From an uncultured Flavobacteriales bacterium (GTDB taxonomy: Bacteria; Bacteroidota; Bacteroidia; Flavobacteriales_G; Salibacteraceae), in NCBI GenBank assembly GCA_913057205.1, contig CAJXNO010000017.1, positions 1 through 56,032 of the forward strand: DNA of 56,032 bases. The letters run 5' to 3'. Below the pieces are notes generated by a model, which saw nothing but the letters and a program-made list of their open reading frames with translations, searched no databases and was not told the DNA's origin. Positions 1 to 56,032 of the stretch are shown piece after piece. A program made the translations under genes and the position numbers. Each line of letters starts with the position of its first letter. Positions within the stretch are counted from its first letter, which is position 1.

Positions 1-610
1 TCAAAACATAGTCACGCGATAGTCCTAATCCCTTGAAGGCAGACGCTCGCTCTTCAGAATACTGAGCATAGTACAACGCGGCATCTTGCATCACATCACC
101 TGTACGCAAAACTTTTGCGCCCAGGTGCGCGTAACCTTCCTTCATCAGGTTGTTGACGGCAGTATCGGTCGGACAAAACAACAAGTCACTGATCCGATCG
201 GTCAAGATGCGGTTGACCTCTTCAGGCATACGCATATTGAAACTACGGAGCCCAGCCTCTACGTGCCCTACCGGAATATGAAGCTTCTTAGCCGCCAAGG
301 CCCCGGCAATGGTGCTGTTGGTATCTCCATACACGAGCAGCAGGCCTGGTTTTTCCTTTAGTAGGATCTCTTCAATGCCCTCAAGCATACGTCCAGTCAT
401 TGCACCATGTCCAAACGAATGAATAGCGAGGTTGTACTTCGGCTCAGGAATCTCCATTTCTTGAAAGAACACCTCACTCATGTTTGCATCAAAGTGCTGA
501 CCGGTGTGGACAATCACCTCTTTCACTCCGCCATGGGCAGCAAAGGTTCTGCTCAAGGCGGCTGCTTTGATGAATTGTGGTCGAGCTCCAATTACGGTGA
601 TGATCTTCAT
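1..610 (-). CDS. Non-hydrolysing UDP-HexNAc 2-epimerase, WbpI/WecB family (3' end beyond window)
   Basis: The reading frame opens at an ATG read leftward from 610 and stays open to base 1, so about 203 N-terminal residues are present and the C-terminal half is missing. The N-terminus VIGARPQFIKAA, then HTGQHFD, VYGDTNST, VGHVEAGLRS and MPEEVNR are signature motifs of the non-hydrolysing UDP-GlcNAc 2-epimerase family. These enzymes invert C2 of UDP-GlcNAc or UDP-diacetamido-glucuronate in the cytoplasm to make manno-configured precursors. The GARPQFIKAA form is the one I associate with WbpI-like enzymes acting on UDP-GlcNAc(3NAc)A; that subfamily choice is an inference. It starts 9 bp after the sugar transferase stop, so the two are probably co-transcribed. 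Confidence 0.9.
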   Translation of the reverse strand, partial: MKIITVIGARPQFIKAAALSRTFAAHGGVKEVIVHTGQHFDANMSEVFFQEMEIPEPKYNLAIHSFGHGAMTGRMLEGIEEILLKEKPGLLLVYGDTNSTIAGALAAKKLHIPVGHVEAGLRSFNMRMPEEVNRILTDRISDLLFCPTDTAVNNLMKEGYAHLGAKVLRTGDVMQDAALYYAQYSEERASAFKGLGLSRDYVL

Positions 611-619
611 AGCTGTGGG

Positions 620-2038
620 TTAATTCCCTTTGAATTTCAACATGACTGCAACGGTTTGAGCAATGATGTTGATATCCAATGCAAACGATCGATACTTGAT
701 GTAGTAGAGGTCATACTGCAACTTGATCAGGGCATCCTCGTCCGTATTGCCGTACTTATGCCGTACCTGCGCCCAGCCTGTGATACCGGGCTTCACCAAG
801 TGGCGCGTTTCAAAAAAAGTGATGGTTTGCTTGAGCTGATCCACAAATACCTGTCGTTCAGGACGCGGACCGATCAAATTCATATCCCCTTTCAGCACAT
901 TCCAAAACTGCGGTAGTTCATCAATTCGCGTTTTACGGTAGAATTTACCTGGAAGTGTAATCCGCGGGTCGTTATCTCCAGCCCATACCGCTCCGGTATG
1001 CTTTTCTGCGTCCACCACCATTGTTCTGAACTTGTAGATCGTAAAAGGCTTGTTATCCCTCCCGACGCGTTCTTGCGAATACAGCAATGGTCCACGGCTC
1101 ATGAACAAGTTAAACAACCAAACAAATGGAGTGATCATCAGTAAGCCAGCCACCCCGATGATACCGAAAATGATGTTCAGCAGGCGGTTGACGAAGAGGT
1201 AAACATCGTTCTTCTTCTTGGAATAGTAGTCATAGGTCAATATGAATTCACCGTTCTTTTCTTTCACCATCAGCTTACCTGTAACCGACTCGTAGACCAT
1301 ATTTACCGGTGTAACGGGCACCCCATAACTCTCACAGTCTACCAATCGAGAGTAGAGCGTGCCTTTCACCGACTTAGCCGTATGTGCAGCGAGGATGATC
1401 TCATCGATGTACAAGCGTCGAGCGTACTTGAATAGCATATCACTGTTTCCAAGTACACGTACTCCGTCATAGATCTTGCCATCCTTATCTGGGTCGTCGT
1501 CTATAAAACCAACCACCTCGTAGGCAGTACGGTGATAAACCTCTTCATCTTTCAAGGTTTGAACGATCTCCCTTCCAGACCATCCTGCACCTACTACCAG
1601 TACCCGCTTGGATAAGATCGGGTGACGGAAAAGCCATGCAAAGACCCAATGCCAAAGTGTGAGCAATACCACCACAAGGCCAATGAACACGAAGAAGGGT
1701 AACCGGGACGAAGGAAAGAGTGGACTAAGGAAGGGAATCAACATGTAGGTTGCCGCCGTAGCCATAGCAACCAGTGCTGTTCTGCTGATAAGCACCATGA
1801 TCCTGTTCGCATTGATGGTGCGATACAATCGAAAAGCATTGGAATAGAAAACCCAAACAGCGCACAGCAAGATATACCACCAAGGGTGATCGATCAGTGT
1901 TTTCCTTGGCCAGAGATCGTAGGTGTAGAAATACTTCAGGTACACCAACAAGGCACTGGTCAGCAGCACCAAATCAGAAACTACTAAAAAGTACTTTCTG
2001 ATCACAAATCGAATATCTCTAGTGGCAGGCCTAGGCAC
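620..2038 (-). CDS. Polyprenyl-phosphate sugar-1-phosphate transferase (WbaP/WcaJ-type)
   Basis: A 472-residue protein with the full architecture of exopolysaccharide glycosylphosphotransferases. It has about five N-terminal membrane segments, a Rossmann-like middle part (RVLVVGAGWSGREIV, around residue 145), and a C-terminal bacterial sugar transferase domain. Visible motifs in that domain are QERVGR, YKFRTM, RKTRIDELPQFWNVL, GDMNLIGPRPE and KPGITGWAQV. These enzymes move a sugar-1-phosphate from a UDP-sugar onto undecaprenyl phosphate and so start assembly of a lipid-linked repeat unit at the inner membrane. It lies between a GT4 gene (105-bp gap) and the WbpI-like gene. The sugar used cannot be read from the sequence. 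Confidence 0.93.
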   Translation of the reverse strand: MPRPATRDIRFVIRKYFLVVSDLVLLTSALLVYLKYFYTYDLWPRKTLIDHPWWYILLCAVWVFYSNAFRLYRTINANRIMVLISRTALVAMATAATYMLIPFLSPLFPSSRLPFFVFIGLVVVLLTLWHWVFAWLFRHPILSKRVLVVGAGWSGREIVQTLKDEEVYHRTAYEVVGFIDDDPDKDGKIYDGVRVLGNSDMLFKYARRLYIDEIILAAHTAKSVKGTLYSRLVDCESYGVPVTPVNMVYESVTGKLMVKEKNGEFILTYDYYSKKKNDVYLFVNRLLNIIFGIIGVAGLLMITPFVWLFNLFMSRGPLLYSQERVGRDNKPFTIYKFRTMVVDAEKHTGAVWAGDNDPRITLPGKFYRKTRIDELPQFWNVLKGDMNLIGPRPERQVFVDQLKQTITFFETRHLVKPGITGWAQVRHKYGNTDEDALIKLQYDLYYIKYRSFALDINIIAQTVAVMLKFKGN

Positions 2039-2143
2039 AATGGCAGAATAAACAACAAAAGTACCCGTTGCGATGAGGCGCGCACCTACTGAGATACATC
2101 AATTCATCAACAATCAAGGTTTAAAACCCTTTTTCAAAGGCAC

Positions 2144-3361
2144 TTAAGACGAGGCCTCAGCTTGAATGAACTTAAGAAATGCATCAAACTGACGTTCGTA
2201 ATGGAAGGCTCCTTGAGCCAAGGATCGCATCCGCTGCTTCATCACAATCACTTCTGATGATTCCAGTTGACTAAAACGGTCAAGGGCAGTGCCCAAGGCT
2301 TTCATATCACCGGGCTTTGTGGTAAGACCGATTTGATATTTCTCCACCAAAGCTGCGCCCTCACCCCCGCCCGCAAAGATCATGGGCACTTCCGCGTGAA
2401 TCAGTTCGTAAACCTTAGATGGAACCGCACCATAAATGCGGTTGGTAAGCGGAACCAAGGATGCATCAAAACCCTTGAGAATTGCCAACGCATCCTTCGC
2501 TTCAAAAGCTCCATGAAAGAATATCGACGGCTGAGCTTGCTTTGAGCAGATCGATTTGATCTCTTCTTCCTCCATCCCCTTTCCGAAGATGTGAAACTCC
2601 ATGTTCAAGGCTGCAAAATCAACTGACCTGCATACCGCTGCCAATCCTTGAGCAAAGCCCAACAAACCAGCATAAACGATTCGTCGTTTCGAGCTTTCAA
2701 CATGCCGTTCATTGGCATCTACCTGTTGAAGGTGCTTGGGTAGGTTTCGATAGACGAACTTCGGAGAAGTAGAATTAATCGTTTTGATGTGTGCTATGAT
2801 TTCCTCTGACTGACCGGTGATCTTATCCGCATGTTGATAAATGAATCGCTCCATCCAAAGAAGGACTTTATACATGCGACTCCCCTCTTGCAGCACTCCC
2901 AGTTCCGTTGCCGACATAGGCCAGAGATCTGAAACATTGAGTACAAGTTCTTTCCTAAGTACGCGCTTAACCAAGAACACCGCAGTGAATGAGACGAACA
3001 AGGGCGGACTCTGTACGATGACTTTGTCGATCCTTTTACGTTTTATGAAAGGCAGATAGCAAAGCAGAGCAAAGGCAAAAGACAACATACTGAACACCCG
3101 TAGGATTGGGTTCTTGCTTTTCGATGGATAGATGAACAAGCGGTCAACACGCAAGTGATTGCTCGTTGTCGTATGCTTCATTTGCCCTCGGAAACCTCTG
3201 AATACCCTACCCTCCGGATAATTGGGAAGTGGTGCAATGACGCGGGTTTCTATACCTCGCTCGGTAAACGATTCAACAAGTGATGTAATGCGCCGAGGCG
3301 CCGCTCCCATTTCTGGAGCGAAGTAATTCGAAATGACCAGTATTTGTCGCGCCTCAGGCAT
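2144..3361 (-). CDS. Glycosyltransferase family 4 (WbuB-like)
   Basis: A 405-residue GT-B fold glycosyltransferase. The N-terminus ISNYFAPEMGAAPRRI followed by PLPNYPEGRVFRGF is typical of WbuB-like enzymes of O-antigen and capsule loci. The C-terminal nucleotide-sugar-binding half shows YAGLLGFAQGL, VPSKVYELIHAEVPMIFAG and GEGAALVEKY. It probably adds a sugar to the growing lipid-linked oligosaccharide at the cytoplasmic face. Its start overlaps the end of the upstream epimerase gene by 8 bp, which indicates translational coupling. Donor and acceptor cannot be read from sequence. Confidence 0.9.
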   Translation of the reverse strand: MPEARQILVISNYFAPEMGAAPRRITSLVESFTERGIETRVIAPLPNYPEGRVFRGFRGQMKHTTTSNHLRVDRLFIYPSKSKNPILRVFSMLSFAFALLCYLPFIKRKRIDKVIVQSPPLFVSFTAVFLVKRVLRKELVLNVSDLWPMSATELGVLQEGSRMYKVLLWMERFIYQHADKITGQSEEIIAHIKTINSTSPKFVYRNLPKHLQQVDANERHVESSKRRIVYAGLLGFAQGLAAVCRSVDFAALNMEFHIFGKGMEEEEIKSICSKQAQPSIFFHGAFEAKDALAILKGFDASLVPLTNRIYGAVPSKVYELIHAEVPMIFAGGGEGAALVEKYQIGLTTKPGDMKALGTALDRFSQLESSEVIVMKQRMRSLAQGAFHYERQFDAFLKFIQAEASS

Positions 3362-4490
3362 TCAAGCTATCTAAGACCGCTACGATCCGCTCTGCTGCCT
3401 TACCGTCCCATAGGGCGGGTATCCCCCCTTGCTTCCACTCACCCTTAAACAACTTTTCAAGTGCAGGCCCTACAACACCTAGCGCCGTTCCGAGCAATTC
3501 GTTGGTTCCGATGGTACAGGTCTCCGGACGCTCCGTGTTATTTCGCAATGTCATACAAGGCACACCCATTACCGTAGTTTCTTCTGTGATGCCCCCTGAG
3601 TCGGTAATCACCCCTTTAGATCGCTCAACCAGATAATTGAACTCCAGGTAAGACAAAGGCTCCACCAAGTATAGGTTATCATGTTGAATACCGATTCGCT
3701 CGAACACCTTCTTTGTTCTAGGGTGTATGGGGAAGATGAGCGGCACCGAGCGTGAGTGTTCCACGATCTCTTGGATCAAAGCTTTCAAACTTTGTTCTTC
3801 ATCCACGTTCGCTGGACGATGAAGCGTCAACACCATGTACTCGCCTTCCGTTAAGTCCGCCTCCGCCCAAATGCTTGGCTGAATGAATCTTGAGCGGTTC
3901 TTAAGCAACGTATCGATCATTGTATTGCCTACGAAGTGAATGGCAGACGAGGACACTCCTAAGTGCTCTAGATTCTTCCCAGCATCTTCCGTCGTGGTGA
4001 AAAAATGGTCCGTGATCGCATCGGTTACCATGCGGTTGATCTCCTCCGGCATGGTTAGATCTTTTGATCGTATACCTGCCTCAACATGAGCCACTTGAAT
4101 ATTAAGCTTTTTAGCAGCGATTGAACACGCCATAGTAGAGGTAACATCGCCTACCACTAGGGTAAGGTCGCATGGTTTTTCCAGCAATAATTTCTCGTAG
4201 CGAACCATGATGCGTCCGGTTTGCTCCGCTTGGGTTCCTGAACCGGACTCGAGGTTCACATCGGGTGAAGGGATGTTCAATTGCTGGAAGAAGCTTCCCG
4301 ACATCTTTTCATCGTAGTGTTGACCGGTATGCACCAGTCGATAGCGGAGTTTTCCACCTTTTGCTTGATTATCTTTCAAAGCATGAATGATCGGCGCGAT
4401 CTTCATGAAGTTGGGCCGTGCTCCGGCAATGATGTCGATTAGCAATGTTCCGTGCGATTTTAGTTCGGCAGCAAAACTAAGGTATACCAT
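3354..4490 (-). CDS. wecB: UDP-N-acetylglucosamine 2-epimerase (non-hydrolysing), second paralogue
   Basis: A full-length epimerase of up to 378 residues. Motifs in order are IIAGARPNFMKIAPII, HTGQHYDEKMS, VVGDVTSTMA, VAHVEAGIRS, MPEEINR, LTLHRPANVD, FPIHPRT, DSGGITEE and RNNTERPET. The family interconverts UDP-GlcNAc and UDP-ManNAc (or close analogues). The extra leader MVYLSFAAELKSHG before the usual family start suggests that initiation may be internal, for example at a TTG just ahead of LIDIIAGARP. It differs clearly in sequence from the epimerase at the left edge, so the locus probably makes two different manno-type sugars, or one of the two acts on a uronate derivative. Confidence 0.9.
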   Translation of the reverse strand: MVYLSFAAELKSHGTLLIDIIAGARPNFMKIAPIIHALKDNQAKGGKLRYRLVHTGQHYDEKMSGSFFQQLNIPSPDVNLESGSGTQAEQTGRIMVRYEKLLLEKPCDLTLVVGDVTSTMACSIAAKKLNIQVAHVEAGIRSKDLTMPEEINRMVTDAITDHFFTTTEDAGKNLEHLGVSSSAIHFVGNTMIDTLLKNRSRFIQPSIWAEADLTEGEYMVLTLHRPANVDEEQSLKALIQEIVEHSRSVPLIFPIHPRTKKVFERIGIQHDNLYLVEPLSYLEFNYLVERSKGVITDSGGITEETTVMGVPCMTLRNNTERPETCTIGTNELLGTALGVVGPALEKLFKGEWKQGGIPALWDGKAAERIVAVLDSLNA

Positions 4491-4539
4491 GAACTCCGAT
4501 ATTCTTCGACCGACCGATAGTCAACACGGCGATGTTGGA

Positions 4540-5658
4540 TTATCGAGCCAATATCTTCTTGTACATTCTCACCAGTTCTTTGGCTTCTTGATCCCAGCTG
4601 TAATGCTCGATCGCGGCTTTCCTTCCGCGCTCACCCATGGCCTTTGCCGCATCATCATCATCCAACAGTCGTTGAACAGCCTGGGCGATCTCTTTCGGTT
4701 GGAGCGGATCTACAAGTATGCCACAGTCATGTTTCTCTACAATGTCCTTGATCATTCCAAAGTTGGATCCTACCACCGCTAATCCCATTGACATGTATTC
4801 GAGCAATTTTACGGGTAAGGCAGCCACATAACTCGGTGTAGGATGGAGTACCACTAAGCCGATCTTACTTGATAGATAGGTCTCGATCACCTGCGGACGT
4901 GACAGAAAGCCCAAAGCGTTAACCTTAGTCCATGCAGAGCTCGACTTCACACTTTGCTCAAGCTCCTTAGAGGAGAATCTTCCACCTAATTGCAAATCGG
5001 TATTCAAATACGCAAGACTATCCACCATTTGCTTGGCTCCGCGTACCTCCGTGAGGTCTCCCACATAACAGAGTGTGTGCACTCTTTCACTCCAATCCCG
5101 TTCTAGACTATGATCAATGATCGGAAAGTTCTTGATCAAGTAGACCTGGTCATGGATGGTTTTGAAGCGCGCTTCAATCGATTCTACCACCGTGACCAAA
5201 GCATCAAAGCGCTTTGCGATACGATGCTCCAAGGACTTGTAGGCATAAGAGAGCGGTTTTTTCAATAAACCAGGTATCCAGCTCTTGTGTCCGATCTGCT
5301 TGGGCACATCCTCATGGGAGTCAAAGATCACCCTAAACCCTGCCTTCTTCAAAAGATACGCGTGGTATAAGAACTCAGGGTCGTGGAAATGATAGCAATC
5401 CGCCTTCAGCGACTTCGCTACTTCATAGGCTTTCCGGTTAGCCTTTAGGATGCGCGATAGCTTAGAGTTGAATTTAACCGGGACATTGATGATCTCCAAT
5501 CCCTCGTAATCCGAATCTGTTGTTGCAGCATTTACTGCAACCAGCTTTACATCATACCCGGCTTCTGCCAATGAACGACACTCCTTGTGGTAGATACGGG
5601 TATCCTTGACAATGTGTACCGTGGTGATATGACAAACGACCGGCTTTTGAGCGGGCAT
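4540..5658 (-). CDS. Glycosyltransferase family 4
   Basis: A GT-B glycosyltransferase of 372 residues from the ATG at 5658 (MPAQKPVVCHITTVH). An open frame extends further upstream, but it would run into the preceding dehydrogenase gene, and the internal start fits the usual N-terminal beta strand. N-terminal motifs include KDTRIYHKECRSLAEAGYDV and FHDPEFL. The C-terminal half has LEYMSMGLAVVGSNFG, CGILVDP and HYSWDQEAKELVRMY, the common layout of the GT4 donor-binding domain. It presumably adds one residue of the exopolysaccharide repeat unit. It sits 25 bp after the dehydrogenase stop and ahead of wecB in one transcription direction. Confidence 0.9.
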   Translation of the reverse strand: MPAQKPVVCHITTVHIVKDTRIYHKECRSLAEAGYDVKLVAVNAATTDSDYEGLEIINVPVKFNSKLSRILKANRKAYEVAKSLKADCYHFHDPEFLYHAYLLKKAGFRVIFDSHEDVPKQIGHKSWIPGLLKKPLSYAYKSLEHRIAKRFDALVTVVESIEARFKTIHDQVYLIKNFPIIDHSLERDWSERVHTLCYVGDLTEVRGAKQMVDSLAYLNTDLQLGGRFSSKELEQSVKSSSAWTKVNALGFLSRPQVIETYLSSKIGLVVLHPTPSYVAALPVKLLEYMSMGLAVVGSNFGMIKDIVEKHDCGILVDPLQPKEIAQAVQRLLDDDDAAKAMGERGRKAAIEHYSWDQEAKELVRMYKKILAR

Positions 5659-5683
5659 AGACAGGTTTAGACAGCTTGGTTGA

Positions 5684-6712
5684 TCAATGCAGCATCTGTC
5701 GCTGCTTATTGTGGATACGTTCGATGATCTCAACGACCTTCATACCTTCCAATGCATTCGTAGAGATTTGTGACTTACCGGTCAGCACATCTACCACATT
5801 CTCGATCACATAATGATGGTTCGCAGCACTTCCCTTGTACTGACCATAATCATTCGGAGGATTGGATGGAGGTAACTCAGGCATGGTATAGTCTTCAATA
5901 TGGCAGTACTCTACCTTATCCATATACTGACCGCTCACCTTTACCGTACCCTTCTCCCCAATTACAACAATGCTACTTTCAAAGTTCTTATCCCAAATCG
6001 AAGTACTGTAGTTGATCGATCCAAAGCCACCATTCACAAACTCAAACTGCACCAGTCCGGAGTCATCAAATTCGGTAGAATCCTTATGACTGAAGTTGGT
6101 ACTTGTGGCAACGATGTTCTGAATATCACCAAAGAGCCAATACATGATGTCAATGAAGTGACTGAATTGCGTGAATAGCACACCACCATCGAGTTGCTTC
6201 GTGCCTTTCCACCCACCTGCCTGATAGTAACGAGCATCACGATTCCAGTAACAGCTCAATTGAACCATATTGATCTTACCCAAGCGATTCTCCTCCATAA
6301 GACTCTTCAGCCACCGTGAAGATGGGCTGTAACGGTTCTGCTTCACACAAAAAACGTGACGAGAAACTTGGAGCGATTTAAAGATGACGTCTTCACACTC
6401 TTGTCGATTCAAACCCATCGGCTTCTCGATCACGACATGGCTTCGCTTCTCTAGAACCTTGATGGATTGACTCGCATGATAGCCATTCGGTGTACAGATA
6501 TTCACCACATCGCATTGAGGACCATCCTCATTGAATGCCTCGATGGAGTCGAAAACCTGAATGGAAGGATACAATTCTTTCGCGGCCTGAAGTCGATCTG
6601 CATTCGTATCGATAACTGCCTTGAGTTCAGAGTTTTCATTCTCATGCACCATAAGGGCATGCTTCTTTCCAATGTGTCCGAATCCTACTACAGCAAATGA
6701 AATCTTGCTCAT
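5684..6712 (-). CDS. Gfo/Idh/MocA-family nucleotide-sugar oxidoreductase (WlbA/WbpB-like)
   Basis: A 342-residue NAD-dependent oxidoreductase. The N-terminal Rossmann motif is VVGFGHIGKKHA, followed by the catalytic lysine motif EKPMGLNRQE. The C-terminal domain has YWNRDARYY, GWKGTKQLDGGVL and FSHFIDIMYWLFGD. This combination matches WlbA/WbpB, which oxidise C3 of UDP-GlcNAcA on the way to UDP-2,3-diacetamido-uronic acids. Together with two WecB-family epimerases it suggests a diacetamido-mannuronate-type sugar. The partner aminotransferase and acetyltransferase (WlbC/WlbB) are not in the window, so the substrate assignment is an inference. Confidence 0.87.
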   Translation of the reverse strand: MSKISFAVVGFGHIGKKHALMVHENENSELKAVIDTNADRLQAAKELYPSIQVFDSIEAFNEDGPQCDVVNICTPNGYHASQSIKVLEKRSHVVIEKPMGLNRQECEDVIFKSLQVSRHVFCVKQNRYSPSSRWLKSLMEENRLGKINMVQLSCYWNRDARYYQAGGWKGTKQLDGGVLFTQFSHFIDIMYWLFGDIQNIVATSTNFSHKDSTEFDDSGLVQFEFVNGGFGSINYSTSIWDKNFESSIVVIGEKGTVKVSGQYMDKVEYCHIEDYTMPELPPSNPPNDYGQYKGSAANHHYVIENVVDVLTGKSQISTNALEGMKVVEIIERIHNKQRQMLH

Positions 6713-6757
6713 ATGTCTCCTTTAGAATTGTGGGCGAAGATAACTGAATCCTACTGG

Positions 6758-8146
6758 TTAAGCCTGCTCTTTTGCTGCATAAGAAAGGATGGCTTCGTAG
6801 AGGTGAGCGTATTGCCCCCAATGCGGGTGGTCTAGGTTCTCCGGATGCCAGAGGTAGACCAATTGTCCGCCGTAGCGTTCGCACATATCCACCACCTGCC
6901 GAGCTGCATTAAGGCCTTCTTCTGCTTTGGGGTATTTGCGGATCAATGCCACTTCCATAACAATCAATGGCTCTTCAATGAGGGAAAGTGTTTTCCTGTT
7001 TTGCAGATCAAACACCCGATAAGGTCGAGCCGTACCACAACGAAACCCAATATCACTCGAAAGCCCCAGGCTGCTGTCTCGTTGGAGCCCTGCTTCCTCC
7101 CACATCTGCCATGTATGCGGGTTTTTGAAGCGAAGGTAGTGCATCCTACCTTCTGAAACTTCCGGAGTGCAAGCGTGAAGGCGAGCCAACTCTTGCTTGA
7201 ATACTTCTTTATCCCAAGCCGAAGCAAAGGATCCATGGACTCCAACCGTATGCCCCCGTTTTTGAATACTATGGATGGTTTCCTGTGCTACACGCGAACG
7301 AATGTCATAGCGCACGTCTTCCTCGCCAGCATGAGACGGAATGAAGTAAAAATGACTTTTCAACCCAAGACTTTCGGAGCGGTCCATAAGCGCATCGAAG
7401 CTGTCATAATTATCTTTTCGCAGTTTCAGTTGAATGGATATAAACTCCCACGTAGTCTTGAATACCAACCAAGGTTTTTTCCTCAAGAGCAGGTCTCCTC
7501 CAATCGCATTGACCCATTTCTTTACCGTATCGAAACGTCGCAGGTGGTCAACATCGTGGGTCACTTTGATGGAGTAAGGATGTTGGTCTTTCACTTTCAG
7601 CCTCAAGAACGTTTCCATGGTCGAAGACAGTCGGTGAAAGAGCATATCCAAGGATGGCATGTAGTGGACACCATGTTGAAGCGCGAGCAACGCTGACTCG
7701 TCAATCCGCCCAAAACGGTCGAGGTGCTTCAAACCGATCTCTTCCCAACGGGTAAGATGGAAGAAGGCATGAGCGAAAACATCACAGCCTAAGGCCAACA
7801 CATCTTCAGATCGTTCGTTCTCCCAAACCGAGCCAAAGAAAGATGGAATACGATCTCCATGCTCATCGATCGGATCGAGCCAATGCAGCTCAGTTGGTAC
7901 TTGCAAATCGCTCCATTCAACTACCTCGGGCAATGAAAAGAAAAATAGGTCTGGAATAACCATTTGCCGCCCAGCGGACGTCAGTATGGTAGATGTTGCA
8001 TCCACCCACTCTACCTCGTAGGTAAGGCCCATCCAGTCATTGAAAAGCACTTGAAACACGTAGTTGCGTTCTGGCTTGTGGTCATGTGGAGCGGATATCT
8101 TGATCAAGTTCGACATCAACTGCGAAAGTCGCACATTCCTTATCAA
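6758..8146 (-). CDS. Polysaccharide deacetylase-like protein (NodB-fold, DUF7033-type N-terminus)
   Basis: A 462-residue cytoplasmic-looking protein with no evident signal peptide. The C-terminal half has the NodB-fold signatures VTHDVDHLRRFD, GHTVGVHGSFAS (metal-binding His region), FKNPHTWQMWEEAG and YLWHPENLDHPHWGQY. The N-terminal half resembles the extension common in Bacteroidota exopolysaccharide-locus deacetylases. An alternative start is the Met at 8116. Such proteins remove or transfer acyl groups on amino sugars, but their exact substrates are mostly unknown. It is the first gene of the leftward sugar operon and is divergent from the wzx gene across 97 bp. Confidence 0.82.
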   Translation of the reverse strand: MIRNVRLSQLMSNLIKISAPHDHKPERNYVFQVLFNDWMGLTYEVEWVDATSTILTSAGRQMVIPDLFFFSLPEVVEWSDLQVPTELHWLDPIDEHGDRIPSFFGSVWENERSEDVLALGCDVFAHAFFHLTRWEEIGLKHLDRFGRIDESALLALQHGVHYMPSLDMLFHRLSSTMETFLRLKVKDQHPYSIKVTHDVDHLRRFDTVKKWVNAIGGDLLLRKKPWLVFKTTWEFISIQLKLRKDNYDSFDALMDRSESLGLKSHFYFIPSHAGEEDVRYDIRSRVAQETIHSIQKRGHTVGVHGSFASAWDKEVFKQELARLHACTPEVSEGRMHYLRFKNPHTWQMWEEAGLQRDSSLGLSSDIGFRCGTARPYRVFDLQNRKTLSLIEEPLIVMEVALIRKYPKAEEGLNAARQVVDMCERYGGQLVYLWHPENLDHPHWGQYAHLYEAILSYAAKEQA

Positions 8147-8243
8147 CCCATAACCTCACACGAATTGATTTCTAACGATAAACACCTGAAAACTGACCAT
8201 CTAAGGCATCGAAAGCCGTCATTATTTGGATTAACCTTGCAGC
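8147..8243. promoter_or_regulatory. Divergent intergenic region between deacetylase and wzx
   Basis: These 97 bp separate two divergent genes and must hold promoters for both the leftward sugar operon and wzx. On the plus strand, TAACCTTG at about 8232-8239 is one mismatch from the Bacteroidota -7 consensus TAnnTTTG. No clean -33 element was identified, so the exact promoter is uncertain. Confidence 0.35.
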
Positions 8244-9596
8244 ATGTCCACAAAGGATAACATTGTTAAAAAGGTCAAGCAAAACCGCGAACTACTTAGC
8301 GGTAGTTCAAGACTGATCGTACTGAGGATTGGCGGGATGGCATTAAGCTATCTGTTCACCCTACTTATTTCGCGCTACTACGGCAGCAGTGTTCTCGGAC
8401 TCTTCGCGATGATGAATGTGGTATTGTTGGTGAGTGTACTAATAACGAGAGGTGGGATGGATATCCTTTTCCTGCGTCAGGTATCTGCATCTAAGAGCGA
8501 GACGGACGATGCTACCATACGAACCGTTTACTCAGGAATCGTTACAAAGCAGCTGGTTGTAGGTGCTGTGGTATCTATTGGCTTGTTTTTCATGGCACCC
8601 TGGTTAGCTGAGACCGTTTTTGATACCCCATCGATGTCTACCGTATTCCGCATGGCAGCTCTGGCTGTGATTCCAATGGCGGTGAACACGCTGCATTCAG
8701 AAGGCTTCAGAGCTCGGAAGATGTTATTTCCTTACATCGCCTTGAGCAGAGGTTGGCACTTTGCACTTGCTTCGGTTGGAATTATCATGCTTTGGTTGAC
8801 GGAAACGGAGGACGCTCTCTTTTTCTTCATGATTTACTTTGCGGCAGTTGTTATGACGGCCCTAATCGGAACCCTGCAGTGGAACCGCCCATTGAGTAAT
8901 CGCTTTAGTGGCTTTGATCTAAGCGGATGGAGGTCTACCCTTTCAGCATCTACCCCCATGCTTTTGTCTAGCAGTATGTTCCTTGTGATGAGCTGGACGG
9001 ACACCTTTATGCTGGGTGTGTATGAATCACCGGATCAAGTTGGAGGTTATCACGTTGCCGTCAAGATCAGCAACCTCATCACCATCGTGCTGTTTGGAAT
9101 CAATGGCATTACTGCCCCAAAACTCTCCTCCACTTTTACAGCAGGTGATCGGTCGCTTTTCAAGCAAACCGTAACCAGCTCAGCGTCACTTTCATTTATG
9201 TTGAGTCTTCCAATCATAACTGCGATCATTCTATTCAGAACCCCTTTGATCGCACTCTTCGGTGCAGAGATGATCTTTGCCGGAACCGCCTTAATCCTTT
9301 TATCGATAGGACAATTCATCAACGGCAGCTGCGGATCGGTCATGAACATATTGCAAATGACCCACAATCAGGTCATAGGGCAAAACATCCTATTGTTTGC
9401 CGGAGCATTGAACATCCTCCTGAACTACCTCTTGATACCTCGCTACGGAATTGAGGGAGCAGCCATAGCGACTGCTTGTAGCACAGCTTTTTGGAACATT
9501 GCCAGTGTTATTGCCGTTCGGGTCAAATTGAAGGTATGGTCGATCCCTTTCTCCTACAAATTCATCAGCGGGATACGTCATTTGCTCAACCGATGA
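8244..9596 (+). CDS. wzx: Oligosaccharide flippase family protein (Wzx-like)
   Basis: A 450-residue polytopic membrane protein with roughly 12-14 hydrophobic segments and the MOP-superfamily layout of polysaccharide exporters. It has an N-terminal LRIGGMALSYLFTLLISRYYG segment and repeated Gly/Ala-rich helices such as ILLFAGALNILLNYLLIPRYG near residue 390. Wzx proteins flip undecaprenyl-linked repeat units to the periplasm before Wzy polymerisation. The gene runs opposite to its neighbours and ends only 3 bp from the convergent ATP-grasp gene. Presence of Wzy- and Wzz-like genes nearby supports a Wzx/Wzy-dependent pathway. Confidence 0.87.
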   Translation: MSTKDNIVKKVKQNRELLSGSSRLIVLRIGGMALSYLFTLLISRYYGSSVLGLFAMMNVVLLVSVLITRGGMDILFLRQVSASKSETDDATIRTVYSGIVTKQLVVGAVVSIGLFFMAPWLAETVFDTPSMSTVFRMAALAVIPMAVNTLHSEGFRARKMLFPYIALSRGWHFALASVGIIMLWLTETEDALFFFMIYFAAVVMTALIGTLQWNRPLSNRFSGFDLSGWRSTLSASTPMLLSSSMFLVMSWTDTFMLGVYESPDQVGGYHVAVKISNLITIVLFGINGITAPKLSSTFTAGDRSLFKQTVTSSASLSFMLSLPIITAIILFRTPLIALFGAEMIFAGTALILLSIGQFINGSCGSVMNILQMTHNQVIGQNILLFAGALNILLNYLLIPRYGIEGAAIATACSTAFWNIASVIAVRVKLKVWSIPFSYKFISGIRHLLNR

Positions 9597-9599
9597 GCA

Positions 9600-10772
9600 T
9601 CACTTTCGCTTAAATAGCAACAAACCGAAGCGGATCGGAAAGTCGATCACGAGATGCAGTAAGCCGGGCACCGGGTCACGCTTGTCATAGAAGGCATTTT
9701 CCTCTGCGGTTTTGCTGTCTCGGAGCAGCTCCTTGAGGCTCAATTGATCGTTGAGTAGGAAGTTATGAACGAAATCCTCCAGAAAGAAATGCCAGAAGAT
9801 GCCATTCTTCTTGTTCGCAACCACTCTATCAGGATAGCGGTCATAGGCCGCATCCAGCACTAACTTAGGGAGGTCTACTCCGGCAGGCTGCGAGAGTCCA
9901 TGCCAGCTCCAAGAGCGAGGATTCATCTCTATGATATAGAGTTCGCCTTGGTACTGCTTAAACTCGATTTGAGCAATCCCTGTGAACCCGAGCGATTCTA
10001 CAACTTTAGTACTGTAAGCTACCAGCTTATCATTAGGAACAGCCTCTGCCCAGGCAGCCTGTCCAGCCATCGGCGGGAACTGCCTCACCTTCTTACCGGT
10101 AAAGCACCCCAGCATCCTGCCTTTGTAGGCAGCTACACCGCCGGTATAGAGTTCACTGTCGCCTCCCGGAATGAACTGTTGAATGATAACCTCAATACCA
10201 TCGCGCTGCACTTCCTCCACGAAGGCTTTACCTTCCTGAGGAGTATGACAAATCTTAAGCCGGAAGACCTCCACGGCAATATTCTCCAAAGACCTCCGCT
10301 CGTCTGGCTTGAAAATGATCGGATACTCCACCTGATCGCTGAGGACGTCTTCCATGCGGTAGCGTTGAGGCTGAGGGATACCAATCTTACTACAGAACCC
10401 TGAGAAATTGACCTTATTGGCGATTTGATCCAACATAACCTCTTGCGTCTCAAACAATGGCTCGTAAACCATACCCAATTCATCCCAATGGGTAGATAAG
10501 GTTCGAACATACTCATCGTTCACGGGTAAAATGAAGGTACGTTGCTCCTTACCGTGCCTATCAGCAATCTTGAGTAGTGCTTTTACGAATCCTTGACGGT
10601 TCAAATGCGGACGGGGAACCACGTAGCGATGGTCTACATGTTTCGAGTAGAGTGCCGCCTTTCGCCAAACATGATCAACGGCTACAACGGTGGCACCGGC
10701 TCGACCAAAAGAACGAATCGCAGCTAGACCGTTCCGGTTGCAATCGATAACTACTACAACTGGCTTTTCCAT
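9600..10772 (-). CDS. ATP-grasp domain ligase (COG3919-like)
   Basis: A 390-residue ATP-grasp enzyme. The N-terminal pre-grasp domain begins VVVVIDCNRNGLAAIRSFGR, followed by central ATP-binding elements (YPIIFKPDERRS, VIIQQFIPGGDSELYTGG) and the metal-binding IEFKQYQGELYIIEMNPR with the E-x-N motif near residue 280. ATP-grasp enzymes activate a carboxylate as acyl-phosphate and couple it to an amine or thiol. Homologues of this type occur in surface-polysaccharide loci, where their substrates are mostly unknown. It overlaps the upstream phosphatase gene by 19 bp and is third in a comA-phosphatase-ligase unit. I therefore propose that it couples a ComA-derived carboxylate (sulfolactate) to an amino group; this is an inference. 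Confidence 0.85.
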   Translation of the reverse strand: MEKPVVVVIDCNRNGLAAIRSFGRAGATVVAVDHVWRKAALYSKHVDHRYVVPRPHLNRQGFVKALLKIADRHGKEQRTFILPVNDEYVRTLSTHWDELGMVYEPLFETQEVMLDQIANKVNFSGFCSKIGIPQPQRYRMEDVLSDQVEYPIIFKPDERRSLENIAVEVFRLKICHTPQEGKAFVEEVQRDGIEVIIQQFIPGGDSELYTGGVAAYKGRMLGCFTGKKVRQFPPMAGQAAWAEAVPNDKLVAYSTKVVESLGFTGIAQIEFKQYQGELYIIEMNPRSWSWHGLSQPAGVDLPKLVLDAAYDRYPDRVVANKKNGIFWHFFLEDFVHNFLLNDQLSLKELLRDSKTAEENAFYDKRDPVPGLLHLVIDFPIRFGLLLFKRK

Positions 10773-11293
10773 TCGAGGATCATTCGTTCACCATTACCAA
10801 ACTCCATCCGATTCATGGAATCCAGCGAACCATGGTTGATAAATGCATTTAGCGCTCGTACATAAGCTCCATGACTGATTAAAAGCACTTGATCTACCCC
10901 CCCGTAATGTGCGAGAAATGACTTAATACGTACCTCTAAACGAATCAATTCTGGACCTAACACCGTACTCAATGGATCTGCCTGCCACTTTCCGTTCATC
11001 TCTGCCAACATATCCGCTTTCGGTTGTCCTTCGTATTGCATGAAACTCATTTCTGTCACACGTTCGTCCACGATAAAGTCTTGGTAACCTAGAAGCTCGG
11101 CTGTCTGAACGGCTCTTTTCATCGGACTAACAACTACTTGATCGAAAGAAGCTTCCGCTAGTTGCTCCTTGAGCCTGAGAGCGATACGTTCATTCTCTGC
11201 ATCTTCTTGCAGTAAGGCAATATCCGTATTCCCTTGAAGCAGGCCTCTACGGTTCCAAGGAGTGATCAGATGGCGAATTGCATGGATGGTCAT
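10754..11293 (-). CDS. Histidine phosphatase family protein
   Basis: A 179-residue member of the phosphoglycerate mutase/histidine phosphatase superfamily. The phospho-accepting site is IRHLITPWN near residue 6, where the usual RHG is RHL. Other conserved parts are VVVSPMKRAVQTAELL, VTEMSFMQYEG (acid region) and the second catalytic histidine in LLISHGAYVRALN. These enzymes remove phosphate from small metabolites through a phosphohistidine intermediate. It overlaps comA by 4 bp and the ATP-grasp gene by 19 bp, so the three are almost certainly one operon. It could replace ComB by dephosphorylating phosphosulfolactate; this is an inference from context. Confidence 0.85.
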   Translation of the reverse strand: MTIHAIRHLITPWNRRGLLQGNTDIALLQEDAENERIALRLKEQLAEASFDQVVVSPMKRAVQTAELLGYQDFIVDERVTEMSFMQYEGQPKADMLAEMNGKWQADPLSTVLGPELIRLEVRIKSFLAHYGGVDQVLLISHGAYVRALNAFINHGSLDSMNRMEFGNGERMILEWKSQL

Positions 11294-12033
11294 CCTTCCA
11301 AATGAAAGGTCTCGCTGCGTAATCCATTTCGCTGTGCTTCCAATAACGCGAGGTCAAGCGGATTCACATTCCCAAGATTAACATTGGCACCAACCATATT
11401 GATGAACATCATTTGAACAGAAGTAGACGGAGCTTCGAAGATGAGTCGATCTACATCGGTCTGCTTCATGATATCACTAACCAATCCGGTTCGCATCTCT
11501 CCACTCGGACGATAGATACCAGCCGTTCCGCTGTCTCGACCCTCCGTGATCACATACTCAGCGCCCGCATCCATCAACATGGATATCTCTCGGATCCAAT
11601 CAGATGGTGGCATGATCTTATCCTTATCCTTAGACCCTACTTCAGAGAGTACAGTAAAATCTTTACTAAGCTCTTCCACCAGCCTACATCGCTCATCGAT
11701 ACCAATATCAATGGTGCCACATGATACCTCCAACATAGAGATGTTATTCTGCTGTAAAAAGGTCAAGAAATCGTCAAGCTTTCCTTGGTGGTAGAATTTT
11801 TCAAATAATGTCCCACCGAAGTAGACAGTAACGTTATGAGACTGGTAGAGTGATACCTTTTCTTGAAGATTCGGCAGAATGTAGGCCACGCCAACACCCA
11901 GCTTAGCGATATCAAGAAAATCGCTGTAATCAGCAAGGATCGGTTTCAGTTCGCCTACGCTAAGTCGAGTATCATTCACGGAAGTTATTCCGGTTCTTCG
12001 GGGCTTTTTTGTTCGGGTTGGTAGGTTCAGCAT
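11290..12033 (-). CDS. comA: Phosphosulfolactate synthase (ComA family)
   Basis: The ATG at 12033 gives 247 residues, close to the size of archaeal ComA; an open frame continues upstream to 12105 but adds an atypical hydrophobic leader. Family motifs are seen in order: LDIAKLGVGVAYIL, YFGGTLFEKF, LEVSCGTIDI, VLSEVGSKD, VITEGRDSGTAGIY, LIFEAPSTSVQ and ANVNLGNV. ComA adds sulfite to phosphoenolpyruvate to give (2R)-phospho-3-sulfolactate, a step known from coenzyme M synthesis and from sulfolactate formation in some bacteria. A copy between a polysaccharide polymerase gene and a phosphatase/ligase pair is unexpected and points to a sulfonated product of this locus. Function in this setting is inferred. 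Confidence 0.88.
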   Translation of the reverse strand: MLNLPTRTKKPRRTGITSVNDTRLSVGELKPILADYSDFLDIAKLGVGVAYILPNLQEKVSLYQSHNVTVYFGGTLFEKFYHQGKLDDFLTFLQQNNISMLEVSCGTIDIGIDERCRLVEELSKDFTVLSEVGSKDKDKIMPPSDWIREISMLMDAGAEYVITEGRDSGTAGIYRPSGEMRTGLVSDIMKQTDVDRLIFEAPSTSVQMMFINMVGANVNLGNVNPLDLALLEAQRNGLRSETFHLEG

Positions 12034-12124
12034 AACATGAAAATATCGACAAAGATCGGTGAAAAGTGCCCAAACCCTTAAGAAGTAAGGCAGAGTTCCA
12101 AACAATTACTGTTTGATTCTTGGC

Positions 12125-13429
12125 TCAATGCTCGATGTAACGGTCATCACGAAGATTCGGGTATAAAAACAGGAGCAGCACAGAAAGAGCGAGTCCATGC
12201 GTGATCAATGCAACAATAAACCCGGTATTGATGAAGGTATGAGCAGAAATGAAGATCAAAGGCAAAGCAATCAGCAAGTCCTTTTTACGGGATAACCAAT
12301 CAGCCACCGCATAGAACAGGGAAAGAAACAAAGTAGCAACTGGATAAGCCGCAAACCCAATATTCGCGAATGCATCGGCAAATACATTTCCATTCGCATA
12401 GTTGCCTTCATTGAAGGAGAAGTAGTTATCACCGATAATGTAAGGAAGGTTCTTTTCATATGGGCTGTTTAGGAAAAACTTAAACGGGATATTCTGTGAG
12501 AAGTGATTCAGCTCATGGGTGCTGAAGAAATCACAATAATGGTAGTATATCTGGCTTGGCAATAGGAGTCCCCTACGAATCAAAATCGACGAAAATGGAG
12601 AAAAGTCAAGTCCGAGCATTCGATCATAAACGAATCCCACGGAAATCACCAAGACCATGAGCGTGGCAAAAGCCAACAAAAAACGCTCCCGCACAAAGTA
12701 AAAAGTCAAGTAGATCGCTAAAGTAAATGGCCCTAGCAATAGCGCGCCCTTGTGGCCGCCAAGTGAAAAAAGGTAAAGGGTTAAGGTCAAACTCAGTCCA
12801 AAGAGCAAGATATTTCGGTAACGTAATGCAGTAATCATCAACAATACATTGATCGCATGCACAAACCAATCAAAGAAATACTTCTCGATTCGTCCTGCAT
12901 TCGCATGAAATACCTCGCGCTGGTCATAGACGGTTGCTACAGTCGGGAGAGACAACTTGAATCCAAAGCTTGATATCAGTCCTATAACTAAAAGTGCAAC
13001 AAGGCCTCCAAAAATGAAAATGAATGCTCTTCGATTAAGCGCAACAAACCTGAGCCCCTTGCTCAGGCTTAATACGTCTCGCAAAAACGGTGTTGTGAGG
13101 AAAGCGGCAAGAAGTCCGAAAAAGAAAACGACTTGATGTCCCTCATTCAATTCAGCATAAACGGATGCTGGTACCATACAGAACAAAAAGAGAAAGCCAT
13201 GCAGTGCTGTACTTGCCTTTTTGACCTGAACCGGGGTAAAAAAGGCCACCGTCAGTAAAGAGAGCCAAATCAAGAAGCGGTCACCAGCCATTCGAGGATT
13301 CAAGATCAGGCCATAGTAATCGAAATAGTTGCTAAGCTGTACATAGAAGCCGTTAAGCAACAGCTTATAAAGCGTCACAAGCAAGACAAAAAATATCCGA
13401 AACCGTATATCGGTAGCCTTCAGGAGCAC
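12125..13429 (-). CDS. Polysaccharide polymerase-like integral membrane protein (Wzy-like)
   Basis: A 434-residue protein with about ten to twelve hydrophobic segments and a larger extracytoplasmic loop in the C-terminal third (around residues 290-360, including DNYFSFNEGNYANGNVFADA). Size, topology and position beside Wzx- and Wzz-type genes fit a Wzy O-antigen/exopolysaccharide polymerase, which joins repeat units in the periplasm. Wzy sequences diverge so much that the assignment rests on topology and context, not on a diagnostic motif. comA follows in the same direction after about 90 bp. The 69-bp gap to the plus-strand wzz-like gene is a divergent promoter region. Confidence 0.7.
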   Translation of the reverse strand: MLLKATDIRFRIFFVLLVTLYKLLLNGFYVQLSNYFDYYGLILNPRMAGDRFLIWLSLLTVAFFTPVQVKKASTALHGFLFLFCMVPASVYAELNEGHQVVFFFGLLAAFLTTPFLRDVLSLSKGLRFVALNRRAFIFIFGGLVALLVIGLISSFGFKLSLPTVATVYDQREVFHANAGRIEKYFFDWFVHAINVLLMITALRYRNILLFGLSLTLTLYLFSLGGHKGALLLGPFTLAIYLTFYFVRERFLLAFATLMVLVISVGFVYDRMLGLDFSPFSSILIRRGLLLPSQIYYHYCDFFSTHELNHFSQNIPFKFFLNSPYEKNLPYIIGDNYFSFNEGNYANGNVFADAFANIGFAAYPVATLFLSLFYAVADWLSRKKDLLIALPLIFISAHTFINTGFIVALITHGLALSVLLLFLYPNLRDDRYIEH

Positions 13430-13498
13430 GCTGGCAATATTATTAAAATGTCCCCTCTATTGTGCGCATTCAATACTTTAGCACCCTAAGTTTTTTAT

Positions 13499-14269
13499 AT
13501 GAGCACCTCTGACAACATTAACCTAAAAGATATCCTGAGCTTTATTTTCGGTAAGAAGCTATTGATTCTCGGGTTTGCTATGGTCGTTGCACTTGCAACG
13601 TGGATCTATGGAACGAATACCACCCCTTATTACGAACAAAGCTTTTCCGTCTACAGCACCTTATTAACTAGCAAAGAAATCGGTCCATTTCTGGATAGCT
13701 TTGAGGAAGTGGTAAACACACCATCAAAGTACAACAACAAAGAAGATCAGTATCTATCGGATGAGGCCAACTACGCACTCTCCAAGCTGAGCTTTGGTTC
13801 ATTGAGTTTTGATCAAGGTTTTTTCTCTTGTTCAGTAAAGCTGGTTACTTATGATCCCAGCTATACAGAAGAAATTGTGCAAGGCTTAGTTCAATACTTG
13901 AATGATAACCCCTACTTACAAAAACGTTTTGACTTGAAAGAGGAAGAGCTCAAATACCTCATCGCTGAAAGCGCATCAGAAATTGAAGAATTGAAAGTGT
14001 TCAAGCAAGTGCATTTAGACGACAATACTTCAAAAGCTCGTGTGGTGAACTACCCTATCAACCTAAATTCGGAATTGCTTCTCCTACAAGAGAGCTATGC
14101 TAGATATAAGCAACAATTGGAATTACTGGAGCTGATTCAAGTATTGGATTCCCCTGTAACGCCAATTGTACCTAGCGGTCCTAATCCTACACAGAACACT
14201 ATTCTTGCTTTCATTGGGGCTTGTTTGTTCGGCGTATTCCTAGCGTTCGCCTACAAACTCTTCTTCTAG
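13499..14269 (+). CDS. Wzz-like chain-length determinant protein
   Basis: A 256-residue protein with one membrane helix near each end (KKLLILGFAMVVALATWIYG near residue 15; NTILAFIGACLFGVFLAFAY near residue 232). Between them is a periplasmic region with helical, coiled-coil-like character (KEEELKYLIAESASEIEELK). A conserved proline-rich patch (LDSPVTPIVPSGPN) precedes the second helix. This is the layout of Wzz/PCP proteins, which control polymer length with Wzy. It is shorter than many Wzz proteins and has no kinase domain. It is divergent from wzy and ends about 10 bp from a convergent broken epimerase. Confidence 0.72.
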   Translation: MSTSDNINLKDILSFIFGKKLLILGFAMVVALATWIYGTNTTPYYEQSFSVYSTLLTSKEIGPFLDSFEEVVNTPSKYNNKEDQYLSDEANYALSKLSFGSLSFDQGFFSCSVKLVTYDPSYTEEIVQGLVQYLNDNPYLQKRFDLKEEELKYLIAESASEIEELKVFKQVHLDDNTSKARVVNYPINLNSELLLLQESYARYKQQLELLELIQVLDSPVTPIVPSGPNPTQNTILAFIGACLFGVFLAFAYKLFF

Positions 14270-14279
14270 CGCAGCACTC

Positions 14280-15214
14280 TTTATTCAACCGCCCCCAATA
14301 CCACTCTAAGGTCTCCGCCTTGACAAGGGAGACCAGGCTGTGACGAACATCACCTACGCGTTCTGGACCGTAGTTGATCTCAACCTCTGCGATCTTCGGA
14401 TCGAAGGCCGAGAGCTGCGCTTGAAGCAACTCTACCAATTCATTCAAATTGGTGCTCTTACCTTACGCTACGTTGTACACTTCGTTCGTGGCCACTGGAT
14501 TGGTCGTAAGCAAAGCGATGTGGTTCGCGTGGATCACATTCTTGATGTACGTGAAATCCCTCGACTGTGTGCCGTCGCCATGTATGGTCGGAGATTCATG
14601 TGCAATGAAGTGCTGAATGAAACGAGGAACCGCTGCGGCATACGCCCCCTGCGGGTCTTGGCGTCTTCCGAAGACATTGAAATACCGCAGACCGATGGTC
14701 TCCATTTCATAAATGGTCGCCAAAAACTTTGGCGTACATCTCGTTGACCGATTTACTGACCGCATACGGCAACAACGGCTTGCCGATTTTGGCCTCCACC
14801 TTTGGGAGGCGCTGCTCATCGCCGTAAACACTGCTGCTGGTGGCGTAAAGGAAGCGTTTCACTCCCTCCTCTTTCGCTGCTTGAAGCATATTGAGGAAGC
14901 CTCCAACGTTCACCGCATTGGTAGCCACACGGTCTTCAATGGACCGCGGAACCGACCCCAGTGCTGCCTGGTGAAGAACGTAGTCCCCCCCTGCACGGCT
15001 GCTTTACAGGCTTCCTTGTCGCAGATATCACCTTCAATGAAGGTGAAGTGTTTGTGTTGGGCAAAGCCCCTGAAGTTCTCTTGGAAGCCGGTGCTAAAGT
15101 TATCCAATCCCACCACCTCATTGTCATACCCAAGAGGTTTTCCACCAAATTTGAGCCGATGAAACCAGCGGCTCCGGTAACGAGAATGCGTTTTCCTGTT
15201 ACAATCCGCTCCAT
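14280..15214 (-). pseudogene. Frameshifted UDP-sugar 4-epimerase (WbpP/Gne-like SDR)
   Basis: Pieces of one extended-SDR epimerase are spread over several minus-strand frames. They are [20 protein letters not shown] from 15214, then [18 protein letters not shown], then [19 protein letters not shown] with SSSVYGDE, then METIGLRYFNVFGRRQDPQG, and last LNELVELL with ERVGDVRHSL. I count a 1-nt loss near 15128 at a G run, a 1-nt loss in a G run near 14990, an extra C near 14716, and an in-frame TAA near 14464 after VYNVA. The C-terminus also looks shortened. Intact relatives interconvert UDP-GlcNAc/GlcNAcA and the galacto epimers. Three lesions lie in short homopolymers, so sequencing error must be excluded, but the TAA is a substitution. 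Confidence 0.78.
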
Positions 15215-15223
15215 TCGCTCGGG

Positions 15224-16762
15224 TTATCGGGCGATGGACGTAGCGCGTGTCTCACGGATCACGGTCACCTTCACCTGACCAGGATAGGTCATCTCGTCTT
15301 GAATCTTCTCAGAGATCTGAAACGCCAATGAACTTGCTTCTTCATCCTTCACCTTCTCGCTTGATACGATCACACGTAACTCACGACCAGCTTGGATCGC
15401 AAAGGATTTCTCTACACCAGGATAAGATAGTGGAATACGCTCAAGGTCTTTGATACGCTGGATATAAGACTCCATGATCTCACGTCGAGCACCAGGTCGA
15501 GCACCGCTCACGGCATCACACACCTGAACAATCGGAGAGATCAAGTTGGTCATCTCGATCTCATCGTGGTGCGCACCGATGGCATTGCATACATCCGGCT
15601 TCTCGTTGTATTTCTCGGCCAACTTCATTCCTAGGATGGCGTGTGGCAATTCACTCTCCTCATCCGGCACTTTTCCAATGTCGTGCAAAAGTCCGGCGCG
15701 TTTGGCCACCTTCGGATTCAATCCAAGCTCAGCTGCCATGGTAGCACAGAGGTTGGCTACTTCCCTGCTGTGTTGGAGTAAGTTCTGACCGTAGCTGGAG
15801 CGGTATTTCATGCGACCAACCATCTTGATCAACTCCGGATGCAGCCCGTGAATATTCAAATCGATGCACGTGCGCTTACCCACTTCAACGATCTCTTCGT
15901 TCAAGCGTTTTTCGGTCTTGGCCACTACCTCTTCGATTCGAGCTGGGTGAATACGTCCGTCCGTCACCAACTGGTGCAGGGATAAACGCGCCACTTCTCG
16001 TCTTACCGGGTCAAAACAGCTTAAGATGATGGCTTCTGGGGTATCATCAACGATGATCTCCACCCCGGTTGCTGCTTCCAGCGCTCGGATGTTTCTACCT
16101 TCTCTACCGATGATGCGGCCCTTCAACTCATCGCTCTCAATGTTGAATACAGACACGGAGTTTTCTACTGCTTGCTCGGTGGCTACACGCTGGATCGTTT
16201 CGATTACGATCTTCTTAGCATCACGGCTCGCATTGATCTTCGCCTCATCAACGATCTCTTTCATGCGACCCATCGCTTCGGTCTTTGCCTCGTTGATCAA
16301 GGCTTCCTTCAGCTGCTCTTTGGCCTCGTCTGCGGATAGTCCAGAAAGACTTTCCAGCTGTCTGACCTGCTTCGCGTGAAGGGCATCTAATTCGCTTTGC
16401 TTCTTTTCTACTACCTCCAGCTGACGCTCCAGGTTGGCTTTTGTATCATCCAAGCTTTGCTCCTTACGTTTGGTATCACCCAAGCGTTGGTTGAGGGTAT
16501 TTTCCTTTTGCTTGATGCGGTTATGAGCTTCGTTGATCTTGTTGTCTTTCTCCTTGATCACCTTCTCATGCTCCTCTTTCAATTGAAGGAACTTCTCTTT
16601 CGCCTGCATCAATTTTTCTTTCTTGATGATCTCCGCATCTTTTTGCGCCTCATCAAGGATCGCTTTACGCTGGGCTGCCATGGCCGACTTCTGCACCACG
16701 AACATCACGCCCGCACCTGCCACCAAACCCACCACGATCCACACGATTGTCATTACATCCAT
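15224..16762 (-). CDS. rny: Ribonuclease Y
   Basis: From the ATG at 16762 ([18 protein letters not shown]) the protein is 512 residues, the usual RNase Y size; an open frame runs 57 nt further upstream but adds an atypical leader. Domains in order are one N-terminal membrane helix, a long charged coiled coil (about residues 30-190), a KH RNA-binding domain ([20 protein letters not shown]) and an HD phosphohydrolase domain ([23 protein letters not shown]). RNase Y is a membrane-anchored endoribonuclease that starts mRNA decay. It lies downstream of zapA and a probable 6S RNA on the same strand. Confidence 0.96.
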
Positions 16763-16824
16763 AATTCTTGTTTTAGCAATAAAAAACCCGCACAAACAGG
16801 GAGTTATTGTAACCTCCAATAAAG

Positions 16825-16985
16825 CTAAAAATCGGAGCTAACCGTTGTGACGCAAACGTCCAGTGTCCTTGTCATCTACAAGGATCCCCCCAACATGTTG
16901 AGGGTAAACAGGCCTGCTTTTGTCACGCACTAAGTTTCGCTCCAGCGAAATAAGTGTTCAGGTTACAAAACATGATGTCTGTGCG
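16825..16985 (-). ncRNA. ssrS: Probable 6S RNA (6S-Flavo-like) between zapA and rny
   Basis: The gap between zapA and rny holds no gene but several nested inverted repeats on the minus strand. They include a hairpin with arms TTTCGC/GCGAAA around a 4-nt loop, flanked by CACT/AGTG (16928-16956); CCTTGT/ACAAGG; a CCCTCAAC/GTTGGGGG stem; and GTGAC/GTCAC elements that could close an outer stem. A long, imperfectly paired rod with a central bulge is the 6S RNA shape, and 6S genes are often next to zapA. I recall a Flavobacteria-specific 6S family at comparable positions. Boundaries are approximate and the family was not confirmed by a covariance search. Confidence 0.55.
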
Positions 16986-17003
16986 GGTAGGTTTTAAAGA
17001 ACG

Positions 17004-17291
17004 TTACTCTGCTGCCAAAGCAAGGTCGATCCGTGTCATCAGATCCTTGAGCTGATTCTCCGTCTTCTCATTCATCACCTCTTCCTTTCCATGTCCTTTT
17101 TCCATGGTCAGCTCCAAAGCGAGCATCGCAAGAAGGTCCAGTTTGTCTTTAACTGCAAAACTGGATTCCAACTCCTTCAAACGCTCATTGATGTAGATGG
17201 CCGCTTTACGAACCTCTTCCTCTTCCTCCCGTTGCACCTGCAAGGGGTAGACGCGGTTCGCAATGTTCACCTTTATGGATAATTCGCTCAT
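17004..17291 (-). CDS. zapA: Cell division protein ZapA
   Basis: A 95-residue protein starting MSELSIKVNIANRVYPLQV. It has the short N-terminal beta region, the central ERLKELESSFAVKDKLDLLA helix and the LALELTMEK segment typical of ZapA. ZapA binds and bundles FtsZ at the division ring in the cytoplasm. The next upstream gene on the same strand ends 7 bp away and encodes a small coiled-coil protein, a pairing common in Bacteroidota. The probable 6S RNA and rny follow downstream. Confidence 0.88.
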   Translation of the reverse strand: MSELSIKVNIANRVYPLQVQREEEEEVRKAAIYINERLKELESSFAVKDKLDLLAMLALELTMEKGHGKEEVMNEKTENQLKDLMTRIDLALAAE

Positions 17292-17298
17292 GAATGAA

Positions 17299-17619
17299 TC
17301 AATCGTTCAACAATGCCAGGCATTTATCAATTTCCCGCACAAGTTGACTGATCCTGCGCTTCGACTCTGTGACCTTTTCTTCGTCACCTTTGATCGCCGA
17401 CGCCATTTTCAGCACCTTGTTCTCTTCTCTTAGTCGTTCCAACTCCACTTCCTTGGCACTCAGCTTGTCAAGCAACTGTGCCTTCTCCTGATTCAATGTT
17501 GCAATCTTACCTTGAGCTGCTCCGTGCGCTTCGATCAGCGCGTCGGCCTTTTGTGTAAGCATTTCAACAGAAGAACTTAAATCTTTCACCTCCAACGATT
17601 TAGAAAAGAGCTCCACCAT
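17299..17619 (-). CDS. Small coiled-coil protein upstream of ZapA
   Basis: A 106-residue protein that is nearly all heptad-like, rich in Lys, Glu and Leu (for example LNQEKAQLLDKLSAKEVELE), with no membrane segment or signal. It lies 7 bp before zapA on the same strand, so the two are translated from one message. The position suggests a division-ring accessory role, perhaps like ZapB, but there is no diagnostic motif and the function is unassigned. It is followed upstream by a 103-bp divergent gap to the M23 peptidase gene. Confidence 0.72.
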   Translation of the reverse strand: MVELFSKSLEVKDLSSSVEMLTQKADALIEAHGAAQGKIATLNQEKAQLLDKLSAKEVELERLREENKVLKMASAIKGDEEKVTESKRRISQLVREIDKCLALLND

Positions 17620-17722
17620 TACTGGCGGATGGCCAAAGATTCGTAAAATTTATGAATGCATTGTTCAAAACCGGAAAAATCTTTAGCCCACAGGCCATTG
17701 TTCAAGACCTACATTCGCAGCC

Positions 17723-19438
17723 ATGCAAAGAACAATTCCATTGCTTATCCTCCTGCTTCTGCACCTGCTTCATAACCCAAGCAGAGCACAGCGGACAAGC
17801 ATCCCTGGATTTGAAGTAGGCAACCCGCTTCGCATTCAAGCTTCCCTTTCTGGCAACTTCGGAGAACTCCGTCCCAACCACTTTCATGCAGGCATCGATC
17901 TGAAAACGGGCGGACAAGAAGGTCTAGACATCTTGGCGGTCGAAGAGGGATATGTTTCGCGCATCAAAGTTTCACCTTATGGATATGGCAAGGTGTTGTA
18001 CATAGACCACCCGAATGGCTACACTACTGTTTACGCACACCTGAGAGGATTCAATGAAACCATTGATGCCTATTTGCTGGAACAACAGACCATCTTGGAA
18101 AGCTTTGAAGTGGACCTCTATCCCGGCAAAGGATTGCTGCCCGTGAAGCAGAGAGAAGTGGTTGCCTTCTCCGGTAATACGGGAGGGTCTGCTGGCCCCC
18201 ACCTCCACTTTGAAGTGCGTGATACCAAGTCTGAAGTACCAAGAAATCCGCTATTATTCAATTTTCCAGTCAACGACAGCAAGCCTCCTGTGGTAGAAGC
18301 CATTGCGGTAGTTCCACTTGGTCCAAACAGCACGGTCAACGGTCGAGACGTGGCGTTTAGGAGTCGTACCAGCGGCAGTACGATCATGGGCCAGCAGCCC
18401 GTGCAGGTTTCAGGACCCGTTGGTTTTCAACTCCGAGGCTACGATAGCCAAGACGGTTCCTACAACCAGAACGGCATCTATCGGGTTGACCTTTTTATCG
18501 ACGACGACTTGGTGAGCACCTTCACAGCCGATAGCATTCCATTTGATGTGAGTCGACACCTCAATGCCTTGATCGACTATGACTACTACTATTACAACAA
18601 AGGCCGCTACATGGAACTCTACCGAGAACCTGGAAACGCACTGCCCAACTTGAAGTACAGGAATGATGGCGTGGTAGAACTGTCAACAGGATTACACGAG
18701 GTTCGATTGCTTGCAAGCGATGTGCATGGAAATCAGCGTGACATCTCTTTCCAATTAGAAGCAACTCCCCCAACCATTGAAACCGATGGTATGCCTGAAG
18801 AAGTAGAAGGTAATGACGAGTTGATTGAACTGCATTGGGACCTGCCATACCTCTATGAAAGTGAGGCATTCAAGTTATTCTTCCCGAAGCTTTGTGTTTA
18901 TCAGAACGTCCGAATGGCCATCTCAGAATCCAGCGGCGATGTTCCGAGCATCGAGGTTGGAAAGGCTTCTACCCCTGTTCAGGAATCGTTTGTCATCGAA
19001 ACCAAGTTACCTGAAGATGCGGACACAGCAGACGGGTGGTTGATCGCCCAGATCAATGGATCGGGCACACCTTTTAGAGCCTTGAGCACCAAGGAAAACA
19101 ACGGCTGGCTAAAAGCTGAATCACGGAGTTTCGGACGATTCAAAGCCTACCAAGACAAGCAAGAACCAAGCATCAGAAGCGTGAACTTCAGCAATAGAAA
19201 GCGCTGGAGCTACGGCGAAATGAAGTTCATCGTAAAGGACAACTTCAGCGGGATCCAAGATATCCGCGTAGAGGTGGATGGCCAATGGACACGATTTGAC
19301 TACGAACCAAAGCAAGATTTGGTGAGCATTGACGTTAGAGATGTACCTTCAAGCGCAGCACAGCGAGATTTCTCCCTGAAGATTACAGACCTCGCGGGAA
19401 ATGTTGCGACCTTTGAAGGAAACTTTTTTAAAGAATGA
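17723..19438 (+). CDS. M23-family metallopeptidase, secreted
   Basis: A 571-residue protein with an N-terminal signal peptide (about residues 1-22, ending RAQ). A LytM/M23 domain follows, with zinc ligands visible as HAGID (H55, D59) and GPHLHFEV (H160, H162). The remaining 400 residues are beta-rich and Ig-like, with repeated phrases on D-x-x-G-N turns such as SDVHGNQRDISF and ITDLAGNVATF. M23 enzymes cut peptidoglycan cross-bridges in the periplasm or, if degenerate, regulate amidases; all ligand residues are present here. It begins a rightward run and overlaps the next gene by 4 bp. Confidence 0.92.
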   Translation: MQRTIPLLILLLLHLLHNPSRAQRTSIPGFEVGNPLRIQASLSGNFGELRPNHFHAGIDLKTGGQEGLDILAVEEGYVSRIKVSPYGYGKVLYIDHPNGYTTVYAHLRGFNETIDAYLLEQQTILESFEVDLYPGKGLLPVKQREVVAFSGNTGGSAGPHLHFEVRDTKSEVPRNPLLFNFPVNDSKPPVVEAIAVVPLGPNSTVNGRDVAFRSRTSGSTIMGQQPVQVSGPVGFQLRGYDSQDGSYNQNGIYRVDLFIDDDLVSTFTADSIPFDVSRHLNALIDYDYYYYNKGRYMELYREPGNALPNLKYRNDGVVELSTGLHEVRLLASDVHGNQRDISFQLEATPPTIETDGMPEEVEGNDELIELHWDLPYLYESEAFKLFFPKLCVYQNVRMAISESSGDVPSIEVGKASTPVQESFVIETKLPEDADTADGWLIAQINGSGTPFRALSTKENNGWLKAESRSFGRFKAYQDKQEPSIRSVNFSNRKRWSYGEMKFIVKDNFSGIQDIRVEVDGQWTRFDYEPKQDLVSIDVRDVPSSAAQRDFSLKITDLAGNVATFEGNFFKE

Positions 19439-20067
19439 GGCACATAGTTCTGATCCTGACTTTATGGAGTTTACACCTGCTGGGCTTTGCGCAAGACCCG
19501 CACCGGGATGGTTTGGTGCAGTTGTCAGGTGTGGTAGTTTCTGGTGATAGCCTTACCCCTGTACCGTTCAGCAGCGTTATCATAGAGGGATCGAACCGCG
19601 GTACGATCGCAGATTATTATGGTTTCTTCTCCTTGGTGGTGCGAACAGAAGACACGATCAAGTTTTCAAGTGTAGGTTATCGCGACGCCTACTTCACCGT
19701 TCCTGACACCATCCATCAAAGCCGATACAGCATCATCCAGCTCTTGCAGAAAGACACGATCATTCTCGATCAGCAGGTCATTTTTCCCTGGCCGAGTAAA
19801 GAGCAATTCAAAGAAGCCTTTCTATCGCTCAACGCCCCAACGGATGACTACGACCGGGCCTTTGAGAACATGACCCGTGAAGATGTACGCTTAGCCATTC
19901 AAGGTGTACCGATGAGTGCACAGGCCAACAACAAATACACAATGCAGCAGGAATACACCCGTATGTATAGCCAAGGACTTCTTCCACAGATCAGCGTGAT
20001 GAACCCGCTGGCGTGGGCACAGTTCATACAAGCTTGGAAAAACGGCGACTTTAAGTCGAAAAAATAA
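19435..20067 (+). CDS. Secreted CarboxypepD_reg-like domain protein
   Basis: A 210-residue protein with a signal peptide (about 1-19, LLGFAQ). It has a CarboxypepD_reg-like beta-sandwich: VQLSGVVVSGDSLTPVPFSS, then NRGTIADYYGFFSLVV and IKFSSVGYRD. The C-terminal part is acidic and helical, with no catalytic signature. Such domains often precede TonB-dependent receptors or occur in cell-envelope proteins of Bacteroidota. The ATGA overlap with the M23 gene and the 6-bp gap to the TonB receptor gene indicate one operon. Function beyond envelope association is not known. Confidence 0.8.
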   Translation: MRHIVLILTLWSLHLLGFAQDPHRDGLVQLSGVVVSGDSLTPVPFSSVIIEGSNRGTIADYYGFFSLVVRTEDTIKFSSVGYRDAYFTVPDTIHQSRYSIIQLLQKDTIILDQQVIFPWPSKEQFKEAFLSLNAPTDDYDRAFENMTREDVRLAIQGVPMSAQANNKYTMQQEYTRMYSQGLLPQISVMNPLAWAQFIQAWKNGDFKSKK

Positions 20068-20073
20068 GCCTGA

Positions 20074-22578
20074 TTGAACCTTTTTATCGGACGCATATCA
20101 CTCCTACTCACCCTTTGTCTTGCCTCGCCGTTTTGGCTGGTGGCGCAAGAAGCTACCCTTAGCGGAGTGGTGAAGGATGGCAACGGCCGACCGGTGATCG
20201 CAGCGACGATTGGAGTTCCAGGAACCGCCTTCGCAGCTACGTCAAATGAAAACGGACGTTACGAACTGAAGATCCCAGCAACCGACAGCATACGTGTAAT
20301 CATGCGCCACATAGGGTTTGAAGAGCGTTCAGAAACCTTCTACGCAAAACCAGGTGAACGGCTCAATTGGTCGCCTAGAACACGGTCCAAGGCACAAGAG
20401 ATTTCCACCTTCACCTTGGAAGAAGAACGTAACCGTGATAAGCCCATGCGCCGCATCGAAGGAGGTATGGCGCGGTTCAATCCATCCGTTACCAGCAGCG
20501 TAGAAGCCCTCCTCCCTGCTCAAGCCTTGGGGGTAAGCAGTAACAACGAACTGAGCTCGCAATACTCGGTACGGGGTGGAAACTTTGATGAGAACCTGGT
20601 GTATGTGAACGGGATTCAGGTCTATCGCCCGTTCCTGATCCGTAGCGGACAACAAGAAGGTTTGAGCTTCATCAACAGCGACCTCGTCGAAAACATCTCC
20701 TTCTCTTCGGGTGGTTTTGAAGCCCAGTATGGAGATAAGCTTTCCAGTGTCTTAGACATCACCTACAAGAAGCCCGAGCGATTTGCTGGTTCGGTCTCAG
20801 GTAGCCTACTCGGAGGAAATATCCACCTTGAAAACGCAAGCGACAACAAGCGCTTCACACAGATTCACGGACTCCGATATTTCACCAACCAATACCTCCT
20901 AGGCAGCTTGGATACGGAAGGCCGATACCGTCCGCGGTTCATCGACTACCAGACCTATTTGACCTACGCGTTCAACACCGATTGGGAGATCTCTTTTCTC
21001 GGTAACTTCTCTCAGAATCAATACCAATTCACCCCTGAAAACCGACAAGCGTCCTTTGGAACCGTAAGTTCTGCGGTTGGATTGAATGTGTTCTTTGATG
21101 GACAGGAGGTCACAGAGTACCAAACAGCATTTGGAGCCTTTACCGTTGGATGGAAGCCTACCTATGATTTCGACATCAAGTTCATCGCCTCCGCTTTTCG
21201 TACTGCGGAAAGCGAAACCTTTGACATTGAAGGGTTCTACCGTCTATCAGAGCTCGAGACCGACCTGAGTCAGCCCTCCTTCGGGGATGAGGCCTTTACC
21301 ATAGGTACCGGCTCCTACCTCGATCACGCACGTAATTATTTGGATGCAGTGGTTACCTCCGCAGAAGTGCAAGGAACATGGCGCACAGGTGATCACAAAT
21401 GGCTGTGGGGCTTGAAGTACCGAAGGGATGACATCGTGGATGAACTCAATGAGTGGAGCTTAGTAGACTCCGTGGGTTACTCCGTTCCCTACGACGGTGA
21501 GAATGTGAACCTCTTTGAGACCATCAAGTCCTTCAACCGCATTGCAACCAACCGTGTCATGGGCTACTTGCAGCGCGATTGGCGTTTTGATTTCAAACCA
21601 GGCGATATCAGCTTGAGTGCGGGTACACGCTTCCACTATTGGGACCTCAACAACCAAACCACCGTAAGTCCGAGGGTTCAATTTGCTTTTGAACCAAACT
21701 GGGAGTCTGACTGGCTATTTAGAGCCAGTTGGGGATACTACCACCAACCGGCGTTCTATCGAGAGATGCGAGACTTGTTTGGTAACATCAATCCAGCTAT
21801 CCGTGCACAAACTTCCATCCACTATGTACTGGGGGCGGATTACAATTTTGAGATGTTCGAGCGGCCGTTCAAGTTTGTGGGAGAAGCCTACTACAAGCAA
21901 TTGGAAGACATCATTCCCTATGAGCTCGACAATGTGCGGATCCGATACTATGCAGACAACAACGCTCGAGGCTACGCAACCGGTATCGACCTGAAGATCA
22001 ACGGCGAGTTCGTGAAGGGTGTTGAATCCTGGGCGAGCATCTCGATCATGAAAACGGAAGAAGACCTCTTGGATGACCAGTATACGCAGTACGTGGTCTT
22101 GTTTGAGGATACCCTGATCCGCAGCGAGCAATCCTTTAATCGAGCCGTAGATACCAGCACGGTCTTTCCAGGCTACATCCCCCGCCCTACCGACCAACGG
22201 GTGAACTTCGCACTGACCTTCCAAGACTATGTTCCCGGACTGGAGCAGATCAAGGCACACTTGAGCTTGTTGTATGGCACAGGCTTGCCCACGGGTCCGC
22301 CTAGCTACACGCGCTGGAAAGACGTATTCCGCATGCCCGCTTACCGCAGGGTAGACATCGGTTTCTCAGCCAGACTTAAGGGCGAAGGACAGGAAAGCAA
22401 AATGCGCTTGTTTGAACCGATACAGTCGGCATGGTTAACCTTAGAAGTGTTCAATCTTCTAGCCGTGAACAACACCATTTCGTTTCTTTGGGTGAAGGAT
22501 GCGCGGAACGTAGAGTACGGTGTGCCGAACTACCTGACCGCCCGACGTGTTAACTTGAAGCTGATCGTTAAGTTTTGA
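20074..22578 (+). CDS. TonB-dependent receptor with N-terminal CarboxypepD_reg domain
   Basis: An 834-residue outer-membrane receptor that starts at a TTG, since no ATG fits before the signal peptide (RISLLLTLCLASPFWLVAQ). It has a CarboxypepD_reg_2 domain (TLSGVVKDGNGRPVIAATIG), a plug domain (SQYSVRGGNFDENLVYVNGI, FSSGGFEAQYGDKLSSVLDI) and a long beta-barrel ending in alternating aromatic strands (LTARRVNLKLIVKF, terminal Phe). Such receptors import large or scarce nutrients using TonB energy. There is no SusD homologue beside it; a small lipoprotein gene overlaps its end by 4 bp. The substrate is unknown. Confidence 0.93.
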   Translation: MNLFIGRISLLLTLCLASPFWLVAQEATLSGVVKDGNGRPVIAATIGVPGTAFAATSNENGRYELKIPATDSIRVIMRHIGFEERSETFYAKPGERLNWSPRTRSKAQEISTFTLEEERNRDKPMRRIEGGMARFNPSVTSSVEALLPAQALGVSSNNELSSQYSVRGGNFDENLVYVNGIQVYRPFLIRSGQQEGLSFINSDLVENISFSSGGFEAQYGDKLSSVLDITYKKPERFAGSVSGSLLGGNIHLENASDNKRFTQIHGLRYFTNQYLLGSLDTEGRYRPRFIDYQTYLTYAFNTDWEISFLGNFSQNQYQFTPENRQASFGTVSSAVGLNVFFDGQEVTEYQTAFGAFTVGWKPTYDFDIKFIASAFRTAESETFDIEGFYRLSELETDLSQPSFGDEAFTIGTGSYLDHARNYLDAVVTSAEVQGTWRTGDHKWLWGLKYRRDDIVDELNEWSLVDSVGYSVPYDGENVNLFETIKSFNRIATNRVMGYLQRDWRFDFKPGDISLSAGTRFHYWDLNNQTTVSPRVQFAFEPNWESDWLFRASWGYYHQPAFYREMRDLFGNINPAIRAQTSIHYVLGADYNFEMFERPFKFVGEAYYKQLEDIIPYELDNVRIRYYADNNARGYATGIDLKINGEFVKGVESWASISIMKTEEDLLDDQYTQYVVLFEDTLIRSEQSFNRAVDTSTVFPGYIPRPTDQRVNFALTFQDYVPGLEQIKAHLSLLYGTGLPTGPPSYTRWKDVFRMPAYRRVDIGFSARLKGEGQESKMRLFEPIQSAWLTLEVFNLLAVNNTISFLWVKDARNVEYGVPNYLTARRVNLKLIVKF

Positions 22579-23336
22579 TGACAGGAATGCGATATCGACT
22601 GCTTCTAATTCTGACCCTCTTCCTCACCGCGTGCGAAAAGGATCCATACATCGAGGAATCAACCACGATGATCGCGCATTTGGGCGATTTCTTGGCCACT
22701 CAAGATACCGTTGGTATGCGTACTCCTCCGCTCATTTACGCCAGCGACTTCGCAACCAATGAAGCTTCGATTGACCTGTTTATTTATTCGGAAAACGGCC
22801 TGGAGTCGTATGTGGTGTTTAGAACCGACACCTTGCAGTTCAAGGACAGCAATGAACTGTATAAACCCCGCTTATCATATTACCATGATGCGGTGAACAA
22901 GCTCCATCGCATTGCGGTACCTATTCAGTCTACCGACCACTACTTGCGGTTCTACTACCAGACAGAAAAGGAAACATTTCTTTCAGCGCCGATCAGTATT
23001 CGTCAGCCTACTTTGAACACAGACACGATCCGATCACGCGATATTGACCTGATCGAAGCCAATGATGGTTTCTTAGATTTTCAGTGGCCATCAGTTCCTG
23101 CAACAGACTTCTACTTCATTCAACTCATCGATGAACAGGGAGATGCCTTCATACAACTTACCCTGGACCGAACCCAATTCAGTTTCTATGATCTCCGATG
23201 GGCAGAACAGAACTTCACCCCGGAGCTTCGAGACCCTGAATTGATCTCTGGACGCGAATATGTTTTCCAAGTGGATGCAATTGGTAGACAGGGCTGGCAT
23301 TTGGCACAAGGAAGCAAAACATTTATCGCACCGTAG
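22575..23336 (+). CDS. Putative lipoprotein paired with the TonB receptor
   Basis: A 253-residue predicted lipoprotein. The N-terminus MMTGMRYRLLLILTLFLTAC has a lipobox (LTAC) with the lipidated Cys at about residue 20. The remainder is beta-rich, ending in a fibronectin-like strand pattern (GREYVFQVDAIGRQGWHLA). A ligand-binding or accessory role for the receptor is suggested by the overlapping stop/start, as DUF4249-type proteins often follow such receptors; I could not recognise a clear DUF4249 motif here. An alternative start is the Met of MRYRLLL. It is followed after 2 bp by lipB. Confidence 0.75.
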   Translation: MMTGMRYRLLLILTLFLTACEKDPYIEESTTMIAHLGDFLATQDTVGMRTPPLIYASDFATNEASIDLFIYSENGLESYVVFRTDTLQFKDSNELYKPRLSYYHDAVNKLHRIAVPIQSTDHYLRFYYQTEKETFLSAPISIRQPTLNTDTIRSRDIDLIEANDGFLDFQWPSVPATDFYFIQLIDEQGDAFIQLTLDRTQFSFYDLRWAEQNFTPELRDPELISGREYVFQVDAIGRQGWHLAQGSKTFIAP

Positions 23337-23338
23337 GC

Positions 23339-23995
23339 ATGGCAGATTTTCACGTAACAGACCTCGGAAGGATGTCTTACGAAGATGCGCTGGTCAAACA
23401 GGAAGCACAGTTTCAGCAGATTCTGGATATGAAGCGCTCGGGCAAGGAACACGACCTGAACACCTTCTTCTTGGTGGAACACGATCCTGTTTACACCTTG
23501 GGTAAGTCAGGAGACCTGGACAACCTAAAGCGCAAACCAGAAGATGTTGGTGCTAGCTTTTTCAAGACCAGTCGTGGTGGTGATATCACCTATCATGGTC
23601 CGGGACAGATCGTTGGGTATCCCATCTTTGACTTGGAGCAATTCGATATCGGGATAGCACGTTACATCTGGCTAATGGAAGAAGCCATTATTGAAGTGCT
23701 GAAACATTGGAGCATAGACGCGGGCAGGATCGAAAGTGCAAGCGGTGTTTGGCTAGACTACAATGGTTCAGACCCAAGAAAGATTTGCGCCATTGGCGTA
23801 AAGGCCAGTAGATACGTGACCATGCATGGCTTCGCTTTTAACGTGAATACCGATCTCAGCTATTTTGACCACATCGTGCCTTGTGGCATTGATGATAAGG
23901 GGGTGACCTCTCTCTCCAAAGAATTAGGCCGACCAATGGATTTTGAAGCGGTCAAACAGCAAGTGATCTCCGCCTTCGTGGCATTATTTGAATAA
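23339..23995 (+). CDS. lipB: Lipoyl(octanoyl) transferase LipB
   Basis: A 218-residue LipB with all key motifs: SRGGDITYHGPGQIVGYPIF (substrate-binding loop), KICAIGVKASRYVTMHGFA with the catalytic Lys, and HIVPCGIDDKGVTSL with the catalytic Cys. LipB moves octanoate from acyl carrier protein to lipoyl-dependent enzyme subunits in the cytoplasm. It starts 2 bp after the lipoprotein gene and so may be co-transcribed with envelope genes. Its last 12 nt overlap the convergent asmA-like gene, with both stop codons inside the shared stretch. Confidence 0.96.
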   Translation: MADFHVTDLGRMSYEDALVKQEAQFQQILDMKRSGKEHDLNTFFLVEHDPVYTLGKSGDLDNLKRKPEDVGASFFKTSRGGDITYHGPGQIVGYPIFDLEQFDIGIARYIWLMEEAIIEVLKHWSIDAGRIESASGVWLDYNGSDPRKICAIGVKASRYVTMHGFAFNVNTDLSYFDHIVPCGIDDKGVTSLSKELGRPMDFEAVKQQVISAFVALFE

Positions 23996-26749
23996 GCTTC
24001 TAGCCTTCTCTTTCGCTTCTTCTTCTGCCTTGCGTTTGGCCTCTTCCGCCTTTGTGCGGGCTTCTTCTTCGGCTTTACGTTTTTCCTCTTCAGCTCTCTT
24101 CTTTGCTGCATCGGCTTCCGCCTTCGCCTTGGCTTTCGCTGCACCAGCTTCGGCACGTGCCTTAGCTTCGGCTTCTTGTTTTGCCTTGTCTGCTGCTGCT
24201 TTTGCTTTATCTAATTCCTCTTGAGCTTTATCCTCAAGGGCTTCTTTCTGCTCGAGTAAGGCGTCTGTTGCTTGCTCCTTCAAGTCTGCAGTAGCGCCCC
24301 CCTCACCCGAGGTCCCGGCTAACATGGGCGTGAGCACCGGATCTGCACTCGTACCTCCGATCAATACATCCATCTTGATGCGTTCTGGGATGGCAGCATT
24401 GGTTCCCATAGCCGTGTTTGCTTTTGCCAACAGACCTGAAACAACTTGATTGGCGGCACCCCCCATCAAACGAGAAGGTATATCCAAGTTAAGCACGTAA
24501 TCCAAGGTCATATCAAAACCATGGCTACCTGCAAAGATCGATGGCACCTCTTTTCCGATGATGAAGGTGGCTGGGTCTACTTTGATGCGTCCATCTTCAA
24601 AGTAGTACTTCACCTCTGTATCGTTGAGTGTGATCTGCTCTAGCCCATCGTACTTCACCTTATCAGCCATCTTCTTGAGGATGTCTGAACCATCGATCAC
24701 CACATTTCTCGTGATCAAGGTACCACCGCCATCTAAGGTGTTATACTTCGGCTCCATGTTCTGATCCATCATGCCCGCCATCTTCACGTTGGTAGAGAAA
24801 CGACCCGTGGCATCTTCCATGATCGGCGCCATTTGTTGCATCATATCCAGGTAAGCATAGGTGGTCGGGATATCCCATCCAATGATATCCATATTGAAAT
24901 CGAAGCTCGGCTCTACAGGGTTGGTTGTTTCATAGTAGCCATTCATCGACATGCTGCCATCAAGCAGGTTCATCGCCAGGCGACGCATATCAAGCTTTTG
25001 GTCTCGGAGAATCACCTGTCCATTCAGGTTGGTGATCTCAAGGTCTTCGTAGAGCATGCGACTGATGGAGGTATTGAGCGTGAAATCATAACCAGCAGGC
25101 ACTTCAGCCACACCAGAAGCCACCTCTTCTTCAGTTTCGGCTTCCTCTTCCGCAGTTTTAGCTTCCTCTTCCATGAAGGTGTTGAGGTCAAGGAAGCTTG
25201 AACTCAAGTTGAAGGTTCCGCTGAGTGCCTCTTCGCCTACGTACCAGCCGAGGATGTTATCTACCCGACCGGTCATGTTGAGGTCGCTGTCATCGAGTTT
25301 CATTTTGAAGGCAGACAGTTCTGCAAATGCCGGACTGAAGTTCAAAGAGCATGTTTCGATGATCGTACTGTACGGTAGGCTTGGATCTTTGTAGTCGATG
25401 CCGGTGAGCACCAATTGTCCTTCTGCCGTGAAATCGCTGTAGCGTTCTTGATCGAGTGCACTTTGGTTTCCTTTCATCCTGAGGTTAGAGAACAGCTTGC
25501 CCGTGAGCGCTTGGCCTTCTTCCAGCGGCATAACCGTGGGCAGGATGGACAAGTCGATATCCGTATTCACCTGCGCATCGATGTAAGGGTCTGAGATCGG
25601 GGTGCGCATATGCAAGGTCATCTCCAACGGATTCTGTGCAAGCTCCACATAGAAGCGATTCAGATCAATCATGGTCAAGTCATCGCTGCCTCCTGGATTC
25701 TTGATGTGCAGATCAACAGCGATCTTCTCGGCTGCTGCAGGCAAATCTGGATACTGGAAGCGTGCATCTTTTACCACCAAGTCTAGCGCAAAGGCAGGAA
25801 GCTGATCGCCAACCAAGCGACCTTTTGCCATCCCTTCTAACAACAATTCTCCTTCGGTTTGAACGTCTTTGAAATCAGCTGTATAAGCCCCAGGAACCAG
25901 GGAAAGAATGCTGCTGAAGCTGGTTTGCTTGGTCCCGAAGCTAAGGTCCAAATCGATCGGATCTCCTTCTTCGGTAGGCATGGCCAACATTCCATCAAAC
26001 CCCAACTCAAGGGCGCTCAGGCGTACATAGTTCTCATCGAATTGAAAACGCATGTTGGACAGGTTCATCTGAAGATCGAACTTCATGTCGAGTTCGGTGC
26101 GGTTCAAGTAGGCCACTCCGTCCATCTTGTAGGTCAGTTCATCAGCCGTGGTCTTCGTTTTCAACAAAAAGTCGTCTTTCGAAAAGTCTCCTGAACCTTC
26201 GTGGGTGAAGTTCACCAAGTGAGCGTACATATCTCCAGCACGATCATCGTAGATCACATCTGCCTTTCTGATGTAGTATTCCTTCACACCAACGCTAAAA
26301 CTTGTTGCACCTTCTTCTGCCTCAGGGGCTGCCTCGTCCTCCCCTTCCGAGGCAGGACCGATGTCATAGTTTGCCTTTCCATCGGGTAATACGATCACGT
26401 GCAACTTGGGAGAAAGCAAACCGATGGTGTTGATGTTGATCTTGTCGCCGCTGATCACGCTCATCAGATCAAGGCTCAGTTTCACTGCTTCCACATCGGC
26501 CAGCACGATACCTTCAAAGGGTGTACGATTGGTCACTTTAATGTCTTCAAGGGTAAGGGTGAAATCAGGAAAATCCTCGATCAGGGAGAGTCCGATGTCA
26601 CCCAGCTCCAATTCTGCATTCAGGGCGTTCGACGCTTCTTCGTTCACCAACTTCACGATATCGTCTTTGAAGATGACCGGAAGAGCAATGGCTAGTCCAA
26701 TGATAACGATGAACAGGGCAATGAGTACGAAAAGGATCTTCTTGAGCAT
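23984..26749 (-). CDS. AsmA-family protein with TolA-like charged tail
   Basis: A 921-residue protein with an N-terminal membrane anchor (LFVLIALFIVIIGLAIAL), a long beta-rich AsmA body, and an AsmA C-terminal segment (GGGTLITRNVVIDGSDIL; VLNLDIPSRLMGG). It ends in about 100 residues rich in Ala, Lys and Glu (repeated KAEEEA and AKAKAEA types), predicted as a long helix like the stalk of TolA. There is also a short acidic insert near residue 140. AsmA-like proteins span the periplasm and help move or organise lipids. The charged tail is not usual in the family and could reach across the periplasm; this is an inference. Confidence 0.9.
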   Translation of the reverse strand: MLKKILFVLIALFIVIIGLAIALPVIFKDDIVKLVNEEASNALNAELELGDIGLSLIEDFPDFTLTLEDIKVTNRTPFEGIVLADVEAVKLSLDLMSVISGDKININTIGLLSPKLHVIVLPDGKANYDIGPASEGEDEAAPEAEEGATSFSVGVKEYYIRKADVIYDDRAGDMYAHLVNFTHEGSGDFSKDDFLLKTKTTADELTYKMDGVAYLNRTELDMKFDLQMNLSNMRFQFDENYVRLSALELGFDGMLAMPTEEGDPIDLDLSFGTKQTSFSSILSLVPGAYTADFKDVQTEGELLLEGMAKGRLVGDQLPAFALDLVVKDARFQYPDLPAAAEKIAVDLHIKNPGGSDDLTMIDLNRFYVELAQNPLEMTLHMRTPISDPYIDAQVNTDIDLSILPTVMPLEEGQALTGKLFSNLRMKGNQSALDQERYSDFTAEGQLVLTGIDYKDPSLPYSTIIETCSLNFSPAFAELSAFKMKLDDSDLNMTGRVDNILGWYVGEEALSGTFNLSSSFLDLNTFMEEEAKTAEEEAETEEEVASGVAEVPAGYDFTLNTSISRMLYEDLEITNLNGQVILRDQKLDMRRLAMNLLDGSMSMNGYYETTNPVEPSFDFNMDIIGWDIPTTYAYLDMMQQMAPIMEDATGRFSTNVKMAGMMDQNMEPKYNTLDGGGTLITRNVVIDGSDILKKMADKVKYDGLEQITLNDTEVKYYFEDGRIKVDPATFIIGKEVPSIFAGSHGFDMTLDYVLNLDIPSRLMGGAANQVVSGLLAKANTAMGTNAAIPERIKMDVLIGGTSADPVLTPMLAGTSGEGGATADLKEQATDALLEQKEALEDKAQEELDKAKAAADKAKQEAEAKARAEAGAAKAKAKAEADAAKKRAEEEKRKAEEEARTKAEEAKRKAEEEAKEKARSLFK

Positions 26750-26836
26750 AGCGCTTTTATATTTGAATCAAATGTATAACGTGCACAGCACTTCCATCGT
26801 GTGCGCACGAGAAATCTACATGAAATGTTTGGATAC

Positions 26837-26866
26837 AAAAAAGCCCCGCTTTGAGCGGGGCGAAAA
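26837..26866 (-). terminator. Intrinsic terminator of the lipoprotein gene
   Basis: A perfect 8-bp GC-rich stem (GCCCCGCT/AGCGGGGC) with a 3-nt loop, followed on the minus strand by six T. It lies about 25-50 bp after the end of the leftward lipoprotein gene and upstream of the AsmA-like gene. A-rich sequence on the other side (CGAAAAAG) makes it weakly bidirectional. Confidence 0.82.
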
Positions 26867-26889
26867 AGCTCATTTAACTGTGGTTATTG

Positions 26890-27744
26890 CTAACCTAAAA
26901 GCTCTTGCTTTAATGTGTTCAGCTTTTGCTGAAGTGACTTCAGATCATCTTGCGAAATACTTTCTACGGTGCTGAAGCCTGCGTAGAACATCATCAAATC
27001 TTCTACTGCAACGAATACTTCGGTATTGATCTCTTGATCGATCTCGCCAAGCACGTTCATCAGGTTGGAGGCGTGCTGCTTCTGCACGTAGATCCCTTCA
27101 TAGATAGGTAGGTTCTTCTCATTGCGTTCCTTACCGATCAATATCTGTGTAGCAATCACTTGGCTTTCAACCCAACTGCCAACAAAGATCTCTGTTGCGT
27201 TCACAAAGCGCTCATTGTTCACCATGTAGTCGTCCATCGCATTAAATGCTTCATCCATCATGCGAACGAAACGCTCATTCTCGCTAGTATTCTTCTCAAA
27301 GTTCTTACTGATCGTACGGTCAAACACGTCGCCAGCACCTAACTGTGACGCCAAGTCTCGACAAACTTGGAAGTAGTCTAACACTTGCTGATTCTGATGC
27401 TCGTAGGCCATGAAGCCCATATCGGCCATGAAAACACCGTAACCATAGGCCTTCGCAGAACCGGTGGAAAGTTTACTTGCACGTGAAGTTGGTGTTAAGG
27501 AAACGCCATCCATCCCTACATCCACCTTAGATATGAGCTGGAAGGTTTGTAAGGGAGATGGCAAGTTAGCGATCATCGTGTGGAACTTGAAATCAGCCAT
27601 CTCGCTGATCTGTTCCCCCTCTTGGGTATCATTATCATCAGATACTTCCTCCGTAGGAACCTCTGTCACACGATTCGCCTGTTCCCCTCCTCCACAGGAA
27701 ATCAGCATCAGTGCTGGAATGAACGCCAGCATAGTTCGTTTCAT
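26890..27744 (-). CDS. Hypothetical lipoprotein
   Basis: From the ATG at 27744 (MKRTMLAFIPALMLISCGGG) this is a 284-residue lipoprotein. The lipobox LISC is followed by GGG and an acidic linker (EEVSDDNDTQEGEQ). The mature part is helical and acidic, without a recognised motif. The open frame extends 42 nt upstream but the leader is atypical. It is monocistronic, with its own terminator. It lies divergent to the TetR-RND operon across about 175 bp. It resembles uncharacterised Bacteroidota lipoproteins. Confidence 0.75.
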   Translation of the reverse strand: MKRTMLAFIPALMLISCGGGEQANRVTEVPTEEVSDDNDTQEGEQISEMADFKFHTMIANLPSPLQTFQLISKVDVGMDGVSLTPTSRASKLSTGSAKAYGYGVFMADMGFMAYEHQNQQVLDYFQVCRDLASQLGAGDVFDRTISKNFEKNTSENERFVRMMDEAFNAMDDYMVNNERFVNATEIFVGSWVESQVIATQILIGKERNEKNLPIYEGIYVQKQHASNLMNVLGEIDQEINTEVFVAVEDLMMFYAGFSTVESISQDDLKSLQQKLNTLKQELLG

Positions 27745-27902
27745 CATCAGTGGTAATAATTGGGTTGATGGCAAAAATAGTGGCAAAGTTTTGAGGGAGA
27801 AATAATTGGCTCAATAGTTTTCAAAGGGTGTGAATGTTAATTTTTACCCAATTGACTAAATTTTCTTGTACATCAAGGTTGAACCATCTACTATTGCACT
27901 TG

Positions 27903-27918
27903 TTACCCAAAAGGGTAA
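27903..27918. promoter_or_regulatory. Palindrome at the tetR start, candidate TetR operator
   Basis: TTACCC-AAAA-GGGTAA is a perfect 6+6 inverted repeat immediately before the ATG at 27920, and it covers the likely ribosome-binding region. A second TTACCC half-site occurs at about 27844-27849. TetR repressors bind such palindromes near their own genes, so this is a candidate autoregulatory operator for the efflux operon. No binding evidence is available. Confidence 0.5.
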
Positions 27919-27919
27919 A

Positions 27920-28519
27920 ATGACCACACGAGACCGCATCATATCAGCCGCCAAAGAAGAGTTCTACAGCATGGGCTACGACGCCGCCCGAATGCGCTCC
28001 ATCTCAGAGCGTGCGGAGATCAATAAAGGACTCTTGCACTACTACTTCAAGACCAAGGAGGCGCTGATGGTAGAGGTATTTCAGGAGACCTTTCAAGACT
28101 TTTTCCGATCCATTGCAGCAGCCACGGACCACGATCAAGATGTATTTGAGATGGTCGCTTCCGTGGTGGAATTATATATGGAACACATGATTAAGAACCC
28201 ATCGCTTCCCTATTTCATCATCAACGAAATGAATCGGGATCCAGAGCGACATTTCAAGCGCATGAAGAAAGCAGCCGTTCAACCCCCTTTTGCTCCGATG
28301 ATGCAAATGATCGAGAAGGTGAAAAGTAACGGTGGAATCAGAAAAGATGTCGATCCTGAACAATTCATGATCAATCTGATCAGCATGACATTATTCCCTT
28401 TCATCGCAAAGAACATGCTTACTTACATGCACGGAATGTCCGACAAGGATTACAATGAATTCCTAAAGAATAGAACACAAGAAATCACACATACGCTCAT
28501 CGCGTCTTTGAAAGCATAA
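27920..28519 (+). CDS. TetR/AcrR-family regulator of the efflux operon
   Basis: The ATG at 27920 (MTTRDRIISAAKEEFYSMGY) gives 199 residues; a longer frame adds 18 residues upstream and would include the palindrome. The N-terminal helix-turn-helix reads ISERAEINKGLLHYYFKTKEAL, and the rest is an all-helical ligand domain. It precedes the MFP, RND and TolC genes by 8 bp, a usual arrangement in Bacteroidota. It likely represses the operon until an inducer binds. Confidence 0.9.
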   Translation: MTTRDRIISAAKEEFYSMGYDAARMRSISERAEINKGLLHYYFKTKEALMVEVFQETFQDFFRSIAAATDHDQDVFEMVASVVELYMEHMIKNPSLPYFIINEMNRDPERHFKRMKKAAVQPPFAPMMQMIEKVKSNGGIRKDVDPEQFMINLISMTLFPFIAKNMLTYMHGMSDKDYNEFLKNRTQEITHTLIASLKA

Positions 28520-28527
28520 AACGCACC

Positions 28528-29658
28528 ATGAAAAAAAGACAGATCATCATCATCGTCTCCGCCATCGCCATTGTCTTGGTAGGCTACGGAGGCTGTAGCT
28601 TACTTGCCGGACAAAAGAAAGCTCCTGAACGCAAGGCAGCAGAGAAAGTGGTTCGATTGGTCAAGGGAATCACGATCAAGAACGATACACTTACCAGTCG
28701 CACCCCGCTCAATGGTAAACTTATTGTTCGTGAGAAGGTAGAGATCTTCCCAGAGGTAACCGGTAAACTGATCGGCGGGACCCATCCTTTCAAAGTAGGA
28801 CAAAGCTATAAGAAAGGTGAAGTGCTCTTGGCTATGGACGGCAAAGAGGCGAACCTGAACTTGCAAGCCCAACGCAGCGCATTCATCAACCAGATCGCAC
28901 AGGTGCTTCCTGATATCAAGATCGATTACGCAGATGCGTATGACACATGGAAGCAGTATATGGAAAACCAGTCGCCAACCCGAGCACTTGACCCCCTACC
29001 AGCATCCCCTTCCGACCCGCTTGAACGCTTCCTCTCCGGTCGCAACATCTACCAGCAGTTCTACAACGTAAAAAGCCTGGAAGAACGCCAAACCAAATTC
29101 ACGGTCATCGCTCCATTTGATGGTGTGGTTTCCATGGGCAATGCCTATAATGGAACATTGTTGCGGGCCGGACAAAAGGTCGGCGAATTCATCCGCAATG
29201 ATTCCTATGAGTTAGAAGCCGCAGTACCCGCTGAGGATGCCGTTAGGATCAGCGTAGGCGATCAAGTGAACATGCACCTTAAAGGAGACAGCAAAACCTT
29301 TGAAGGCCGAATAATTCGGATCGCTGGCAACGTGGATCCAATGAGTCAGCGCGTGAGCATCTATGCCCTTATGGATTCCGATGATCTCAAAGAAGGACTT
29401 TACATGGAAGGACAGATCGCTGTGGACGAGGTGAGCGATGCCGTGTATGTGAATCGAAATATACTGATAGATGACCACCATGTATACGTGATCGAGAACG
29501 ATCAATTGATGAAGCGAAGCGTTGAGGTGATCGACCTGCAAGGTGATGAAGCCCTCATCAAAGGCTTGAAAGATGGCGAAGTGCTCCTGAACCAGTTCAT
29601 CGAAGGAGCCTATGAAGGCATGGCCGTGCAAGTGGAACAAGAAGAAAAAGCATCATGA
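28528..29658 (+). CDS. RND efflux periplasmic adaptor (MFP)
   Basis: A 376-residue HlyD-type membrane-fusion protein. The N-terminal segment IIIVSAIAIVLVGYGGCSLL contains a possible lipobox Cys. A split lipoyl domain is visible as PLNGKLIVREKVEIFPEVTG and VIAPFDGVVSMGNAYNGTLL, with a helical hairpin between, followed by a beta-barrel domain (NDSYELEAAVPAEDAVRISV). The protein links the RND pump to TolC across the periplasm. The stop overlaps the next start (ATGA), showing translational coupling. Confidence 0.93.
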   Translation: MKKRQIIIIVSAIAIVLVGYGGCSLLAGQKKAPERKAAEKVVRLVKGITIKNDTLTSRTPLNGKLIVREKVEIFPEVTGKLIGGTHPFKVGQSYKKGEVLLAMDGKEANLNLQAQRSAFINQIAQVLPDIKIDYADAYDTWKQYMENQSPTRALDPLPASPSDPLERFLSGRNIYQQFYNVKSLEERQTKFTVIAPFDGVVSMGNAYNGTLLRAGQKVGEFIRNDSYELEAAVPAEDAVRISVGDQVNMHLKGDSKTFEGRIIRIAGNVDPMSQRVSIYALMDSDDLKEGLYMEGQIAVDEVSDAVYVNRNILIDDHHVYVIENDQLMKRSVEVIDLQGDEALIKGLKDGEVLLNQFIEGAYEGMAVQVEQEEKAS

Positions 29659-32600
29659 GAGGCTTCATAAGTTACTTCATCAAATACCCAGCAGCGGGTA
29701 ACCTCCTGATGCTGCTCATCCTGATTTTTGGCTACTTTGGTACGCAGAAGATCCGCTCCACCTTCTTCCCGCAGTCAGAGAGTCGCATCATCGAGATACG
29801 AACCTACTACCCGGGTGCATCACCTGAGGAGATCGAAGAAGGCATCGTTACCAAGATCGAAGACAACCTCAAGGGCATCACTGGCATCGTTGAAACAAAG
29901 TCGACCTCCAACGAGAACCAAGCAGTGATCACCGTGGAAGGGGAACGCGGCTATGATGTAGACTACTTGCTACAAGACGTTAAGAATGCGGTAGATCAGA
30001 TCAGCTCCTTCCCTGTCGGCATGGAACCTCCGGTGGTGTTCAAGCAGGAGTCTAGAAACTTTGTAATCAGCTTTGCCCTTACGGGCGATGTAGACCTGAA
30101 GACCTTGAAGGTTCAAGCACGCGCGGTAGAAGACGACCTCCGTGCCATGGAAGGCATCAGCAAGATCACATTGGCCGGATTCCCCGACGAGGAGATCGAA
30201 GTTGCACTGGATGAAGCTGCACTCGAAGCCTACAACCTCACGTTTGATCAGGTGAGCACCGCCGTTGCCAGCGCCAATATTGAAATCACAGGTGGTACCA
30301 TCAAAGGCTCACGCGAAGAGTTCTTGATCCGTGCACGATCGAAAGAATACTTCGCTACAGATTTGGCAGATATCGTGATCCGCGCCACCAGCGACGGAAA
30401 GATCATTCGATTGCAAGACGTAGCTACGGTTCGCGACATTTGGTCAGAGAACAACCCTCAACGAAACTATTTCAATGGTGCACCTGCTGCGGTGATCACG
30501 GTGCAGAATACCAACGATGAGGACTTCCTCTCGATTGCTGCTGATGTGAAAGACTACATCGAAGTCTTCAACGAACGGAACGACATCATCGAGGCCAAGA
30601 TCATTCGAGATGGTTCTACCACGCTTGTAGAAAGGATCGCGCTGCTTCAAGAGAACGGTATTCTAGGATTCTTTCTTGTCATCCTCTTCCTCACCATCAT
30701 CTTGAATTGGCGACTGGCCATTTGGGTGGCCTTGAGCATTCCGATCGCCTTTGCGGGGATGTTCATCCTTGGTTCATCGTTTGGATTGACCATCAACGTA
30801 CTCTCCCTCTTCGGGATGATCTTGGTGGTGGGTATATTGGTAGACGATGGTATTGTGATCGCGGAAAACATCTACCAGCGGTGGGAAAAAGGTGAAACGC
30901 CGTTAAAGGCTGCGGTTAACGGCACATTGGAAGTACTCCCTGCAGTTACCTCTGCAGTGCTGACGACCATCATCGCTTTCAGCGTATTCTATTTCATCGA
31001 TGGACGTCTCGGCGACTTTGGTCCAGACCTGGCCTTCGTGGTTATCTCAACCCTGCTCTTCTCCTTGATCGAGGGAGCGTTGATCCTTCCAGCCCACGTT
31101 GGCCATAGTAAGGCGCTTAGCAAAGGACTCAAGAAGAACCGTATTGAACGTGGCGCAGAACGCGCAATGCTTTGGCTGCGCGAAAAGATCTACATGCCCA
31201 TGCTTCGCTTCTCTTTGAAGAACGTGTTGGTAGCCTTCGCCATCCCAACGGCCTTGTTCATGATCACCATTGGTGGCATTATGGGTGGCATCATCAAGGT
31301 GACCTTCTTCCCCTTCATCGAACAAGACAACGTTACCGTGAGCGTAGAATTGGCTCCTGGCACAAGAGATTACATCACCAAATCGGTACTGGACCAGATT
31401 GAAGCGGCCGCCATTCGCGTGAATGAACGCTATGTGAAGGACCGTGACGATAGCCTGGATGTGATCACCAACATTGAGAAGGTGGTAGGACCGAGCATCA
31501 ACAAGGGGTCGGTCAACATTTCTTTCCTCACCGCAGAAAAACGGGGCATACCCAGCTACATGATCAGCAATGCGATCAGCGAAGAGGTTGGACAGATCCC
31601 TGAAGCTGAAAAGATCGCCTTCGGCATCGCCACTCCGTTCGGGAAACCGATATCCGTGAGTTTGCGCAGCAATAACATGGCTGAGCTGGAACAAGCGAAG
31701 CTGATGCTAAAGGATGAGCTGCAAGCGATCTCTGACCTCAAGGATGTGGTAGACAATGACCAACAAGGGATCAAGGAGATCGAAGTGGATCTGCTGGACA
31801 ATGGTAGACAGTTGGGCCTTACCACCATACAAGTAATGGCTCAAGTGCGTCGTGGTTTCTTCGGAGCAGAGGCGCAACGTTTACAACGTGGCATCGACGA
31901 AGTGAAGGTTTGGGTGCGTTACGATGAAAGCGAACGGCAAACCATCGATGACCTGGGTGACTTCTTGATCCGAACGCCCAATGGGCAAAAGATTCCACTG
32001 AAGGAAGTAGCCACCTTCCACATCGAGCGCGGTGTAGTGGGCATCAACCACTTGAACGGCAAGCGTGAGATCCGCGTAGATGCAGACATTTCGAACCCGG
32101 AAGCGAGCGTGAACGCGATCCAAGATGACATCGCGGCTACGATCATGCCCAAGGTGCTTTCTACCTACCCTTCCGTAAGCTACAGCTTTGAAGGCCAAAA
32201 CAAGGAAGCCCAAAAAGTAAGCCGATCCTTTGGCGAGGTGCGGGGCATCTTCTTGATCTTGCTGCTCGCAGTGATCGCCTTTGTATTCAGAAGCATCCCG
32301 CAAGCCATTGTGATCTTCATGCTGGTTCCACTCGGTTTGATCGGGGTTGGATGGGGCCACTGGATCCACGACGCACAGATCAGCCTCTTGTCTGGATTTG
32401 GCATCATTGCCCTGGTTGGGGTGATGGTCAACGACTCACTGGTCTTTGTGACTGCCATGAACCGCTACCTCAAGGATGGACTGCTCTTCAAACAAGCTGT
32501 GCTGGAGGCTGGGAAATCGCGATTCCGCCCCATTCTGTTGACCACCTTCACTACGGTAGCCGGACTTGCACCGCTGATCTTTGAGACCAGCTTTCAGGCG

Positions 32601-32819
32601 CAGTTCCTTGTACCGATGGCCATTGCGGTGGCTTATGGATTGGTGATCGCAACGTACACCACTTTGCTGGTGCTGCCCGTCATGCTCACGCTTTTGAACC
32701 GTGTAAGGGTTTACGCAACCTGGTTCTGGGAAGGAAAACCTCCGCGTCCGCGGGAAGTAGAACCAGCGATCATGGAGATTGAATCAGAGCGTCAATTCAC
32801 AGAACACAACGAAAAATGA
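29655..32819 (+). CDS. RND-family efflux permease
   Basis: A 1054-residue inner-membrane pump with the RND twelve-helix plan: one N-terminal helix, a large periplasmic porter loop, six helices, then a second loop and five helices. The proton-relay acidic pair is visible in GILVDDGIVIAENIYQ, and the duplicated C-terminal motif is FGIIALVGVMVNDSLVF. The periplasmic start FPQSESRIIEIRTYYPGASP is typical of HAE-type exporters in Bacteroidota. It exports toxic compounds using proton motive force with the adjacent adaptor and TolC. Substrates cannot be predicted. Confidence 0.95.
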   Translation: MRGFISYFIKYPAAGNLLMLLILIFGYFGTQKIRSTFFPQSESRIIEIRTYYPGASPEEIEEGIVTKIEDNLKGITGIVETKSTSNENQAVITVEGERGYDVDYLLQDVKNAVDQISSFPVGMEPPVVFKQESRNFVISFALTGDVDLKTLKVQARAVEDDLRAMEGISKITLAGFPDEEIEVALDEAALEAYNLTFDQVSTAVASANIEITGGTIKGSREEFLIRARSKEYFATDLADIVIRATSDGKIIRLQDVATVRDIWSENNPQRNYFNGAPAAVITVQNTNDEDFLSIAADVKDYIEVFNERNDIIEAKIIRDGSTTLVERIALLQENGILGFFLVILFLTIILNWRLAIWVALSIPIAFAGMFILGSSFGLTINVLSLFGMILVVGILVDDGIVIAENIYQRWEKGETPLKAAVNGTLEVLPAVTSAVLTTIIAFSVFYFIDGRLGDFGPDLAFVVISTLLFSLIEGALILPAHVGHSKALSKGLKKNRIERGAERAMLWLREKIYMPMLRFSLKNVLVAFAIPTALFMITIGGIMGGIIKVTFFPFIEQDNVTVSVELAPGTRDYITKSVLDQIEAAAIRVNERYVKDRDDSLDVITNIEKVVGPSINKGSVNISFLTAEKRGIPSYMISNAISEEVGQIPEAEKIAFGIATPFGKPISVSLRSNNMAELEQAKLMLKDELQAISDLKDVVDNDQQGIKEIEVDLLDNGRQLGLTTIQVMAQVRRGFFGAEAQRLQRGIDEVKVWVRYDESERQTIDDLGDFLIRTPNGQKIPLKEVATFHIERGVVGINHLNGKREIRVDADISNPEASVNAIQDDIAATIMPKVLSTYPSVSYSFEGQNKEAQKVSRSFGEVRGIFLILLLAVIAFVFRSIPQAIVIFMLVPLGLIGVGWGHWIHDAQISLLSGFGIIALVGVMVNDSLVFVTAMNRYLKDGLLFKQAVLEAGKSRFRPILLTTFTTVAGLAPLIFETSFQAQFLVPMAIAVAYGLVIATYTTLLVLPVMLTLLNRVRVYATWFWEGKPPRPREVEPAIMEIESERQFTEHNEK

Positions 32820-34123
32820 AGTACAGATTAATCCTTTTCTTGATGTGCTCGGCATTGATCGTCCATGCGCAGGATGCGCTAGAGCTGGACGAAGCACTTC
32901 AACAAGCCTTGCAAAACAACCACCAGATCAAGGCCTTAGAATACGGCAAGGAGATCGCTGAAAACAACGTTAGCTGGGGAAATGCCGGTCTCTTACCCAG
33001 TTTGAGTGTATCCGGCTCTTACGGGGGTAACGTGCAGAACACCGACCTTGAATTTGCGGGCAATATTCCACCCGTAAATGTAGAAGGTGCTCAAAGCGCC
33101 ACATTGAATGCCAATGCGAGCTTGAATTATGTCCTTTTTAATGGTTTAAGCGGACGAAGAACCTACGAACGGCTTGGCATCAACAAGCTGGCGGTAGATG
33201 AACAATCAAGAGCAGCGGTTGAGGCTACCTTGCTCCAGGTTGCTGCCGCTTATTATGCCTTGGTGCGCGCCCAGGATCAACAATCGATAGCCGAAGAACG
33301 CTTGGTGATCAGCAGGCAACGTCTAGAACGCGCGGAGGCTGCGAATGAGCTGGGCACGATGAGCAAGACGGAGTTTCTTGCAGCGCAGGTAGATCTGACC
33401 ACAGATAGCTCCTCCTACCTCAGCGCTTCCTTGCAGCGGAAGCAAGCATCGCGGAACCTGTGCAGGCTCATGGGCATCGCGCCGAACGAGTCGCTGGTCA
33501 CCGATGAGGTGAGCATTGAATTGGTAGAATGGACGGAAGAGGCGCTCTTACAAACCGCACTGCAAAACAATGCTACGGTGAAGAACTTGGAATTGGAACA
33601 AAAGCTCGCCGAAAAGGACCAACAGCTTACCCAATCCAGCTACTTCCCTACCATCGCCGTTTCTGGAGGCTACAACTACACCAATCAGCAGAACGAAGCG
33701 GGCATTATCCTAAGCAATACCGCTGCAGGATGGAACGGTAATGTGAGTATTACTTATAACCTTTTCAACGGCTTCAGAAACAGTACCAACCGAAAGAATG
33801 CTCAGTTGGTATTGGATCAGCGACAGATCCAGTTGGAAGATCAGAAGTTGCAGTTACAGACCGATATTGGTAATGCGTTGAATGCCTACCAACAGAGCAT
33901 TCAACTACTCGAGTTCGAAACCACCAATCTTTCTGCTAGTGAGCTGAATCTACAACGAAGTGAAGAGCTGATGAAAGAAGGACGGATCACATCAACCCAA
34001 TTCAGGGAAGCTCAACTGGGATTGAGCAATGCGCGCATTCGCATTGCAAATGCCAAGATTTCAGTGAAGTTGAATGAGTTGGAGATCTTACGGCTCACCG
34101 GTCAAATCCTAGGAAACTCCTGA
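32816..34123 (+). CDS. TolC-family outer-membrane efflux protein
   Basis: A 435-residue TolC homologue with a signal peptide (about 1-18, CSALIVHAQ) and two internally repeated outer-membrane-efflux domains: LELDEALQQALQNNHQIK, then EEALLQTALQNNATVKNLEL. Long alpha-helical hairpins and beta strands such as SYGGNVQNTDLEF fit the channel-tunnel fold. It completes the tripartite RND exporter, overlapping the permease gene by 4 bp. Its end overlaps the convergent PH-like gene by 15 bp. Confidence 0.94.
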   Translation: MKYRLILFLMCSALIVHAQDALELDEALQQALQNNHQIKALEYGKEIAENNVSWGNAGLLPSLSVSGSYGGNVQNTDLEFAGNIPPVNVEGAQSATLNANASLNYVLFNGLSGRRTYERLGINKLAVDEQSRAAVEATLLQVAAAYYALVRAQDQQSIAEERLVISRQRLERAEAANELGTMSKTEFLAAQVDLTTDSSSYLSASLQRKQASRNLCRLMGIAPNESLVTDEVSIELVEWTEEALLQTALQNNATVKNLELEQKLAEKDQQLTQSSYFPTIAVSGGYNYTNQQNEAGIILSNTAAGWNGNVSITYNLFNGFRNSTNRKNAQLVLDQRQIQLEDQKLQLQTDIGNALNAYQQSIQLLEFETTNLSASELNLQRSEELMKEGRITSTQFREAQLGLSNARIRIANAKISVKLNELEILRLTGQILGNS

Positions 34124-34684
34124 TGTCTTTTGCTGGCGCTGGGCGAGCTGAACCGCTTTGCGGATGCGAGCGGCAAGTTGTTTTGCGTCCTGCTCCGAGA
34201 GTTTGAATCCGAAAGCGATCTTCTGTCCAATGTATTCAAAGCCGATCATCTCTCCACCAATGGTCCAAAACACATCGTTATAGGTCTTGGCGAAGGTTTT
34301 ATCGGAATAGTTCACCACGCCTACATTCTTGATGGTTGCAAGATCGTATTGTTTAACACGTCCGTAACCGTTCCAACTGCGCTTGTACTCCAGGTTTTCA
34401 TCGGTAATGCGGAGGTACTCTGCCCCTATGTTCATCCAGATCAAAGACCTTGCAGCATAAAAGAGGAAATAGAACCAAAATCCAGCAAACACAACGATGA
34501 AGGTCATCTGTTCCTTCGCCAGCGCTTTCAGTCCACCCACCATTCCTAAAACACCCGCCATTACCCAGATCACCAACCAGATACCTAAGGCAGCACGTTG
34601 CCACGAAGCAAATTCTGGTAAAATGGCAATAACCTCACCCTCATCCGTTTTATCTGAAGTAACTTTGGCGCCCGATTGAATCAT
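34109..34684 (-). CDS. Membrane protein with PH-like domain, unknown function
   Basis: A 191-residue protein with a short soluble N-terminus, two membrane helices around residues 30-80 (LGIWLVIWVMAGVLGMVGGL; FIVVFAGFWFYFLFYAAR), and a C-terminal beta-rich part (YLRITDENLEYKRSWNGYG, IGFEYIGQKIAFGFKL) resembling bacterial PH/YdbT-type domains. Function is unknown. It runs against the tolC gene and overlaps it by 15 bp, and it is divergent from the TPR gene with an 80-bp gap if that gene starts at 34765. Confidence 0.7.
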   Translation of the reverse strand: MIQSGAKVTSDKTDEGEVIAILPEFASWQRAALGIWLVIWVMAGVLGMVGGLKALAKEQMTFIVVFAGFWFYFLFYAARSLIWMNIGAEYLRITDENLEYKRSWNGYGRVKQYDLATIKNVGVVNYSDKTFAKTYNDVFWTIGGEMIGFEYIGQKIAFGFKLSEQDAKQLAARIRKAVQLAQRQQKTSGVS

Positions 34685-34764
34685 TGTTCAACAATTTTAA
34701 CGTTCAAAGGTCTGTATCTCTAATCGAAATGCGTTACATAAGCATAAACAAAGCGCACTTAAAA

Positions 34765-35541
34765 ATGATGAAAAGCACATTGTTCGTCTTCTGTTTGATC
34801 GGTCTAATGGTCCTTCCCTCACCCATGCTTCAGGCACAGGTAAAGGGTGGTGACTTCGACAAGCTCTTCGATTGGTATGCTATGGAAGACTATGAGCGCT
34901 GCGCCTACAAAGCTGAGTCTTACACGCAAAAAGACAAGTACCGAAGAGCCCCAGAGCCCTACATGTACATGGCCCTGTGCATGTACCAAGCACACATCAA
35001 TCCCGATGCCTTTGATGAAGAGTACAAGGATCCGATCAAAGACGCGCTGAAATACGCCTACAAATTCCGGAAGAAGGATAAAACGGGCGAACTCTATGCG
35101 AAAAACAAGCGCCAGATCGATCAAATCAGAGAAGAAGCACTGGATCGCGCGAAGTTCTACTTCAATGACGGTGACTACTACAAATCATCTTCCGAGTTCA
35201 ATCGTATTCTGAAAGTGATGCCAGGCGATGTGAACGTGGTCTTCATTACTGGAGTTGCGATGGTGCATTCACGCAATGTATCTCAGGGAACTCGCTTGAT
35301 CGACCAAGCTCTAGACACCTTGCAAATGCTAGATACCACCAACACCTTCGAGAAGGACGAAGTTACTCATGAGGTACTGGTGAAAGCATTTGTAAGCTAC
35401 ACGGACTACTTGAGCGATAATCAAGAACTAGATCGAGCACTGGACATCATTACGCTCGGACGCCGATTGATTCCTGATAACGCAGCGATCCGTTCACAGT
35501 ACAAGAAGCTTTACGCCAAAGCGCCTGAAGAAGAAGACTGA
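34765..35541 (+). CDS. Secreted TPR-like repeat protein
   Basis: The ATG at 34765 ([20 protein letters not shown]) gives 258 residues with a signal peptide cleaved after LQA. The mature protein is helical, with TPR-like phrases such as [20 protein letters not shown] and [21 protein letters not shown] longer open frame starts at 34684 but would put an untypical 27-residue leader ahead of the signal peptide and abut the divergent gene. Probably a periplasmic scaffold; the role is unknown. trmD starts 2 bp after its stop. Confidence 0.82.
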
Positions 35542-35543
35542 TC

Positions 35544-36239
35544 ATGCGCATCGATATCATCACCGTACTTCCAAAGCTCTTGGAAGGTCCATTTGCAGAC
35601 TCCATCCTGAAGCGTGCTATTGACAAGGACTTAGTTGATATCCATGTACACGATCTTCGTACGTATGGGATGGGAAAGCATCGGCAAGTGGATGATTACC
35701 AGTTCGGTGGTGGCGCGGGTATGGTGATGATGATTGAGCCGATAGAGACGCTGATCAACGCATTGAAATCAGAGCGGGAATACGACGAAGTAATCTTCAT
35801 GACACCCGACGGTGAAGTCTTTGATCAGTCGACAGCCAACAGCCTGTCCCTCCAAAAGAACCTCATCCTGCTCTGCGGTCACTACAAGGGCATCGACGAA
35901 CGGATCCGCGAGACCTTGATCACGAAAGAGATCAGCATCGGCGATTACGTACTCTCAGGAGGTGAACTCGCTGCAGCCGTTGTAACCGACGCTGTCGTTC
36001 GACTCATCCCTGGCGTTTTGAACAACGAAACCTCCGCACTTTCTGACTCCTTTCAAGACGATCTGCTTTCCCCTCCGGTCTACACCCGACCCTCCGATTA
36101 CAAAGGGTTGAAAGTTCCAGAGGTACTGCTCAGCGGAGATTTCAACCGCATCGATGCGTGGCGTCAAGAACAAGCGGAACAACGAACAAAAACACGGCGT
36201 CCAGATATTTGGAATAAAAAATCAGAATTGAAGGATTAG
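35544..36239 (+). CDS. trmD: tRNA (guanine37-N1)-methyltransferase
   Basis: A 231-residue TrmD. Motifs include [49 protein letters not shown] (SAM-binding knot) and [15 protein letters not shown], with the hinge segment [15 protein letters not shown]. TrmD methylates G37 of tRNAs to prevent frameshifting. It precedes rplS, as in many bacteria. Confidence 0.97.
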
Positions 36240-36261
36240 CACAAGATTAATCCTATCTTTG
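36228..36261 (+). promoter_or_regulatory. Candidate promoter for rplS
   Basis: A perfect Bacteroidota -7 box, TATCTTTG (36254-36261), lies 19 bp before the rplS start. The nearest TTG (36228-36230) is 23 bp upstream, at the long end of the usual spacing. This would give rplS a promoter separate from trmD. Confidence 0.5.
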
Positions 36262-36280
36262 CGCCCCTAAAATTTGAGCG

Positions 36281-36646
36281 ATGGCAACTGTAAACATGCA
36301 AGATATCATCAACGAGGTCAACCAAAAGGCTCAACTCCCAGCTTTCGAAGCTGGTGATACCGTGGCGGTTCACTACAAGATCAAGGAAGGTAACAAGGAG
36401 CGTATCCAGGTATTTACCGGTGTGGTGATCCAAAAAAGAGGTAAAGGGTCTACCGAAACATTCACCATTCGTAAGATGTCGAGCGGTGTTGGTGTTGAGC
36501 GTATCATCCCAACCAATAGCCCATTCATCGATAAGCTCGAAGTGATGAAACGCGGTAAGGTACGTCGTTCACGTATCTTCTACTTGCGCGAGCGCAAGGG
36601 GAAGGCAGCACGTATCAAAGAACGTTACAACCGACGAGAAGCTTAA
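36281..36646 (+). CDS. rplS: 50S ribosomal protein L19
   Basis: A 121-residue L19 with family motifs [50 protein letters not shown] and the basic C-terminus [15 protein letters not shown]19 sits at the subunit interface of the ribosome. The ATG at 36281 is the only suitable start. It is followed by a clear terminator. Confidence 0.98.
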
Positions 36647-36667
36647 TACAAGCTCTGGAAAACATAG

Positions 36668-36695
36668 AAAAGGCTCCCAATTTGGGGGCCTTTTT
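36668..36695 (+). terminator. Intrinsic terminator after rplS
   Basis: A hairpin with arms GGCTCCC/GGGGGCC (one mismatch) and an AATTT loop, followed by five T, begins about 20 bp after the rplS stop. It closes the trmD-rplS unit. Confidence 0.85.
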
Positions 36696-36790
36696 CATTC
36701 TCAGCCATCAGCGGATCGGTTTTCATGTTATTGCTTCTATCTCCATCGAATAATCTTTAGCTTCGATTGTAGTAACCAATACGCATCGTC

Positions 36791-36967
36791 ATGATCCTCA
36801 ATGTACTGCTATGCTTGCTGGCACTTCTCTTTCAACCTGTCGCACCACATATTGAAGGGCAAACAACTTGTAACTCAGTAGATGCCCGCGTTCAAACCGT
36901 AGTTGCAGATCCCACAGCAAAGAAGTTGAAAATACCGAAGGCGATCTCCTTCCCTAGCGTCCAGTGA
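36791..36967 (+). pseudogene. Truncated signal-peptide ORF at a deletion junction
   Basis: A 58-codon plus-strand frame starts MILNVLLCLLALLFQPVAPH, a plausible signal peptide or hydrophobic leader. After about 33 residues the frame becomes the antisense of the broken LytTR-type gene on the other strand. The original gene probably lost everything after its N-terminus at about 36895. The product cannot be identified. Confidence 0.45.
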
Positions 36968-37216
36968 TCATCGTTGAACTCATGTGGAAAGGGCTTGGTG
37001 ACGAACAGGAAGATCAGCAATGAAAAAAAGGTGACTAACCCGTAGGAGCAAGAGAGAAGTATCCCATCCTTCCAGCCCATCGATCCCGAACGGTTGAAAA
37101 ACCATCAAGAAAGCCGCTACAAAAGAGGCAAAAACCAGAATGACCTGCAGGCAGTGGCGGCTTTCGCTGTGGAAAGGATAGGGTTGTGATAAGTATGCCC
37201 TTAATCGATCAAACAC
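36892..37216 (-). pseudogene. Truncated, frameshifted LytTR-type membrane regulator
   Basis: Two minus-strand pieces make the N-terminal membrane module seen in Bacteroidota LytTR-domain proteins. From 37216 the sequence is MFDRLRAYLSQPYPFHSES and FLMVFQPFGIDGLEGW. After a frameshift near 37075 it continues GILLSCSYGLVTFFSLLIFL, then FNDDHWTLGKEIAFGIFN. The remaining membrane helix and the C-terminal LytTR DNA-binding domain are absent; the piece stops near 36892 against the end of a truncated plus-strand ORF. The QPFG and WTxGKE motifs are characteristic of the family. It is non-functional as it stands. Confidence 0.72.
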
Positions 37217-37242
37217 CGTTCAAAGGTAGACCTAACACACAT

Positions 37243-37272
37243 AAAAAAAGGAGACCAAATCGATCTCCTTTT
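37243..37272 (-). terminator. Intrinsic terminator of the S9A peptidase gene
   Basis: Arms AAAGGAGA/TCTCCTTT with a 9-nt loop, followed on the minus strand by a run of T. It lies about 25-50 bp after the leftward prolyl oligopeptidase gene. Confidence 0.82.
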
Positions 37273-37295
37273 CTCGTTTGCTTTCAATGCTTTGG

Positions 37296-39446
37296 TTATT
37301 CCGCATTCTGGGTATAGAGGGCTTTCTCACCAACATTCCAGAAGAAGAAAGACCACTTATCGGCTTGTTCTTCGATGATCTTCGAGGTAGGCTTTCCAGC
37401 TCCGTGACCTGCCTTCTCTTCGATGCGGATCAACACCGGGTTTGGTCCTTCGTGCATGGCTTGCAGCATTGCTGCAAACTTGAACGAGTGAGCAGGTACT
37501 ACGCGGTCATCGTGGTCTGCTGTTGTAACCATGGTAGCCGGATATGCAGTTCCCGCTTCTACGTTGTGTACGGGAGAGTAATTCAGCAAGTACTCGAACA
37601 TCTCCTTGCTTTCATCGGCTGTTCCGTAATCGTATGCCCATCCCGCACCAGCGGTGAACTTGTGATAGCGCAACATATCCAAAACACCAACCGCTGGCAA
37701 CGCCACTTTCATTAATTCAGGACGTTGGGTCATGGTAGCCCCCACAAGCAAACCGCCGTTGGAGCCCCCAGCAATCCCCAAACGCGCCGAAGACGTGTAC
37801 TTATTGTCGATGAGGTATTCAGCCGCTGCGATGAAATCATCAAACACATTCTGCTTATTCATCTTTGTTCCGGCGCTGTGCCACTTTTCACCGTATTCAC
37901 CGCCACCACGAAGGTTGGCTACGGCAAAAATGCCTCCGTTCTCCATCAATACGATGTTGGAGGTGCTGAACGATGGCGTAAGGCTGATGTTGAACCCGCC
38001 ATAACCATAGAGTAAGGTTGGATTGTTGCCATCCTTCTTTAAGCCCTTCTTGTAGGTTAGGATCATCGGCACCTTGGTACCATCTTTGGAAGTATAGAAT
38101 ACCTGTTCTGAGGTGTACTGCTCTGGATCGAACTTCACGCCGCTCTCTTTGTATACTTCTGACGTACCTGAAGCGATGTCATAATGGAAAATCGTTGGAG
38201 GGAATACATAGGAAGTGAATGAGTAGTACAGTTCAGCATCCTCTTCTCTTCCACCAAAACCGCTTGCAGAACCTACACCAGGGAGTTCGATTTCCCGTTC
38301 CAATTCACCGTTCTCATCATATTGTAAGACCATGGAAGTAGCGTTTTTCAGGTAGTTGGCAAAGAACTTACCTCCTGCGGTTCCTACCCTCAATACGTTC
38401 TCCGTTTCTGGTATGAAGTCCACCCAGTTTTCAGGCTGAGGTTGAGCGATAGAGGCTTTCACCACCTTACCGTTTGGAGCATTCAAGTTGGTTTTGATGT
38501 AGAGGTCATCACCAACCGTATGGATCACGCTGTGATCATTGTCAAAGTTGTCTACCACCTTCACGATGGGTGCCCCTTCTATCCGGAGGTCTTGGATGTA
38601 GAGTTCATTTCCAGTTGTTGAAGTAGCTGCTGAGATCACCAAGAAATGCTCATCCTCGGTTACACCACCGCCCACATAACGCCTTGGGGTTTCTTCTCCG
38701 CCAAAAATGAGTTGGTCTTCAGACTGCGCTGATCCGAGTTTGTGGTAATAAAGCTTGTGATATTGGGTCATACCAGAAAGGGCACTGCCCTCCTTTGGCT
38801 TGTCGTAACTACTGTAGTAGAACCCTTCGTTTCCGCGCCAAGAGATGCCAGAGAACTTAACATCGATCAAGGTATCTTCCACAATCTCCATCGTAGCCGT
38901 GTTCATTACGATGACCTTACGCCAATCTGAACCTCCTTCAGAGATCATATAGGCAGCCAGGCTACCATCTTTTGTGAAAGATAATCCGGCAAGAGATGTT
39001 GTACCATCTGCAGAGAATTGGTTCGGGTCAAGGAAAACCTCATCCTCGCCCCCATCATTCGCTTCGCGATAAAGCACAAATTGGTTCTGGAGTCCATCAT
39101 TCTTGTAGAAGTAGGTATAATCTCCTCGCTTGAAAGGAGCAGAGAACTTCTCATAATTCCAGAGCTCGGTGAGGCGATCCTTGATGGCCGAGCGATATGG
39201 GATCTGCTCCAGGTAACCAAAAGTGACCGCGTTCTCAGCTTTCACCCATTGGGCTGTTTCCTCCGAAGTATCATCCTCTAGCCAACGGTAAGGATCCGCT
39301 ACTTCCGTTCCAAAATAGTCATCCACTACGGTAGTGTCTTTTCGTGTCTCTGGATAGTTCATGTTTGATGTTGCTTCTGCTTGCTCTTCTTTTCCGCCTG
39401 AGCAGGCCGTGAGCACTGCTGCAATTAGAATGACTTCGTACTTCAT
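37296..39446 (-). CDS. Prolyl oligopeptidase (S9A), lipoprotein
   Basis: A 716-residue serine peptidase. The signal ends in a lipobox (VLTACSGG), so it is probably membrane-anchored. An N-terminal beta-propeller (DPYRWLEDD, then WRGNEGFYYSSYDKP) is followed by an alpha/beta-hydrolase domain with the nucleophile in GIAGGSNGGLLVG, the Asp in ADHDDRVVPAHS and the His in EKAGHGAGKP. S9A enzymes cut short peptides after proline. It is monocistronic and has its own terminator. Confidence 0.94.
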   Translation of the reverse strand: MKYEVILIAAVLTACSGGKEEQAEATSNMNYPETRKDTTVVDDYFGTEVADPYRWLEDDTSEETAQWVKAENAVTFGYLEQIPYRSAIKDRLTELWNYEKFSAPFKRGDYTYFYKNDGLQNQFVLYREANDGGEDEVFLDPNQFSADGTTSLAGLSFTKDGSLAAYMISEGGSDWRKVIVMNTATMEIVEDTLIDVKFSGISWRGNEGFYYSSYDKPKEGSALSGMTQYHKLYYHKLGSAQSEDQLIFGGEETPRRYVGGGVTEDEHFLVISAATSTTGNELYIQDLRIEGAPIVKVVDNFDNDHSVIHTVGDDLYIKTNLNAPNGKVVKASIAQPQPENWVDFIPETENVLRVGTAGGKFFANYLKNATSMVLQYDENGELEREIELPGVGSASGFGGREEDAELYYSFTSYVFPPTIFHYDIASGTSEVYKESGVKFDPEQYTSEQVFYTSKDGTKVPMILTYKKGLKKDGNNPTLLYGYGGFNISLTPSFSTSNIVLMENGGIFAVANLRGGGEYGEKWHSAGTKMNKQNVFDDFIAAAEYLIDNKYTSSARLGIAGGSNGGLLVGATMTQRPELMKVALPAVGVLDMLRYHKFTAGAGWAYDYGTADESKEMFEYLLNYSPVHNVEAGTAYPATMVTTADHDDRVVPAHSFKFAAMLQAMHEGPNPVLIRIEEKAGHGAGKPTSKIIEEQADKWSFFFWNVGEKALYTQNAE

Positions 39447-39544
39447 TTGATCGAGATTTTAGCGAAAGTAAACTTTGATATGAGAGTTCTCATGAAGTGC
39501 GGCAATTAACACCCGTTTCTGTGATTAATGGTTACTATTGATTC

Positions 39545-40090
39545 ATGCTCTACCCACTCGATAGCAGGTTTTTAGACGCTGAAGACGGTACGCCGTTTGA
39601 ACGCTGTATGGTTTGTGATAAATCGGTCATCACTTCTGGTGAAGACTATTTCATTGAACGCATCTTTCGCCGGCTACCTGAAAACGAGGGTGCAACCGAA
39701 GCGTTGTTTGAATATGCGATGTGCGCTAGATGTGCAGATGACCTACGAAAGAAGCTCTCCGAAGCTTCAAAGGTCAGCATCGAGCAACTGTTTACCGATC
39801 GGTTGAATAGTAAACAAATGCTTGGAATTGAGGAAAGCACGAAATACTGCCTGCTTACAGGGAAACCCATCGATCAAGCACTGGAATTCTCTTATCATGC
39901 ACACTGCAACAGAGATCGCTTGATCCATAGTTTCTTTCCTTATGCGATCAGTGACGACGGAATGGATGAAATCGGAGCGCTGCTCTCTGATGAAACCCTA
40001 GGGTTTTTAGATGACTTCAAGGGAAGGCACTTCAGTGGTCCGCCTGAGTTGGCTGATTTTTTAAAACCGAAGCGATTAATTCCGTTATAG
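39545..40090 (+). CDS. Uncharacterised Cys-pair protein
   Basis: A 181-residue soluble protein with two CxxC pairs in the N-terminal half (RCMVCDKS and CARCADD), and single cysteines in TKYCLLTGKP and HAHCNRD. This is a pattern that could bind one or two zinc ions. No membrane segment, signal or known domain was recognised. It is divergent from the S9A peptidase gene and is followed 59 bp later by a secreted protein gene. I cannot assign a function. Confidence 0.7.
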   Translation: MLYPLDSRFLDAEDGTPFERCMVCDKSVITSGEDYFIERIFRRLPENEGATEALFEYAMCARCADDLRKKLSEASKVSIEQLFTDRLNSKQMLGIEESTKYCLLTGKPIDQALEFSYHAHCNRDRLIHSFFPYAISDDGMDEIGALLSDETLGFLDDFKGRHFSGPPELADFLKPKRLIPL

Positions 40091-40149
40091 CGGAAACCAT
40101 ATTCTCATTCTGCGTTTAGAATTGTAGTTGCTTTTTTAGCTTTACACCC

Positions 40150-40833
40150 ATGCGAATACTTTTCAGCTTGATTGTCTTGTGTGTGATCCATCTAAGCTTG
40201 GTGGCCCAAGAAAAGACCAAGGTGCGCCTCTATGTGAAAGGAAGCTCGGATTATTTCATCCGTCTGGATGGCGAAATGCTTCCGCACACGAACCTACAGC
40301 TTATCGAGCCTGGGGAACACACGCTAGAGGTATGGTCGCCTATGCACCTGCTCCACACCGGAAAAATCGATGTACCACAGAAGGATTCGATCAGCTACTA
40401 TCAAAAACTTGAGCGCGACCCTGAATATGTAAAATACCTCTTCGATACGGATGCGTTTAAGCGCAAAATGCTTTTCGGCAAGACCTTACCACTTATGGCA
40501 TCAGGAGCTGGTATGGTGGGTGCTCCCATCTTCTATTTTCTACGCAAACGAGACCATGAGGTCTTGGTAAAGGAGAACTTTAAATCAGATTATAACATTG
40601 GTGGTGACCTGGACAATGCCCAAAGCCGATACGCCATCAGCAATGGACTGTTCTTTACCTCCGTGGGTTTTGCTGTGGGAGGTGCTGTAACGTATTTTAT
40701 TCTGCGAAATAAGCTGAACAACACAGAAAAACCCAATTACAAGCAAAAGAACCCGTTCACTCTGGAAGACTTTGAACTCTCATACCATCCGCTTACGGGT
40801 ACACCGCAAGCTGGTGTAACCCTTCGGTTTTGA
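40150..40833 (+). CDS. Secreted protein with PEGA-like domain and hydrophobic helices
   Basis: A 227-residue protein with a signal peptide (about 1-19, LSLVAQ). A PEGA-like beta domain follows (YFIRLDGEMLPHTNLQLIEP, then GEHTLEVWSP), and after it two hydrophobic helices (LPLMASGAGMVGAPIFYFL and FFTSVGFAVGGAVTYFI). A TAGCTTTA box lies about 10 bp upstream of the ATG, near the -7 consensus. The next gene overlaps by 4 bp, so the two are an operon. Function is unknown. Confidence 0.75.
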   Translation: MRILFSLIVLCVIHLSLVAQEKTKVRLYVKGSSDYFIRLDGEMLPHTNLQLIEPGEHTLEVWSPMHLLHTGKIDVPQKDSISYYQKLERDPEYVKYLFDTDAFKRKMLFGKTLPLMASGAGMVGAPIFYFLRKRDHEVLVKENFKSDYNIGGDLDNAQSRYAISNGLFFTSVGFAVGGAVTYFILRNKLNNTEKPNYKQKNPFTLEDFELSYHPLTGTPQAGVTLRF

Positions 40834-41483
40834 TGACGATGATGCGAAAGAATAGTTTGAATAAGGTATGGATTGCTGTATTGACCGTCTTGGTACTCAG
40901 CTCCTGTGAAAAGAAGCCGACGGCATGCCTAGAGCTACCCGAAACATTAGAAGCTGGCACACTCTTGACCTTATCATCATGCAGCGAGGACTATGAGTTT
41001 CTTACGTGGGAATTCAGCGACGGTATTGGCATTGAAGGCGAGATTGCCCAGCGCCGGTTTGAGGATGAGGGAAGCGTCGTGATCCGGCTAACCGCCTATT
41101 CCGATGGCGCGTATAAAAGCGATCAAGTGGAACAAGCATACAAGATCTCTTTCCGCTACATCGACCGCTTCGAGATCATTGGCAACATTCCATATGATTC
41201 GCTCCAGATTGACTTTGGCAATGTGTTATCCTTTCCAGTTCCAGATGCCAATGGACGCTTTACCGAGGAAGAGCCGTTGGTGCGTTCGCTCTCCCCTTAC
41301 ACATGGGTGATTGAAGCGGAACGTACTTCCATTACCCTCTATGGCATAAACTTCCTAGGAACCCGTATTCCTCTTGTGAGCGACAAGTTTAATTTCAATG
41401 TCGTAAAGGATAATCCAACCGTGATCGGTACGGAAGAAGATGATTTCATGGTGAAGTTATTCTGGAGCTATCGGCCCATTTAG
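40830..41483 (+). CDS. PKD-domain lipoprotein
   Basis: A 217-residue predicted lipoprotein; the lipobox is LVLSSC near residue 26. A PKD-like fold is suggested by EAGTLLTLSSCSEDYEFLTW, followed by EFSDGIGIEGEIAQRRFEDE and GSVVIRLTAYSDG. The C-terminal region is beta-rich and unassigned. It overlaps the preceding gene by 4 bp. Its stop codon overlaps the final stop of the convergent broken histidine kinase. It probably sits on the envelope. Confidence 0.78.
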   Translation: MMTMMRKNSLNKVWIAVLTVLVLSSCEKKPTACLELPETLEAGTLLTLSSCSEDYEFLTWEFSDGIGIEGEIAQRRFEDEGSVVIRLTAYSDGAYKSDQVEQAYKISFRYIDRFEIIGNIPYDSLQIDFGNVLSFPVPDANGRFTEEEPLVRSLSPYTWVIEAERTSITLYGINFLGTRIPLVSDKFNFNVVKDNPTVIGTEEDDFMVKLFWSYRPI

Positions 41484-43424
41484 TGCTCGAGGCGCTTCAT
41501 CGGTAACGAAATAAAGAAGCTGGTACCTACATCCAATTCACTTTCCACCTTGATCTACCCTCCCAAGGCGTCCACGTAGTATTTACAGATGTATAATCCC
41601 AAGCCTGTTCCTTCGCGGAGTTTCTTTCCATTCTTAACCCGGTAAAAAGGCTCAAACACACGATCTAGCGCATCTGCAGCAATGCCCATTCCTGTATCCT
41701 TCACTTCGATCAACACCTCATTTGCCTTCTTTTTGAGGCTCACGTAAACCGCACCCTCATCAGTATACTTCAGGGCGTTGCTCATGAGGTTCATGAAACA
41801 GATGTCAAGTGCCGAACGATCAGAATAGATCACTACATCACGCTCAATCTCTCGTTCTAATTGCAATGACTTCGATCGCATTTGCGGTGTAAGCATGTTG
41901 CACAATTCATTCAGGAGCTTACTAAGGTTCACCGGTTGATTAGATAGTGCCAAGCTACCATCTTCCAAGCGTGAGAATATCAACACATTATTCGTTGTGG
42001 AACTTAAGCGCTGTGCGCTTTTCGTTAGCAGCTCAGTCATCTGCTTCACCTCTACCGGGTCATTCTCCTGTTCAATCAACTCCGTGAGCGCAATCAGAGC
42101 ATTCATAGGTGTTCTGATCTCATGAACGATCGTATTCAAGGTGCGTCTGCGGTGCTCTGCGCTTTGCTTTGCGTTGTCGCGTTCTCCCGTTAATGTGCGT
42201 CTAAGGTTGACCAGCATGCGCAATTGATAGAGCAGCAAGGCCAACAACCGCACCACCACGGCAACGAAAATGGTGAGCCCCAAATTGATCAATCGCTGAC
42301 GCTCCAAGGATTCTTCACGCTGCGACTCCTCCAATTGCACCGATCGGACTTTGTTCTTTGCCTCGGTGAGTGCCATCTTATAAGGCGTAGAGGCTATTTT
42401 CTGAATGGATTCGTATTAATTGATGCTATTTGTACGCTAACAAAAAACCGTGGCTTTCTTCGAGTTTTCCCTGCCGTTGACGCAATTCTGCCATGCTTCG
42501 GAGGTAGCGCTCTTCAATCGCTGGATCGTTGAGTTGGGCTGCGATGATCATGGCATTCTCAAAGTACTGCTGCGCGGATTCCAAATCATCCATGAGCAAG
42601 TACATGTTGCCCAAATTGATGTAGAGCGAAGCGTTGCCAGCGAGGTCGCCGATGGATTTCCGCAGGTCTTCAGACAAACGATAGTACTCCAGGGCTTCGG
42701 TATACTTTTCTTGCAGACCAGCCACATAGCCAAGGTTATTCAAGCTGATGGCTTTGCCTTTCTGATCATCGTCTGCACGGAATGCCTGGCTTTGGGTAAA
42801 AGCAACGTATGCGCTGTCGTATACTTCTTTCGCGAGGTAATTCTGTCCACGAGAGTTCAAAATGGCTGCCAAAGACCGTTGATCATCAATCTGCTTAGCG
42901 ATAACATATGCTTTATCAATGAATCGATCCGATTCTTTGAGGTTACCTACATCCCGATTCAAGATGCCAAGGTTGATGAAGAGCTTGAGCTTCAATGTTT
43001 CATCCCCTTGACGCTCTGCACAACTCAGCGCTTCGGTATAGGCGTCGATGGCTTGGTCATAGAATTGGGCTGCTTGTAGAACCCCCCCATTCCGTTGGCC
43101 ACCTAATGAGTAATAATCGTTGCAAGGCTCGTCTTCTACCATTCGCATCGCAGAAGTGAAATAAACAATGGCTGAATCGCTTATACCTTTATAGAAAAAG
43201 GCACTTCCTTTCAGTCGATAGTACTCGCTGATCAAGGAATCACTCCACTGGCTCGGATCCAAAGTGCCAAGCACATAAAGCGCTGAGTCAGGGTACTTCA
43301 GTCGCGCACGAACATCCACAAGAAGCTCACTGGCACTGGCATGGTCTGCCTGATCTACCTATGCACCCAGCAAAAGAGGTGATGAGAGGGTACAAAGTAG
43401 GATGAAATACCGAAGGATGCGCGT
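41480..43424 (-). pseudogene. Broken TPR-containing sensor histidine kinase
   Basis: A decayed kinase read leftward. The signal-peptide frame starts at ACG (43424), not ATG, and reads TRILRYFILLCTLSSPLL before an in-frame TAG at 43361. TPR repeats follow, for example FINLGILNRDVGNLKESDRF and LYINLGNMYLLMDDLESAQQ. A change of frame with about 13 inserted nt lies near 42415 (LLAYK to YESIQKIAS). Then come a membrane helix, the HisKA H-box VHEIRTPMNALIAL, and HATPase motifs LMSNALKYTDEG and EGTGLGLYICKYYVDALGG. A TAG at about 41555 cuts off IKVESELDVGTSFFISLPM. The substitutions and insertion indicate true decay. Confidence 0.82.
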
Positions 43425-43471
43425 AGGTCAAATTCGGATACAAATATGGAAGAAAGATGGTGTATACACAC

Positions 43472-43506
43472 AAAAAAGGCAGACTACCCACAGGGTAATC
43501 TGCCTT
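43472..43506 (-). terminator. Intrinsic terminator remaining after the LytS/LytR remnant
   Basis: A hairpin with arms AAGGCAGA/TCTGCCTT and an inner TACCC/GGGTA pairing, followed on the minus strand by a T run. It lies leftward of the LytR stub and probably ended the former two-component operon. Confidence 0.72.
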
Positions 43507-43614
43507 GAACCTAATTAAACAATTGAGAAAAGAACGATTATGGGTCAAACATACATGGATCGCAGGCTCAGGTCATCGAATATATGACCAATGGCCGAAG
43601 GGTTCTATGGATGG

Positions 43615-43674
43615 TTAAGCATATTCAACGGAACTGAAAAATGCATCCACTACAATGGTCTTGATGGTTCTCAT
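43615..43674 (-). pseudogene. 19-codon stub of a LytR-type response regulator
   Basis: An ATG 2 bp after the LytS kinase stop opens a frame reading MRTIKTIVVDAFFSSVEYA before a stop. The first ten residues match the start of LytTR response regulators (KTIVVDDE), the usual next gene after a LytS kinase. The rest of the regulator is missing. I infer a deletion between this point and the terminator at 43472. Confidence 0.55.
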
Positions 43675-43676
43675 AG

Positions 43677-44755
43677 TTAGCTGTTTTTGGGTAGTATTAA
43701 TTCTACCTTGAAGCCTCTATCCTGTCCGGTAGACATCAGCATTTTCGCTTTCCCGTCGTAGAGCGCCTTCAGGCGTTCTTGAATATTCTGCAGTCCGATG
43801 CCTTGTTTGAAGAGGCTTTGCGTATTGCTAGACTGACCACCTCCATTGTCTTCAACGATCAAATGCAACTGACCTTCCTTGTTTTGTGCTTAAACGTTGA
43901 GCCTTGGCGTGTCATCCGTGCAACGCCATACTTGATCGCATTCGCTGCAAAAGGCTGGATGATGAGCAAAGGGAGCTTTTCATCCAGGAGCTCCTCCTCT
44001 ACTTCGTATGATATCGCCAAACCGAATACTCTCGATCTCAAGGCAGGTTTTCACATAATCCAACTCTTCTCAAGCGAAACGAAGATGCGGTTGTCTTTTT
44101 CAAGAATACCGCGTAGGAGGTCACCCAGTCTTGCCGTTACCCGTTGTGCCTTATTGACGTCCTCATCCATCAAACTCGAGATGGTATTCAATGCATTGAA
44201 TAAAAAGTGAGGTTGAAGCTGCATCCTCAGTACGTCGAGCTTCGTAAGGGTCAACTGTGCTTCAATGCGACCGAGTTCGGCTTGCTTATCGCGATAACGC
44301 TTGTAATAATCAAAGGATGCAAAAAGTCCATAAATGATCCAAAACTCAACAACCCTATCGAGGTAAACACCAGGAAAAGCCGCTATAAGTTGCGACCATG
44401 TTTCATCTTGAAAGGAATAGATGTCTGCTAAATCCAGTAGGTAAAAATAGATCACTGTGGTGATCAACTCATGCACCAACGGAATGAGCAAGCTTATTCC
44501 AAACGTGATGCAACGGTCTCTTGGAGCAGCACCTCTGGCTAGCCTGAAGTGCAGAAAGGTCCAATAGATCGCTGGAACTAAGAAAGGCCAGAACAAGTAA
44601 TTGATGACATGCGGCAGCGCCATCCGGTGCCAAGAGAAGGCTTCGAGTTCATCCCAGTATAAATAAGGTATCAGCGCTTTGAGACTCAGGATGAAACCGA
44701 GCAAGAAGCCAGCGCCAATGATGTACTTAAAGGGTATGGGAAGCCGATTGAACAC
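43677..44755 (-). pseudogene. Frameshifted LytS-type sensor histidine kinase
   Basis: From 44755 the protein has four to five membrane helices and the His_kinase domain (VLRMQLQPHFLFNALNTISS). A 1-nt loss near 44072 turns the expected VSLEEELDYV into VSLEKSWIM-stop. The correct sequence continues in another frame (ELDYVKTCLEIESIRFGD). A second shift near 44010 restores the first frame (ISYEVEEELLDEKLPLLIIQ, PFAANAIKYGVA), and a third near 43900 leads to LIVEDNGGGQSS and GIGLQNIQERLKALYDG. Intact relatives phosphorylate LytR-type regulators. Three shifts mean no full kinase can be made. Confidence 0.83.
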
Positions 44756-44828
44756 CTATCAAAGGAAAATCAAGCGCATCAATAGAACAACACATCTGTG
44801 ATGAACGGCAGAATAAAGGGCAAACACT

Positions 44829-45500
44829 TCAGTTCTGCAATGCCGAAAGCAAGCGCAGGTATGCATCGAGGTGCACGTCCTTCTCTTTTCTTCGGTACTG
44901 AAGGATCCACCGGGGATGAGGTAAGACCTCGATGCGATCGAACCACCCGTTTTCTTTGTTCAATGCCTTCAAGAACTTGTAATTCTCTCCTTTCCCGATA
45001 CAAACCGCCACATCTGTGCAGACCGGCCACTTCATGTGCTCATTGATCTCGTTGACGATCGGTTCAAGCATGTACTCCTTCCAATCCTTCAACTCATAGT
45101 AGTTGATGTTCTTTCCTTCATGCAAAAATCCCAAGGGATATACGGCTGAAATAAAGAAATGCTGGTAAAACTGCTTCGGTCCACCAAACGCTTCAATCAC
45201 TTCATAGATAAAGGCACTTGAGAGTTCTGGTCGGAGCTCAAAATCATGATCGATGCCTAAGGAAGATTGCAATCGCACGGGATCGGTAAAGGATATCCCT
45301 GTTATGCCCGATCCGAAACGACCGGGGTTGATCCCAAAAAGCAGCACGCGCTTTCGATCGTCGTGCATATATCCCTGAAGGAAGCGATCTACAATCGACA
45401 TGGTTTCGGGGTCTCCATAAGGATTCATCACCTCATACTGAGGAGGCACCTCCGGTACGGTAAGTTGTCGAAAATACTTAGAAAGTTGTTCAGACCACAT
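44829..45500 (-). CDS. SMUG2-type uracil-DNA glycosylase family protein
   Basis: A 223-residue member of the uracil-DNA glycosylase superfamily (SMUG2/DUF4918). Active-site motif 1 is LLFGINPGRFGSGITGISF, and motif 2 is in VLPHPRWILQYRRKE near the C-terminus. These enzymes excise damaged uracil-type bases from DNA. It is a single gene between the LytS remnant and the Hsp20 terminator. Confidence 0.85.
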   Translation of the reverse strand: MWSEQLSKYFRQLTVPEVPPQYEVMNPYGDPETMSIVDRFLQGYMHDDRKRVLLFGINPGRFGSGITGISFTDPVRLQSSLGIDHDFELRPELSSAFIYEVIEAFGGPKQFYQHFFISAVYPLGFLHEGKNINYYELKDWKEYMLEPIVNEINEHMKWPVCTDVAVCIGKGENYKFLKALNKENGWFDRIEVLPHPRWILQYRRKEKDVHLDAYLRLLSALQN

Positions 45501-45530
45501 GCCATCAAAGGTGCCATTCCATTTGGAGAT

Positions 45531-45566
45531 AAAAAAATGCCGCAGCTCCCATGAACTGCGGCATTC
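45531..45566 (-). terminator. Intrinsic terminator of hsp20
   Basis: Arms AATGCCGCAG/CTGCGGCATT with a 10-nt loop and a seven-T run on the minus strand, just after the leftward Hsp20 gene. Confidence 0.88.
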
Positions 45567-45587
45567 TCAAGTTGCTTTAAGCCCCTA

Positions 45588-46043
45588 CTATGCGATCTCG
45601 ATGCGCTTTGAAGTCTTCACTTCTTCTGCATTGCGCTTTGGAATGGTAATCAGCAAGACCCCGTTCTCATATTTTGCAGCAATGTGGTCCTTCTCCACTT
45701 CTGATTCAGGAAGGTTGAACGAGCGCTTGAACGATTGATAGCTAAACTCTTTTCGGGTATACTTATCGTTTTCTTCATGCTCCTCATGCTTTCGCTCTGC
45801 GGATATGGTTAAACGATCGTTCTCTACTTCCAGGTTGAAGTGCTCTTTGTTCATGCCTGGGGCTGCGATCTCTACCAAATAGCGCTCTTCATTCTCACGC
45901 ACGTTCACTGCTGGAACGGATTCTTTGTTGAAGCTCGGTGTGAATTCATTGAAGAAATCATCGAATACACTTGGAAAATAACCAGCATAAGGGTTTGTCT
46001 TTTTCACGACTGGTTTCATAGTTCTATACATTTTTGTTTTCAT
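45588..46043 (-). CDS. Hsp20/alpha-crystallin small heat-shock protein
   Basis: A 151-residue small heat-shock protein. The alpha-crystallin domain runs from VPAVNVRENEERYLVEIAAP through NLEVENDRLTISAERK to AAKYENGVLLITIPKRNAEE, and ends in the IxI-like tail KRIEIA. Such proteins hold unfolding proteins in the cytoplasm. It is monocistronic, divergent from ribBA, and has a strong terminator. No HSE-like operator was recognised upstream. Confidence 0.95.
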   Translation of the reverse strand: MKTKMYRTMKPVVKKTNPYAGYFPSVFDDFFNEFTPSFNKESVPAVNVRENEERYLVEIAAPGMNKEHFNLEVENDRLTISAERKHEEHEENDKYTRKEFSYQSFKRSFNLPESEVEKDHIAAKYENGVLLITIPKRNAEEVKTSKRIEIA

Positions 46044-46246
46044 GCCGAATAGAAAACAATCCGCATTCCAAGCAAGAATGACTGCCGATTTTTCCGAAGG
46101 ATTCTTGTTTAAATGACATTATAACAGTTTCATTCACAGATTTTTACTTTTCATCTGACAAGAATTCCGAAAGGCTATTTAGCTTGAACGAGCGGAGAAC
46201 TTTAGCTGCACTTTTACGTTGAAGTTACATCCCATGAATTGCGGGA

Positions 46247-46263
46247 TAGCTTTGATACTTTTG
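46247..46263 (+). promoter_or_regulatory. Candidate -7 boxes upstream of ribBA
   Basis: TAGCTTTG (46247-46254) and TACTTTTG (46256-46263) both match the Bacteroidota TAnnTTTG consensus and lie 20-40 bp before the ribBA ATG. No TTG at an ideal -33 distance was found. The 240-bp gap shows no FMN riboswitch signature. Confidence 0.45.
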
Positions 46264-46283
46264 CAACCACAAAACAAGCACAC

Positions 46284-47495
46284 ATGCTGAATACCATTGA
46301 AGAGGCCTTAGAAGACATCAAGGCAGGGAAAGTGATCATCGTTGTTGACGATGAAGACCGTGAGAACGAGGGTGATTTCATTTGCGCTGCCGAGCACGTA
46401 ACGCCAGAGGTCATCAACTTTATGGCTACCCATGGTAGAGGTCTGATATGTGCTGCTTTGGTAGAAGACCGGTGCGATGAACTCGGACTAGACCTTATGG
46501 TTCCCAAGAATACAGCCCTGCACGAAACGCCGTTCACGGTTTCTGTTGACCTGAATGGTAAGGGCGTAACAACGGGCATCAGTGCAGCAGACCGTGCTAA
46601 GACGATCCAAGCACTCGTCGATCCGGAGACGAAACCGGAAGACCTGGGTAGACCTGGACATATCTTTCCACTTCGTGCACGTCGCGGAGGGGTCTTGCGC
46701 AGGACAGGTCATACCGAAGCAACGATCGATCTTTCGCGTTTGGCAGGCCTATCTCCGGCGGGTGTGTTGGTTGAGATCATGAATGAAGACGGTACGATGG
46801 CTCGACTTCCACAACTGATGGAGATTGCGGAGCGGTTTGACTTGAAGATCATCAGCATCGAAGACTTAGTGGCCTATCGCATGAAGACGGAGAGCATCAT
46901 TGAACGCGGCGTATCGGTGAAGCTGCCTACGCAGTGGGGTGATTTCATCATGCACAGCTACATCCAGACCACAACGGGTGAAGAACACGTTGCGTTGAGC
47001 AAAGGAACGTGGGAAAAAGACGAACCGGTCTTGGTGAGGGTGCACTCTTCCTGTTTAACCGGCGATATTTTCGGCTCGTATCGATGTGATTGTGGACCGC
47101 AGTTGCATGAAGCGATGAAGTTGATCGAAGAAACCGGGAAAGGAGTGCTTGTTTACATGCAGCAAGAAGGTAGAGGAATTGGCTTGAACAATAAACTGAA
47201 AGCCTACAAACTACAGGAAGAAGGACTTGATACGGTAGAAGCCAATTTGAAACTCGGATTCAAAATGGATGAGCGCGACTACGGCGTGGGAGCCCAAATC
47301 TTGAACGACCTAGGGGTGCGTAAGATGAAGCTCATCTCAAACAATCCAAAGAAGCGCACCGGTTTGATCGGTTATGGATTGGAGATCACCGAAGTGGTTC
47401 CGATCGCTATCGAGCCAAACGAGCACAACCATCATTACCTCTTTACGAAGCAGCAAAAGATGGGACACGAACTCAACATCAAGGAAAAGAAGTAA
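46284..47495 (+). CDS. ribBA: Bifunctional 3,4-DHBP synthase/GTP cyclohydrolase II
   Basis: From the ATG at 46284 ([20 protein letters not shown]) it has 403 residues, the usual RibBA size; a longer frame from 46239 has an untypical leader. The RibB half has [21 protein letters not shown] and [11 protein letters not shown]. The RibA half has the zinc cysteines in [19 protein letters not shown], then [16 protein letters not shown] and [12 protein letters not shown]. It makes dihydroxybutanone phosphate and diaminopyrimidine, the two starting points for riboflavin. The gene is convergent with tsaC, 17 bp apart. Confidence 0.97.
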
Positions 47496-47512
47496 AGCGG
47501 TAATTGTTCACG

Positions 47513-48133
47513 TTAAAACAAGGCTTTGTATTCGCCAAGACCTTCGCGCACCAAATTGATCTCGCTTCCAGAACAGTCGACCACCGTTGAGGCAACTTGG
47601 TTACCATAACCCCCATCAATGACGCAGTCCACCGTGCGCTCAAACTTTTCATAGATGAGTTCCGGGTCCGTAGAGTACTCAATGATGTCATCCTCATCCC
47701 GAATGGAGGTCGTTACGATCGGGTTACCCAGCAAACGAACCAATTCTCGAGGAATGGAGTGATCTGGTATTCGGATTCCTATGGTCTTCTTCTTAGCCGT
47801 GAAGATCTTTGGAATCATATTGCTGGCCTCTAGGATGAAGGTATACGGACCAGGAAGTCCCTTCTTCATCATTTTGAAGGTCTGGTTATCTACCCGTTTC
47901 GCGTAATCGGTAATGTGACTAAGGTCGTAGCAGATAATAGACAGATTGGCCTTCTCCGGCTTGAGTCCCTTGATCTTGGCGATGCGTTCAACCGCCTTTT
48001 TATTATTGATGTCGCACCCCATTCCGTAAACCGTATCGGTCGGGTATATGATTACCCCTCCATCGCGAAGTATGTCAACCACCTTAAGTAGCTCTTTTTC
48101 ACTCGGATTGTCGGGATAGATCTTGATCAGCAT
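47513..48133 (-). CDS. Threonylcarbamoyl-AMP synthase (TsaC/Sua5/YciO family)
   Basis: A 206-residue YrdC-fold protein. Motifs are GVIIYPTDTVYGMGCD, KIKGLKPEKANLSIICYD, GLPGPYTFILEAS, KTIGIRIPDHSI and PIVTTSIRDEDD. The family makes threonylcarbamoyl-adenylate for the t6A37 tRNA modification. The short, single-domain form is closer to YciO than to Sua5, so the exact activity is uncertain. It is divergent from the S9 peptidase gene across 93 bp. Confidence 0.9.
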   Translation of the reverse strand: MLIKIYPDNPSEKELLKVVDILRDGGVIIYPTDTVYGMGCDINNKKAVERIAKIKGLKPEKANLSIICYDLSHITDYAKRVDNQTFKMMKKGLPGPYTFILEASNMIPKIFTAKKKTIGIRIPDHSIPRELVRLLGNPIVTTSIRDEDDIIEYSTDPELIYEKFERTVDCVIDGGYGNQVASTVVDCSGSEINLVREGLGEYKALF

Positions 48134-48226
48134 AGTACGCTATTCGTCTGTCACAATATTAACCAATGCACTCCATTCGTTGCGCCATTGCCTTTGGAGA
48201 ATTATCATTGTTCTAAAATCAATCTT

Positions 48227-50269
48227 ATGCGCATCCTTACGCTTACCTTTTTGCTTGGTTTCATCACGGCATTTACACAAGCACAAGACCGACTTACGCC
48301 AGAGAACCTATGGAAACTAAAGCGCCTGTACGGAGAGCAAGTGTCGCCAGATGGCAAGCAGGTGATCTACAGTTTGTCTACCTATAAACTCGAAGAAGAC
48401 AAGGGAACCGCCCATCTGTACCTTACTGAACCTACAGGTGAGCAACATACCCGGTTGACCGATGGCACTGAGAGCGTATACGATGCCCAATGGCGTCCGG
48501 ATGGGAAAAAGATCGGCTACCTCTCTGCCAAAAGTGGATCGATGCAATTGTGGGAAATGAATCCTGATGGCTCTGGACGTATCCAAATCACCTTTGAAGA
48601 AGGAGGAATCTCTAACTGGCACTACGCTCCAAACATGATGTACATCAGCTTTACCAAAGAAGTTAAAAGTGAAACTTCACTCGCAGATAAGCATGAAGAC
48701 CTGCCAAAAGCAACAGGTAAAGTATACGATAACCTGATGTTCCGTCATTGGACCCAGTGGCATGACTACCACTACAGCCATGTCTTTATCGCATCATATG
48801 TACCAGGATCTCCAGTAAGTGGCAGTGTAGACATCATGGACGGGGAGCCCTATGACAGTCCGCTTGCCCCCTTCGGCGGTGGAGAATCGATCACGTGGTC
48901 ACCAGATGGCAGTATGTTGGTGTATGCATGTAAAAAGAAGGTGGGAAAAGACTGGGCGGTGAGTACGAATTCTGATTTATACCTCTACGACCTAGAAACA
49001 CGAGAAACAACGAACCTTACTGCGTTCAATCTCGGCTATGATAACGAGCCTGTTTTTTCTCCCGATGGGAAGCATTTGGCTTGGCTGAGTATGGCGCGCG
49101 ATGGCTTTGAATCGGATAAAAACCAGATCCGCATTATGGACATGGAGACACGCAATCACACTTCATTATCAGGCGATCTGGATCAGAGCTTTGGTCACCC
49201 AGTGTGGAGTAAAAATGGCGACCGCATCTGGGCATTGAGTGCAATCAATGCCACGTATCAAGTGTTTGAATTGGGCTTGGATAATAACGGTAAACGAACC
49301 CGTGTGAAGCAGCTGACCAGTGGTGTGCACAACATCAATAGCATACAATTGGCTGGCGACGTACTGATCGGAACCAAGAGCAGCATGAGTCAGCCAAATG
49401 AACTCTACCGTTGGAGCCTTAAAAACGGAGAAGAACGTCCAATCAGCGCGGTGAATCAAGCCATGATGGTTGAAATGAAAATGGGTAAGGTAGAGAAGCG
49501 AATGATCGAGACCACAGATGGTAAAGAAATGCTCACTTGGGTGATCTACCCTCCCAACTTTGATCCTGAGCAGAAGTACCCTACCCTGCTCTATTGTCAA
49601 GGCGGACCGCAGAGTGCGGTGAGTCAATTCTTCAGTTACCGATGGAACTTTCAGCTGATGGCTGCCCAAGGCTACATTGTGGTAGCCCCTAACCGACGTG
49701 GACTTCCCTCCTTCGGTCAAGAATGGAACGATGAGATCTCCAAGGACTGGGGCGGACAAGCCATGAAGGACTACCTCAGTGCGATCGATGCGTTGGCGGA
49801 AGAACCGTTTGTAGATGAGGATCGCTTGGGTGCCGTAGGAGCTTCATACGGTGGATACAGCGTTTACTACCTCGCTGGTATCCATGAAGGTAGGTTCAAG
49901 ACGTTCATCAGTCACTGTGGACTGTATAACCTGGAGAGCTGGTATGCTAGTACAGAGGAATTGTTCTTTGCCAATTGGGACATTGGTGGGCCTTATTGGG
50001 AAAACCCGCAGCCTAAGAGCTACCAGCTGTTTTCACCCCACAAGCTCGTTGCAAACTGGGATACTCCGATCATGGTAATCCACAATGAGCTTGACTTTCG
50101 CGTTCCATTGAACCAGGGACTTGAGGCTTTTACTACGGCTCAATTGCTTGATATTCCGAGTAAACTGCTGTACTATCCGGATGAAGGTCACTGGGTATTG
50201 AAACCACAGAATGGCGTGCTTTGGCACCGAGAGTTCTATGACTGGCTAGACGAGTGGTTGAAACCTTGA
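48227..50269 (+). CDS. Secreted S9-family dipeptidyl/acylaminoacyl peptidase
   Basis: From the ATG at 48227 (MRILTLTFLLGFITAFTQAQ) it is 680 residues with a signal peptide. A beta-propeller with WD40/PD40-like repeats (AQWRPDGKKIGYLS, ITWSPDGSMLVYA, VFSPDGKHLAWLS) leads to a catalytic domain. The nucleophile is in GAVGASYGGYSVYYL, the Asp in HNELDFRVPLNQG and the His in PDEGHWVLKPQN. S9C-type peptidases release dipeptides or N-acylated residues. Its TGA abuts the stop of the convergent DUF2911 gene. Confidence 0.94.
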   Translation: MRILTLTFLLGFITAFTQAQDRLTPENLWKLKRLYGEQVSPDGKQVIYSLSTYKLEEDKGTAHLYLTEPTGEQHTRLTDGTESVYDAQWRPDGKKIGYLSAKSGSMQLWEMNPDGSGRIQITFEEGGISNWHYAPNMMYISFTKEVKSETSLADKHEDLPKATGKVYDNLMFRHWTQWHDYHYSHVFIASYVPGSPVSGSVDIMDGEPYDSPLAPFGGGESITWSPDGSMLVYACKKKVGKDWAVSTNSDLYLYDLETRETTNLTAFNLGYDNEPVFSPDGKHLAWLSMARDGFESDKNQIRIMDMETRNHTSLSGDLDQSFGHPVWSKNGDRIWALSAINATYQVFELGLDNNGKRTRVKQLTSGVHNINSIQLAGDVLIGTKSSMSQPNELYRWSLKNGEERPISAVNQAMMVEMKMGKVEKRMIETTDGKEMLTWVIYPPNFDPEQKYPTLLYCQGGPQSAVSQFFSYRWNFQLMAAQGYIVVAPNRRGLPSFGQEWNDEISKDWGGQAMKDYLSAIDALAEEPFVDEDRLGAVGASYGGYSVYYLAGIHEGRFKTFISHCGLYNLESWYASTEELFFANWDIGGPYWENPQPKSYQLFSPHKLVANWDTPIMVIHNELDFRVPLNQGLEAFTTAQLLDIPSKLLYYPDEGHWVLKPQNGVLWHREFYDWLDEWLKP

Positions 50270-50818
50270 TCAGATCTCCTTTACCGGAATCACAAAGCGT
50301 ACATCGTCCCACTCACAGATGATCTTCACGCCTTTGTCTGTTTCGCCAAGCCGAATGGTGAATTGCTCAACGCGCTCGTTCAATTGCTCAATAGGAACCA
50401 TCATGGTAACTAGGTCTTTCTCATAGTCTGGTTCACTCACACCCCAGCGGTCCCAGTCTGTATTGATTCCTACTTTGAATGAATCAGGTCCTGGAACAGC
50501 ATATGCTCCATAGCTTCCTGTGGGAATGACAACATCATTGACAGAAACATCTTCACTGAACTCAAATACGGTGGCTTCATTGGCTCCTAATCTCCAGTAT
50601 ACACCGAATGGCTGCAAAGCATCCTCTTCTTCTGGTCCAAAAATCAACCTCCCCCGCAAACTAGGCCTGCTGTAATTTATCCTAACCGTTAGCCCACCGT
50701 CCGTAGTGATGCGTTGCTCTGCGGGCGGACTCATCTGCCGGTTTCTATAATTCATGTAGGCAAATGCGACACCTACCAGAAGCACAGCAATTAGAACGTA
50801 GAGGAGTACTTTTCTCAT
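50270..50818 (-). CDS. DUF2911-domain protein
   Basis: From the ATG at 50818 (MRKVLLYVLIAVLLVGVAFA) it is 182 residues with an N-terminal membrane anchor. The DUF2911 pattern is visible as VRINYSRPSLRGRLIFG, FGVYWRLGANEATVFEFS, IPTGSYGAYAVPG and WDRWGVSEPDYEKDLV. Function is unknown; members are common in Bacteroidota and are exported. A good promoter is present upstream. It is convergent with the S9 gene, with zero bp between stops. Confidence 0.88.
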   Translation of the reverse strand: MRKVLLYVLIAVLLVGVAFAYMNYRNRQMSPPAEQRITTDGGLTVRINYSRPSLRGRLIFGPEEEDALQPFGVYWRLGANEATVFEFSEDVSVNDVVIPTGSYGAYAVPGPDSFKVGINTDWDRWGVSEPDYEKDLVTMMVPIEQLNERVEQFTIRLGETDKGVKIICEWDDVRFVIPVKEI

Positions 50819-50836
50819 GTTATGATGAATTGCGGG

Positions 50837-50864
50837 CAAAAGTAGCAGAATCCGTGCGTCTCAA
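50837..50864 (-). promoter_or_regulatory. Promoter of the DUF2911 gene
   Basis: On the minus strand TTG (50864-50862), 17 bp, and TACTTTTG (50844-50837) match the Bacteroidota -33/-7 consensus well. The ATG follows 18 bp after the -7 box, so the leader is short. Confidence 0.65.
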
Positions 50865-50892
50865 GAACATAATGAAGGCTTAAGGTGGTTCG

Positions 50893-52555
50893 ATGCAGGG
50901 ATTTCGCTTGTTTATCGCTATCTTGTACAAAACCTCCTGCTTAATATCCAAGTTGGCACCTTTGAGATCCCCATTCTTCATTGCTGCGTCCGATGCGGTT
51001 GTAGGTATGTTGTGGATCATCTTTTCAGACTTGGTGCTATCTGAGCTCACGCAAAAGTGGAGTGAGTTGGTTTTTTATGCTCATTTGAAAGGAATCGCTT
51101 TTTGCTGGTTACCGCAGCCATTCTTTATTTAATGGTAAGGCAGCATTGATATCATTATTGAACGGCAGAACGACCTCAAAATGCTCTTCGATCACGGCGG
51201 ACTAGGTTTGATTAAGCTGTCTGCGGATGGAACCATCGAATTCATCTCTCAAGGCCTGTGTGACGCTCTTGGGTATGAGATGCATGAACTTAACGGACAA
51301 TCTGTGCAAAACATCACACATCCTGATGACATTGCTTTAGATGAAGAGATGGTTGCCCAACTAGAGAGCGGTCAACTTACCAACTATACCTTCGAAAAGC
51401 GTTACTTGAAGAAAGGAACGAATAACCGTTGTGGGTGACGTTGAATGGCACAGTTCAGCGGAAACAAGGAAAGATCGTGCGATACATAACAGCGATTCAG
51501 GACCTTACAGCAATTGTTGAAGAGCAGCAAAGAGCTAAGCTCGAGATTCGAGAAAAACTTGCATTGATCAATAGCACACGTGATATCGTGTGGTCTGTAG
51601 ATAAAGAAGGCAACTTGGTGAGCTTTAACGACGCCTTCGAAGATCTGATTAAGACATTCCAAGGTAAATTAGTGAAGCGAGGAGATCCAGGTGCAATCGA
51701 AGCTTCAGACGACTTTGAATTGACAAACGTTGGAAAGGCTACTATCAAAAAGCCGGTACAGAAGGTAGATACAACATGGTAGAGCAAATCGTATTACATG
51801 AGGAACTTACGTCATTTGAGATCACCTTCTATCCCATTGTGGAAGACAAACAGGTAATCGGTGTGAGTTGCTTTGGACGCGACATCACGAAGCTCATGCA
51901 AACCCAGCATGACTTGAAGCGCACGCTTCAACGCTTAGAAGAAACGACCCGTTTCACACAGCTGGCACTTAACCGACTTCCTATCGGTGTTGCGGTGAAC
52001 GAGATCGAATCGGGTAAGATGACCTTTGTGAACGATCAATTCATTCACATCTATGGATGGAGCCTAGGCGAGGTGAGTGATGTGGAAAGTTTTTTCGAAC
52101 GGGTCTATCCTGAGCCAGCTTACAGGAAGGAGATACGAGAGCGGATCATGGCAGACATGGCTAATGAGGATCCCGAACGGATGCAATGGGATGGTATCAA
52201 GATAACCACCTCTGAAGGGGCTGAACGTTACATCAACGCGAAAAACATTCCAGTTTACGAACAAAACTTCATGATCAGCACCGTAATCGATGTTACGCTC
52301 GAGTACAAGCATATTTCAACCATTGAAAACCAAAACGAGCACCTCAAGAAGATCGCATGGCACCAATCTCACATGGTACGTTCTAAACTCACCAATGTCA
52401 TCAGCTTGATCAGCCTCATTCGGGAAGATGCGAATAAAGGACTGCAATCCCTGACCCTGCTTGAACGGCTTGATCAAGAAACCAAAGAATTTGACATGGC
52501 CGTTCGAAAAGTCGCCGAGCTCGGCAGCCATAACAACAACGGCAACAATCAATAA
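50893..52555 (+). pseudogene. Frameshifted PAS-domain sensor (histidine kinase-like)
   Basis: Pieces lie in three frames. The N-terminal membrane module is ASDAVVGMLWIIFSDLVLSE then FYAHLKGIAF, after which the frame changes (FLLVTAAILYLMVRQH). The first PAS domain is GLGLIKLSADGTIEFISQGL and ITHPDDIALDEEM, then a shift near 51420 to VTLNGTVQRKQGKIVRYITA. A second PAS follows (VWSVDKEGNLVSFNDAFEDL), then a shift near 51778 to FEITFYPIVEDKQVIGVSC, and a third PAS (FVNDQFIHIYGWSLGEVSDV). The C-terminus IAWHQSHMVRSKLTNVISLI is the HisKA-like end common in Bacteroidota PAS proteins, which often lack the ATPase domain. At least three shifts make it non-functional. Confidence 0.8.
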
Positions 52556-52683
52556 TTGCTTCCTTTTATCCACGGTTTAAGCGGACTCTATTTGCAATGA
52601 CCAAGACCGATGAACAAATCTGCCAAATCTTGATTCAGCTTTAGACCGATTCGCTTATTTTGGCGCCCAAATTGCTCTACCAT

Positions 52684-53184
52684 ATGGAAGTCACTCACAT
52701 ACATCTACTGCTCAATCACATTCCTATTCTGGGTTCTATTTTCGGTGTGTTGCTGCTCATCGTTGGTATGGTCATCAAGAATCAAAGTATTGAAATCACC
52801 GGCACCGCAACACTGCTTTTGGCTTGTGCAATGACTTTACCTGTCTACTTCTCTGGAGAAGAAGCAGAGCACGCGGTAGAATCGATGGCTGTGGTCTCTG
52901 AATTCGAGCTCGAAGAACACGAAGAGCATGCGGAGCTGAGCTTGTGGCTGATGATGGTTTCGGGTGTCTCTGCCCTCTTTTCACTTATCGCTTACGCCCG
53001 TGCGCCTCACTTGGTTTCAAAAACGCGTATTGCAACCGCTATCCTAGGCGGACTCGGCTTCATCACCCTTATACCCCTCGCCAATCACGGAGGTAAGATC
53101 ATGCACCAAGAGCTAAGGGAAGGAGACGCGAACGATGCTCAACCTACAGATGAAGCTGAAAAACAGGAGAGTAGCATTGGATGA
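52684..53184 (+). CDS. DUF2231-like membrane protein
   Basis: From the ATG at 52684 (MEVTHIHLLLNHIPILGSIF) it is 166 residues with four membrane helices. The opening histidine-rich HIHLLLNHIPILG is typical of DUF2231-like proteins. An acidic loop lies in the middle (EFELEEHEEHAELS) and there is an acidic C-terminal tail. Function is unknown. An alternative start at 52660 adds eight residues. It lies between two broken sensor genes and is intact. Confidence 0.8.
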   Translation: MEVTHIHLLLNHIPILGSIFGVLLLIVGMVIKNQSIEITGTATLLLACAMTLPVYFSGEEAEHAVESMAVVSEFELEEHEEHAELSLWLMMVSGVSALFSLIAYARAPHLVSKTRIATAILGGLGFITLIPLANHGGKIMHQELREGDANDAQPTDEAEKQESSIG

Positions 53185-53291
53185 TATTCATCAATTATCG
53201 AGGTGTCAACGCGCAGGAATTATTGATTCAACACGCCCTTCCATGATCGAAATGAGAACTTCGTAAGGAGACATTTCACTGCCGGGTGACC

Positions 53292-54041
53292 TTATTCCAC
53301 TATCACGAAAAAGCACCCTCCATTGTTGGATAAGGTGGCCTGGCAGCTGATATTAATGGGCTCCTCATCTGGTCCTTGCCACTGAAGGTGAACCACTTCT
53401 TTTGGTTGATTCGCTCGTTCTCGACTGATCTGGTCATGGATCAACGCATGCTGATCAGCCGGAAAAAGCGCCTCGATGTGCTTCCAGATACACTGACTGG
53501 CCGACTCACCATCATGCCTCGCTTTGCTTTGAAAGTCGATGATCAGGTCTTCTGAGCAATGAAATACTATGTTAGGCATCAAGGTCAGCGCTTCTTTCCA
53601 TAGGGCTTGGTTTTGATCTTGCGGGCCAATGATGCCCTTGCTGCGCATCAAACGAAACCGTCCGAAGGCGAAGCTCAGGGTTTTACGGAGCACTCCGGTA
53701 CCAAAGGTTGCTTTGATTAAGTAGTCCTGCTGCCTCCATCTGTATCGACTCTTGAGCCAGCTTTTCATCCGACAACCCTGATAATACAATAACGAAAACG
53801 TTCTTAGTACTTGCTTTGTCTAGCACTACACGCAACGTATCTCGTCCGCCAGAGTCTGGTAAATTGAGATCGCTGAGCACCAATTCCTCATCGCCTATTT
53901 CAAAGTCTGTCAGGGTAGCGTATTCGGTTAGATTCTCCTTTTTAAAAGCCAACTCTAACAGCATCTTCCTGAGGACCAGGAGGTCTATTCGACTATCTTC
54001 AAGAATAACAACCCTAAGATTCTCAAACTGCTTTCGCTCAT
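53292..54041 (-). pseudogene. Frameshifted receiver-PAS response regulator
   Basis: From an ATG at 54041 the first codons are in a wrong frame. The receiver core reads LRVVILEDSRIDLLVLRKML in another frame that has no ATG after a TAG. It continues with VLSDLNLPDSGGRDTLRVVL (phospho-acceptor Asp region) and VIVLSGLSDEKLAQESIQME. A second shift near 53730 leads to QQDYLIKATFGTGVLRKTLS. A PAS-like C-terminus follows (NIVFHCSEDLIIDFQSKAR). The expected link is a receiver plus PAS signalling protein. Two shifts disable it. Confidence 0.75.
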
Positions 54042-54059
54042 TTGAGTCAACCTAGGGAA

Positions 54060-54821
54060 CTAGATTGACATGAATTGGTCAAGGAGCTCATTCCTCCTGC
54101 GAACAGAAACTTGTAATTTACAACCATCAGACATAATGACATACCCCCCCCTACCTTTCACGTACTTCTGGATATAATTCAAATTGATCATATGTGATTT
54201 ATGTATTCTTATGAATTGGTAGTATTCTAAAATAGGTTCAAAGTCACGGAGCGGTCTTGAAACTAAAAGCTCAGAACCATCACGTAAATGAAACGAACAA
54301 TAGGCGCGTTCTGCCCCACAACGGAGGATTTCATCGACCTCATAAAATTCGAGTCCATCAAAAGTCGGAAGAGCAATTCTTTTAGCTTCAGCCCTTCTTC
54401 CAGTCTTAATATTTTTTAAGGACTCGATACCATTATCTATTCTTTTCAGAATGCTATACTCATTAATTTTGGATGATATCCGTTCTACAACTTCCTTCAA
54501 TTCATCCATTGATATTGGCTTAAGCAGATAATCGAACGCCTCTGCTCTTATTGCCTTAATGGCATATTTGGAGTGAGACGTAACGAAGACCACCATAAAA
54601 TTTGCATTTTTGAAGTGCTCTAACAGACCAAAGCCACTATACTCTGGCATTTCAACATCCAAGAATACTATATCAGGGGAGCTTTTTTTAATAAATGATA
54701 TTGCCTGATTTGCATTAGAAATCGATGCAATGACTCGAATCTCCGTTTCGAATTGAGACAGCATCTCCTCTAAAACGCTCCGGCTCACCAAATCATCATC
54801 TACAATAACTGCTGTAAACAT
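54060..54821 (-). CDS. LytTR-family response regulator
   Basis: A 253-residue intact response regulator. The receiver domain has the acidic pocket AVIVDDDLVS, the phospho-acceptor in DIVFLDVEMPEYSG, the Thr/Ser in VVFVTSHSKYAI, and the Lys in AFDYLLKPISMDEL. The C-terminal LytTR DNA-binding domain includes EILRCGAERAYCSFHLRDGS, FIRIHKSHMINLNYIQKY and GGYVIMSDGCKLQVSVRRR. No intact LytS kinase is in the window; the one at 43.7-44.8 kb is broken. The gene is clearly more AT-rich than the rest of the window, which suggests recent acquisition. Confidence 0.93.
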   Translation of the reverse strand: MFTAVIVDDDLVSRSVLEEMLSQFETEIRVIASISNANQAISFIKKSSPDIVFLDVEMPEYSGFGLLEHFKNANFMVVFVTSHSKYAIKAIRAEAFDYLLKPISMDELKEVVERISSKINEYSILKRIDNGIESLKNIKTGRRAEAKRIALPTFDGLEFYEVDEILRCGAERAYCSFHLRDGSELLVSRPLRDFEPILEYYQFIRIHKSHMINLNYIQKYVKGRGGYVIMSDGCKLQVSVRRRNELLDQFMSI

Positions 54822-55179
54822 CGACCTAAAAGATTAACACTTAAATTATTCGCTTATGTAATTGGTTGCTTGATTCCTTGAGAATACCGGATTTATTTTA
54901 TTCCATTCGGTAAGCGAACTTCTCTGGAAAGCCAATAAATATTATTTGCTACTTTTCGTAAACGATATCCTAAATAAACAGTCTAATGACGAAGATACTA
55001 GGAAATCTGAAGGTCATATTAAATAAGCCCCATTTTCTCGGCTTCCGCTCCAACAATAAAAGATTCAACTAGTCCAAGTTGGAATCGGCCTGATGTATAA
55101 TGATCCCCAAATTGTATTCTTCCCTGTATTTCAGACAGTTTAAAACTAGAGAAAGTGCCTACATTCAAAATTTTAAACA
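54822..55179. other. AT-rich intergenic region
   Basis: About 360 bp without a convincing gene. A leftward open frame (reading FGDHYTSGRFQLGLVESFIV near its end, stop at 55019) overlaps the IS orfA start and could be the tail of a gene interrupted by the IS, but I cannot identify it. The AT-richness matches the adjacent LytTR gene. Confidence 0.45.
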
Positions 55180-56032
55180 ATGAAGAAGTCAAGATTACTC
55201 CTAATGGTCGTGAGATCGCTGCGTTAAGTCTAGTGAAGCACAGATTATTCAGATACTCAAAGAATACGAAGTAGGCAAAAAAGCAAAGGATGTGTGCAGG
55301 GAGCATGGCATCAACGAGGCAACCTTTTTATAACTGAAAGAAGAAGTTCGCTGGTATGGATGCCAGCCAGTTAAAGCGATTGCGCGAAGTCGAAGAAGAG
55401 AACAAACGCTTGAAGCGCATGTACGCAGATCTGAGCGTGAATCATGAACTATTGAAAGAAGTCCTCGAAAAAAAGTTCTGAGGCCTTTTCAGCGAAAGCA
55501 AGGGGCCGGCTTTTTGGTAGAAGAAAAAGGAGTCTCTGTTGGAAGGGCGTGTCGTGTAGTGAGTCTAAACCGTTCGATGTGGTACTACATCTCAAGAAAA
55601 GACGACAGTGAACTAGAAGTAAAGCTTCATGAGCTTGCCGAGATGCTACCAACCCGAGATTTTGATTGTTATTACCAGAGACTGCGAGCGCAAGGTTATC
55701 GCTGAGGCAGAAAGCGGATATTGCGCGTTTACCGAAATCTACGGATGCTGATAAGAAGTAAGCACAAACGAAAGCTGCCTACTAGACAAAAGTACCCTTT
55801 ACCTTGCCTGTAGCGGCCAATGTCATCTGGAGCATGGTCTTCATGCATAATGTACTAGAGTCAGGCAGAACGTTCAGAACACTCAATGTGATCGACGATT
55901 ACAAGCGTGAAGCATTGGCTTGTAGAGCCAGAGTACAGTTCCCATCTGAGAAGGTTATTCATGTCATGGAAAGGTTCGTTGAGTTCAGAGGTTAACCATC
56001 AACCATGCGAGTAGATAAAGGAAGTGCGTTTG
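55180..56032 (+). mobile_element. Decayed IS3-family (IS407-like) insertion sequence, right end beyond window
   Basis: OrfA starts MKKSRF at 55180, then about 35 nt interrupt it, then SEAQIIQILKEYEVGKKAKD and VCREHGINEATF run to a stop. A frame change gives GMDASQLKRLREVEEENKRL and LKEVLEKKF. The orfB transposase follows in broken frames: VSVGRACRVVSLNRSMWYY, then VYRIY/RSKHKRKLPTRQK-type sequence, VIWSMVFMHNVLESGRTFRT, LNVIDDYKREALA and RVDKGSAF. The last corresponds to the DDE motif RVDNGPEF. At 55995 a TAA interrupts the frame. No terminal repeat was identified. The element is inactive. Confidence 0.85.

Follow-up and report, generated by a model that had tools for sequence, protein, structure and literature searches.

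The window analysed here, a stretch of 56,032 nucleotides from an uncultured marine Flavobacteriales bacterium of the Salibacteraceae, carries a glycan locus in which three adjoining genes encode a phosphosulfolactate synthase family protein (ComA), a histidine phosphatase and an ATP-grasp ligase. The genes of the locus are listed below with the profiles or other evidence behind each assignment.

620-2038, minus strand: probable initiating sugar-phosphate transferase, read off the translation from a conserved C-terminal motif that we take to be that of such enzymes
2144-3361, minus strand: WcaI-like glycosyltransferase (NCBIfam PRK10307, 95 bits, under the cut-off)
3354-4490, minus strand: WecB, non-hydrolysing UDP-GlcNAc 2-epimerase (TIGR00236, 306 bits, above the cut-off)
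4540-5733, minus strand: GT4 glycosyltransferase (PF00534)
5684-6712, minus strand: Gfo/Idh/MocA sugar oxidoreductase (PF01408, PF22725, PF02894; 78% identical homologue in the G017 locus)
6758-8146, minus strand: DUF7033/VimE-like N-deacetylase, proposed to free an amine (PF23019)
8244-9596, plus strand: Wzx-type flippase (PF13440 (Polysacc_synt_3), PF01943, PF01554)
9600-10772, minus strand: ATP-grasp ligase, 390 aa, proposed sulfolactate-amine ligase (PF15632, PF02655, fold)
10754-11293, minus strand: histidine phosphatase of the RHL(P)T subgroup, 179 aa, proposed phosphosulfolactate phosphatase (PF00300)
11290-12033, minus strand: comA, phosphosulfolactate synthase family protein, 247 aa (PF02679, solved relatives, AlphaFold model)
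12125-13429, minus strand: Wzy-like polytopic protein, 434 aa (about 9 hydrophobic segments)
13499-14269, plus strand: Wzz-like chain-length determinant (PF02706, 22.4 bits, under the cut-off of 25.5; 28% identical homologue in the G017 locus)

A preliminary description of this DNA had reported such an overlapping trio between Wzy-like and Wzx genes, and our analysis confirmed it. All three open reading frames are intact on the minus strand at the positions reported there, comA and the phosphatase gene overlap by 4 bp, the phosphatase and ATP-grasp genes overlap by 19 bp, and the products match the expected families. The wzx gene flanks the trio on one side and the Wzy-like gene on the other. 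The Wzy-like protein found no match in a family profile search, and the label rests on its topology, its position and a 39% identical homologue at the equivalent position in the locus of a congener, G017. The DUF7033 protein contains a THDVDH motif and is homologous to the VimE deacetylase, but it scored 125 bits against the NCBIfam model NF053580 (cut-off 440), and we therefore call it VimE-like only.

ComA matched PF02679 over its full length (residues 6-240) with 255.1 bits against a cut-off of 25.2. The NCBIfam equivalog TIGR03849 gave 199.9 bits against a cut-off of 280, but this model was built for the archaeal enzymes, so that the lower score does not exclude ComA from the family. The closest solved relatives are M. 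jannaschii ComA (1qwg) and B. subtilis YitD (1u83), to which the AlphaFold model aligns with TM scores of 0.84 and 0.81, respectively. The reading of this protein as a ComA, already made in the preliminary description, withstood inspection of the conserved residues: nearly all residues invariant in the references are retained, including K135, E131, E164, R166 and E200. The clade differs at two positions that are invariant in five reference ComAs, S49A and E171D (M. jannaschii numbering), the latter being the only change at a charged invariant position.

In a phylogenetic tree, the ComAs of all the cassettes described here fall into a single clade (support 100/99), with B. subtilis YitD outside it. 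The bacterial ComAs of the coenzyme M type (Xanthobacter, Methylocystis) branch elsewhere and have lyase and PLP-enzyme genes as neighbours. The window locus shares the first-step enzyme family with coenzyme M biosynthesis (ComA-ComB-ComC-ComDE and the bacterial Xcb version), but it contains none of the genes for ComB, ComC and ComDE, its neighbours are glycan genes and the window genome lacks ComB, suggesting that it does not belong to that pathway. Plasmid-borne ComAs are only 28-40% identical, and the three contexts examined were of the coenzyme M or the ComA-ComB type, so that we do not count them as the same system. The viral contigs searched held no relative of the trio ComA.

The phosphatase matched PF00300 (His_Phos_1) with 88.1 bits against a cut-off of 21.7, and no other family. 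Its catalytic set R7, H8, R60, E81 and H141 is invariant across 35 homologues, placing it in branch 1 of the histidine phosphatase superfamily, and in 34 of the 35 the usual RHG is replaced by RHL. Because it matches PF00300 only, which is a different fold family, we rejected it as a member of ComB, although it may work like ComB. Among the 36 distinct loci with a ComA of this clade (two same-genome locus pairs were each counted once), 35 have a histidine-phosphatase gene nearby, as against none of the 122 ComA loci outside it. The Bacillales operons run comA-phosphatase-cysH, with cysH nearby in 27 of the 30 loci of the clade. This arrangement matches the yit operon of spore sulfolactate with ComB swapped out; in B. 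subtilis, the functions of yitCD and yitBA-yisZ in making spore sulfolactate were inferred (PMC517825), and these operons likewise bring together a ComA, a phosphatase and sulfate-to-sulfite enzymes. There, however, the phosphatase is a ComB (YitC) and the operons encode no carboxylate-activating enzyme, whereas the window locus lacks CysH, adds an ATP-grasp and sits among glycan genes. The ComB profile PF04029 found nothing in the window genome, its congeners, G483, G484 or G485. Of the six host genomes that were searched in addition to G327, which belongs to a Bacteroidota class other than that of the window, five lack ComB.

Sulfite could be supplied from outside the locus, as the window genome encodes CysD/N/C and the PAPS reductase CysH elsewhere. 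In G327, a cysH gene whose product carries the ECGLH motif lies 30 bp after the ATP-grasp gene, and the window-genome CysH is 47% identical to it. A profile search for the NIR_SIR sulfite reductase found none in the window genome; it is likewise absent from congeners without ComA, indicating a trait of the genus rather than of the trio. An SDR gene is paired with cysH in both G327 and the window genome. Its assignment as UDP-sulfoquinovose synthase is unsupported (49-53 bits against an equivalog cut-off of 575).

Taken together, the single ComA clade, its linkage to the phosphatase, the comA-phosphatase-cysH operon, and CysDNC plus CysH without sulfite reductase or ComB make the predicted synthesis of sulfolactate by ComA and the histidine phosphatase well supported. 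The suggestion in the preliminary description that the phosphatase acts like ComB to release sulfolactate is thereby also well supported, given the Bacillales operons, the absence of ComB from most of the host genomes searched and the conserved ComA residues.

The third protein scored barely above the cut-offs of its families (PF15632, 29.8 bits; PF02655, 25.6 bits). Its predicted model (mean pLDDT 70, moderate confidence) matched 2pn1, PylC and L-amino acid ligases in Foldseek, assigning it an ATP-grasp domain and fold. It belongs to a broad family that is common in glycan loci without ComA, and its substrate can therefore not be read from the sequence; it is from the genomic context that we infer sulfolactate and an amino sugar as its substrates.

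This context recurs in other genomes. The trio is present in two congeners (G017 and G020) and in G327, each with an ATP-grasp homologue at the equivalent position, and in four of four Bacteroidota species the ATP-grasp gene is translationally coupled to or abuts the phosphatase gene while the rest of the locus varies. Chance does not account for the three-gene arrangement, because both congeners and G327, of a different class, have kept it, and because the phosphatase accompanies 35/36 clade loci versus 0/122 others. In the family of G327, the trio ATP-grasp occurs in 1 of 92 genomes, which argues for horizontal transfer. Co-occurrence with glycan loci, a check proposed in the preliminary description, was confirmed in four Bacteroidota species. 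A Bacillales genome, G1240, shows it as well, but with another ATP-grasp. There, comA, the phosphatase gene and an unrelated ATP-grasp gene, whose product has an L-amino acid ligase C-terminal domain, lie inside a pseudaminic-acid island for flagellin glycosylation. The island encodes PseB, PseC, a PseF-like protein, PseG and PseI; unlike the known pathway (PseB-C-H-G-I-F), it has no PseH within it, and the cassette sits between pseG and pseI, with the ATP-grasp gene between the phosphatase gene and pseI. The locus in the window is not itself of the pseudaminic acid kind.

Two further loci, L077 and L078, have an adenylating ligase and a carrier protein in place of the ATP-grasp. After comA-phosphatase, L078 additionally encodes a DltB-like MBOAT protein (147 bits), and its carrier has the DSL motif, a set resembling the Dlt D-alanylation system (DltA for adenylation, DltC as carrier, DltB as MBOAT). 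The proposed cargo, however, would be sulfolactate instead of D-alanine, and the window cassette relies on an ATP-grasp. Sampling of 289 Verrucomicrobiota and 398 Pseudomonadota genomes yielded no close clade member other than L078 and L077, suggesting a rare and sporadic occurrence of the module in these groups. Every glycan-linked version adjoins an amine-producing gene: the DUF7033 deacetylase in the window, G017 and G020, where the G020 copy overlaps the ATP-grasp gene by 4 bp, and aminotransferases in G327, G1240, L077 and L078.

We rationalize these data as follows. ComA would join sulfite, made by CysD/N/C and CysH, to phosphoenolpyruvate to give phosphosulfolactate, and the RHL-type phosphatase, replacing the unrelated ComB, would release sulfolactate. 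The ATP-grasp would then convert its carboxylate to an acyl phosphate and form an amide with the amino group of one of the locus's sugar precursors; the VimE-like deacetylase is most likely what releases this amine in the window genus. The N-sulfolactoyl sugar would be flipped by Wzx and polymerised. A precedent is the linking sugar of P. gingivalis, which is deacetylated by VimE and then N-acylated by VimA (PMC7468200), so that there, as proposed here, a deacetylase frees a sugar amine for acylation by a small acid. VimA, however, is GNAT-like and its cargo is an amino acid, either serine or glycine, whereas an ATP-grasp and sulfolactate are proposed for the window, and the DUF7033 protein scores well under the VimE equivalog cut-off. 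We consider it probable, at roughly 60%, that the trio is a cassette for the synthesis and attachment of sulfolactate that acylates an amine of a glycan precursor; the analysis shows which genes these are, which residues they conserve, how they co-occur and are translationally coupled, and in what genome context they lie, while each reaction, the identity of the acceptor sugar and the place where the product ends up are inferred. That sulfolactate is coupled to an amino sugar, as put forward in the preliminary description, has become much likelier through the amine-producing neighbours and the alternative carboxylate activators of other lineages, while the coupling step itself, like the arrival of the sulfonate in the exported polysaccharide, stays a prediction.

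Could ComA and the phosphatase instead provide free sulfolactate, as a solute or for excretion, with an unrelated ATP-grasp sharing the locus by chance or co-transfer? Free sulfolactate is known in B. subtilis spores (PMC517825), and most Bacillales members of the same clade have no ligase nearby. Nonetheless, the constant pairing of ATP-grasp and phosphatase in all four Bacteroidota species despite their differing loci, and the different carboxylate-activating enzymes at the equivalent place in three other lineages, make this explanation unlikely. There is a slim chance that the ATP-grasp does not acylate the sugar directly but links sulfolactate with a small amine, such as an amino acid, to yield a conjugate that stays free or serves as a building block for later attachment, as its fold relatives include L-amino acid ligases and PylC, and the Bacillales version has the ligase C-terminal domain. 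Against this, the expected sugar-amine-forming gene adjoins every glycan-linked version, and the G1240 cassette occupies the gap left by PseH, a sugar N-acetyltransferase. The two clade-specific residue changes might reflect another nucleophile or another phosphorylated acid, with a product that is not a sulfonate; this seems quite improbable, since the remaining conserved residues are common to the clade and the characterised ComAs, and CysH lies beside most Bacillales members and in the G327 cassette. Bacteroidota are known to contain sulfonolipids, but a role of sulfolactate in sulfonolipid or cysteate synthesis instead of a glycan is hardly credible, as every locus examined had glycan genes and no lipid-synthesis genes beside the cassette.

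Beyond the window, we put even odds on a broader reading of the cassette for sulfolactate attachment, in which comA, the RHL phosphatase and an interchangeable activator (an ATP-grasp of one or the other unrelated type, or an adenylating ligase together with a carrier protein and an MBOAT) form a mobile module independently recruited to capsule or exopolysaccharide, nonulosonic-acid and flagellin-glycan loci, and in which the N- or O-sulfolactoyl group, and hence the sulfonate, that it would place on surface glycans is a substituent not described so far. A search of open-access full text found nothing on sulfolactyl or sulfolactoyl groups, on sulfolactate with ATP-grasp enzymes or on sulfolactate in polysaccharides, and no description of such a system. 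Bacterial glycans acquire anionic charge from uronic acids, pyruvate ketals, phosphates, sulfate esters and nonulosonic acids. A sulfonate held by a stable amide, with phosphoenolpyruvate and sulfite as its starting materials, would offer an alternative that is strongly acidic and resists hydrolysis, and the related cassettes in the glycan loci of unrelated bacteria point to an undescribed route to permanent negative charge on surface glycans.

If so, a widespread and so far unassigned ComA clade would gain a function, and a named replacement for ComB would explain sulfolactate operons that lack it. Sulfate assimilation without sulfite reductase would be linked to surface chemistry, and the sea would have an additional source of organosulfonates. 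Flagella would be predicted to bear a sulfonated pseudaminic acid, and an N-sulfolactoyl group should be recognisable by mass, at +151.978 Da on the amine and 109.967 Da above N-acetyl.

We read the trio as a cassette that very probably makes sulfolactate and may attach it to an amino group of a glycan precursor. All three ORFs are intact, and their overlaps of 4 bp and 19 bp bear out the overlapping arrangement given in the preliminary description:

11290-12033, minus strand: comA
10754-11293, minus strand: histidine phosphatase gene
9600-10772, minus strand: ATP-grasp ligase gene

The surrounding genes encode WecB, two glycosyltransferases, a Gfo/Idh/MocA oxidoreductase, a DUF7033 protein, Wzx, a Wzy-like and a Wzz-like protein, and constitute a glycan locus. 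The window genome, a member of the Bacteroidota (2.83 Mb, completeness 99.94%; the window is its contig C17), has a single ComA, the trio copy. At 14286-15214 (minus strand) of the window lies an SDR sugar epimerase relic, interrupted by stops and a frame change; its intact counterpart at locus L022 (15660-16649) shares 45% identity with it. Either the gene has decayed or the assembly is wrong at this point.

A PF02679 match spans the whole ComA protein, which aligns to B. subtilis YitD (1u83) and M. jannaschii ComA (1qwg), and superposition of its AlphaFold model (mean pLDDT 75.5) gave a TM of 0.84 on 1qwg and 0.81 on 1u83. Charged and glycine positions invariant in five reference ComAs are retained, K135, E131, E164, R166, E200 and R239 among them. 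In a 44-row tree, phosphatase-linked ComAs formed one clade of 22 (support 100/99), separate from YitD, ordinary Bacteroidota ComAs and coenzyme M-type enzymes; two reference-invariant positions are changed clade-wide, S49 to Ala and E171 to Asp (M. jannaschii numbering). With each genome counted once, a phosphatase lay nearby in 35 of 36 clade loci, compared with none of 122 other ComA loci.

The trio phosphatase is a branch-1 histidine phosphatase with complete catalytic residues, and 34 of 35 homologues linked to the trio ComA clade carry the signature RHL rather than RHG (RHLPT in 31). ComB, the known phosphosulfolactate phosphatase, belongs to a separate family (PF04029), and none was found in the window genome, in the two trio-bearing congeners (G017 and G020) or in G483, G484 and G485. 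G327, from another class of Bacteroidota, has ComB and also a second, ordinary ComA. Formation of phosphosulfolactate and then of sulfolactate would be the first two steps, and both are strongly supported by gene context; they match a scheme inferred for B. subtilis, in whose spores sulfolactate makes up 5% of the dry weight (PMC517825). This agrees with the earlier proposal of ComA acting with a histidine phosphatase that functions like ComB.

The window genome encodes CysD, CysN and CysC on contig C29 and CysH on C1. This CysH is 47% identical to that of the G327 cassette and a homologous SDR gene (39% identity) follows both, so that the pair is kept between the two genomes. The cysH gene overlaps or abuts the SDR epimerase-like gene on C1 of the window genome (G000:C1, L172 9356-10962) and also at L070 6665-8233; the score of this SDR does not support its being a UDP-sulfoquinovose synthase. 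No NIR_SIR sulfite reductase was found in the window genome. Because CysD, CysN, CysC and CysH are present and NIR_SIR is missing, the gene content predicts conversion of sulfate to sulfite and not of sulfite to sulfide by this family, and ComA is a candidate sink for sulfite. Congeners without ComA share the absence, which therefore permits the model and does not prove it.

The ATP-grasp protein matches two ATP-grasp families weakly, yet above threshold, and its model (mean pLDDT 69.8) has structural matches to ATP-grasp folds including 2pn1, PylC and L-amino acid ligases. Relatives with 25-28% identity occur in other Bacteroidota with no ComA close by, and in both genomes examined for gene context, G111 and G197, the relative sits in a glycan locus; adjoining ComA and the phosphatase, the ligase was found in trio genomes only.

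No comparable system was known to the preliminary description, which asked whether the trio co-occurs elsewhere. It does, in G017, G020 and G327, with Wzx adjoining in the latter two. ComA was not found in ten other members of the window genus, and the loci around the trio vary among its members: in G020 the trio lies with a different Wzx and with sulfotransferase genes, and a DUF7033 gene shares 4 bp with the ATP-grasp gene. Running divergently from the G020 trio (L023 10693-13346) is a gene whose 472-aa product matches no family, and after it comes a PLP decarboxylase gene. In G327, comA, phosphatase, ATP-grasp, cysH and SDR genes form a single run (junctions -4, -4, 30 and 9 bp) adjoining Wzx, a DegT aminotransferase and a sulfotransferase. 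Across a 395-genome sample of the phylum, the ATP-grasp exceeded 200 bits only in the window genome and G327, adjoining ComA in both, and it was present in 1 of 92 genomes of G327's family. The sporadic occurrence suggests that the trio spread by horizontal transfer. The genome set consists partly of MAGs, and genes outside the window were called by a simple ORF picker.

The clade extends beyond the Bacteroidota: three more close ComAs, all with a phosphatase nearby, came from a scan of named genomes; Calidifontibacillus oryziterrae has a comA-phosphatase-cysH operon. Clade ComAs, assigned by score, are present in 31 of 299 genomes of its order, and among 30 loci fetched a phosphatase was found in 29 and cysH nearby in 27, usually also with a conserved MFS transporter gene. 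A Verrucomicrobiales MAG (L078) has comA, phosphatase, AMP-binding ligase, carrier protein and MBOAT (DltB-like, 147 bits) genes in that order, and there the MBOAT would be expected to catalyse O-acylation in place of N-acylation. In a Rhodospirillales MAG (L077) the order is comA, AMP-binding ligase, phosphatase, B12-radical SAM, carrier protein and SGNH-like protein, near NeuB and aminotransferase genes; the B12-binding radical SAM protein (12773-14494) might methylate the sulfolactate moiety.

In G1240, one of the Bacillales genomes with a clade ComA, pseG and pseI flank the comA, phosphatase and ATP-grasp genes (overlaps 4 and 7 bp) within an island extending from flagellin to FliD. PseB, PseC, PseG and PseI exceed NCBIfam equivalog cut-offs, and one cytidylyltransferase is consistent with PseF. 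Upstream are two MptE-like (Maf-type) genes; the acetyltransferase PseH was not found within the island. The G1240 ATP-grasp has PylC-like and L-amino acid ligase domains and no recognisable closeness to that of the window. On the simplest reading, the cassette would put sulfolactate on the 4-amino group of the UDP-sugar, where PseH would acetylate.

The recurrence of non-homologous carboxylate activators points to activation of the sulfolactate carboxylate as the third step, with sulfolactate the putative substrate of the ATP-grasp. The neighbouring genes encode DUF7033/VimE-like deacetylases in the window genus and aminotransferases in the other genomes, and they suggest a sugar amine as the acceptor in a fourth step; the sulfolactate group may finally reside on the glycan. 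The VimE/VimA pathway (PMC7468200) is a Bacteroidota example in which deacetylation precedes N-acylation with a small acid. ComA, ATP-grasp ligases and the decoration of glycans with acyl groups are each already known; in the open-access literature we found no system with this gene set, no sulfolactate as a glycan substituent, no RHL phosphatase replacing ComB and no exchangeable sulfolactate cassette.

Other ComAs differ in context. Ordinary Bacteroidota ComAs (L080, L081 and similar loci) have no phosphatase nearby and lie upstream of aroE in some genomes, and some Bacteroidota have a very divergent second ComA with 27-30% identity (L075 6525-7358; G323:C7:77815-78564; G385:C56:4324-5076). 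On a Legionella lytica plasmid (L222 3847-7475), a 970-aa fusion protein includes ComA, with ComB next and an aminotransferase gene adjoining. A plasmid of the methanotroph Methylocystis iwaonis (L223 5977-11547) carries comA with lyase and PLP-enzyme genes, a group that resembles bacterial coenzyme M synthesis.
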